From Methanosarcinales archaeon (GTDB lineage: Archaea > Halobacteriota > Methanosarcinia > Methanosarcinales > Methanogasteraceae), in assembly GCA_030625165.1 (NCBI GenBank), contig DAOURL010000004.1:1-38316 (forward strand): a DNA stretch of 38,316 nt. Direction: 5' to 3'. Positions within the stretch are counted from its first letter, which is position 1; every line of letters starts with the position of its first letter. The translations under genes and the position numbers were made by a program. The notes below the pieces were generated by a model. It saw only the letters and a list, made by a program, of their open reading frames with translations, did not search any database and was not told the DNA's origin. Below, one piece after another: positions 1 to 38,316 of the stretch.

Positions 1-555
1 ATTAAACGGATGTCGTCACTCGTATTTATGATGCTTGACGGTTTGATCAATTATCTGAAGATAAAAGATGACGAAATCTTAAGAGAAATCATCTCGAGGG
101 ATGATGAGGTCGATCGGATGTATCTGCTGGTTTCAAAACAGTTCATCACCCGGTTGAACCTGGGCAGGATCTTAAAAATTGATGAGCTGAGCCTCATCGA
201 GTCGTTCTATTACAGGTTGGCAGCGGGAAACCTCGAGCGGATTGGAGATCATGCGGTCAAGATCGCGGATGCGTTTAGCCATACGGGCGTCCCGGATGCT
301 GCACTCGGCATCAGGGAATCTGTCAAGGTTTCGCAGAATCTCGTTGCAAACAGCATCGAATCGCTCATGAAGTCGGATGCCTCTCTTGCAAATGACGTTC
401 TCTCGAAGAATGATACGGCGAAAGAACTGTTATCAAAGTCGGTGGCTATCGCCGCAGCCACTTCCTCATCGGAAATCGTCTTTGACAGTCTCAGCAGGAC
501 CGGGGATTATGCAGCAAATATCGCAGAACTTGCAATCGATCTATCGCAACTATAA
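1..555 (+). CDS. phoU: PhoU-family phosphate regulator, C-terminal part (5' end outside window)
   Basis: The frame is open from base 1 with no stop, so the gene begins upstream; the ATG at 10 is internal. The visible ~184 residues are helical and carry the PhoU signature twice over: a run with R-D-D-E-V-D-R-M-Y, then S-F-Y-Y-R-L..N-L-E-R-I-G-D-H, which matches the family's metal-binding E/D-rich helix. PhoU proteins damp the PstSCAB phosphate transporter and link it to regulation when phosphate is plentiful. Archaeal versions often have an AbrB-like domain in front, which would lie outside the window. A pstB gene may precede it, but that cannot be seen. Its stop lies inside the next gene (47-nt overlap). 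The rest of the pst genes sit 20 kb away at 20964-24008. Confidence 0.85.
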   Translation: MKRMSSLVFMMLDGLINYLKIKDDEILREIISRDDEVDRMYLLVSKQFITRLNLGRILKIDELSLIESFYYRLAAGNLERIGDHAVKIADAFSHTGVPDAALGIRESVKVSQNLVANSIESLMKSDASLANDVLSKNDTAKELLSKSVAIAAATSSSEIVFDSLSRTGDYAANIAELAIDLSQL

Positions 556-943
556 GGCGATCCCGCTCGTCCTCTCTGCTGCGGTTGTCATCGACTACGC
601 GCTCACATTCTATCTTGCGGGTAGCATCGAGATGATTCTTAAGTATGAATACAGTCCGACCCTTGTTTATGCGGTCGATCGTGGCATTGTAATCCCTTAT
701 CTCATGTTTACGGTATTCTTTTACTACGCTGCCGGCTATACCGTGCTGAAATATCTTCGGGGTTCAGGGATATACTACATCGGCGTCTTCATCATCCTCT
801 TGATGAGTGTCACGCACGTTCTTGGCGGGCTGTCATGGTATGTCCTGAACGTACACTACTCGAATACGGTGCTTGCGCTCTCGCTCACCTCTGTTGTGGT
901 CACGATCGCAGTCTTTGGGTACGAGGTGGTCAGGCAGATATGA
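509..943 (+). CDS. 4-helix integral membrane protein of unknown function, overlapping phoU
   Basis: This 144-residue protein starts at the ATG at 509 (first residues MQQISQNLQS), inside the last codons of phoU, so the two are probably translationally coupled. It has about four hydrophobic segments (roughly residues 18-38, 58-82, 90-108 and 118-140). A short polar N-terminus precedes them, and it ends in G-Y-E-V-V-R-Q-I. I do not recognise a named family. The tight coupling to phoU suggests a role with phosphate transport, which is inference. Oddly, DNA matching its last ~85 bp recurs as debris at 6746-6801 and 9897-9984, so this gene or a relative has been copied and lost nearby. Confidence 0.7.
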   Translation: MQQISQNLQSIYRNYKAIPLVLSAAVVIDYALTFYLAGSIEMILKYEYSPTLVYAVDRGIVIPYLMFTVFFYYAAGYTVLKYLRGSGIYYIGVFIILLMSVTHVLGGLSWYVLNVHYSNTVLALSLTSVVVTIAVFGYEVVRQI

Positions 944-947
944 TCCT

Positions 948-976
948 CTATATAGTTTATTTGTGCAAGGTTTATC
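948..976 (+). promoter_or_regulatory. CTATATAG box and BRE/TATA-type promoter of the 60-residue membrane protein
   Basis: CTATATAG (948-955) is followed 14 nt later by TGTGCAAGGTTTAT (962-975), a BRE plus TATA-like arrangement. The ATG at 1001 lies about 25 nt past it, so the mRNA is leaderless or has a very short leader. The same layout with the same 14-nt spacing is found at 12034 before the paralogous gene. Confidence 0.55.
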
Positions 977-1000
977 AAGAATCAGAATGAGGGTTTAGCC

Positions 1001-1183
1001 ATGAAAACGATTCAAAGTATGCTCGTTGTAACGATACTGGCGCTGTATACGTTCTGCACATCCTGCTGGTATGCGCCGTCTATGATATTCGATTCGGTCA
1101 TGCCGTTCATCTTCGTTGCGCTCTTTGCGTATCTTCTGGCTGTGTATGTGGTGTACAGACGCCGATGCCGGGTGCGGGCGTAA
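1001..1183 (+). CDS. Small two-helix membrane protein (copy 1 of a local family)
   Basis: This 60-residue protein has two hydrophobic helices (about 5-22 and 30-53), a central C-T-S-C-W-Y-A-P-S motif and an Arg-rich C-terminal tail (Y-R-R-R-C-R-V-R-A). It is very similar over its full length to 12086-12268, differing at a handful of positions, and the upstream promoter DNA is conserved too. Conservation of both reading frame and promoter supports a real gene. No family or function is recognised. The two Cys flanking Thr-Ser could bind a metal or form a disulfide, but this is speculation. A decayed third copy of the motif DNA lies at 14822-14856. Confidence 0.7.
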   Translation: MKTIQSMLVVTILALYTFCTSCWYAPSMIFDSVMPFIFVALFAYLLAVYVVYRRRCRVRA

Positions 1184-1254
1184 TGATCATATCAGTACAT
1201 GGCGCAGGTGGGCGGCATGGGGTCGCAACGTGCTGGTTTTGTACTTATATACTC
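1184..1254. other. Spacer between the small membrane gene and the cassette's left repeat
   Basis: No gene or clear site is seen in these 71 bases; they separate the stop of the 60-residue gene from the left inverted repeat. Confidence 0.5.
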
Positions 1255-1440
1255 GACACCGGCATAAACTGCGATTTTAGTTCTTTGCGTCCTCGCGTCT
1301 TTGCGTTCTCAATTTAACGCGAAGGCGCAGAGATGCGAAGGGTGTTATCTCTGTCGTCACGTCTTTCGTGTTGTTGTACATCCGACTGACACATTTGCAA
1401 AAAAGCTCAGTTTGTGGCGGTGCGAAGTATATATCCAACG
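1255..1440 (+). repeat. Left inverted repeat bounding the biosynthetic cassette
   Basis: This segment matches the reverse complement of 5738-6032. Blocks in order are GACACCGGCATAAACTGCG (1255-1273), a C/G-rich tandem stretch of TTTGCG units with an internal AATTTAACGCGAAGGCG core (about 1280-1340), then CATCCGACTGACAC, TTTGCAAAAAAGCTCAGTTTG and GGTGCGAAGTATA (1379-1430). The right copy carries the same blocks in reverse order on the other strand, with an extra ~100 bp near its outer end and a duplicated CAGTTGGATGT unit. The match is too long and ordered to be chance. Confidence 0.85.
1422..1436 (+). promoter_or_regulatory. Likely BRE/TATA promoter for the cassette, inside the left repeat
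   Basis: GCGAAGTATATATCC sits about 40 nt before the first cassette ATG at 1473 and has a purine-rich BRE followed by an 8-bp TATA box. In the right repeat the equivalent bases read GCGAAGTATACCCCC, so the TATA is spoiled there. The inner end of the left repeat thus appears to supply the promoter. Confidence 0.5.
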
Positions 1441-1472
1441 TCTTTAAGTATTTGCAGCCAATTAAGAGAGCG

Positions 1473-2465
1473 ATGAATCCCAACCACAGCAATCTTGACA
1501 ATGGGGTTGTAACTACCGCATTACTATTGGCAGCTGGAAAGGGAAGTCGTCTTTATCCTCTGACACACGACACACCGAAATGCCTCACAATGGTTCATGG
1601 GGCATCCATACTTGAACGACTTGTCATCAATTTAAGTAAGCAAGGCTTCAAACGTCTTGTTGTGGTTACGGGGTATCAGGAAAAATATATTCGTGCGTTT
1701 TTAGGAACGTGGGCTGGCGGCATGACAATCGATTATATTTTCAGCCCTCTGTATGCGACAACCAATAACATCTATTCACTCTGGATGGCACGTGAAATTA
1801 TTAATGAGCCGTTTCTGCTGATTGAAAGTGATCTTGTTTTTGACGTATCTCTTCTGGATGACATGCGTTGTCCTGGCAGAATTGCCGTTGCACGCATGCA
1901 ACCGTGGATGAATGGTTCCACTGTCACAGTCAATCAATCCCAACATGTTAAGAAATTCCAAAACGGTATTGCCGGGACTTTTGATGAGATCAGATACAAG
2001 ACTGTTAATATTTACAGTTTTTCGCTCTCTTCATGGCATAGTATTACAGAAAGACTGGACCGGTACATTTCAGCCGGTAGAGTAAACAACTATTATGAAA
2101 CCGTATTTGCGGAAATGGTGGCAGATGGCGGTCTTTCTCTTAAAACTGTATCTTTTGACGGCAAGCCATGGTATGAAATAGACACAGTTGAGGATCTGGC
2201 AGAGGCTGAGAAACTATTTTCGCCAGATAAATATGAAACAAAAATTCCTTCCAATATCACGCAGCATGTCTCTGGGATATCAAAACCGTTTTTTCAACAT
2301 GCTAAGAGCATGGGCGGGGAAACGATCACTCGTTCACTTTCTAAATTAAGGTCATTGCCTCAGTCAAATTCTTTAAGCTTAAAGCTGATTCGTGAGGCTA
2401 ACATTCAAGAAAACGAAGTATCACCTAAAAACAAATCCGGAGGAAGAATGCATGGCGCAGTATAA
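1473..2465 (+). CDS. LicC/PntC-like nucleotidyltransferase (probably a CTP:phospho-alcohol cytidylyltransferase)
   Basis: This 330-residue protein begins with a Rossmann-type nucleotidyltransferase domain (about residues 14-250). The nucleotide-binding signature L-L-L-A-A-G-K-G-S-R-L-Y-P-L-T is followed by P-K-C-L. Y-A-T-T-N-N-I-Y-S-L-W is typical of the LicC/PntC branch that makes CDP-choline or CDP-phosphonates, and the metal-binding Asp is in E-S-D (D120). Activation of a small phospho-alcohol or phosphonate with CTP is the family expectation; sugar-1-phosphate is the alternative. The last ~80 residues are an unusual Ser/Lys-rich tail of unknown role. The ATG at 1473 is chosen because the conserved domain begins shortly after it and because the promoter-like site lies at 1422-1436. 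The stop overlaps the next gene by 14 nt. Confidence 0.8.
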   Translation: MNPNHSNLDNGVVTTALLLAAGKGSRLYPLTHDTPKCLTMVHGASILERLVINLSKQGFKRLVVVTGYQEKYIRAFLGTWAGGMTIDYIFSPLYATTNNIYSLWMAREIINEPFLLIESDLVFDVSLLDDMRCPGRIAVARMQPWMNGSTVTVNQSQHVKKFQNGIAGTFDEIRYKTVNIYSFSLSSWHSITERLDRYISAGRVNNYYETVFAEMVADGGLSLKTVSFDGKPWYEIDTVEDLAEAEKLFSPDKYETKIPSNITQHVSGISKPFFQHAKSMGGETITRSLSKLRSLPQSNSLSLKLIREANIQENEVSPKNKSGGRMHGAV

Positions 2466-3570
2466 TTATGAGACTCAATCTGAAAAATATGATTTCATTG
2501 CCGGACAGCATGGTGGTTACCATCGTCATGGGTTTATAGATCATGCTTATCTTTACAATCTATATTTCCCGCCAGAGGCAGTTTTTACAAACTTTAAAAA
2601 TAAAATTCATGACATTGTCCTTAACTATCCGGTTGCACAGGATGCTCTTGCCGGTCTTATAGGTAATTTGATCCATCAGCCTGCTGAACGAATCGTTGTA
2701 GGAAACGGCGCAGCCGAACTTATTAAAATTCTATCAGGCAGTATATCCAGCAAGTTGATTGTTCCAGTCCCCTCTTTTAATGAATATGCGAATGCTGCGC
2801 CGGCAGGCCAGGTAGTCGAATTTCCTCTTGAATATCCATCTTTTCAATTGGATGTGGATAAGTTTGCTGCTGAAGCAATCAGGGTTAAAGCCGATATTGC
2901 GGTTGTGGTATCACCTAATAATCCAACATCTATGCTGGTTCCTAAGTCCGATCTAATAGATCTTGCACAAAAACTTGCAAATCATGACTGCATGCTGATC
3001 GTCGATGAATCATTCATGGATTTTGCACCTAATCCGGATCAAACAACTCTGGAACATGAAATCAATCGTTATCCAAATATGGCAATCCTTAAAAGCATGA
3101 GCAAAGCCTACGGTATCTGCGGTCTCAGGATCGGTTATATGTTAACTGCGAATTTGGGTTTTGTTGAAGCTGTAAGAAAAGGCGTACCTATATGGAATAT
3201 TAACGGATTTTCCGAAGAGTTTCTGCGGATTTTGCCCGATTACAGACAGGAGTTTGTCGAAAGCTGTAAACAGGTACGGTCCGACAGGGGCAATCTGTAT
3301 AAAAACCTGTGTGCGATTCAGGGAATGACCGTTTACAAACCCGATGCAAACTTTGTATTCTGTCGCCTCCCGGATTACGCACAAAGTGGTCCTGAAGTCA
3401 CGCGGAGATTGTTTATTGAGCATAACATGTACATAAAACACCTCCAGGACAAAACTCTACCTGATTCTGACCGTTATATTCGTATTGCCAGCCGTACTGA
3501 AACAGAAAACTGCAAATTAGTTGAAGCATTGGCAGATATCATTGATTCGAATAGAGTGGAAGTATCCTGA
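2452..3570 (+). CDS. PLP-dependent aminotransferase-fold enzyme, CobD / histidinol-phosphate aminotransferase-like
   Basis: This 372-residue fold-type I PLP enzyme starts at the ATG at 2452, preceded by GGAGG at 2441-2445. Visible landmarks are an N-terminal H-G-G (as in CobD threonine-phosphate decarboxylases), P-N-N-P-T at 155-159, V-D-E at 184-186 (Asp pairing with the pyridine nitrogen), the Schiff-base lysine K218 in S-M-S-K-A-Y, and G-L-R-I-G-Y just after it. CobD-like enzymes decarboxylate threonine phosphate to aminopropanol phosphate, and relatives decarboxylate phosphoserine to phosphoethanolamine; close relatives instead transaminate. Between a cytidylyltransferase and a CDP-alcohol transferase, making an amino-alcohol phosphate is the most sensible role (inference). 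Cobalamin side-chain synthesis is an alternative, but no other cobalamin genes adjoin it. Confidence 0.8.
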   Translation: MAQYNYETQSEKYDFIAGQHGGYHRHGFIDHAYLYNLYFPPEAVFTNFKNKIHDIVLNYPVAQDALAGLIGNLIHQPAERIVVGNGAAELIKILSGSISSKLIVPVPSFNEYANAAPAGQVVEFPLEYPSFQLDVDKFAAEAIRVKADIAVVVSPNNPTSMLVPKSDLIDLAQKLANHDCMLIVDESFMDFAPNPDQTTLEHEINRYPNMAILKSMSKAYGICGLRIGYMLTANLGFVEAVRKGVPIWNINGFSEEFLRILPDYRQEFVESCKQVRSDRGNLYKNLCAIQGMTVYKPDANFVFCRLPDYAQSGPEVTRRLFIEHNMYIKHLQDKTLPDSDRYIRIASRTETENCKLVEALADIIDSNRVEVS

Positions 3571-4226
3571 TGAACGATTCAGAACGTCAACGATCACATC
3601 AGACCGGGATGATTACTTTCGCCCGAGACCTTCCAAATATCTGTTCGCTTGTAGGGCTGCTATGTGCAGTCTTTAGCATATATTATGCCATATTAGGGAA
3701 TTTCTCGGTTGCGATAATCGGGATGATCTGGGCTGTTTTTTTTGACTGGGGCGACGGAATCATTGCCCGCCGGATGAAGGGGCGGACAGATGAATATCGA
3801 GCTTTCGGAGGACAGCTTGATTCATTGATAGATATTGTAAGTTTTGGAATTTGTCCCGCCGTTTTTCTCTTGAGCTATGGAGAATTCAATCCATGGTTCC
3901 TGCCCGGAGCGTTCGTGATTGTCGCTACCAGCGCAATACGGTTGAGTTATTTCAATGTATTCGGCTTGATTGATGATTCGACATACAGGGGATTGGCACT
4001 TGACAATAATGTCATTATTCTTGCTTTTGTCTTTTTGTTTGAAGGTTTTTTCAGCCATCCGATTTTTTCAGTATTTATATATGCAATGTTGATGCTTTTG
4101 GCGATCTTTAATTTAGCACCAGTACGAACGCCAAAGTTTGCCGGAAGGTGGTTTTATGTCCTCCTGGTTTATATTATGGGATTGACAGTCATTTATAGCT
4201 GGATATTGTGGGGTAAATATCCATAA
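3570..4226 (+). CDS. CDP-alcohol phosphatidyltransferase family membrane enzyme
   Basis: This 218-residue protein has about six membrane helices. The family motif is complete: D59, D62-G63, A66-R67, G80, D84 and D88, the four Asp residues binding metal and the CDP substrate. The gap between Ala-Arg and the next Gly is 12 residues rather than the usual 8-9, a small insertion. Enzymes of this family swap CMP from a CDP-alcohol for another alcohol, giving phospholipids (phosphatidylserine synthase type) or soluble phosphodiesters (di-inositol phosphate type). Here the CDP donor is probably made by the nucleotidyltransferase two genes upstream. The start ATG overlaps the preceding stop by one base (TGATG), so translation is coupled. 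Confidence 0.8.
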   Translation: MNDSERQRSHQTGMITFARDLPNICSLVGLLCAVFSIYYAILGNFSVAIIGMIWAVFFDWGDGIIARRMKGRTDEYRAFGGQLDSLIDIVSFGICPAVFLLSYGEFNPWFLPGAFVIVATSAIRLSYFNVFGLIDDSTYRGLALDNNVIILAFVFLFEGFFSHPIFSVFIYAMLMLLAIFNLAPVRTPKFAGRWFYVLLVYIMGLTVIYSWILWGKYP

Positions 4227-4266
4227 AATTGAAGCAATTATTAACTGGAAAGAGGGGACGCAAGAT

Positions 4267-5538
4267 ATGTATGGCTACCAGTCACTCAGGAAGGGTATCT
4301 CAAACAATGACAATGAGTTAATTATTTACGGAGCCGATAATTTTTCACAGTTCTCGCGCCGCGATGCATCTGTTAATTCAAAATGTGACAGAGCGCTTCC
4401 GGTAGCATGCGGGGATGAACTGGTAGTTCTACGCGGAAAGCTGGATCATACGTACCATAAATGGCTGCGCTCTAATGGCCTCGGATCGGATTATGTTGTT
4501 GAATATAATGCCCAGTTGCAAGATATGACGCTCTCGGAGCTTATCATTAATAATCCTGAACCTGTCAAGAATATTATCCGGCAGATCGGGAAAAAACCTG
4601 TATATGTGCCATGGTTTTCAGGGCGCATGGAAACTGAAGCTGCAAAAGCTCTTGGCGCGGATCTTTTCGGAGCAACTGAAACTGCAACACTAAAATATAA
4701 TGATAAGTCAGCTTTTAAGACCGTATGTCGACAATTAGGCGTGTCTGTTGTTGAAGGTACTTTATTCGAAATGCATCCTGAAAACAATAAAAATCGTATA
4801 GAGATGAAAAACATTATTAGCGGCTATCTGGCAACCTGTAAGACTGTTATTATTCGCGGTACTTTAGGTGAAGCTGGTATGTCGTTATATAAGACCCATG
4901 GCAATGATATTTCTGAAATATATCAAGAAATTGCGATTAGCGGCGAAAAATCTATTATCATTGAGCCTTTTCTGAACGTCTCATCTTCTCCGAATGATCA
5001 GTGGGTAATCAGCAGAGATGGAAATATAAACTTTCTTGGTATGCGGGATCAAATATGCGAAAGAGGTATGGTACACATTGGTACTCTCAAAGGAGCAAAA
5101 ACTTCACCGGATATTTTAGATTACATTACAAAAACATCTGTAAAAATTGTAAATGATATGGCTGAATCCGGATATCGGGGTGTAGTCGGTATCGATTATA
5201 TTGTATCAGATGGTGGCATATTTCCAGTTGAAAATAATGCTCGTTTTAACGGTTCCTCTTATGTGAGCATGATCGTGGATAACATTGAAGAATTGATTTC
5301 TCCCATCCCATACTGGAAATTTATAAAAATCAAGACATCCGCATGTTCATTTATTGAGCTTACGGAACGTATTGAACCAGTACTTTATGACGGCAAAAAA
5401 TTAAATTCCGTATTTCCTTTTAGCTGCGATACATTGCCGTTGTCCGGTGATTTTGCCGTTATACTCTTAGCTGAGAACATGGATGAGATTTTCAACATGG
5501 AAGAGTCCTTGAAAGAGATGGGGGTAAAAAGGGACTGA
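4267..5538 (+). CDS. ATP-grasp ligase with a pre-ATP-grasp region (PGM1-like)
   Basis: This 423-residue protein begins 40 nt after the CDP-alcohol transferase, preceded by GAAAGAGGGG. The first ~140 residues look like the pre-ATP-grasp region of PGM1-type peptide ligases (a motif V-Y-V-P-W-F-S-G near residue 115). The ATP-grasp core follows, with substrate-binding Lys in the L-K-Y-N-D-K-S-A-F segment, I-I-R-G, and the metal-binding P-V-E-N-N-A-R-F-N (E322, N324, N328). Family members join a carboxylate to an amine through an acyl-phosphate. The expected role is to acylate the amino head group or product made by the cassette (inference). The frame ends abruptly at TGA, and an uninterrupted frame continues in another phase to 5783 (see separate entry). 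Confidence 0.75.
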   Translation: MYGYQSLRKGISNNDNELIIYGADNFSQFSRRDASVNSKCDRALPVACGDELVVLRGKLDHTYHKWLRSNGLGSDYVVEYNAQLQDMTLSELIINNPEPVKNIIRQIGKKPVYVPWFSGRMETEAAKALGADLFGATETATLKYNDKSAFKTVCRQLGVSVVEGTLFEMHPENNKNRIEMKNIISGYLATCKTVIIRGTLGEAGMSLYKTHGNDISEIYQEIAISGEKSIIIEPFLNVSSSPNDQWVISRDGNINFLGMRDQICERGMVHIGTLKGAKTSPDILDYITKTSVKIVNDMAESGYRGVVGIDYIVSDGGIFPVENNARFNGSSYVSMIVDNIEELISPIPYWKFIKIKTSACSFIELTERIEPVLYDGKKLNSVFPFSCDTLPLSGDFAVILLAENMDEIFNMEESLKEMGVKRD

Positions 5539-5783
5539 TCAAACCTATATACCAAGAAATTATCGATCAAAAACAACAAGGAAGTATCGGCTCTGTAGAA
5601 AAACTATCAAAATCAACACACATATCAGATGTGTCCATTGTACCAAAACGCCCTCCGATGCAGGAAAAACTCCTATTAAGCAATATCCGGGAAGATGCAG
5701 AGAATCGTTTCCCGGAGACGGTGGGATGCTTGTGGGGGTTGGGGGTATACTTCGCACCACTACAACTGAGCTTTTTTGCATAA
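5532..5783 (+). other. Open frame continuing the ATP-grasp gene in another phase (possible frameshift)
   Basis: Just before the TGA at 5536-5538 the sequence runs GGGGGTAAAAAGGG. Shifting frame there opens about 84 codons without a stop, reading G-L-I-K-P-I-Y-Q-E-I-I-D-Q and ending at the TAA at 5781-5783. The composition up to about 5700 looks like ordinary protein; the end runs into the right inverted repeat. It may be a real C-terminal extension cut off by an indel in the homopolymers, a programmed shift, or chance. Confidence 0.35.
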
Positions 5784-6032
5784 GTGTCAGTTGGATGTCA
5801 GTTGGATGTGCAACCAGAGCTTAACACCGCCCTTCGCGTCTCTCTCGCTTTTGCGACTTCGCGTTAAATCGAGAACGCAAAGGCGCAAGGTCGCAAAGGC
5901 GCAAGGTCGCAAAGGCGAGAAAGAACAAAAACCCTCATGTTGGCGATCATGTGTATGGACATCGTGGGTATTGGTTGCTGTGTCTTCGTGGTCCGATCGG
6001 CCGTACAAAAAGCGCAGTTTATGCCGGTGCCG
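5738..6032 (-). repeat. Right inverted repeat bounding the biosynthetic cassette
   Basis: This is the reverse-complement partner of 1255-1440. Conserved landmarks are TATACTTCGCACC (5746-5758), GAGCTTTTTTGCA (5768-5780), CAGTTGGATGT twice (5788-5809), CGCGTTAAATCGAGAACGCA with following GCGCAAGGTCGCAAAG units (5860-5916), and CGCAGTTTATGCCGGTG at the outer end (6013-6029). An extra stretch at about 5917-6010 has no counterpart on the left. Confidence 0.85.
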
Positions 6033-6071
6033 GGTATAGTCGAGGGGTTTGGCGACTAAAATAAGAGGATA

Positions 6072-6117
6072 TATGAAATTATACCTTTTCCAATTGGAAT
6101 AAAAAGCGAATTTCATA
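6072..6117. repeat. Nested AT-rich palindrome outside the cassette
   Basis: The arms TATGAAATT (6072-6080) and AATTTCATA (6109-6117) are perfect complements. Almost centred between them is the 12-bp palindrome TTCCAATTGGAA (6088-6099). It could be a terminator-like hairpin for the minus-strand gene ending at 6127, or a protein-binding site. Confidence 0.5.
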
Positions 6118-6126
6118 ATAGAGAAA

Positions 6127-6381
6127 TTAAATTAAATTATTGCTTGGCGGTTTTTGCTTAAGAATATCGATTAACTCAAAGATTCCAATCTTTTCATCTT
6201 GTTTTATTTTTATAACCCAACCTTCAGAATTAATCTTAGCCAAATATAATTTATTTAATTTTGTATCAGATTCCAAGTAATTGTTTATCATTAAATGTTT
6301 CATTAAATTTTTTTGGACGAAATTTTCCACAGACTTTCTTCGAAATATCCAGTTTGTACATATAGATGTAAGACTAACCAT
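6127..6381 (-). CDS. Small AT-rich hypothetical protein (possibly a gene remnant)
   Basis: This 84-residue open frame starts at the ATG at 6381, which overlaps the stop of the broken frame before it (ATGGTTAG). It is Lys/Asn/Ile-rich and markedly AT-rich compared with all neighbours, which suggests recent transfer. No family is recognised. It may be the second gene of a coupled pair, or the C-terminal half of one protein split from 6374-6646 by a frameshift. Confidence 0.35.
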   Translation of the reverse strand: MVSLTSICTNWIFRRKSVENFVQKNLMKHLMINNYLESDTKLNKLYLAKINSEGWVIKIKQDEKIGIFELIDILKQKPPSNNLI

Positions 6382-6646
6382 AATGAGTAGAATTAAAATT
6401 GCCTATTACTTGTAGAAATGGACTTGCACTCCAAAGCGCCAAAAATACATTCTTAATTGGCTCAATACTCCATCCAATATATAGTGGTATAACAACTCCA
6501 ATGAGAATAGCAATATATAATCTGCTGAATGCAAATACTTCGTTTCTACCATGACTAGTCAGATATTCATATTTTTTAATTAGTATATCTAATGTTAAAT
6601 TGAATTTAGGATCCTTATTTGTGAGTTCTTTGTCTTATTCTACCAT
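6374..6646 (-). pseudogene. Broken small membrane-protein gene with in-frame stop at codon 4
   Basis: Read from the ATG at 6646, the minus strand gives M-V-E, then TAA (6635-6637), then about 86 uninterrupted codons ending at TAG (6374-6376). The part after the stop begins D-K-E-L-T-N-K-D-P-K-F and contains a clear transmembrane helix, F-S-R-L-Y-I-A-I-L-I-G-V-V-I-P-L. A TATA-like stretch lies upstream on the minus strand. No other start codon is visible after the TAA, so the gene seems inactivated, unless initiation uses a non-canonical codon. Confidence 0.45.
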
Positions 6647-6891
6647 ATAAATTAAAAAGGTTTATATCATATTAGACATTATGCAAACACACCTATAGCG
6701 ATAACTCAGTGGATTTGCCCATTTCTGATGTTTTCTGAAAGCATGCTACTTGAATACGGTGCTTGCGTTTTCTCTGATCTCTGTTGTGGTCACGATCGCA
6801 GAAGATGTAGATAGCTATAAGATTGCCGTTGGTTCGGGGTTTTAATAGGGGGTGATTTCGCTCCTTCGTATTCTATCACAGCCACCCAAAC
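6647..6891. other. Gene-free stretch with a gene fragment
   Basis: No open gene is seen. The middle holds the fragment at 6746-6801. The rest has no feature I can support. Confidence 0.4.
6746..6801 (+). pseudogene. Fragment of the phoU-linked membrane-protein gene (3' part)
   Basis: These 56 bp match 856-911 of the intact gene at 509-943 (CTACT.GAATACGGTGCTTGCG.. through ..GTTGTGGTCACGATCGCAG) with a few mismatches. The surrounding DNA does not continue the gene. Confidence 0.75.
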
Positions 6892-7653
6892 TCACCAAAA
6901 CTGCTTCAGGCACACGACACCATCATCAATTTCAGCATAAGTGTTGTGGATTGGATAACCACGGTGCCACGATCCGCAATCTGCCACCCCCTCCTTCGCG
7001 TTAAGCCGTGGTAGATGCGTGTGTCCGAAGACCGTCCCACCGTCCGGGAATTCGGCAGTGTCGATAAGGTTGTTCCCGGTTGGCGAGCTGTTCTCAAGTC
7101 CGGGTTTGTCACTGAACGAAAACATATCTCGCATATCGCTCTGAATCCGCTTACCGGAGATCCACGCCCGCCCTGCTTTAACTGGCGGTAAAAACCTCAA
7201 GTACGTCTTGAATGTCTTACGTACGTAATCCCCCTCCGTTGTGTTCGCATAGCAGAACGCATCGAAATACGCGGGATTCATGGACGTATCAAATTCCCAA
7301 CCATGCAGGAATGTCCATGTTCTACCATCATTGGTCAATTCAAGATCGGTTGAAAACCGTATGTGTTTATGTTTCGATTCCGCTTTCCGCATAATGTAGT
7401 CGTGGTTTCCGGCAATGTAATGGATGTTTATACCCCGATCGGCGAGATAAATTAGTTTATTGATTATACGCTCGCTTTCCAGTACCATGTCCGTCACGTC
7501 GCATCGCCAGAAATCGAGGATGTCACCACACAGCACAAGATCGGTGATGTTGTCAGCGTCTTTTCGCATTAGAACGTCGTTCAGAAACGCCACGAATGAC
7601 TCTATATCGCCATTTGGCGCGCCGATGTGGACATCTGATATTGCAACAATCAT
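6892..7653 (-). CDS. Calcineurin-like metallophosphoesterase (LpxH/UDP-diacylglucosamine pyrophosphatase-like fold)
   Basis: This 253-residue cytosolic protein has all the dinuclear-metal motifs of the family: D7-x-H9, G43-D44, G82-N83-H84-D85, H117 and G210-H211-T212-H213. The order and spacing resemble LpxH-like phosphoesterases. The substrate cannot be told, since archaea lack lipid A; a nucleotide or lipid-precursor pyrophosphate is possible. The ATG at 7653 is chosen because the beta strand carrying the first metal ligand follows at once, and because it overlaps the upstream stop (ATGA). The two genes form an operon driven from the promoter at 8050-8066. Confidence 0.8.
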   Translation of the reverse strand: MIVAISDVHIGAPNGDIESFVAFLNDVLMRKDADNITDLVLCGDILDFWRCDVTDMVLESERIINKLIYLADRGINIHYIAGNHDYIMRKAESKHKHIRFSTDLELTNDGRTWTFLHGWEFDTSMNPAYFDAFCYANTTEGDYVRKTFKTYLRFLPPVKAGRAWISGKRIQSDMRDMFSFSDKPGLENSSPTGNNLIDTAEFPDGGTVFGHTHLPRLNAKEGVADCGSWHRGYPIHNTYAEIDDGVVCLKQFW

Positions 7654-8000
7654 ACTACCGCCACCAACGCCCCAAGTCTCAGGAAGTCCGCACAATCAAG
7701 ACACGCCGCTCTGCCGTCCACAGACTCGACATAAGTATCCCGAGGTCCGCAGATGTCCGCCGGTTGTCCATCATCCATCCATCTATCCAGTGTCTTATAT
7801 CGCGGCGCAACGCCTCCATGGAACCATACACGACACAGACCACTGAAGATCCCGGACAATGTCTTGATCGTGATGCCGTGGTTCGGATCGTTCATGTTAT
7901 TGTCGATCATCCACCGAATCAAACCCCGCTGCTGTTTCACAGTGTCTTGCCTGATGCCGAGTTTACCCGCCACCAGTTGTTTATATTCTTGTGGTTTCAT
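7650..8000 (-). CDS. Hypothetical protein co-transcribed with the metallophosphoesterase
   Basis: This 116-residue protein begins M-K-P-Q-E-Y-K-Q-L-V-A-G-K-L-G-I and is preceded by AGGAGAG about 11 nt upstream. Its first half is basic and helical, like a small DNA-binding domain. The second half contains Trp-rich and Cys residues (C-R-V-W, I-C-G-P, C-L-D-C). No family is recognised. Its ribosome binding site, upstream promoter and ATGA overlap with the phosphoesterase support it as a real first gene of the operon. A nucleic-acid-binding partner is only a guess. Confidence 0.6.
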   Translation of the reverse strand: MKPQEYKQLVAGKLGIRQDTVKQQRGLIRWMIDNNMNDPNHGITIKTLSGIFSGLCRVWFHGGVAPRYKTLDRWMDDGQPADICGPRDTYVESVDGRAACLDCADFLRLGALVAVV

Positions 8001-8049
8001 TATAATGCCTCTCCTGATTGTGCAGCTTTCCTATATAACTTAGCTTCCT

Positions 8050-8066
8050 CTATATATAAGTTTGCG
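8050..8066 (-). promoter_or_regulatory. BRE/TATA promoter for the hypothetical protein-metallophosphoesterase operon
   Basis: On the minus strand the sequence reads CGCAAACTTATATATAG: a BRE (GCAAA) followed by a strong TATA box. It lies about 50-65 nt upstream of the start codon at 8000, giving a short leader that includes the AGGAGAG ribosome site. Confidence 0.7.
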
Positions 8067-8078
8067 TGAAAGATATAA

Positions 8079-8219
8079 TTATCCAAAAAATATATAATCA
8101 TGGTGTTCACTCCCGTTCAGCGATTCTTTCAGTCTTTCAAGTACTCTAAAGAGCCGATCTTCAATATCGTCAAGCAGTTCGTTGCCGGTAATCAGATTTG
8201 AACGTGACGACACCAACAT
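8079..8219 (-). CDS. Possible small acidic protein or gene remnant
   Basis: A 46-residue frame starts at the ATG at 8219 and reads M-L-V-S-S-R-S-N-L-I-T-G-N-E-L-L-D-D-I-E-D-R-L, with a helical heptad-like stretch. The frame is also open further upstream, into the opposite-strand ATPase gene. No clear ribosome site or family is seen. It could be the tail of a lost gene, and confidence is low. Confidence 0.25.
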   Translation of the reverse strand: MLVSSRSNLITGNELLDDIEDRLFRVLERLKESLNGSEHHDYIFFG

Positions 8220-8334
8220 TGTCCCCGCCACAGTTGTAGAGGGGTTGTGACTGATATTATTGTTCAGTACCAATGAAAACATTCCAACCATATTTTCATT
8301 ACCAGTGAAAACTTTATGTAGGGTGGGAACAGAT

Positions 8335-9618
8335 ATGCCAATCATGAATAAGAGACAACTCAAGGAGATCGTTGTCCAGCAAAGAGAAGAGCTAAAAAGG
8401 AAGGACAGGGGACTAAAAAGAGAAAATCTGGAAGAGATCGGAAGATACCTGAAAATCCCGCACGTACTAATAATCAGCGGTGTGAGAAGGTCTGGAAAAT
8501 CGACCCTGCTGACACAGATCATGTCAAAATGGTTCGATGAAGATTTTTATTATCTGAACTTTGAGGACGAGCGACTGATATCGTTTTCAGCAGAAGAGGA
8601 TTTTGATCTCCTTTATCAGGTGTTTCTGGAACTTTACGGGGAACAGAAAACCTTCTTCTTCGATGAAATCCAGAACGTTTCCGGCTGGGAACGGTTTGTG
8701 AGACGGATGTATGAACGCGACAACAAGTTCGTAATCACAGGGTCGAATGCGAGACTCCTGAGCAGGGAACTCGCTACGCACCTGACCGGACGGCATATCG
8801 CAAAAGAGGTATATCCCTTCTCATTCAGGGAATTTTTGAGGCTCAAAGATGCTGAACCCGAAGAAAATTTCGAGTATATCACAGAAGAGCGGGCTAAAAT
8901 CGCAAAACACCTCTCCCAATACATCGAAGACGGCGGTTCTCCAGAGTATCTGATATATGGCGAGAAGGAGATACTTCACAGGCTCTTTAGCGATATACTC
9001 TTCAGGGACATACTTGTGAGGTATGGGATAAGGGAAACAAAGACATTTCAGGAGATTGCCAACTATTTGATGGCGAACGTCTCAAACACGACCAGTTACA
9101 ACCGATTAAAGAACATCTTCAATCTGGGCAGTGTGAATACCGTAAAGAACTACACCGAGTATCTGGAAAGCAGTTTTTTGATCTTTTTTGTCGATCGATT
9201 CTCATATTCCGGAGGTGTGCGACATGCGTCCCCTAAGAAAGTTTACTGCGTGGATACCGGGCTCAGGAATGTGGTATCCTTTAAATTTTCAGAAGACATC
9301 GGAAGAGCGATAGAGAATCTCGTATTTATAGAATTGAAGCGCCGTTCATCGCAAACAGAGATCTATTACTGGAAGAACCGGGGAGAGGTGGATTTTGTGA
9401 TAAAGAAGGGTCCGAAGGTTGAGGAACTGATCCAGGTCTGTTATTCCATAAATGAAGAGACCGAGAAGCGGGAGGTGAGTGCGCTCGTGGAGGCGATGGA
9501 TGAGTTCGGGCTTGTGGAGGGGCTGATCATAACCGATGACATCGAGAGGGAAGAGGAGATCGGTGGCAGGAGGATCGTGTTCATGCCGCTCTGGAAGTGG
9601 CTGCTTGCGACCCCCTGA
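8335..9618 (+). CDS. AAA+ ATPase with DUF4143 C-terminal domain
   Basis: This 427-residue protein is the standard length for the AAA_14/DUF4143 family. Walker A is G49-V-R-R-S-G-K55-S-T, Walker B is F-F-F-D110-E111, and a sensor-like V-I-T-G-S-N-A follows. The C-terminal part holds the DUF4143 domain with a nuclease-fold-like Y-Y-W-K-N-R-G-E-V-D-F-V-I segment. These ATPases are common and scattered in archaea; their function is not established, and they behave like mobile accessory genes. The ATG at 8335 follows GGGTGGGA; 8344 is an alternative. Pieces of a relative's upstream DNA and 3' end recur at 12293-12400 and 15999-16057, which suggests repeated spread and loss here. Confidence 0.8.
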   Translation: MPIMNKRQLKEIVVQQREELKRKDRGLKRENLEEIGRYLKIPHVLIISGVRRSGKSTLLTQIMSKWFDEDFYYLNFEDERLISFSAEEDFDLLYQVFLELYGEQKTFFFDEIQNVSGWERFVRRMYERDNKFVITGSNARLLSRELATHLTGRHIAKEVYPFSFREFLRLKDAEPEENFEYITEERAKIAKHLSQYIEDGGSPEYLIYGEKEILHRLFSDILFRDILVRYGIRETKTFQEIANYLMANVSNTTSYNRLKNIFNLGSVNTVKNYTEYLESSFLIFFVDRFSYSGGVRHASPKKVYCVDTGLRNVVSFKFSEDIGRAIENLVFIELKRRSSQTEIYYWKNRGEVDFVIKKGPKVEELIQVCYSINEETEKREVSALVEAMDEFGLVEGLIITDDIEREEEIGGRRIVFMPLWKWLLATP

Positions 9619-9707
9619 GTAGTGTAGGAAGTTGGGTCTTTGCATACCATCGCGTTGCAGTGACTAAAACCATGAGACTTTTTGATATTTTCGAAATAAG
9701 GTTTTGG

Positions 9708-9803
9708 AAAACCACAGAGAGCACAGAGGGACACAGAGGCGGCAAAAGAGAAAAATAACAACTCTCTGTGATCCTCTGTGTCCTCTGTGTCCTCTGTGGT
9801 TTA
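9708..9803. repeat. Long hairpin repeat of ACCACAGAGG/CCTCTGTGGT type
   Basis: The left arm (about 9708-9742) is built of AACCACAGAG, GCACAGAGG and ACACAGAGG units. The right arm (about 9765-9803) carries the complementary CTCTGTG, CCTCTGTGT and CCTCTGTGGTTT units. It lies 90 nt after the ATPase gene. Related elements occur at 22957-23038 and 24101-24149. Confidence 0.8.
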
Positions 9804-9896
9804 ATCTTCCTTACCATGACCAGATCATCTGGAAGGGTGAAAAAGTGTGTGCAACGCGAATTACCAGAGAGCCGGAAAGTTGTGATCCAACCCATA

Positions 9897-9984
9897 CTAC
9901 AGGAATGCAGTGCTTGCGCTCTCGCTCACCTCTGTTGTGATCACAATCGCAGTCTTTGGCTACGAGATTCTCAGGCAGATTTGA
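9897..9984 (+). pseudogene. Second fragment of the phoU-linked membrane-protein gene, forming the end of sulP
   Basis: These 88 bp match the last part of 509-943 down to the stop codon (..GCTTGCGCTCTCGCTCACC.. to ..CAGGCAGATTTGA). The convergent sulP gene reads into it, so the last codons and stop of sulP (9971-9984) are supplied by this debris. Confidence 0.8.
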
Positions 9985-11737
9985 CCGGATCATCGCGACC
10001 TGCCCCCTCCCCTACCGCAGGCAGCGCGTTCCTTGATGCGACAAAAGCATCGACGCCGTCCCGGGTGGTTTCGTAGATGTGACCTGACCCAATCGCATCA
10101 ACGACCCCCATCCGGTGCATCTTGTCTCGCAGCGGGTCTCTCACATGGGAGAGGAACATAACAATATTTCTGCGGCTCAGTTCCGTGTTCAGCTTTATCA
10201 GACGATCAGCGCCTGTGATGTCGATATCGTTCATGGCTTCTGCGTCAATCAGAACAGTTTTCACAGGTTCCCCGGCTTTGGCAATACAGCGCGTAACCGC
10301 ACTTGCAAAGAAGTTGCAATTAAAGAAGATGAGTCTGGCATCAAAGCGGAAGATAAGCAGCCCAGGGATAGTTTCTGCATCAGGCCGCCTGCGGATATCC
10401 CGATAATATTTCCTCTCACCAGGAACTCTGCCCAGAACGGCTGTGCCCGGGCGACATGCCTTCTTGATCAGCACCAGAAGTGAGAGGACGACTCCAAGAC
10501 CCACGCCCTGCAACACGCCGAGGGTAAGCACGCCGATGAAACAGACCATGCTCAGCGCAAACTCTGTGCGACTGAATTTCATCGCTTTCTTGAGTTTGGC
10601 AGTCTGGTCAAAACCGACCATCAGCACTATCACGATGGCTGCCAGCGTCGCTTCGGGCAGGTTGGTAAATAGCGGCATCAGTACAAGGAGCGTCAGGATC
10701 GCAAAGATTGCGCTTACGACATGGCTGATCTGCGTCTTCCCGCCCGCGCCCATAGCAACCGACGTCTTCGACAGGCTGCCCGCTACGACAAATCCCGAGC
10801 TTAAGCCCGCGCCCAGATTAGCAGTGCCAAGGGCAAATAACTCCTGATCGGGGTCGATTCTTCCACCCTCCTTCGAGGCAGCGCCAGCGGCTGCGCCAAC
10901 CGTCTCTATGTAGCCGAGCAGAACTATCGCAAGGGCGCCTGGGACAACAGCCATATAATCCATCAGGCTCGCGTCTGGCAAACTCATGGGCGGCAAGCCG
11001 GTGCTGAGTGTGCCGACCACGTCAACGCCTTTAGTTGTCAGGTCCAGCGCTGAAACCGCCACAATGGAGAGGATGATGGTTGTGAGTGCAGCCGGCAACT
11101 TCGAGACATACCGCCTGACCACAAAAATTAACACGATGCTGCCAACACCGAGTGCCAGCGTTGTTAGGTTAGTATCAGGCAGCCCCCGGATAATCACCAA
11201 AAGTTTTTCAAAGAAATTGCCACCATCACAGTCGATGCCAAACAGCTTGGGCACCTGACCGATGATGGTGACCAGGACAACCCCCTCGAGAAAGCCTGCC
11301 ATCACCGGGATCGAGATAAAGTCGGCTATCCACCCCATCCGCAGCGTTCCAAACACTATAAGGAACACCCCCACCGCTATCGCCATCGCCGTTGTTAGCG
11401 CCAGATACTCAGCCGCACCACAGGCAGCCAGTGCGCCAACTGCGCTTGCGGAGATCAGGCACGCTGCCGAATCCGCGCCCACAACGAGCGTGCGTGACGT
11501 GCCGAAGATGGCATACAGGAACAGCGGTATAGGGATTGTGTACAACCCCATTATCGGGGGCACTCCTGCAATCCCGGCATAAGCCATCGCCTCCGGCACG
11601 AGCACCGCCCAGATGGTCAGTCCGGCAATGAGATCGTGGCGCAGCCAGGAGGATTTGTATTTTGGTAGCCATGTCAGGATCGGCAGGTACAGGTGAAGCA
11701 GGTTCTTATGGTCAGTCGAACTTGTTTCGTTATTCAT
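9971..11737 (-). CDS. SulP-family anion transporter with STAS domain
   Basis: This 588-residue protein is typical of SulP/SLC26 permeases. It has a Sulfate_transp core with about 12 helices (residues ~25-430) containing P-E-A-M-A-Y-A-G-I-A-G and G-A-D-S-A-A, then a STAS domain (~445-560) with the I-D-A-E-A-M-N-D-I-D strand-helix motif. It imports an anion such as sulfate, bicarbonate or molybdate; which one cannot be told. The ATG at 11737 is preceded by AAAGGAGAT (good ribosome site). The extreme C-terminus is not conserved-looking and ends inside a copied gene fragment, so the original tail may have been replaced. It is transcribed opposite to its neighbours and looks like a single-gene unit. 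Confidence 0.9.
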   Translation of the reverse strand: MNNETSSTDHKNLLHLYLPILTWLPKYKSSWLRHDLIAGLTIWAVLVPEAMAYAGIAGVPPIMGLYTIPIPLFLYAIFGTSRTLVVGADSAACLISASAVGALAACGAAEYLALTTAMAIAVGVFLIVFGTLRMGWIADFISIPVMAGFLEGVVLVTIIGQVPKLFGIDCDGGNFFEKLLVIIRGLPDTNLTTLALGVGSIVLIFVVRRYVSKLPAALTTIILSIVAVSALDLTTKGVDVVGTLSTGLPPMSLPDASLMDYMAVVPGALAIVLLGYIETVGAAAGAASKEGGRIDPDQELFALGTANLGAGLSSGFVVAGSLSKTSVAMGAGGKTQISHVVSAIFAILTLLVLMPLFTNLPEATLAAIVIVLMVGFDQTAKLKKAMKFSRTEFALSMVCFIGVLTLGVLQGVGLGVVLSLLVLIKKACRPGTAVLGRVPGERKYYRDIRRRPDAETIPGLLIFRFDARLIFFNCNFFASAVTRCIAKAGEPVKTVLIDAEAMNDIDITGADRLIKLNTELSRRNIVMFLSHVRDPLRDKMHRMGVVDAIGSGHIYETTRDGVDAFVASRNALPAVGEGAGRDDPVKSA

Positions 11738-11774
11738 GGTACCGATCTCCTTTGATAATGGCTTTGTTAGCTGA

Positions 11775-11981
11775 AGTGTTTTTAACTGGTTGGTGAAATC
11801 GTTCCCGGATGGTAAAAAAGTTGCGCTCTCACTCCGCTCAGAAGGAGAGTGCGATCTTGAGCGATGGGGGGTAGAATCGGTTGTAAGCGATTTTGAAAAG
11901 ATGTTTGGGAGAAGGTTGAAACTGTACGTAGTGAGGGAAGATAGGTCAACAACCCTTGATCAAGGAGTCGTAACGAAATAA
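11775..11981 (+). pseudogene. Short open frame, probably the C-terminal remnant of a lost gene
   Basis: About 67 codons are open from 11775 to the TAA at 11981, reading ..V-K-S-F-P-D-G-K-K-V-A-L-S-L-R-S-E-G-E.. and ..F-G-R-R-L-K-L-Y-V-V-R-E. The composition looks like a folded alpha/beta C-terminal part, but there is no ATG and no ribosome site at the beginning. I do not recognise the family. Confidence 0.35.
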
Positions 11982-12033
11982 CATAGTCATCCTGATCGTT
12001 GGGAGCCGTTTAAACGTGTGTATATATGATCTT

Positions 12034-12062
12034 CTATATAGATCCTATGTGCAAGGTTTATC
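12034..12062 (+). promoter_or_regulatory. CTATATAG box and BRE/TATA-type promoter (second copy)
   Basis: CTATATAG (12034-12041) precedes TGTGCAAGGTTTATCAAG (from 12048) by the same 14 nt as at 948. The conserved stretch TTTATCAAGAATCAGAATGAG leads to the ATG at 12086. Confidence 0.55.
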
Positions 12063-12085
12063 AAGAATCAGAATGAGTCTAAACC

Positions 12086-12268
12086 ATGGAAACGGTCACC
12101 AGTATGCTCGTTGCAACGATACTGGCGCTGTATACGTTCTGCACCTCCTGCTGGTATGCGCCATCCCGGATATTCGATTCAGTTATGCCATTCGTCTTTG
12201 TCGCGCTATTTGCATATCTTCTGACCGTGTATGTCGTGTACAGACACAGACGCCGGGTGCAGGTGTGA
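12086..12268 (+). CDS. Small two-helix membrane protein (copy 2 of a local family)
   Basis: This 60-residue protein is a close paralogue of 1001-1183, with the same C-T-S-C-W-Y-A-P-S motif, the same two helices and an Arg/His-rich tail. Substitutions are mostly conservative (Ile to Val, Phe to Val) and the frame is intact, so both copies seem to be kept by selection. It lies directly before an ATPase remnant and the first phosphate-type operator. Function is unknown. Confidence 0.7.
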   Translation: METVTSMLVATILALYTFCTSCWYAPSRIFDSVMPFVFVALFAYLLTVYVVYRHRRRVQV

Positions 12269-12292
12269 GTGATCTACGTCTCGATGACGGCT

Positions 12293-12400
12293 ACTATTGT
12301 CAGTACCAGTGAAAATATTTCAACCAACTTTTCATCTGTAGTGACAAGTTTGTGGATCGGTTCAGACCCTTGTGGAAGTGGCTGCTGGAGATTGCTTGAT
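12293..12400 (+). pseudogene. Collapsed remnant of a DUF4143 ATPase gene (upstream region joined to 3' end)
   Basis: 12293-12356 matches the DNA just before the intact ATPase start (about 8247-8320; shared CAGTACCA.TGAAAA and TTTTCAT blocks). 12370-12400 matches the end of that gene (..TGGAAGTGGCTGCT.. then a stop). The whole middle is missing. Confidence 0.6.
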
Positions 12401-12402
12401 AA

Positions 12403-12471
12403 CTATATAGATTCTGGTGCTAACTATAGGTTAATCACTCCTAAATACATTATATGTGCAAATTTTATATA
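12403..12471 (+). promoter_or_regulatory. Two-box operator plus BRE/TATA promoter (phosphate-type, copy A)
   Basis: CTATATAG (12403) and CTATAGGT (12424) begin exactly 21 bp apart. The BRE TGTGCAAAT begins 52 bp after the first box (12455), and the TATA box TTTTATATA follows (12463-12471). The same two boxes and both distances recur at 16093 and 20744. Because one of the three drives pstS, a phosphate-responsive regulator is the likely reader (inference). Confidence 0.7.
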
Positions 12472-12482
12472 GCATATCATCT

Positions 12483-12553
12483 CCACGCGTGTAACGTGGT
12501 GATCGAGTCGCTGTCTCCCTGCTGTAGACTCCCGATCAGGCGATCGATCACCA
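12483..12553 (+). ncRNA. Structured 5' leader with mutually exclusive stems (copy A)
   Basis: In the transcribed leader, CCACG (12483-12487) can pair with CGTGG (12495-12499), while TGGTGATCGA (12497-12506) can pair perfectly with TCGATCACCA (12544-12553). The two stems share bases 12497-12499, so only one can form. The second stem is kept in copy B (16187-16239) with a compensatory A-T to G-C change. This suggests a regulatory RNA, but the arms might instead be DNA sites. Confidence 0.5.
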
Positions 12554-12579
12554 GCATAAACCGTGGAGGAATGACAACT

Positions 12580-14790
12580 ATGAACAGAACATATATGAAA
12601 AATGGCTTGATCGCCATTCTGGTGATGACAGTACTTATATCGCCAGTCTGCGCTCAAGCCGGCAATCTGGGACATGATTCCATGTACCCGGCACTGCCGC
12701 AAAAGGACGCTACGCCGGATTATCTTCTGGTGGGCGATGTCGGTGTAACAGTCGACGCCGGTGCGAAGGAAGCAATGCTGCAGTTCGATACGTTGCTTGC
12801 AACACCAGGAGTGAAGGTGTACTACGGACTTTACGTGCCAGAGCAGGAGATACAGGTGCCGCAGTATCGAAGATCGACTACAGAAGACCTGACTGGCGAG
12901 AGCGCATCCCACAGCGCCACAATCAACATCGGGAAGTTTGAGGGTGCACGTTACGATATCTGCAACTTTGCGGATGAGGGCGGTGTGATCTGCTACAGAA
13001 TCGAACTCTACAACCCAGACGTTGCCACGTCAGTACTTTATGATGGCAGATTCAGGGTCGACGGGGATTACAATCTTGTGCCGTGCATAATCGAAGGTCC
13101 TTTTGTGGATCTTGTGACAACAGACAGTGCGGTGATCTCATGGAAGACCAATGTGCCCACGACCGCCGCGGTTGAGATCGACGGCGGGTCTTACACCGAT
13201 GGGGCGTCTGGTACCAGCCACGAGGTATCAATCACAGGACTCTCTGCGGGTACGGGATATGAGTACGATGTGCTCGTCGATGGTGTGAACTATGCTACAT
13301 ACCACTTCACAACCGAACCGGCAAGCCCGAAGTTTGAGTTTGCGATAATGTCAGACTCAAGAGCCGGCGTTGGTGGCGGCGAGAGGAGCTTTGCTGGTGT
13401 TAACTACCACAAATTAAGCAGATTCACGATCGACGCGTACCAGAACGGCGCAGACTTCGTCGTCTTCAGCGGAGATCTCGTCAATGGCTATACCACGAGC
13501 ATGGACGACTATCGCATGCAGCTTGGGGCATGGAAGGACGCCACAGAGCAGGTCGGATGCTATATCCCGATATACGAGGTTATGGGAAACCACGAGGCTC
13601 TGGTGGATGTCTATGATGACGGAAGCAGTTATGGCATCAAGTTTGATAAGCAGGACGATGGCGCCAATAAGAGCGCTGAGATGATCTTTGCAGAGGAGTT
13701 TGTGAATCCGGCTGGTGGTTCCCCGGATCCTGAGAATACGACTGCCCCAAGTTACGCGGAGAACGTCTACTACTTTGACTACGGGAATACGAGAGTCATC
13801 GCGTTTAACACGAACTACTGGTGGTGCAGCCACCCTGAGGACTTCGGAGGCAACCTCGAGGGATATGTGATGGACAACCAGCTTGCGTGGATCAAGGATG
13901 TCCTTTCTGATGCGAGAGACGATTCAACGATCGAACACATCTTTATGTTCGCGCACGAGCCAGCATTCCCGAACGGGGGGCATCTGCATGATGCACAGTG
14001 GTATAATGGAGGAAATTCCTCTGAAAACAAGGATTACTATGGAAACCCGCTCGACAGGACGTATGTTATCGAGCGCAGGGATGCGCTCTGGGAGGCAATA
14101 AGTCAGAATGGTAAGGTCGTGGCAGTATTATTTGGCGACGAGCACAACTACAACAGGATGTCTGTCGATTCCGAGACACCTGTGTACCTCGACGGATCAG
14201 TGAATCCGAATTTCACAAACCCAGTCTGGCAGATCATTACTGGCGGGGCTGGTGCGCCGTTTTATGCGCAGCAGGACACACCGTGGTCCGGTGACGTCGA
14301 ATCCTTCTATCCGTCCAAGCACTGCTGCATGATCAGTGTCGATGGAGGCAAGGTCTCCTTAAAGGCGATAAGCGACTCGGGCGAGATCGTGGACGAGTGC
14401 GTGCTTCGAGATGGTGCGCCAGCAGGCGATGGGGGCGTAACCAAACTCTCAGCAGAGGTTATTCCGGCGATCTCGATCACTGTCGAGACCTCAGCGCTTG
14501 ACTTCGGAATAGTTGGAGCGGGCTTGAGTTCTGCTACATCGCAGATCAGGATTGCGAACACTGGAACTCATGATGTTGTTGTGACAGCAGAGATCGGGGC
14601 AGATGAGAGCGGCTTCTATGAGGGGGCGCTCAGATTAAACGGCGGTTCCGTGGATGGATTCTCGGAAGGGATACCTGCTGACATCACCGACTTTAAATAC
14701 GCAGAGGATGTCGCGGCATCGCTTGAGGCTCCGGAATGGGCTGGCGGAGCGTACGACGGAACGGTGCTATTCGTGGCAGAGGGGATTTAG
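12580..14790 (+). CDS. Secreted purple-acid-phosphatase-like metallophosphoesterase with C-terminal surface module
   Basis: This 736-residue protein has a signal peptide (about 1-26), a unique N-terminal domain, a fibronectin-like domain as in purple acid phosphatases (about 171-248) and a calcineurin-like phosphoesterase domain (about 250-610). Metal-site motifs are S258-D-S-R, G298-D-L-V, G336-N-H-E, H459 and G519-D-E-H522. The first and last are variants of the usual D-x-H and G-H-x-H. The last ~118 residues form a module shared with the protein at 16472. It probably releases phosphate from organic phosphates outside the cell. The ATG at 12580 is chosen over 12571 because GGAGG (12565-12569) is then 10 nt away and because the copy at 16261 keeps only this start. 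It is driven by the two-box operator. Confidence 0.8.
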   Translation: MNRTYMKNGLIAILVMTVLISPVCAQAGNLGHDSMYPALPQKDATPDYLLVGDVGVTVDAGAKEAMLQFDTLLATPGVKVYYGLYVPEQEIQVPQYRRSTTEDLTGESASHSATINIGKFEGARYDICNFADEGGVICYRIELYNPDVATSVLYDGRFRVDGDYNLVPCIIEGPFVDLVTTDSAVISWKTNVPTTAAVEIDGGSYTDGASGTSHEVSITGLSAGTGYEYDVLVDGVNYATYHFTTEPASPKFEFAIMSDSRAGVGGGERSFAGVNYHKLSRFTIDAYQNGADFVVFSGDLVNGYTTSMDDYRMQLGAWKDATEQVGCYIPIYEVMGNHEALVDVYDDGSSYGIKFDKQDDGANKSAEMIFAEEFVNPAGGSPDPENTTAPSYAENVYYFDYGNTRVIAFNTNYWWCSHPEDFGGNLEGYVMDNQLAWIKDVLSDARDDSTIEHIFMFAHEPAFPNGGHLHDAQWYNGGNSSENKDYYGNPLDRTYVIERRDALWEAISQNGKVVAVLFGDEHNYNRMSVDSETPVYLDGSVNPNFTNPVWQIITGGAGAPFYAQQDTPWSGDVESFYPSKHCCMISVDGGKVSLKAISDSGEIVDECVLRDGAPAGDGGVTKLSAEVIPAISITVETSALDFGIVGAGLSSATSQIRIANTGTHDVVVTAEIGADESGFYEGALRLNGGSVDGFSEGIPADITDFKYAEDVAASLEAPEWAGGAYDGTVLFVAEGI

Positions 14791-14805
14791 GTCCCCCTCT
14801 TTTTT
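14779..14805 (+). terminator. Hairpin plus T-run terminator of the phosphatase gene
   Basis: GAGGGG (14779-14784) pairs with CCCCTC (14794-14799), and six T follow at once (14800-14805). The stop codon at 14788-14790 lies in the loop. Confidence 0.75.
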
Positions 14806-14821
14806 ATTCAGAGCCTGACGC

Positions 14822-14856
14822 CCACGTTCTGCGCAAGCTTGCTGGTATGCGCTGTC
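14822..14856 (+). pseudogene. Decayed fragment of the small two-helix membrane protein gene
   Basis: CACGTTCTGCGC and TTGCTGGTATGCGCTGTC match the DNA coding for the F-C-T-S-C-W-Y-A-P segment of 1001-1183 and 12086-12268. Nothing else of the gene remains. Confidence 0.5.
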
Positions 14857-14963
14857 ATTCGCATGGTGCAGGCGAACAGCAGGGTGTCGTAGATCGCAAT
14901 TACGGGGTTTTGTGAGGTTGGCAAAGCCTTAATGCAGGAGAAGAATACAAAGAGGAGTATGCG

Positions 14964-15095
14964 ATGATTGAAGTTCGTCCGGAAGGATCTATAGATGGGG
15001 GATGTTCGGATATACAACATTTAAGTGAAATCGGGCTTTGCGGTGGCAGGGAAGAAACCATCTTTGAAATTTATGATAACCAGTTACGAACATGA
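14964..15095 (+). CDS. Small 43-residue ORF coupled to the next gene
   Basis: The ATG at 14964 has AGAGGAG (14951-14957) just upstream, and a BRE/TATA-like GCAAAGCCTTAATG lies at 14921-14934. The frame encodes 43 residues beginning M-I-E-V-R-P-E-G-S and ending N-Q-L-R-T. The stop overlaps the next start as ATGA. No family is recognised. It may be a short regulatory protein or a leader peptide that controls translation of 15092. Confidence 0.5.
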   Translation: MIEVRPEGSIDGGCSDIQHLSEIGLCGGREETIFEIYDNQLRT

Positions 15096-15877
15096 ATAAA
15101 AAACCAACAAGAGAACTTTGGAGAAGCATCCTCATAGTAATATTCATCATTCTCGGAGTAACGTGTGGAATAGTGTATTATAGTGAAGTGATCCCGGTGG
15201 AGAGTCCCGGAACTGTGCCTCCCACTCCCCACCCACGAGCTCCGGCGGATCTTATTGAGGGGGATGGGTTAAAAGAACTTGAAAATTTGAGCGACCTTGA
15301 AATCTTGAAAAGAATCCTTAAAAACGACGAGGCAAGGGTAACGATATCAAATCTTGTGAACTCTCGCGGAAAACATGTAGCTGACACCGGAATAAGTATT
15401 AGAGGGGGAGCAGGTTTTGACGCTACAGAATATAACCTTCAATTGGCAGTAAGACCTTTGCACAGACCAGAAGATGAACAAGTTGTTATCAGCCTTTACG
15501 ACGCTAACGTTCTTGAAATCGACACGATCGACCGGTGCAGAGCTTACTTAGGTTACTTTACCAAATCCCAGTGGGAGAGCATGGGCGAATTTGAACGCAA
15601 AGAATATCGTAGTGTAACGAATGAGGAGATGGATAGATTATTGGAAATAAATCCTGATTCGTCGAAATATGAAGATAAACTCTTTGTCGGCGTTGAAAGA
15701 GGCGAAGTTTTGGTTTTACACGGTTTTGCATGGAACAAAACATCTCACATTATCGATAGATTTGAGGTGCACGAAGGAAAATACGCTACTATAATTAATC
15801 TACCTGATACGGAAGAACTGGAGGGGCTCGGAGGGACAATGAGACTCCGCGGGGAGATGTTAGTAATAAGTGAATAA
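15092..15877 (+). CDS. Hypothetical membrane-anchored extracytoplasmic protein
   Basis: This 261-residue protein has one N-terminal membrane helix (about 11-32, L-I-V-I-F-I-I-L-G-V-T-C-G-I-V), then a Pro-rich linker (P-P-T-P-H-P-R-A-P) and an acidic soluble domain of ~200 residues outside the cell. No known domain is recognised. It follows a 43-residue ORF with an ATGA overlap. A TATA-like AAATTTATGATA at 15067-15078 also allows a leaderless transcript. It lies between two phosphate-type promoters but has no two-box operator of its own. Confidence 0.65.
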   Translation: MNKKPTRELWRSILIVIFIILGVTCGIVYYSEVIPVESPGTVPPTPHPRAPADLIEGDGLKELENLSDLEILKRILKNDEARVTISNLVNSRGKHVADTGISIRGGAGFDATEYNLQLAVRPLHRPEDEQVVISLYDANVLEIDTIDRCRAYLGYFTKSQWESMGEFERKEYRSVTNEEMDRLLEINPDSSKYEDKLFVGVERGEVLVLHGFAWNKTSHIIDRFEVHEGKYATIINLPDTEELEGLGGTMRLRGEMLVISE

Positions 15878-16092
15878 GATATTACAGTGATGCTGCCACC
15901 CATGCCCGGATATCGGCTCCCTCCCGGATGCCTTTCATTCTTGTTTTGTTGGTTCTGTAGTTTCTCACGGAAAGCATGGCAAAACACATTGCTGAGCAAT
16001 AGGAGATCGACGGCAGAATGATCGCGTTCATGCCGTTTGTGGAAATGGCTGCATGAGACCTCCGGGGCGCGGGAGTGAAGTTGTGATTGAAT
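15878..16092. other. Intergenic stretch with no intact gene
   Basis: Apart from the ATPase 3' remnant at 15999-16057, nothing can be supported here. Confidence 0.4.
15999..16057 (+). pseudogene. 3'-end remnant of a DUF4143 ATPase gene
   Basis: AGGAGATCG.CGGCAG, ATCG.GTTCATGCCG and TGGAA.TGGCTGC match the last ~60 bp of the intact ATPase gene (9552-9611). A TGA follows. It lies 36 bp before the second two-box operator, mirroring the remnant before the first. Confidence 0.65.
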
Positions 16093-16162
16093 CTATATAG
16101 TCTCTGGTATTACCTATAGGTAAATCACCTCTAAATACATCATTTGTGCAAATTTTATATAG
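16093..16162 (+). promoter_or_regulatory. Two-box operator plus BRE/TATA promoter (phosphate-type, copy B)
   Basis: CTATATAG (16093) and CTATAGGT (16114) begin 21 bp apart. Here the second box is the full palindrome ACCTATAGGT. The BRE TGTGCAAAT begins at 16145, 52 bp from the first box, followed by TTTTATATA. DNA from here to about 16290 is homologous to 12403-12610. Confidence 0.7.
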
Positions 16163-16171
16163 CATATCCTC

Positions 16172-16239
16172 CCACGCGTGTACCGCGGTGGTCGATATGC
16201 CTTCTATGCTGCTAACTCCCGACCAGGCGATCGACCACC
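16172..16239 (+). ncRNA. Structured 5' leader (copy B)
   Basis: GGTGGTCGAT (16187-16196) pairs perfectly with ATCGACCACC (16230-16239). Compared with copy A, one base pair has changed on both sides (A-T to G-C), keeping the stem. CCACGCG (16172-16178) can pair, with a bulge, to CGCGGTGG (16184-16191) as the competing stem. Confidence 0.5.
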
Positions 16240-16260
16240 AGAATAGGGAGCATAACAACT

Positions 16261-16440
16261 ATGAACAGAACACGTACAAAAATCGGGTTAACCTCCGTTC
16301 TGAAGCTGCCGATGCCTGTGTCGCAGGTATTGTCAGATGAAGATGGTGCAAAAGATATAGTTCGCCTTATTGAAGATGGAATGGGTTTTTCGCAGGTGGC
16401 TGCGCCTGTGTTTATGAGACCGGACCTGATGGCAACCTGA
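16261..16440 (+). pseudogene. Stub of an alkaline phosphatase (PhoA-type) gene
   Basis: Behind the same promoter and leader as the phosphatase at 12580, a 59-residue frame begins M-N-R-T-R-T-K-I-G-L-T-S. It then reads A-K-D-I-V-R-L-I-E-D-G-M-G-F-S-Q-V-A-A, close to the N-terminal I-x-G-D-G-M-G-x-x-Q-V-x-A signature of alkaline phosphatases. The G of G-D-G is replaced by E, the signal peptide is degraded, and the frame ends at TGA 16438-16440. The catalytic Ser and the rest of the metal ligands are absent. The next gene starts 31 nt later and probably uses this promoter. Confidence 0.6.
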
Positions 16441-16471
16441 GCTCCCCTCCCAAATATGAATTGAGGAATCG

Positions 16472-18055
16472 ATGATGAAAAATAGAATCGTATTGATTGG
16501 CTTTTTAGCCGTTTTAGTGATAACGGCTGCGGCTTTGCCCGCTGCATCCACTCTTGAGTGGCGGCATCACTTTATTGAGCTGGCAGAGGACTGGCAGGCA
16601 CTGGGATTTGACCTCGATTACCTGGAGCCTGAGTTCGTTGCTACCACACCCGATGGCGGGGGTGCTCTCATCACCATCCAGGACGGAAGCGCGGTTGCCG
16701 TGGTCAATCACAGCAAGCTGGTAAAAATAATCATACTCCCTGCCGATGCAGAACCGGATGGCATTGCAATCTCGCCTGATGGGAACGTAGCAGTGACCGC
16801 GAATGAAGAGGGGCAGAGCATCTCGCTCATTAACCTGAGCAACGGGCTTGCCAGTGCAGAGTTGACCGGTACAATTGACGTACTTCAATTCCTGCCAATG
16901 GATGATCCTGATTTCAAACACAAGAACGGCGAAGTAGATCCCGAGGGAGTGGCGATATTCAATAAAGCGGGGCGCAGTTATGCAGTGCTTGCTCTGGAGA
17001 AATCAGCCTCGCTACTGGTACTTGATGTTACGGACCCTGGTAATGTAACCAATATGAGCCTGCTGCCAGTGGGTATCACGGGTGATGAGCACAATCCGGA
17101 TGACCGGGAGGCTGAGCCGGAAGGGGTTGCCATAAGTCCGGGGGGCGATCTGATCGCGGTTGGTAACGAAGAGGAGGGTACAGTGAGCCTGATACCGATC
17201 TTAAACGGCAGCGTCCTGGAATTTGGTGAGCGGGTGAATTTTGACCCCAGCGGCAGGGAGGCTGAGATCGTTGCCTTTACTCCGGACCAGCAACGTCTCA
17301 TGGTGACCAATTCCAAAGAGAATACACTCATCATTTTAAACATCAGTGATCTTGCTGACATCAACGAAGAGCAAGTTATCGACCTCTCCGGTTATGGCGA
17401 GCCTACATCGGTGGCAGTCCATCCGGATGGCGATTATGCTCTGGTCAGTATAGCTGATGGAGTGAACCCGACGGTCAATCCCGGGAAGGTACTCGCATTC
17501 TGTCTCTCATCCTACGACCTGCTTTTCGAATTCACGGTTGGTCAGGTGCCAGATAGCATTGGCATCACGCCTGATGGAAATTATGCCTTCGTAGCCAATG
17601 AGGCTGAGAATGAAGACATTCCCGAGGATGATGGGATCGCTGGCAGCATATCCGTGATCAACCTGACTGGTCTGGATAATCCCCTAAAACCTGATACGGC
17701 TACAACCGAACTCTCGGCAAACGTCGTTCCTGCGATCTCAATCACCGTCGAGACCCCATCGCTTGACTTCGGAACGATCGGGGCGGGACTCAGTTCGGCT
17801 ACATCGCAGATCGGGATCGTGAACACTGGCACCCATGATGTTGTTGTGACCGCGGAGATCGGGGCGGATGAGAGTGGCTTCTATGCTACGGCGCTCAGGC
17901 TGAACGGCGGCGATGTGGGCGGATTATCTGTTGGGCTACCTGCTGACATCACCGACTTCGAATACACAGAGAATGTCGCAGCATCGCTTGAGGTTCCGGA
18001 GTGGGCTGGTGGCGAGTACGATGGAACAGTGCTCTTTGTGGCAGAGGGGATATGA
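16472..18055 (+). CDS. Secreted beta-propeller protein (choice-of-anchor I-like) with C-terminal surface module
   Basis: This 527-residue protein has a signal peptide (about 1-27, ending A-A-L-P-A-A-S). A beta-propeller region (about 35-400) has repeated P-E-G-V-A-I-S/F and S-P-D-G-N/D blades resembling choice-of-anchor I or YncE/LVIVD proteins. A ~118-residue C-terminal module (from about 410) is nearly identical in sequence to that of the phosphatase at 12580. The catalytic role, if any, is unknown; relatives occur with alkaline phosphatases and phytase-like propellers. GAGG at 16463 precedes the ATG at 16472 (16475 is equally possible). It lies behind phosphate-type promoter B, so it is probably made on phosphate starvation. 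Confidence 0.7.
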   Translation: MMKNRIVLIGFLAVLVITAAALPAASTLEWRHHFIELAEDWQALGFDLDYLEPEFVATTPDGGGALITIQDGSAVAVVNHSKLVKIIILPADAEPDGIAISPDGNVAVTANEEGQSISLINLSNGLASAELTGTIDVLQFLPMDDPDFKHKNGEVDPEGVAIFNKAGRSYAVLALEKSASLLVLDVTDPGNVTNMSLLPVGITGDEHNPDDREAEPEGVAISPGGDLIAVGNEEEGTVSLIPILNGSVLEFGERVNFDPSGREAEIVAFTPDQQRLMVTNSKENTLIILNISDLADINEEQVIDLSGYGEPTSVAVHPDGDYALVSIADGVNPTVNPGKVLAFCLSSYDLLFEFTVGQVPDSIGITPDGNYAFVANEAENEDIPEDDGIAGSISVINLTGLDNPLKPDTATTELSANVVPAISITVETPSLDFGTIGAGLSSATSQIGIVNTGTHDVVVTAEIGADESGFYATALRLNGGDVGGLSVGLPADITDFEYTENVAASLEVPEWAGGEYDGTVLFVAEGI

Positions 18056-18088
18056 TCCAACCTTTATTTTACACAAGAGGAAATGATA

Positions 18089-18592
18089 ATGAATAAAAAA
18101 GTATTTATGCTTGCGGCAATCGCTCTTCTCGTGATTGCGACGCACGTACATACCGCATCTGCATTAGGGGTTGGAGCATCTCCTGGCAGAATCGATTACG
18201 GGGTTCTGGAGACTGGCGATGGATCAGCAAAGAGTCTCTACGTCATCAATACCGGTAATGAGGTTGAGAGGATCGTTGTCGTGGCAGAGACATTTGAGGA
18301 TATAACTGAACTATCTGCTTCCGAATTCGCATTGAATCCGAAGGAGAGCAGATTGATCAATGTTACCATGGATATACCATCTGGTTTTGAGATGGGGGAT
18401 CATTCGGGAAGCATTCTTATCACAGGTTTTCCAAGCGCGTCAACAGGTCTTGGCATCGGGGCGTCTGTCAGGATACCAGTAGAATTCTCTGTTGAGGAGA
18501 AAACAGCCTCATTGAGGACTCTCGGATTCGCCATCATCGGTTGCGTATGTTTGATGATCGTAATCCTTGTATGTAGCAGAAGATTAAAATGA
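18089..18592 (+). CDS. Membrane-anchored secreted Ig-like protein
   Basis: This 167-residue protein has a signal peptide (M-N-K-K-V-F-M-L-A-A.. to T-A-S-A-L-G), one beta-sandwich domain (about 25-125) and a C-terminal membrane helix (about 142-160) with a short basic tail. The domain, with I-D-Y-G-V-L-E-T-G-D and V-I-N-T-G-N-E-V, resembles the D-F-G-x-x-G-A-G..I-x-N-T-G module at the ends of the two preceding surface proteins. It may therefore help hold them at the cell surface (inference). The ATG at 18089 is preferred to 18083 because it leaves 8 nt after GAGG. The stop overlaps the next start (ATGA). Confidence 0.65.
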   Translation: MNKKVFMLAAIALLVIATHVHTASALGVGASPGRIDYGVLETGDGSAKSLYVINTGNEVERIVVVAETFEDITELSASEFALNPKESRLINVTMDIPSGFEMGDHSGSILITGFPSASTGLGIGASVRIPVEFSVEEKTASLRTLGFAIIGCVCLMIVILVCSRRLK

Positions 18593-20637
18593 CAGGGAAA
18601 ATCATCCTCATCGTTCTCATCGTCCTCTTGTCCCTGCTGCTGACACCAGCACTCGTCGCCGCGAATGAGTGCTTAAATGACGATCTGGATACCGATGTGG
18701 AATGGGTAAGCTCAGGCAGCGCGAAGATCGCATGGGGCAGGACTTATGAACTCGTTATAGGTGATGAGAGTGAGGGGGGTGATGAGGTGTACACCCTGCG
18801 GGCTGATGATTTTGACATCAGTCTGAACGCATCGGCTATATCGATTGAGAAGGGCGGGGAGGTGAGGAAAGCGATCCTGAATCTTAACCTGCTCGAAGAT
18901 GATCGTTGTTTCGACTGGGATTCCGAGATAAAAGTGGAACTGACCGATATAACCACAGATTCGCATAAAACTCCGTCAGCGCAACTCAAATTCTATCGCA
19001 GAGGATTGCCTGAACTCGATATCAACATCGATGCGACATCCGATGATTTCGAGGAGGTTCACGTATCTTCTGACCAGTATGCTCCGGAAAAAGAGAAGAC
19101 GATCACGATCGATGTCAGGAATGCAGGGGACGCATGGATAGAGACTGTCAAATTAACTGTTGAGATCGGGGAGCTAAAATTGAAGGGTTACAATGGATTA
19201 GAGTTTCATGATCAGACCATATACAAAAATTTAGGGTGCATGGAGAAAGATGACAAAAAATCGATCAATTTCACGGTAATTGCTCCAGCATGGGACGGAA
19301 CAACCTCGCCTTACGAGATCAATTACAATATATCGGCTTATGCCAAAGGATTCGACATCAAGGACGGGCATCATGCGGCAAACGAGTCCATAACCCTTTC
19401 ATGCACCGACCCTGAGATCCGGGTGGTAAAATCGGTCAGCTATGACGAGATCGGTATGAGCCCGTGCAATCTCGTGAGATCGAATAAGTACAGTCTGCGC
19501 GAGGTGGTCGCATGTATGCCAGAGGCGCTGATATACAACGTGAGTGAGTGGAGCACCGTGGAACTCCGAGTTTACAATGTTGGTTTCTATCCGGTCCACA
19601 ATCTCAATATTACGGATTCCCAGATCCCGGATGGCTTAAGGGTCGCCAAGACATATACAAAAGGATCGCCAGCGTGCGTATCTGAGGAGACTCCATATTC
19701 TATAGGGTACAAGCTCTTCCCGACAAAGCCTGGCAAGTATACCTTCGATGCGCCGTCTGCTGAGGCGGATGTCTATGGAAAGGATTTTTCGTGGGAATCG
19801 AGCGGCGTTACGATCACGGTTCACGGACCTCACATAAACCTGACCAAAACGGTCGCAGAATCGGAAGGCGGGGCATATAAGGTAACCCTGAATCTGCGAA
19901 ACGATGGCGACCGCGCCGCACATATCAACCTCACAGACGCCGTGCCTGCTGGCGCTGGTTATATCGAGGAGAGCGCAGAGGAAGGAATCGCTGGCGGCGG
20001 ACTGCCGCTTTCTGAATGGGATCTTGATCTCTGCAGGGTCGATGATTCCCACCGCATAGCAGTAGAGGGCGTTCTTCTGCCGCCGGGAACGTCGCTTGAG
20101 GCGTCCTACCTGATACGTCCGGACCGGTTCGATAAACTGGATCTTCCGCACGCTGAAGTCTGGTTCAGGGCTCGGAACTACTACGAAGGCGTGGTTCGCT
20201 CCTCGTTCTGGGAGTCTGGTGCCGAGGTGGTGCAGATATGGGATCCGTCAGCAGGCGGCTGGGTGACGCCGGATAATAGCTCAGGGGAGGCGGGTGTCAA
20301 TGAGACCGCGGTACCGACACCGACACCTGCCGAACCCTCAAATTCGACACAGTTTAAACAATCGCAGCAGGTTTTGCTGAACAGGTCGGATGGCAATCAA
20401 ACAAATCAAACAACACTGCACACATCGCCACTCTCCAGCATAACCGGCAGACTACCGCACCAGATCAAGGACAGGATGCAGTGGGCAGGTTCTGCCGTTG
20501 AGACCGGGAGCAAAGTGACATCTACCATTGCAGATACCTCGCTCACATTGATCGCGATCATAGTTGCAGTTTCAGGCTTCTTGCTGGCGTTCGCACTGTT
20601 GCGGACGGGTGGTCCCCCGGTTTCACCGGGGACGTGA
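18589..20637 (+). CDS. Large secreted CARDB/DUF11-like surface protein with C-terminal membrane anchor
   Basis: This 682-residue protein has a signal peptide (about 1-25), an N-terminal acidic domain, and several beta-sandwich repeats of the CARDB/DUF11 type (N-V-R-N-A-G-D and L-R-N-D-G-D-R motifs, and I-N-L-T-D-A-V-P as in DUF11). A Thr/Pro/Asn-rich stalk follows (about 560-640), then a C-terminal membrane helix (about 650-673). It is paralogous in layout and sequence style to 30115-31641 in the uptake operon. The start overlaps the preceding stop by ATGA. A role as a scaffold or cell-wall spacer for the phosphate system is inferred from position only. Confidence 0.7.
   Translation: MTGKIILIVLIVLLSLLLTPALVAANECLNDDLDTDVEWVSSGSAKIAWGRTYELVIGDESEGGDEVYTLRADDFDISLNASAISIEKGGEVRKAILNLNLLEDDRCFDWDSEIKVELTDITTDSHKTPSAQLKFYRRGLPELDINIDATSDDFEEVHVSSDQYAPEKEKTITIDVRNAGDAWIETVKLTVEIGELKLKGYNGLEFHDQTIYKNLGCMEKDDKKSINFTVIAPAWDGTTSPYEINYNISAYAKGFDIKDGHHAANESITLSCTDPEIRVVKSVSYDEIGMSPCNLVRSNKYSLREVVACMPEALIYNVSEWSTVELRVYNVGFYPVHNLNITDSQIPDGLRVAKTYTKGSPACVSEETPYSIGYKLFPTKPGKYTFDAPSAEADVYGKDFSWESSGVTITVHGPHINLTKTVAESEGGAYKVTLNLRNDGDRAAHINLTDAVPAGAGYIEESAEEGIAGGGLPLSEWDLDLCRVDDSHRIAVEGVLLPPGTSLEASYLIRPDRFDKLDLPHAEVWFRARNYYEGVVRSSFWESGAEVVQIWDPSAGGWVTPDNSSGEAGVNETAVPTPTPAEPSNSTQFKQSQQVLLNRSDGNQTNQTTLHTSPLSSITGRLPHQIKDRMQWAGSAVETGSKVTSTIADTSLTLIAIIVAVSGFLLAFALLRTGGPPVSPGT
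20615..20631 (+). terminator. G/C hairpin at the end of the CARDB gene
   Basis: CCCCGGT (20615-20621) pairs with ACCGGGG (20625-20631), loop of 3 nt, overlapping the last codons. No T-run follows, so termination is uncertain. Confidence 0.3.
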
Positions 20638-20743
20638 ACAGGCGCAAGAGAACGCAGATTCCGGATTCTGGTACCATGGATACAATTATCGACACCGTGT
20701 CCCGCAGTATCACGCTTTCACCTGCTGGTGCATGTTTGTTCAC

Positions 20744-20813
20744 CTATATAGATTCCAATGTTAACTATAGGTATTTCGTGCATACATATATCCATTGTAC
20801 AAGGTTCATATAG
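20744..20813 (+). promoter_or_regulatory. Two-box operator plus BRE/TATA promoter of pstS (copy C)
   Basis: CTATATAG (20744) and CTATAGGT (20765) are 21 bp apart. TGTACAAGG begins at 20796, again 52 bp from the first box, then TTCATATAG. The surrounding DNA otherwise differs from copies A and B, so the boxes and spacing have been kept while the rest has drifted. Confidence 0.75.
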
Positions 20814-20963
20814 ACGCAGTTACAACCATACCATCAGAGCGCGCTGGTAGACAACCGGAGAGTCTCGGGAGTCTGATCCGGAAAAGAGTCGCTTTAACTT
20901 GATAGAGTGAGTGCTCACTTTGTCACAGGAACAGAAAAACCAACACAAAGGAGGAAACAGAAT
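20814..20963 (+). other. Long 5' leader of pstS with inverted repeats
   Basis: About 130 nt of leader precede the pstS start. TACCA/TGGTA (near 20830-20850) and CCGGA/TCCGG (near 20857-20883) can form stems, and AGTGAG-TG-CTCACT (20906-20919) is a perfect palindrome. AAAGGAGG at 20948-20955 is a strong ribosome site. Confidence 0.4.
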
Positions 20964-21938
20964 ATGAATATAGGAACAATAATCAAGAACCTGTTTACAG
21001 GAATGTGGGAGGACACTCGTGCGGTGTCGCCTATCGTGGCGACGCTCGTCCTCGTCGTCGTGGCAATTACAGGTGCTGCGGCTGTGGGAACGATCATGGG
21101 GACGTTCTCATCGGATGTATCCGATCAATCGAACACCGGGGAGCTTACAAGCGCATCCTCGACCGAAATCCTGATCGCAGGCAGCACAACCGTGCAGCCG
21201 GTATCAGAGTTACTTGCAGAAGCGTACATGGATGAGCATCAGGGCGTGAAGATCACAGTGCAGGGCGGCGGCTCAGGCGCAGGCGTGTCGTCTACCGGAC
21301 TGGACATCGTTGACATCGGCGCGGCATCAAGAGACCCGAAGTCTGAGGAGACGGCGAAGTTCCCGGACATCAAGACGCACAAGATCGGCGGCAGCGCAGT
21401 TGTTGTGATCGTCAACAAAGATACTAATCTGATCAACGCCACCAAGGATGTGATAAATGATGCATACGTGAATCACTCCTTCGGAGGAAACCTGTCAACC
21501 ATAACCAAGGTATTCGATCGGTCGGAAGCGTCAGGCACTGAGGAAACTTTCTGTAAGTGGATCGGCAACACCACCTTCCACAGCGATGTTGTGGGTAAAT
21601 CAGGCAATGCGGGTGTGCTTAAAGCAGTGGAGGACACGAAAAACAGCATTGGCTTCGTTGACTTCGGATTTGCAGATGGTAGTGATGACGTCATTGCAAT
21701 CGGTCTCATTGATGGCGGCAAGCTATACAGTGTAACAGAGGACAATATCAAGGATCAGCTCAAGACTGACGGTACAAGCACGGTAACGTATCCGTACAAG
21801 ATGGCAAGACCGCTGAACTACATGACGAACGGCGAGCCAAACTCGATGGAGCAGGCGTTCATCACCTTCGCAAGGTCCCCGGGTGCAGCAACCTACTTCG
21901 AAGAGTGTGGATACTTCCCAGTAACCTCGATTGCGTAA
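20964..21938 (+). CDS. pstS: Phosphate-binding protein PstS with archaeal pilin-like N-terminus
   Basis: This 324-residue protein has the PstS domain from about residue 65: A-G-S-T-T-V-Q-P (72-79) and G-G-G-S-G-A-G-V form the phosphate-binding loops, and D-I-G-A-A-S-R and S-G-T-E-E-T-F follow. The N-terminus is not a usual signal peptide. E-D-T-R-A-V-S-P-I-V-A-T-L-V-L (16-30) plus a long hydrophobic helix to ~48 is the archaeal type IV pilin (Pilin_N) signature, processed by a prepilin peptidase. So the protein is probably tethered or polymerised outside the membrane by a pilin-like helix. The ATG at 20964 is chosen for the AAAGGAGG site; a GTG at 20907 is in frame but inside the palindrome. 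Confidence 0.9.
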   Translation: MNIGTIIKNLFTGMWEDTRAVSPIVATLVLVVVAITGAAAVGTIMGTFSSDVSDQSNTGELTSASSTEILIAGSTTVQPVSELLAEAYMDEHQGVKITVQGGGSGAGVSSTGLDIVDIGAASRDPKSEETAKFPDIKTHKIGGSAVVVIVNKDTNLINATKDVINDAYVNHSFGGNLSTITKVFDRSEASGTEETFCKWIGNTTFHSDVVGKSGNAGVLKAVEDTKNSIGFVDFGFADGSDDVIAIGLIDGGKLYSVTEDNIKDQLKTDGTSTVTYPYKMARPLNYMTNGEPNSMEQAFITFARSPGAATYFEECGYFPVTSIA

Positions 21939-21949
21939 GTAGTCCATAA

Positions 21950-21990
21950 GATTTGTGCCTGATCATGGCACAAATCACCCATTATTTTTT
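21950..21990 (+). terminator. Perfect hairpin and T-run between pstS and pstC
   Basis: GATTTGTGCC (21950-21959) and GGCACAAATC (21967-21976) are perfect complements around a 7-nt loop, with TTATTTTTT to 21990. It probably terminates part of the transcripts or protects the pstS 3' end, giving more binding protein than permease. Confidence 0.7.
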
Positions 21991-21994
21991 AAAG

Positions 21995-22903
21995 ATGAAC
22001 CCAGACGAACTCCGGTCAAAGTTACCGCACCTACTCCTTCTAACCTGCGTTCTCGCAACAGCAGCAATCACCCTATTCTTCATCGCATTCATCTTCAAGA
22101 CCGCGCTCCCTGTATTTGAAAGCCAGGGTTTGGGCTTTATCACAGGAACGAAATGGAGTTATTCCGAGCAGGTCTATGGCATCAGGATTTTTATCATCGG
22201 AACGCTTGTGATGACTGCTGTGACCCTCTTGCTTGCAGTTCCACTGAGCGTCTTTACTGCGATATTCCTTTCAGAGTTTGCGCCGGTCCGCGTGGCAGGA
22301 ATCATGCGCCCGACAATCGAACTCCTTGTAGGCATCCCATCTGTAGTCTACGGCATCTTCGGGCTATTTGTGCTCGAAAATATATTCCAGGATCACATCG
22401 ACCCGTTCTTAAGCGGCACGCTCGGATTTATCCCGTTCTTCAGTGACCCATCCCCAAACAGCGGAACAGGCGTCCTTCTTGCATCAACGATCCTTGCGGT
22501 GATGATCCTCCCGACGATCATCGCCCTATCAGAGGATGCGATGCGTGCAGTTCCATTCGAGTATAAGGAAGCATCGTTTGCGCTCGGAGCAACCCACTGG
22601 GAGACGATACGGAAGGTGGTGCTGCCGACAGCATCAGGCGGCATCCTTGCGGCAACGGTTCTCGGGATGATGCGTGCGATGGGCGAGACGATGGCTATTG
22701 TGATGCTGCTTGGGAACTCCGCGCATATCCCGTCATCGGTACTCGATACCGGGTATGCGATGACCTCAAAGATCCTGAATGACATCGGCTATTACTGTGC
22801 GATGGATGAGCCCAGAAGCGCGCTCTTCGGGATCGCGGCGGTTCTCTTTGCGATGGAGATCATCTTTGTGGCTGCTGCAAGGAAGATCGGGGGCAAGCTA
22901 TGA
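21995..22903 (+). CDS. pstC: Phosphate ABC transporter permease PstC
   Basis: This 302-residue permease has six membrane helices. The MetI-type cytoplasmic loop is clear (E-D-A-M-R-A-V-P-F-E-Y-K-E-A-S-F-A-L-G-A), as is a PstC-like N-terminal part with W-S-Y-S-E-Q-V-Y-G-I. It forms the channel with PstA and is driven by PstB. The ATG at 21995 is chosen because it lies after the hairpin; upstream in-frame starts at 21953 (TTG) and 21965 fall inside the stem-loop. No strong ribosome site is seen, which would lower translation relative to PstS. Confidence 0.9.
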   Translation: MNPDELRSKLPHLLLLTCVLATAAITLFFIAFIFKTALPVFESQGLGFITGTKWSYSEQVYGIRIFIIGTLVMTAVTLLLAVPLSVFTAIFLSEFAPVRVAGIMRPTIELLVGIPSVVYGIFGLFVLENIFQDHIDPFLSGTLGFIPFFSDPSPNSGTGVLLASTILAVMILPTIIALSEDAMRAVPFEYKEASFALGATHWETIRKVVLPTASGGILAATVLGMMRAMGETMAIVMLLGNSAHIPSSVLDTGYAMTSKILNDIGYYCAMDEPRSALFGIAAVLFAMEIIFVAAARKIGGKL

Positions 22904-22956
22904 ACAAACGTGACGCCCGCCTCGCAGCGAGTATATGGTACAGGGCAGCAGCAAGA

Positions 22957-23038
22957 AATAAAACCGCAGAGGACGCGGTGGGACGCGGAGGATCGGTTAA
23001 ACAACCTCTGCGCACCTCTGTGCACTCTGCGGTTAATA
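22957..23038. repeat. Hairpin repeat inserted between pstC and pstA
   Basis: AATAAAACCGCAGAGGACGCGG (left; spans 22957-22979) and its partner ending CTCTGCGGTTAATAA (to 23038) form long imperfect arms of the ACCGCAGAGG type. Related hairpins lie at 9708 and 24101. It splits what is normally a tight pstC-pstA junction. Confidence 0.75.
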
Positions 23039-23114
23039 ACAAAGAATATTCCGAACCTAATTCCGGAAGATAATAAAAAGTCTCAGAAACCAGTTCTAAC
23101 CAGATAAAAGACTC

Positions 23115-24008
23115 ATGAACAAACGAACACTCGAAGGACACATCTTCAAAGCGATCTCGTACATCGCAGCAGCAATCACTCTCCTCGCACTTGTCGGAAT
23201 CCTCGGACGGATCACGCTTGAAGCGCTCCCCAGTCTCAGCCTCTACTTCATAATCACTCCGGAATCAGATGTCCCAGGTCTTGGCGGTGGGATCGCTAAC
23301 GCAATCGCGGGAACACTCCTGCTCTCGATCCTCTCAACCGCGCTTGCAACACCGCTTGCCGTCGGAACCGCGGTGTATCTCAAGAGGTATGCAAAACCCG
23401 GAATCCTTGTGCGTGCATTCGGATTCCTGCTCGATGTGCTTGCCGGCACGCCATCGATCGTGCTCGGCATCTTCGGGCTATTATTCCTTGTCTACTACAT
23501 GAAATTCGTAACAGGCGGATTTTCGCTGATCGCAGGAACGATCGCGCTCACCATCCTGATACTGCCTGTAATTGAGCGTGCTGCAGAGGGTGCGATAGAC
23601 ACAGTTCCATCCGAACTCGAGGAGGCAAGTTACGCGCTCGGCGCATCGAAATGGGACACGGTACGGCGCATAACAGTACCTTTCGCGCTCACAGGAATAC
23701 TCACAGGCATGGTTCTCGGGATCGGGCGGGCGGCAGAGGAGTCTGCTGTGGTAATCCTGACAGCGGGCTACACCCAGTTTATGCCTGAATTCAAGGTTCT
23801 CCCGCGTGAGGGGTTTTTATTTGGGATGAAGATATATCCGTTCCAGGATCTCACAGCAGCGCTTCCGATCACGGTGTACCGATCATTCGAGTTCCCGCAT
23901 CTCATCCCTGCATCGAACGGATTCGCAGCCGCTTTTGTCCTGATCGTGATCGTGATGCTGATCAATGCGGCAACAAGAATGCTGCTATGGAGGAGTCGGA
24001 TTGGTTAA
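23115..24008 (+). CDS. pstA: Phosphate ABC transporter permease PstA
   Basis: This 297-residue permease has six helices and the MetI-type loop (I-D-T-V-P-S-E-L-E-E-A-S-Y-A-L-G-A-S-K-W-D-T-V). Length and motifs are typical of PstA. It pairs with PstC. It lies 211 bp after pstC because of the hairpin insertion, and no pstB follows, so the ATPase must be encoded elsewhere (probably with phoU at the other end of the island, inference). Confidence 0.9.
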   Translation: MNKRTLEGHIFKAISYIAAAITLLALVGILGRITLEALPSLSLYFIITPESDVPGLGGGIANAIAGTLLLSILSTALATPLAVGTAVYLKRYAKPGILVRAFGFLLDVLAGTPSIVLGIFGLLFLVYYMKFVTGGFSLIAGTIALTILILPVIERAAEGAIDTVPSELEEASYALGASKWDTVRRITVPFALTGILTGMVLGIGRAAEESAVVILTAGYTQFMPEFKVLPREGFLFGMKIYPFQDLTAALPITVYRSFEFPHLIPASNGFAAAFVLIVIVMLINAATRMLLWRSRIG

Positions 24009-24100
24009 ATTCGGGTTCAGACTGAAGCGGAGAGGGGCGGCAGCTCTTGACCAGTGGTTTTCCGAATCCCTTCCAGACGGTGGGTTATGGCAAAGAAGAT

Positions 24101-24149
24101 TTACCACAGAGGACGCGGAGGGCACAGAGAGTTGCTGCTTGTCTTTGTG
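24101..24149. repeat. Hairpin-repeat remnant abutting the MITE-like element
   Basis: TTACCACAGAGGACGCGGAG (24101-24120) with a shortened partner GTCTTTGTGG (24141-24150) is a further ACCACAGAGG-type element, apparently cut by the next element. Confidence 0.6.
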
Positions 24150-24341
24150 GGCACTGTCTAAAAATCCAGTGATTTCCGCCGATTTACTTGATTCGTGCCA
24201 TTCGTTTATTCGTGCCATTCGTGATAAAATCAGCACCAAGAGATCACGAATAGTAACGAATGACGCGAATTGCACGAATGTTCGAACACGTGCACACCAC
24301 CATAAAATCAGAGTGTTTTCACTGGAGTTTTCGATTGTGCC
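24150..24341. mobile_element. MITE-like element, copy 1
   Basis: This 192-bp element has imperfect terminal inverted repeats: GGCACTGTCTAAAAATCCAGTGA at the left and, reading inward from the right end, GGCACAATCGAAAACTCCAGTGA. The inside is packed with ATTCGTG / CACGAAT units that can fold back on each other. It is collinear with 37953-38132. It carries no gene and ends 7 bp before the next start codon. Confidence 0.8.
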
Positions 24342-24348
24342 TTATATA

Positions 24349-25524
24349 ATGCTACTTCTCGCAATCGCGATTGCTACGGGATGTACATACGCTGCTGCGG
24401 AGGGTACTGTTCCAGGTGACCTCGATGGGGACCGGATCGTATCGGAAACCGAACTTTGCAGCGCCATCCTGACATATCTCGATGGCTCTTCCGAGCATCT
24501 TCTACCGGCTGAACTGAGAGCAGCATCCCGCATTCATGCGTACTATCCGAGAACGATCATCTGCGCAGACGGCAGGGATGTGACCGCCTACAAGCCAATC
24601 GAGCGGATCATCGCGCTCTCTGATCCGCAGGCAGATGCGATCAGAGTGCTCGGGGCAGAGGATCGCGTGACTGGCGTGAGCAGTGGTATCGCAGCAGAAA
24701 CGATGCTTCTGCCTGTGATGTGCACAAAGCCGGTGGTTGGAACAAGTGCCAAACCGGATCCTGAGGCGATACTTGCGCTGAAACCCGATATCGTTATCAC
24801 GTACAGGACCTGGAATATCGGGCTCGAAGAGAAGATCGAACCTGATGTCAGGGTGGTGCGTCTTGATTTCACAGACCCGGATAACCTGACCGATGACATG
24901 AGAAAACTCGGATACCTGCTTGAAGAGGAGGCGCGGGCAGTGGAGTTTATCGAATGGCACAATGGTTATATGCGTGTGATCAAGAACCGAACAGAATTAA
25001 TTCCGAATACGGACAAGCCAAGAGTATATCTGGAGTTATATCCAAATATCTGGAGATATAAGACGTTTAGCAAGGATTCCACAGGAGATAGGCAGTGCAC
25101 CCTCGCTGGCGGCATCAACATCGCAAGGGACCTCTTCGAAGGATCCCCCACGCTCGATCCTGAGTGGGTACTGGAACAGAACCCGGATGTCATCATCCAG
25201 GTCGTGACGAGCAAGCTCCCATCCGGCTATGATTGCGATGACCCTGCCGGGATGAAGCGAATTCGGGGTGACCTCACATCCCGCCCTGAACTTGCAGACG
25301 TCTCTGCGGTGGAGAACGAGAGGGTGTATGTGGTCGCCTCGGATATCAGATGCGGGGTGCAGCAGGTGGTGAGCCTATCGTATTTTGCAAAGTGGTTCCA
25401 TCCGGACATTTTTGAGGATATGGATCCGCAGATGATCCAGCAGGAATATCTGGAGCGGTTCCAGCGCATCGATTTTAATGTGAGTGAACACGGGGTGTTT
25501 GTGTACCCGGAGATGAAACGATGA
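24349..25524 (+). CDS. ABC transporter substrate-binding protein (cobalamin/Fe-siderophore class) with EF-hand-like N-terminal segment
   Basis: This 391-residue protein has an N-terminal hydrophobic signal with a Cys (A-I-A-I-A-T-G-C), possibly lipoprotein-like. A short dockerin/EF-hand-like loop follows (G-D-L-D-G-D-R-I-V-S-E-T-E-L, about 25-40), then a TroA/BtuF-type binding domain (about 75-390: P-I-E-R-I-I-A-L, L-K-P-D-I-V-I-T-Y, D-P-E-W-V-L-E-Q-N-P-D-V-I-I). Ligand is probably a corrinoid or iron chelate. The start at 24349 is chosen because everything upstream in frame is MITE sequence; a GTG at 24337 lies within the element's end. The insertion has probably replaced the original promoter region. 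Confidence 0.8.
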   Translation: MLLLAIAIATGCTYAAAEGTVPGDLDGDRIVSETELCSAILTYLDGSSEHLLPAELRAASRIHAYYPRTIICADGRDVTAYKPIERIIALSDPQADAIRVLGAEDRVTGVSSGIAAETMLLPVMCTKPVVGTSAKPDPEAILALKPDIVITYRTWNIGLEEKIEPDVRVVRLDFTDPDNLTDDMRKLGYLLEEEARAVEFIEWHNGYMRVIKNRTELIPNTDKPRVYLELYPNIWRYKTFSKDSTGDRQCTLAGGINIARDLFEGSPTLDPEWVLEQNPDVIIQVVTSKLPSGYDCDDPAGMKRIRGDLTSRPELADVSAVENERVYVVASDIRCGVQQVVSLSYFAKWFHPDIFEDMDPQMIQQEYLERFQRIDFNVSEHGVFVYPEMKR

Positions 25525-25649
25525 AGAGGGTGCAGTCCGCGCTTCTGGTACTGCTGCTTCTTGCATCAGGTCTACCAGCATCCGCACAAGGCATGGGGAT
25601 CCCGGGCGACATGGATCACGGCAGGACATTCGCATATCCGCCGAGGTGA
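25521..25649 (+). CDS. Tiny secreted ORF coupled to both neighbours
   Basis: This 42-residue protein starts in the upstream stop (ATGA) and its TGA overlaps the next ATG (TGATG). It has a clean signal peptide (M-K-R-V-Q-S-A-L-L-V-L-L-L-L-A-S-G-L-P-A-S-A) and then only ~20 residues including I-P-G-D-M-D-H-G-R-T-F. The P-G-D-x-D-x-x-R piece resembles the start of the EF-hand segment of the adjacent binding proteins. It may be a truncated third binding protein, or a genuine small protein. Confidence 0.5.
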   Translation: MKRVQSALLVLLLLASGLPASAQGMGIPGDMDHGRTFAYPPR

Positions 25650-26626
25650 TGATAATTATATATACTTCATTAATATATGCACTCCACTACGTGGCGAAGA
25701 TCGTTCCAGTCATAGCGATCGGTATCCTTGCAACAAACTATGCAGTCAACATCGGGCTGATGAGAAAGTTTGACAGGTTGGTCCACCCGATCTCAAAGAG
25801 GGCGAACATCTCCGGGGTATCGGCTCTCTCGGTTGTGACGAGCATGTTCAGCGCCACTGCCGCTTATTCCATGCTATCAGAGGAACTGACTGCAAAGAGG
25901 GTCTCTGAGAAGGAGGTCATCGCAACCACCCTGATCAGTTCCTTTCCTGGCATTCTCTCCCATCTGTTCACGTATTTTCTGCCAGTGGTGATCCCGATTC
26001 TCGGATTTACGACCGGCATGATCTATATCTGCCTTCGGGGACTTGTAGCACTTGTGAAGACCTGTCTCGGGTTCGTGCTTGCACGGATGTGGCTGGGTGG
26101 GAACGCGATCGCCCCGTACGGATCATCCGCACAGCATCAGGCACATAAGCCCGACAACGATTCAGCCAGTGATAACAGCAGCAGCGCGTGGAACAAAAGT
26201 GTTAAAACCACGTACGGGATGCTCAAAAGGATCGTACCTGTGATGTTTGTAACCCTGTTTCTGGTAGCGCTTCTGATGGAGCGCGGCGTCTTTCAAGAGT
26301 TATCTGGAATTATAGATCCAGTTACAGATATTTTAGGACTCGAAAGTGAGGTAGCACTGGTCAGTGCGACTGAAATCTTGAACACATATTCCGGACTGAT
26401 TCTTGCCGGCAGCTTCTTTGATACCGGTGTGCTATCAACAAAAGGAGTGCTGATCGCCCTGATGCTTGGAAATGTGATATCGTTCTCGACACGATTTGCA
26501 AAGCACTCGCTGCCACTGCATGTATCGCTCTTTGGTCCAAAGCTCGGGAGTAAGATCGTTGCGATCAATGGTGCTGCAACGCTTGTTCTGGATATTGTGA
26601 TAATAATTGTACTTATATTAATATAA
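25649..26626 (+). CDS. GATE-domain (nucleoside recognition) membrane protein
   Basis: This 325-residue protein has 8-9 membrane helices in two halves (residues ~5-150 and ~185-325) joined by a polar Ser/Asn/Asp linker. The halves contain G-T/S-T-M/S-F-S and N-x-x-S-x-S/T-R/F features of the nucleoside-recognition GATE fold (PF07670). Such proteins often sit beside archaeal corrinoid or iron ABC systems. The transported ligand is unknown. The ATG at 25649 follows the small ORF with one-base overlap; a GTG at 25646 is possible. Confidence 0.7.
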   Translation: MIIIYTSLIYALHYVAKIVPVIAIGILATNYAVNIGLMRKFDRLVHPISKRANISGVSALSVVTSMFSATAAYSMLSEELTAKRVSEKEVIATTLISSFPGILSHLFTYFLPVVIPILGFTTGMIYICLRGLVALVKTCLGFVLARMWLGGNAIAPYGSSAQHQAHKPDNDSASDNSSSAWNKSVKTTYGMLKRIVPVMFVTLFLVALLMERGVFQELSGIIDPVTDILGLESEVALVSATEILNTYSGLILAGSFFDTGVLSTKGVLIALMLGNVISFSTRFAKHSLPLHVSLFGPKLGSKIVAINGAATLVLDIVIIIVLILI

Positions 26627-26650
26627 AAATATGATGATCTCACAAATCAT

Positions 26651-26664
26651 GGGAAAGTTTTATT
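26651..26664 (+). promoter_or_regulatory. Candidate BRE/TATA promoter for the second binding-protein operon
   Basis: GGGAAAG (26651-26657) then TTTTATTA (26658-26664) lie about 55 nt before the start codon at 26718, in the only sizeable gap of this locus. Confidence 0.45.
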
Positions 26665-26717
26665 ACGTGTTCAACAGACTCGACCTGATAATCGAATTCA
26701 GAACGAAGAGATGTGAA

Positions 26718-27917
26718 ATGAAGAAACCCGTATACTGCGCAATAATACTCCTAGCGTCCACGATACTACTGAGCTGTACACCTGCTAACGCTCACGATTT
26801 CCCGATCGCGGGAGATGCGGATGCGGACATGGTTGTATCAGAAAGTGAACTTGCGTTCTCGATTCTTGCATATCTCGATGACCCTGGCAGCCACCTCACC
26901 TTAAACGAACTGAGAGAGTCTGCCCATATCTATATGTATTATCCGAGGACAATCATCGATGATTCACCGGATCGGAATGAAATAACGATCTATAAACCGA
27001 TGAAACGCATCGTGGTCTTGAGTTCGTACTCGGCAGAGGCGATGCGGACGCTTGATGCAACCGACAGGATCGTGGGCGTCAGCGACACGATCATCGATAG
27101 ATGCCCTCTATTCATGCCAGAGTTGATGGACATACCCTCCGTCGGAAAGAGTTTCACCCCTGACGTCGAGAGGATACTCGTCCTTGCGCCGGACACGATC
27201 CTTGCTTATGCAACCTCCCTGCCTCCTGAGAAACTCGATGATAAACTGCCCGAAGATATCTGTGTCATCCGGCTGGGTTTTGAAAAGCCGGAATTCATGA
27301 GAGAGGACTTTGAGAAACTTGGATACCTGCTTGGAAAGGAGGATCAGGCAGGTGAGATCGTCGATTTTTACGATGGGTACACGGAGATCATCAGCAAGCG
27401 CGTGGCAGGGCTATCAGCTGAAGAGAAGCCCAGAGTGTACCTTGAGGGTTGGACCAACTACCATACGTGCAATTCCGATACATCATTCCATGAGATCTGC
27501 ACGATTGCTGGCGGCAGGAACATCGCTGCAGATATACGCGTCCCTGCGTCACAGGTTGACCCTGAATGGGTGGTTGAGCAGAATCCTGATATCATCGTGA
27601 AATATGTCGGGACTGCGCAGGGTAGCGGCTACGAAGAAGATGATCCGGAATCGATGAAAGCGATACGGGAAGAGGTCATGAACCGCCCTGAACTCGCAGA
27701 TGTCACCGCTGTGCAAAACGGGGATGTCTACTGCATCGCAATCCAGCTCACATCCAAGCCGCGATATATAATCGGGATCGCATACATGGCAAAGTGGATG
27801 CATCCGGAGCTCTTCGCGGACATAGACCCAGAAGCTACGAATGCGGAGTATCTCGAGCGTTTCCATGGGATGCCTTACAGGGGCGTCTATGTATATCCGT
27901 ATCCACAGGAGTCCTGA
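26718..27917 (+). CDS. Second ABC substrate-binding protein (cobalamin/Fe-siderophore class) with EF-hand-like segment
   Basis: This 399-residue protein is paralogous to 24349-25524. It has a signal peptide with Cys (L-L-S-C-T-P-A-N-A, lipobox-like), the EF-hand-like G-D-A-D-A-D-M-V-V-S-E-S-E-L (about 35-50), then the binding domain with P-M-K-R-I-V-V-L, L-A-P-D-T-I-L-A-Y and D-P-E-W-V-V-E-Q-N-P-D-I-I-V. In the loop one Gly is replaced by Ala, so calcium binding may differ between the two. The ATG at 26718 is preceded by GAAGAGATG; earlier in-frame ATGs would spoil the signal peptide. It lies 2 nt before the permease gene. Confidence 0.85.
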   Translation: MKKPVYCAIILLASTILLSCTPANAHDFPIAGDADADMVVSESELAFSILAYLDDPGSHLTLNELRESAHIYMYYPRTIIDDSPDRNEITIYKPMKRIVVLSSYSAEAMRTLDATDRIVGVSDTIIDRCPLFMPELMDIPSVGKSFTPDVERILVLAPDTILAYATSLPPEKLDDKLPEDICVIRLGFEKPEFMREDFEKLGYLLGKEDQAGEIVDFYDGYTEIISKRVAGLSAEEKPRVYLEGWTNYHTCNSDTSFHEICTIAGGRNIAADIRVPASQVDPEWVVEQNPDIIVKYVGTAQGSGYEEDDPESMKAIREEVMNRPELADVTAVQNGDVYCIAIQLTSKPRYIIGIAYMAKWMHPELFADIDPEATNAEYLERFHGMPYRGVYVYPYPQES

Positions 27918-27919
27918 AA

Positions 27920-28996
27920 ATGCCACCAGAAACCGTCGACATGAATGAATCCGACATAAAGGAAGAATACACGCGTTTCATCGGGAGGAAGATACTATTC
28001 ATCGCAATCCTCGCAGCACTTCTGATCCTGATCGCAGGTATAGCTGCATCGCTCGGATCGGCAAATATAGCACTCACCGATACATACTCCGCAATCATCG
28101 AGAGATTCCTCCCTGATTATGTAAGTCCAAGTAATCTTGCAACGAATGTGGTGTGGAATCTCCGGCTCCCGAGAATCCTGATGGGAGTTGCGGCAGGCAT
28201 CGGACTTGCGGTTGCAGGAAGCGCCATGCAGGGAATCTTAAGGAACCCGCTTGCAAGCCCGTATACGCTTGGAATCTCATCTGCAGCAGGATTTGGTGCT
28301 GCGCTTGCGATACTGCTCGGGAAGGGTGTTGTCGAAGGGGAATACATCGTGATAGCAAATGCATTCGTATTCGCACTGCTCGCATCAGTGCTCATCATCG
28401 GGATCGCACGGTACAAGGGGGCAAGACCAGAGACGATGATCCTTGCCGGTATCGCGATTATGTACTTCTTCTCAGCGATGACCTCGCTTCTCCAGTACTT
28501 TGGAGATGCGGACGCTGTCAAGGAGGTGGTCTTCTGGATGCTCGGAGACCTTGACCGATCATCATGGGATACACTCGGAATCGTCGGAATCGTGCTCGTG
28601 CTCTGTGTACCACTGATCATGCTGAAATCGTGGGACTTCAATGTGATGGCTGCCGGCGATGAGACTGCAAAGAGCTTGGGCGTGCAGGTTGAGCGGGTGC
28701 GAATACTATCAATGATCCTTGCTGCCCTGCTTACCGCGAGTATCGTCTGTTTCACAGGCACGATCGGGTTCATCGGTCTCGTCTCTCCGCATATCACCCG
28801 CATGGCTATCGGAGGCGATAACAGATTCCTGCTCCCTGCATCAGGGCTTGTCGGGGCGGTTCTTCTTGTCGGGGCGGATACCATTGCAAGAAACATCATA
28901 GCGCCGGTAATCCTCCCTGTCGGGATTATGACTTCGTTTATCGGCGTCCCGTTCTTCTTTTACCTGATAATGAGAAAAGGGAGGGAGTACTGGTGA
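27920..28996 (+). CDS. FecCD/BtuC-type ABC transporter permease
   Basis: This 358-residue protein has about ten helices typical of the FecCD family. Motifs are L-R-L-P-R-I-L-M-G-V-A-A-G, G-S-A-M-Q-G-I-L-R-N-P-L-A-S-P, the G-E-T/A-x-x-L-G coupling loop (D-E-T-A-K-S-L-G-V) and G-F-I-G-L-V-S-P-H-I-T-R. It moves corrinoid, haem or Fe-siderophore passed on by the binding proteins. The ATG at 27920 directly follows the upstream stop; M-N-E-S-D a few codons later is an alternative. Its stop overlaps the ATPase start. Confidence 0.9.
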   Translation: MPPETVDMNESDIKEEYTRFIGRKILFIAILAALLILIAGIAASLGSANIALTDTYSAIIERFLPDYVSPSNLATNVVWNLRLPRILMGVAAGIGLAVAGSAMQGILRNPLASPYTLGISSAAGFGAALAILLGKGVVEGEYIVIANAFVFALLASVLIIGIARYKGARPETMILAGIAIMYFFSAMTSLLQYFGDADAVKEVVFWMLGDLDRSSWDTLGIVGIVLVLCVPLIMLKSWDFNVMAAGDETAKSLGVQVERVRILSMILAALLTASIVCFTGTIGFIGLVSPHITRMAIGGDNRFLLPASGLVGAVLLVGADTIARNIIAPVILPVGIMTSFIGVPFFFYLIMRKGREYW

Positions 28997-29766
28997 GACT
29001 ACAGATAAGAGACCTATCATTCAGTTACGGGAGCACACAGATCTTAAAAGACATAAGCATGGAACTTGGTTCATCTGATGTGCTCGGCATCGTTGGTCCG
29101 AACGGTGCAGGTAAATCAACACTCATCCGGTGCATCGACCGGATCCTCGTGCCACAGCGCGGGACCATATTACTGGATGGGCAGGAGATGAAGCAGATGA
29201 ACAGCATGGAGATCGCAAAGAAGATTGGTTACGTGCCCCAAAGTATCTCAAATACGTTTCCGGCGACGGTCTTTGACACCGTGCTGATGGGCAGGCGCCC
29301 GCATCTTGGCTGGCGTTCCAGTGATGCGGATATAGATACGGTTCTTGAGGTGCTTACGATGCTTAAGATCAAGTATCTCGCGATGCGTGATTTCAGTGAG
29401 ATCAGCGGTGGGCAGCAGCAGAAGGTCCTGATCGCACGGGCACTTGCCCAGGATGCCGAGATTCTCCTCCTCGATGAGCCCACAAGCAACCTTGATATCA
29501 GGCATCAGCTCGAGGTCATGGAGATACTGACAAAACTGGTGAAGAAGAAAGGGCTCTCTGTGATGATGGCGATTCATGACCTCAATCTTGCTTCAAGGTA
29601 TTCGGATCGTATAATAATGTTAAACGGAGGCAGCATCCGGGATACAGGCGATCCTGTATCGGTGCTGACCGCTGAGAACATAGAATCGGTTTACGGTGTG
29701 GAGGTTATCGTAAAACACGAAGCAGGTAAGCCGTATATAATACCGATAAGATCTTTTGGTGATTAA
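28993..29766 (+). CDS. ABC transporter ATPase (BtuD/FecE type)
   Basis: This 257-residue protein has Walker A G35-P-N-G-A-G-K41-S-T, the Q-loop in V-P-Q-S, signature S138-G-G-Q, Walker B L-L-L-D161-E162 and the H-loop H195. Length is standard. The start is a GTG at 28993 overlapping the permease stop (GGTGA), so the two are coupled. It powers import through the permease at 27920; no second ATPase is present for the two binding proteins, so they probably share it. Confidence 0.9.
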   Translation: MRLQIRDLSFSYGSTQILKDISMELGSSDVLGIVGPNGAGKSTLIRCIDRILVPQRGTILLDGQEMKQMNSMEIAKKIGYVPQSISNTFPATVFDTVLMGRRPHLGWRSSDADIDTVLEVLTMLKIKYLAMRDFSEISGGQQQKVLIARALAQDAEILLLDEPTSNLDIRHQLEVMEILTKLVKKKGLSVMMAIHDLNLASRYSDRIIMLNGGSIRDTGDPVSVLTAENIESVYGVEVIVKHEAGKPYIIPIRSFGD

Positions 29767-29767
29767 A

Positions 29768-30118
29768 ATGGAATTTATGAAACGAAACAAAAAAAGAAAT
29801 CGATTTGCAAATGATGATGACCCACTCTCAGGCGTTGCAAACTTATTCGACGTTGCAATGATCTTTGCTGTCGGCTTGCTTGTGGTATCGTTGATGTATC
29901 TCAACCTGACCGAGCTTATGACCGAGTCCGATGTAACGATCGTGAAAAACCCGGGACAGATAGACATGCAGATGATCATCAAAGAAGGAAAGGAGATCAA
30001 GACCTTGAACACAACCGAGATGATAGTAGGCGGAGAAGGATCAATGATCGGAGGAATATATCAGTTAGGGGACGGAACAATGATCTATATGCCAGAGGAG
30101 ATGAAGCCGGAACCGTGA
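29768..30118 (+). CDS. DUF2149 protein, ExbD-like single-helix membrane protein
   Basis: This 116-residue protein has a basic N-terminus, then N-D-D-D-P-L-S-G-V-A-N-L-F-D-V-A-M (about 17-33), one membrane helix (about 29-50) and an acidic/Met-rich domain outside the membrane. D-P-L-S-G-V-A-N-L-F-D-V-A is the DUF2149 signature. An Asp just inside the helix with a following periplasm-like domain is also the plan of ExbD/TolR, which suggests ion-driven work across the envelope (inference). No ExbB/TolQ partner is visible in the window. The ATG at 29768 follows the ATPase stop; upstream TTG/GTG codons in frame are weaker. The stop overlaps the next GTG (GTGA). Confidence 0.7.
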   Translation: MEFMKRNKKRNRFANDDDPLSGVANLFDVAMIFAVGLLVVSLMYLNLTELMTESDVTIVKNPGQIDMQMIIKEGKEIKTLNTTEMIVGGEGSMIGGIYQLGDGTMIYMPEEMKPEP

Positions 30119-31641
30119 TAGGTCCTAGACCACTTTTTGAGTGCGGATCATCGCTGATCGTAGCATTACTGGTGCTGCTGGTCCTGTCACACGTCGCATC
30201 CGCATACAGCGAGGACGAAATCAAATGGAATTACGCGGGCGCAGAGACCATGTATAAGAACGATACTTATGAACTCGGGAGTTATACCATCGAGATAGTC
30301 GATTTTGCAGTGGCATCTGGCATGGTGTTTCTGAAGGTGGGCAGTGATAACAAGTCCGTCGACGCCATCCTATGCAACAGCACAAAGTGTGGTGAACCCG
30401 ATGAACTGGTCTATGACGATGAGATCAAACTCAAGGTCACAGAGGTCTCAGGCGATCCGCAACTGTGGATCAATGAAATAGGCATGCCGCATGCAGAGAT
30501 TGAGTTCTACGAACGGCGGATCCCGGAGCTCACAGTCTCCATCTCATCGTACAAAGAGGAATACCCTCCATATATGCCTGATATCCCAGTCACAATCGAG
30601 ATCAAGAACAGGGGGGATATCGAAATCGAGGATGTTGAGGTTATGATCGATACCGGCGGGCTTTCTGTGCTCGGCAGAGGTTTTAATACCGAAATTGCGG
30701 GTGGTCGGGTAAGGGCAACTTTTGAGAATATAACGGACGGCGATAAGGAGTCGATACACCTGCGTTTTGTTGTTCCGCATCTTCCAGACGTGCGGTCATT
30801 CACGATCACTGCAAATGTGACCGGCAACGACATTAAGGATGTTAGGTATACTGACTCGGATTCGTGCACTGTGCTGGTGCTCCCGGAGTCCGGACTTGAG
30901 ATTTGGAAGCGGGTAAATAGCCCTGTAAATGTATCAAAATCTGCAAACGTACGGATATCTATCGCCAATACCGGTATCACAGACATTGACTCAATCACAC
31001 TCTCTGACATACTTCCAGATAGCTTTGAGTCGTCCACTACACCTATGTGGCACTTTTCTCTCGAGTCAGGTAAGGAGATCTCATATTCGTATAACCTCTT
31101 CTGCGGAGTGCCGGGCGAGTACGAGCTTCCGGAAGCTGTCGCAAATTTCAGTTTCGAAGGACACGATTATTCAATTTCTTCCAATTCGCCAGCATTGACC
31201 GTCGAAGGAAGTTTTGTCAAACTCACCAAAACAATCAATCCTGTACTCGTTGAATCCGGCGGTTCTGTCAGAGTCACACTCGCCGCTGAAAACACAGGAA
31301 ACATGCCTGCAAAGGTTCGGATTGAGGATAAACTTCCTGATAATGTCAATTTTGTGGAAGGCGGCATGGTCATCGACACGGTGATCGCTGCGAACGAAAC
31401 CGTTGATGTCACCTACACGATCAGTGCAGGAGAAGTTGGTATGGTCCAGTTTCCGCCGCCCATGGTCTCTGGCATATCCAATATCTCGGCGATGCCTGCG
31501 ATGCTCATTGTCAACCAGAGCGAGATCACCGCGTCCACGCCATTCTCGCCTGAAGATGTGCTCAGAGAAATCCCCGGGTTTAAAGGTCTGTTTATGATCG
31601 TTACTGTATGTCTGGCGTATCTGCGCTCGCGATGTGTATGA
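30115..31641 (+). CDS. Secreted CARDB/DUF11-like surface protein
   Basis: This 508-residue protein has a signal peptide (about 1-29, ending V-A-S-A-Y) and an N-terminal domain like that of 18589 (both contain an E-F-Y-E/K-F-Y-R-R-x-x-P-E-L junction). At least three beta-sandwich repeats follow, with E-I-K-N-R-G-D, I-A-N-T-G-I-T and A-E-N-T-G-N-M, then a C-terminal hydrophobic segment (about 485-503). The start is the GTG at 30115 within the upstream stop. It probably projects from the membrane next to the uptake system. Exact function is unknown. Confidence 0.7.
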   Translation: MIGPRPLFECGSSLIVALLVLLVLSHVASAYSEDEIKWNYAGAETMYKNDTYELGSYTIEIVDFAVASGMVFLKVGSDNKSVDAILCNSTKCGEPDELVYDDEIKLKVTEVSGDPQLWINEIGMPHAEIEFYERRIPELTVSISSYKEEYPPYMPDIPVTIEIKNRGDIEIEDVEVMIDTGGLSVLGRGFNTEIAGGRVRATFENITDGDKESIHLRFVVPHLPDVRSFTITANVTGNDIKDVRYTDSDSCTVLVLPESGLEIWKRVNSPVNVSKSANVRISIANTGITDIDSITLSDILPDSFESSTTPMWHFSLESGKEISYSYNLFCGVPGEYELPEAVANFSFEGHDYSISSNSPALTVEGSFVKLTKTINPVLVESGGSVRVTLAAENTGNMPAKVRIEDKLPDNVNFVEGGMVIDTVIAANETVDVTYTISAGEVGMVQFPPPMVSGISNISAMPAMLIVNQSEITASTPFSPEDVLREIPGFKGLFMIVTVCLAYLRSRCV

Positions 31642-31647
31642 AAGAAT

Positions 31648-34600
31648 ATGATAAAAATTATAATTTTTATACTCTGCATCATGGTGCTGCCACAAGCAGC
31701 ACAGGCAGCCGATATAACTGATATCAATGTCACAGAGATCACCCCTGACAGGGAGCCAGTCTCCGGTGATATGGTTGATGTCACAGGCACAGTATCAAAC
31801 AATGGATCAGCGATCACAACCGATGTATTTTTCTTTGTATCGCTTGCAAACGATACGCATATCGAGACAGAACACCCGTATCCCGAGGGTAAATCGTATC
31901 CTGCCATCGAAAGATGGAATCTGACACATCCGGGTGCGGATCGGATGCGGGTTCGGTTCAGCCAGATCGGGCTGTACTACGACTCGCAGACCAAAGATCA
32001 CATCATAATTAAGGACAGCACTGGTGTAGTTGTGCAGGACATCTGCTATCCTGGAAATTATTATGGGGGCCCTTGCGAGTACGAACTGGAGGGCTTATGG
32101 TCTAAATACGTAGATGGAGGCGCCATCACCATCGAACTGCATATAGGAATGGAAAGGCGAGACTGGCATAGAACGTACGGCTTTGAGATTGATAGATACG
32201 AATATTCAGAGTGCTTTCACACAGAACAGGTTTCTTTTGAAGCGATCGATGAAAAAATAATCACGGCAGAGTGGGATGTGCCGTACGCAAACTGCAACCT
32301 CACAGTCATCGCGGATCGCTCAAACACGACCGCTGAGCCCGACGAAACGAACAATGAACTGACCAAATCCGTGCGTCCGAAGTGCCTCTCAGACCTTGCA
32401 GTGACCGACATCTCATTCACACCATCACATCCCGATCCTGGCGAAAATGTTACGGTGGTTGCCACGATCGAGAACTTCGGGGATGATGCACTACCATTTA
32501 TGGTCCGGTTCTATGTCGATGGCGAGCATGTTTCGAGTACAGCCATGACCGGCATCTCGAAAGAAAGATCTACAACCGCTGCGATGAACCGGATGCAGGA
32601 TGCAGGATGCTGCAACGTTACGGTGATAGTTGTAACCGAACTCGACGAATTCGATGGAAGCAACAATATAAGAACCGCAAATCTCTGCACGACGCTTCCA
32701 GACCTTCTTGTCACGGACCTCACGATCACACCCGCAGGTCCGGTCAGCGGAGGGGTGGCAAATATCTCGGTTGGTCTCGCAAACGCAGGAATGATCGCAG
32801 CAGACGCCACGCTTATGATATGCGATGGTGGAGCGGTCCCCCACTCCATAGAGTCTGCGCACGATATCCCTGATATCGATCAGAGCATCATAATTACCCA
32901 TCCGGGAGCAGAATGGATAAAACTGCATTTTTCGAGGATTGAGGTGCGTGGAAGTAGTGGATCCGTTGAAATCTATGACAGAAATGACGATCAGATAGCA
33001 CGATACACATACACCGATGTATCCAACGTTACAGAGATCACGTCGCCTTACATCCCTGGCGATACGGTACGTGTAAGGTTTGTTGCAGCTGATCCGTGTT
33101 ACGGCTTCTCTATCGACGAATACCTGTATTTCAGAGGAGTGATATACAATGAAACGCACTCACTTGGGGTGGGCGAGACATTTGATGTATCCGCATCCTG
33201 GAATGTGACTCCTGCCGGACCACACAACATAACAGCTGTAATCGATCCCGATGATTCCGTATCCGAAGAGGCGGAGGGGAACAACGATGAAAGCATAGAT
33301 GTGATCGTCCATGGTGCGGATTTTCACATCTCATCGCTCCTGCTCGGGAGTGCTTCTGCTGCGGATGGCAACGAAGTTCCGGTCACCGCTACCATCTCAA
33401 ACACCGGAGTCCTGCCTGCGTGTTGCAGCGTTTCCTTCTTTGAGGATTATAATCACGATCCGTTCGCATCGGTTGAAGTCACGCTCGACCCGGGGGATTC
33501 ACAGGAGATCGAGGCGGTTTATCATGCAAGCGCAGGCAGACACATCATCACTGCTTATGCAGACTGGAATCATACGATCCCTGAGACCTGTGAGACCAAC
33601 AACACAGCGACCGTTGCACTGGATGTGACAGGTGCAGAGATTGCAGCTTCTCTGTTCACGCATCATCCGGCTCAACCGAAGGATATGGATGATGTGACAC
33701 TCTCTGCTGTAATCAGAAATGACGGGATAAGTCACATCGATTCCACAGTCGCATTCCTTGAAGGGGTCTTGACACGGGAATACGATCCGTCCGGGGTATG
33801 CGGTGCGAACAGCACGTTTACAGCAACCCATCCTGGTGCATCATGCATGGGTGTGCATATCACCAGACTCGAAACAGAGGTTAAGGTTCTCACACCCCGC
33901 GCATCGATTAAATGTGACCAGCCTTGCTGGGTCTGGGTGAGTGGTGATACCATCCGCGTACAGATCGATAGCTGCCTGTATCATGAACTTGATGCTCTGT
34001 TTTATGCAGGCAATCTGATCGACTCCATACCGGTATCGCTTGATCCTGGAGAGAGCACCACGATATCTGCGGAATGGACTGCTGCTGCTGGTAATCGTAC
34101 CCTTGTGGCGTTTGCAGACCATGAAGAGATCCTGCCTGAGGAGAATGAGATCGACAACTCGGTGGTGATGGATGTCTGGGTGCAGCCAACAATGGATTTT
34201 GCTCTTCTCGGTATCGATGTTGTGCCGCCATATCCTTATGACGATGATCTGACGTCAATCAGCGCGCAGGTCAGAAATCAGGGGGTTCGAGCTGACCTGG
34301 TCGGGATCAACATATCAGAGCACCAGACCACTGACTATACCGGATCAGAGTACGGTGGCGTAAGGACGATCATACATACCGCAGAAGAGGTGCGGATCCA
34401 TTTCGAGAAACTGGTTGTGCCCGGTGTTGCGCGTCTCGATATCACTGATGCGGATGGTACAGTGCTTCATTCGTATGACTATGACAGCACAGCCGGATCT
34501 GAGTCACGATGGAGTCCGTGGTTTGCTGAGCCGGTGATCAGGGTTGTCTCGATCGGCGGCACCACAGCAAACCCTGTTATCGCAGAGATCGACGAGTACG

Positions 34601-37600
34601 AGTGCAAAAATACGCTCCTTTGTGACGAACTCTGGCTCGATGTGAACGAGACTGCCGGAGTAACAGCAGAATGGAACGCAACCACCGGATACCATACGGT
34701 TGTAGCCGCGCTTGACAGTGCCGGGGATCTTGATGAGCGGAATAATATCCTCAACAAAACTGTATACGTATCCCCATCGAAGGATCCTGCGGTGATCGCC
34801 ATCACGACCGACCCAAACGAACCAGAGAACGATGATCGCGTCCTCGTTAATGCGACCATTGCGAATCATGGAATTAGACCATCCGAATGCGATGTTGAAG
34901 TCTGGAATTATCGGTATGAGAACCATGCCATCGAAACACCGCATTCGTTTGATGAGCGATATAGCCGTACATGGACAGTATCCCATCCCGGCGTCGACTT
35001 CATCGGTCTGCATTTCGTCAGGGTATCGACCGATGTTAGTGGCGACCACGCTCTCAGGATGTATGACCGCAATGGCACGCTCATCGCAGACTGGAGTTAT
35101 ATCACCAGGGATGATGCGTGGGTATGGGCAAACGGGGATGAACTCCTAATAACCCTGACCTATAACAGCGGATCATCACCTTATGGTTTTTTGGTAGACA
35201 AGTACAGGTACAGAAAACTGCTGAATCGTGAGATGACCTCTCTTGATTCTGGCGAGACAAAAGAGATTACTGCTACATGGGATGCGACCACAGGTGAGCA
35301 CACAATCGAGGTCGTGGTCGATCCGGATGATGCACTTAAAGAAATGAGTGAAAATAATAACATCCTGAACAGAACCATCACTGTAAGCGGTCCTGATCTG
35401 GTAGCAGAGGGCATAACATTCCGGAAGGGGGGTGTCTGCGCTGTGGTTGGAAATGCAGGGATTTCGGCAGCAGAAGATATTACCGTCTGTATGGTGACCG
35501 ACTGTTACGACAAACCCATCGATTCCGGATGGCTTGGGAAAGGATATCCGCAGGAGATGAGTCGTACGATTCACGAACCTGATGCAGAACGGATGCGGGT
35601 CCATCTCGAGGACATTCGGATGAACGGCTATCTGTACATCATAAACCGGAGTGGTGATATCGTCTCTGTATTTTCAGGTCATCACTCGGATGTCTGGTCC
35701 CCATGGGTGCATGGAAACAGCATCACGGTGGAGGCTCATGCAAACGATAATCCTCTGAGCAAATTCAGGATCGATCGATATGAGTATGGATTTGAGGATG
35801 CCACAATCGATTGCCTCGATCCGGGAAAAAGCGACACGGTTCCGATCACATGGGGTGGCGGATGTGGCAATCTGACCGCGATCGTGGACCCTGACAATGA
35901 GATCGTTGAGAGCGATGAGGATAATAACGAGTACTCAATGTGGATTGGACCTGATATATTCATAGACCAGAAGAGACTCTCGATCAAGTGGGATGAGTAT
36001 TTCGAGAAGAAATGTGATGGAAAGTATACCGATCTCCATCCACCTGGCATGGCGTGTTCATACAAGTATCCCACGATCGGGCACGAATGCCTGATCAGCG
36101 CAACCATCGAGAACAGAGGCATCATCCCGACAGGTGAATTCAAGGTCGCGCTCTATGTGAATCGTTCGGATATGGATGATGTGGAAAAGAAGGTTGACTC
36201 AATGATCCTAGAACTTGATCCATACGAGATCACAACAATCGATTTTCCATGGATTCCGACTGAGAATGGTACCCATAATGTCACGATACGGACCGACCCT
36301 GACAATGAGATAGAGGAACTGGATGAAGAAAATAACAACCGCACCAGAAAGCAGGAGGTATACAAGCAGGGGTACATGGGTGGCATGCTGGACGTCTATG
36401 AGTGCGGGGAGATCAATGGGAGCATGATCTTCTCGCTCGGCGACAGTAGTTATCTTAGTTCAAAGGATCATTCCGACATACCCACGCTTACCGTGAACTT
36501 TGATGAACAAATCCCTGATGATGCACGGATCAAACTGGCAAGACTCTACCTATACTGGGGTTTCTCTCACACCGGCGACGTGGATGATGAGGATGACCCG
36601 TCTAAACCTGCACCTCTTGATGCTGAGATGAAGTTCAATGGGGCGGTGGTACCAATCGATGAGAGCTACACCAGTGAGGGTTTCACCAGCATGTCTGGCA
36701 CGCACTGTTATGATGTGACTGGTCTTGCAACAGGCAGAGATACCGCAACTATAAATAGACACGGTCCCTGCCACTACTCAGAGTACAAATCCGCAATCAC
36801 CGGAATGGGTCTTCTGATCATCTACGAGGATGACAGTGAACTGATGAGATACTGGATCGCAGAAGGGGGGATTGCGCAGTGGAGCAAGGAGGAACGCGGC
36901 AGCGGTCTAACTCCTGAAGAGTGTACGGTCGGCGCACTGTTCGAGGATGAGATCAACACTACGATGGTGAATGCCACACTCTATACCGTGCTGCCTTATG
37001 GTGGTAGGAACGAGGAACGCGGCAATGGCTTGAACCGACTGTACTTCAATGATGAGAAATGGGACGGCGCATGGACAAAATACGAAGGCAATTCCCATAT
37101 CGCGCTTGGCGAGAAAGACGTAACTCATCATCTCAAACATAAGGATAATCTCGCAGGTATACAGGATCGCGGCGACTTCATGATCGTGGCAAACGCATTC
37201 CTAACCCTCAGATACGCTCCGGACCTCACGGTCAGCGAGATCTCCAAGCCTTATGCCGCAGTTGTCGGGAAGGAGTATCTGATCAATGCAAGCATATCAA
37301 ACATCGCAAACGGGAATGTCGGGCAGTTCAATGTGACGTTCTCTGTGAACGGGGATCTGCGGAAGACCGTGGTGATCCAGGGTCTCGCAACTGGCGAGAG
37401 TATGAACGCATCGTTTTTGTGGAAGTCTCCATCAACGGTTGGTGTACTTGAACGGATCGATGTGGAGGTTGATCCTGATGATACGATTTCTGAGTGGGAT
37501 GAAGATAATAATGAGCGGCACATTGTTATCACGGTGGTGGAGTCGGGATCCGGAGATGGGCCAGGACCTGCCGGCTCGGGCGGTGGGACTGGCGGAGGTA

Positions 37601-37797
37601 GTTCCGGTTCGGAGAATGTGGAAGGATATTTGATGAAAGGAACCGCGTTCGGGACGAAGGGCGGTGGAACCGGAGGAGAATTCTCGCTGCTCGATTACCT
37701 GATCAAATCCGGACTGAGCCTTGTCGGGGTGAGTATATTTGCAGCAGGTTATCTCTATGAGCGGGGGGTGCGCGAGACCATGTTGCAGAGCAGGTGA
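31648..37797 (+). CDS. Giant surface protein: ten CARDB repeats with nested CUB-like domains, plus DUF3344
   Basis: This 2049-residue protein has a signal peptide (1-20), then nine CARDB-like repeats beginning near residues 22, 248, 350, 556, 663, 848, 1044, 1249 and 1434. Each ends with a D-P-D..E-x-x-E-x-N-N type calcium-like motif. Repeats 1, 3, 5, 6, 7 and 8 carry an inserted CUB-like unit: H-P-G-A/V then R/G-x-H-F, D-x-N/D-G and G-F-x-I/V-D-x-Y-x-Y. A DUF3344 domain (about 1574-1856), a tenth CARDB (about 1857-1963), a Gly/Ser linker and a C-terminal membrane helix (about 2020-2040) follow. It starts 6 nt after the previous stop in the uptake operon. It may act as a long receptor or adhesin; ligand unknown. 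Confidence 0.75.
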   Translation: MIKIIIFILCIMVLPQAAQAADITDINVTEITPDREPVSGDMVDVTGTVSNNGSAITTDVFFFVSLANDTHIETEHPYPEGKSYPAIERWNLTHPGADRMRVRFSQIGLYYDSQTKDHIIIKDSTGVVVQDICYPGNYYGGPCEYELEGLWSKYVDGGAITIELHIGMERRDWHRTYGFEIDRYEYSECFHTEQVSFEAIDEKIITAEWDVPYANCNLTVIADRSNTTAEPDETNNELTKSVRPKCLSDLAVTDISFTPSHPDPGENVTVVATIENFGDDALPFMVRFYVDGEHVSSTAMTGISKERSTTAAMNRMQDAGCCNVTVIVVTELDEFDGSNNIRTANLCTTLPDLLVTDLTITPAGPVSGGVANISVGLANAGMIAADATLMICDGGAVPHSIESAHDIPDIDQSIIITHPGAEWIKLHFSRIEVRGSSGSVEIYDRNDDQIARYTYTDVSNVTEITSPYIPGDTVRVRFVAADPCYGFSIDEYLYFRGVIYNETHSLGVGETFDVSASWNVTPAGPHNITAVIDPDDSVSEEAEGNNDESIDVIVHGADFHISSLLLGSASAADGNEVPVTATISNTGVLPACCSVSFFEDYNHDPFASVEVTLDPGDSQEIEAVYHASAGRHIITAYADWNHTIPETCETNNTATVALDVTGAEIAASLFTHHPAQPKDMDDVTLSAVIRNDGISHIDSTVAFLEGVLTREYDPSGVCGANSTFTATHPGASCMGVHITRLETEVKVLTPRASIKCDQPCWVWVSGDTIRVQIDSCLYHELDALFYAGNLIDSIPVSLDPGESTTISAEWTAAAGNRTLVAFADHEEILPEENEIDNSVVMDVWVQPTMDFALLGIDVVPPYPYDDDLTSISAQVRNQGVRADLVGINISEHQTTDYTGSEYGGVRTIIHTAEEVRIHFEKLVVPGVARLDITDADGTVLHSYDYDSTAGSESRWSPWFAEPVIRVVSIGGTTANPVIAEIDEYECKNTLLCDELWLDVNETAGVTAEWNATTGYHTVVAALDSAGDLDERNNILNKTVYVSPSKDPAVIAITTDPNEPENDDRVLVNATIANHGIRPSECDVEVWNYRYENHAIETPHSFDERYSRTWTVSHPGVDFIGLHFVRVSTDVSGDHALRMYDRNGTLIADWSYITRDDAWVWANGDELLITLTYNSGSSPYGFLVDKYRYRKLLNREMTSLDSGETKEITATWDATTGEHTIEVVVDPDDALKEMSENNNILNRTITVSGPDLVAEGITFRKGGVCAVVGNAGISAAEDITVCMVTDCYDKPIDSGWLGKGYPQEMSRTIHEPDAERMRVHLEDIRMNGYLYIINRSGDIVSVFSGHHSDVWSPWVHGNSITVEAHANDNPLSKFRIDRYEYGFEDATIDCLDPGKSDTVPITWGGGCGNLTAIVDPDNEIVESDEDNNEYSMWIGPDIFIDQKRLSIKWDEYFEKKCDGKYTDLHPPGMACSYKYPTIGHECLISATIENRGIIPTGEFKVALYVNRSDMDDVEKKVDSMILELDPYEITTIDFPWIPTENGTHNVTIRTDPDNEIEELDEENNNRTRKQEVYKQGYMGGMLDVYECGEINGSMIFSLGDSSYLSSKDHSDIPTLTVNFDEQIPDDARIKLARLYLYWGFSHTGDVDDEDDPSKPAPLDAEMKFNGAVVPIDESYTSEGFTSMSGTHCYDVTGLATGRDTATINRHGPCHYSEYKSAITGMGLLIIYEDDSELMRYWIAEGGIAQWSKEERGSGLTPEECTVGALFEDEINTTMVNATLYTVLPYGGRNEERGNGLNRLYFNDEKWDGAWTKYEGNSHIALGEKDVTHHLKHKDNLAGIQDRGDFMIVANAFLTLRYAPDLTVSEISKPYAAVVGKEYLINASISNIANGNVGQFNVTFSVNGDLRKTVVIQGLATGESMNASFLWKSPSTVGVLERIDVEVDPDDTISEWDEDNNERHIVITVVESGSGDGPGPAGSGGGTGGGSSGSENVEGYLMKGTAFGTKGGGTGGEFSLLDYLIKSGLSLVGVSIFAAGYLYERGVRETMLQSR

Positions 37798-37976
37798 TAA
37801 CGGATCTCCTCATCAGCACGAAACTCTCTGAAGATATACCCCTCGAAAGACTGGTGGAAGTGGGGGGCTATGGGATGCTGACCATGAGGTGCTCGATGGG
37901 CGATGTGAAATGGGATTTTCAGGGCGGATCGATCGATGTGGTGACCGCAGAAGGACACTGTCTAAAAATCCAGTGA
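37794..37976 (+). pseudogene. ORF truncated by the second MITE-like element
   Basis: A GTG at 37794 overlaps the giant gene's stop and opens 60 codons (M-I-T-D-L-L-I-S-T-K-L-S-E-D.. to ..G-G-S-I-D-V-V-T-A-E-G). The last ~8 codons and the stop come from the MITE-like element that begins at 37953. The native part looks like the start of a soluble protein that was cut off. No family is recognised. Confidence 0.5.
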
Positions 37977-38132
37977 TTTCCGCAATTTACTCGATTCGTG
38001 ACATTCGATAAATTCGTGCCATTCGTGATAAAATCAGAAACCAGAGATCACGAATGACAACGAATGACGCGAATTACACGAATTTGGTTGCCACAAAATC
38101 AGAGCGTTTTCACTGAATATTCCGATTGTGCC
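37953..38132. mobile_element. MITE-like element, copy 2
   Basis: This 180-bp element is collinear with 24150-24341. It starts GGACACTGTCTAAAAATCCAGTGA, has the same ATTCGTG / CACGAATGAC fold-back interior, and ends TTTTCACTGAATATTCCGAT then TGTGCC. It has no gene. Confidence 0.8.
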
Positions 38133-38182
38133 CGTACCAAGAAATCAGAGTTTTACCCGTGACCCTGCAAAGACCAAAACTT

Positions 38183-38316
38183 TCAGAGATACTCGCTCTG
38201 AATCGCTATGACCTCTGAACTGTCCTTCGCACAGGCATACGCCTCCAGCAACTCACGGTTCAGTTCCGAGAACGTGTGCCCCCAGTTGAACTTTCCGAGT
38301 ATCTGGGACGCCTGCT
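38183..38316 (-). CDS. C-terminal end of an unidentified gene running off the window
   Basis: The minus strand is open from the window edge to the TGA at 38183-38185 (43 codons visible). It reads ..[27 protein letters not shown].. and ends I-Q-S-E-Y-L. It is helical and normal in composition. The family cannot be told from this part. It converges on the uptake operon. Confidence 0.5.

Follow-up and report, generated by a model that had tools for sequence, protein, structure and literature searches.

How did a tightly packed biosynthetic operon come to lie between two long inverted repeats, with no transposase of its own? The window is the whole 38,316-nucleotide stretch that was analysed (contig DAOURL010000004.1 of assembly GCA_030625165.1, C233 below), and it comes from a 2.3-Mb draft genome (86% complete, 258 contigs) of a member of the Methanogasteraceae, probably an ANME-2c-type methane-cycling archaeon. 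An earlier note, made from the letters alone, had proposed either a cargo-carrying MITE-like unit moved in trans or a unit that inverts. Our reading, to which we give a probability of about 0.86, is that positions 1250-6036 (4787 bp from outermost end to outermost end) form a non-autonomous composite transposon. Two MITEs, here called MITE-L and MITE-R, would have bracketed the operon elsewhere, and their outermost ends would have moved the whole block to a TA at this site.

The same ordered blocks do occur, inverted, at both flanks: 1248-1281 with 6005-6038 (88%), 1270-1329 with 5852-5911 (82%), 1378-1412 with 5764-5798 (91%), and 1412-1439 with 5738-5765 (82%). Both perfect pieces quoted in the earlier note are present. 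BLASTN aligns MITE-L and MITE-R with an E value of about 1e-22, and the separate outer 34-bp block with 7e-7, far above chance. The flanks first given as 1255-1440 and 5738-6032 thus hold real repeats, although their exact borders are 1250-1429 and 5748-6036. As had been claimed, they enclose only a tightly packed operon without a transposase, comprising four intact ORFs of 330, 372, 218 and 423 aa. The lower GC ascribed to the operon also stands (0.38-0.44 inside, against about 0.50 for the bulk of the window), although GC falls further, to 0.35, on the right-hand side at 6001-7000. The features of the locus are these:

944-9984: probable outer insertion region, with an 89-bp direct repeat at its edges (comparison with relatives)
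1248-1249: target TA, left duplicate (a single TA in joined-flank homologues)
1250-1429, forward strand: MITE-L, complete, ends TACTCGACACCGG / GGTGCGAAGTA (81% to C62:2191-2385; IS630-type ends)
1430-1431: TA on the inside of MITE-L (homology with MITE-free operon relatives begins here)
1443-1454, forward strand: candidate archaeal TATA box (TTTAAGTATTTG) of the operon (inspection and conservation in relatives)
1473-2465, forward strand: gene 1, nucleotidyltransferase, LicC-like cytidylyltransferase (Pfam NTP_transferase / NTP_transf_3)
2452-3570, forward strand: gene 2, PLP enzyme, threonine-phosphate-decarboxylase / HisC-like (family and structure matches, 6oux)
3570-4226, forward strand: gene 3, CDP-alcohol phosphatidyltransferase, archaetidylserine-synthase-like (family and structure matches, 7b1k)
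4267-5538, forward strand: gene 4, ATP-grasp ligase-like (weak Pfam ATP-grasp_3, below cut-off)
5539-5745, forward strand: source-locus DNA 3′ of the operon, partly common to G012 and cut at MITE-R
5746-5747: TA on the inside of MITE-R (comparison with G012)
5748-6036, reverse strand: MITE-R, complete, of another subtype and inverted relative to MITE-L (block alignment and end matching)
6037-6038: target TA, right duplicate (joined-flank homologues)
6039-6057: right-hand part of the target motif that the unit interrupts, TGTACTTA-TA-GTCGnGGGGTTTGGyGACT (intact in 8 relatives' loci)

The two repeats differ in length and kind. MITE-L is 180 bp long; MITE-R, in the opposite orientation, measures 289 bp (293 bp with its flanking TAs), has a longer interior, and is about 74% identical to MITE-L in the common part. 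A stand-alone copy elsewhere in the same genome (C62:2191-2385, 195 bp) matches 1248-1431 over its full length at 81%, which shows the left repeat to be a small element in its own right, complete with terminal repeats. MITE-L and MITE-R are thus two complete, different MITEs, each bounded by a terminal inverted repeat pair of its own, and not the two ends of one element. Both are short, multi-copy, lacking in transposase, and bounded by terminal inverted repeats. Of 17 genomes in the family, 15 contain the left terminal repeat, and none contains a reversed control pattern. All 20 complete element copies listed have TA on both sides with unrelated sequence beyond, as expected of an element that targets TA. 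The family is multi-copy, with members usually found singly.

In G013, a genome of the same family, one MITE subfamily is strongly amplified, with 38 left-end matches in a 1.6-Mb draft. The MITEs also contain a second repeat layer, the palindromic repeat CTTTGCGTC/GACGCAAAG (window 1290-1340 and 5830-5915), which stands alone at many sites in the family (C62, C91, C245, C30). The matches in C91, C245 and C30 were rejected as MITEs, as they have the CTTTGCG-rich palindrome of the interior but lack full transposon ends.

The MITE ends match those of a DDE_3 insertion sequence of IS630/Tc1-mariner type, of which the same genus has an intact copy (G006:C114, L198). Intact elements of this kind carry the transposase with matching terminal repeats for which the earlier note had proposed a search. 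The G006:C114 copy is 1162 bp long and carries an intact 361-codon ORF matching Pfam DDE_3 (E=7e-26) and HTH_23. The ORF has D, D and E motifs, which end in PPYSPNLNLIERLW, a pattern that we take to assign it to the IS630/Tc1-mariner transposases. Most of the transposase copies found have the matching end about 113 bp ahead of their ORF start; several G006 copies have a masked interior. This element shares its terminal repeats and TA flanks with our unit but is otherwise its opposite: autonomous, about 1.2 kb long, with its own DDE transposase and no cargo. The only transposase copy found in the 86% complete draft of the host genome, C253, is frameshifted and has the matching end at the same distance of about 113 bp. 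With a transposase in the genus and only a broken copy found in this draft, supply in trans is plausible.

If the unit moved here as a block, its flanks should once have been continuous. Window 1-1248 is colinear with same-genus contig G006:C81 at 87% identity, and the match ends at the start of MITE-L. After CTTATG, G006:C81 continues GTCGCGGGGTTTCGGGTGACT; to the right of MITE-R, after GGGTATA, the window reads GTCGAGGGGTTTGGCGACT. A query made by fusing both outer flanks, with the TA counted once, aligns across the join to G006:C81 (83%, 120 nt) and to G012:C47 (74%). Six further loci elsewhere (G003, G006, G015, G011, G012, G001) also span the join, with an intact motif TGTACTTA(TA)GTCGCGGGGTTTGGYGACT. 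The dinucleotide occurs once at the empty site, as TG in G006 and G012 and as TA in G003:C46 and G006:C92, and in the window it flanks the unit as the TA duplication expected for a MITE of an IS630-type element. On the right-hand side of the junction the homology spans just 12-43 nt, after which the relatives diverge. A match of at least 11 of 12 positions to the expected continuation was found after only one of the 3,621 TA sites in the window, which is the right border or a site equally rare. It was found after none of 11,581 TA sites in nine other loci. The empty site, which the earlier note had expected to join 1254 to 6033, is thus found in relatives joining 1249 to 6039. Because relatives span both flanks without interruption, the comparison indicates that the flanks were formerly one sequence, split at a TA by a 4787-bp segment that the outer MITE ends bound on either side.

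The motif TGTACTTA(TA)GTCGCGGGGTTTGGYGACT (window 1240-1249 plus 6039-6057) could form an AGTC/GACT stem. It recurs at several loci in the family (G003:C46, G006:C92, G015:C218, G011:C7 and others).

The inner junctions bear on where the MITEs joined the operon. Operon DNA at 92-95% identity occurs without MITEs in G012 (same family), in G005 (same genus), and in G024 and G049 (another family); the operon is also present in Methanococcoides and Methanolobus at 81-88% DNA identity, and no MITEs were found in any of these operon loci. Homology with the MITE-free relatives begins at window 1430, where a TA adjoins MITE-L on its inner side. The upstream stretch common to the relatives, GGCGGAATTATTTGATGT, is absent from the window, with MITE-L in its place. 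Downstream, G012 matches to window 5744 and then continues, whereas the window switches to MITE-R at TA 5746-5747. Inner borders cut at the MITE-flanking TAs indicate that the MITEs inserted beside the operon at another location and that the block then moved here.

The same junctions weigh against the simplest alternative, in which two copies of a common intergenic repeat inserted independently beside an operon already in place, with no joint movement. The MITE family is multi-copy and mostly found singly, and MITE-L and MITE-R belong to different subtypes, as such insertions would allow. But two late independent insertions would leave operon-native DNA outside the MITEs, and no stretch of the target locus would be uninterrupted in relatives. 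The reverse holds: the outer flanks are continuous in relatives, and the native neighbors of the operon stop at the inner MITE ends. The earlier note would have dropped its cassette idea had the repeats been a common intergenic repeat, found singly at unrelated sites with no empty-site allele; they are indeed multi-copy and occur singly elsewhere, but relatives do have an empty-site allele. We consider independent insertion very improbable.

An equally improbable alternative is that the operon arrived by another route, such as an integrative element or homologous recombination between copies of a MITE, using resident MITEs. The locus is otherwise rearranged, with an insertion of about 9 kb between 943 and 9985 relative to several genomes of the same family. 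In G001, G011 and G004, the counterpart of window 943 runs almost directly into the SulP gene (~9985), which makes 944-9984 look like an older and larger region of insertion that encloses the 4787-bp unit. Recombination into a single resident MITE should, however, leave direct and similar copies, and the copies here are inverted and about 74% identical in their common part. There is also no integrase in the unit.

Repeat pairs in the window lie at 855-943 / 9896-9984, 845-911 / 6735-6801, and 938-1188 / 12024-12274. The repeated element at 855-943 and its counterparts is the 3′ end of the gene after phoU, recurring further right. No Rfam family was found within the window.

Still less probable is an assembly chimera, in which the assembler joined unrelated pieces at MITE repeats. 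The genome is a draft in 258 contigs and the MITEs are repeats, but a chimera would need two wrong joins that together yielded both halves of one target motif, via repeats only about 74% alike. Inversion of a phase-variable segment by recombination between the inverted repeats, the other proposal of the earlier note, would be permitted by their geometry but found no support and is the least likely of all, as the unit holds no recombinase, repeat identity is low with long indels, the inner junctions show one orientation of the segment, and inversion explains neither the empty site nor the inner junctions.

The composite transposon could have formed and moved in three steps. First, as the inner junctions show, MITE-L and MITE-R inserted separately at TAs to the left and right of the operon, at another location. 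Second, an IS630-type transposase acting in trans would have bound the outermost ends, one per MITE, excised or copied the 4.8-kb block (presumably by cut and paste), and inserted it at a TA of the PhoU-side locus. Third, as the sequence comparison shows, the TA was duplicated and the genes stayed intact. The idea of a cargo-carrying MITE-like unit moved in trans accordingly gains an empty site, a TA duplication and a MITE-free source context at the inner borders; its borders, though, are two complete, non-identical MITEs in a composite rather than one MITE with long ends. The unit is a single instance, as no second copy of the whole was found, nor any donor site with both MITEs.

Since the candidate TATA box falls within the unit, the operon probably carried a promoter of its own along. 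The TATA that had been placed at the inner end of the left repeat does not come from the repeat alone, as MITE-free G012 also reads TTATATCC at that place. The best solved relative of gene 1 is 1jyk, a CTP:phosphocholine cytidylyltransferase. Gene 3 resembles archaetidylserine/phosphatidylserine synthases (7b1k), and amino-acid ligases are among the NCBIfam and PDB matches of gene 4 (8yi6). None of the NCBIfam matches shown for the operon genes reaches its curated cut-off. The product of the cargo is probably a CDP-activated headgroup, destined either for a membrane lipid or for a molecule of the cell surface. There is an even chance that the route combines CTP activation with PLP-dependent decarboxylation of a phospho-amino acid to give a CDP-amino-alcohol, which gene 3 would transfer to a lipid or surface acceptor; gene 4 would add an amino acid. 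FrbH, an enzyme with a decarboxylase half, unites the kinds of step read for genes 1 and 2. It cytidylylates 2-amino-4-phosphonobutyrate (PMC6697681).

The operon itself looks laterally transferred, and such transfer between cells would be separate from the jump described here. The window operon is 94-95% identical to those of G024 and G049 from another family, compared with 92.7% to same-genus G005 and 92.5% to same-family G012. UvrA and HMG-CoA reductase, the intended baseline for host divergence, are missing from several genomes, so the argument rests on operon DNA identity, set against the genera and families concerned. Contigs assigned by binning to Desulfobacterota and other sediment bacteria hold relatives of gene 3 at 59-82% protein identity. 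A search of viral contigs found no gene 3, and a search of plasmids found no operon DNA.

Genes 1-3 recur at 59-82% protein identity (L145-L189) in bins assigned to Desulfobacterota, Planctomycetota, Thiotrichaceae and others, where binning errors are possible; the spread is striking for a lipid-type operon. In Methanosarcina sp. STD2_179 (L154), genes 1-3 occur in two adjacent copies (4274-7039 and 7873-10625).

The earlier note knew of no named element of this form, but there are two precedents, the mobile insertion cassette (MIC) and the TIME-COMP. A MIC has by definition a single pair of IS ends. Our unit resembles it in carrying passenger genes between IS ends, without a transposase and with presumed movement in trans, but differs in having a complete two-ended MITE at each border. 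TIME-COMPs are pairs of Tn3-derived miniature elements shown experimentally to move cargo (PMC4133298) and recently catalogued with resistance genes (PMC13367494). In them, two MITEs, direct or inverted and sometimes different, bracket cargo without a transposase (PMC4133298, PMC13367494). The outermost repeats serve as the ends, a related element supplies transposase in trans, and the duplication lies outside the outer ends. The unit at 1250-6036 has this layout of a MITE pair, outer ends acting as one element and an outside duplication. However, TIME-COMPs are bacterial, with Tn3-family repeats and a 5-6 bp duplication, while the unit is archaeal, with IS630-type ends, a 2-bp TA duplication and an intact four-gene biosynthetic operon. 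Transposition is experimental for TIME-COMP and read from sequence here. Lacking the Tn3 repeats and the 5-bp duplication, the unit is not a TIME-COMP; by its structure it is an IS630-type analogue that would work on the same principle.

Gene cargo between two MITEs is also known from class 1 integrons in Acinetobacter (PMC10969869). Those are bacterial integrons with resistance genes between identical MITEs, whereas our archaeal unit has divergent MITEs and metabolic cargo. According to PMC13367494, structures bounded by other MITEs had not been reported in Enterobacteriaceae, and in the open-licence literature we found no published account of this operon or of an archaeal composite of IS630-type MITEs. 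That literature records the movement of cargo flanked by a MITE pair for Tn3-derived elements and for bacterial resistance genes. In the present unit, both outer and both inner junctions, four in all, are legible in the genome of an archaeon, and they involve an IS630-type element and an intact four-gene operon. As a new variation on a named design, the archaeal composite is structurally well supported.

Two other repeat pairs were considered and rejected as composites. The pair around uvrA in G000:C62 (2191, 5831) has a second copy without terminal repeats. For an inverted MITE pair around two large genes in G013:C204, no locus spans the joined flanks, which means that MITE pairs alone prove nothing. 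The joined-flank, or empty-site, search is a simple test, and it set 1250-6036 apart from a chance MITE pair.

The unit at 1250-6036 would give a concrete example of how operons can be relocated in methane-cycling archaea that are uncultured. It is tempting to speculate, though we think it doubtful, that IS630-type MITEs are a general gene-capture system in ANME-2-type archaea, with a resident transposase shuffling any segment between two of them. If this were true, gene capture by MITE pairs would help explain the spread of near-identical biosynthetic operons between archaeal families.
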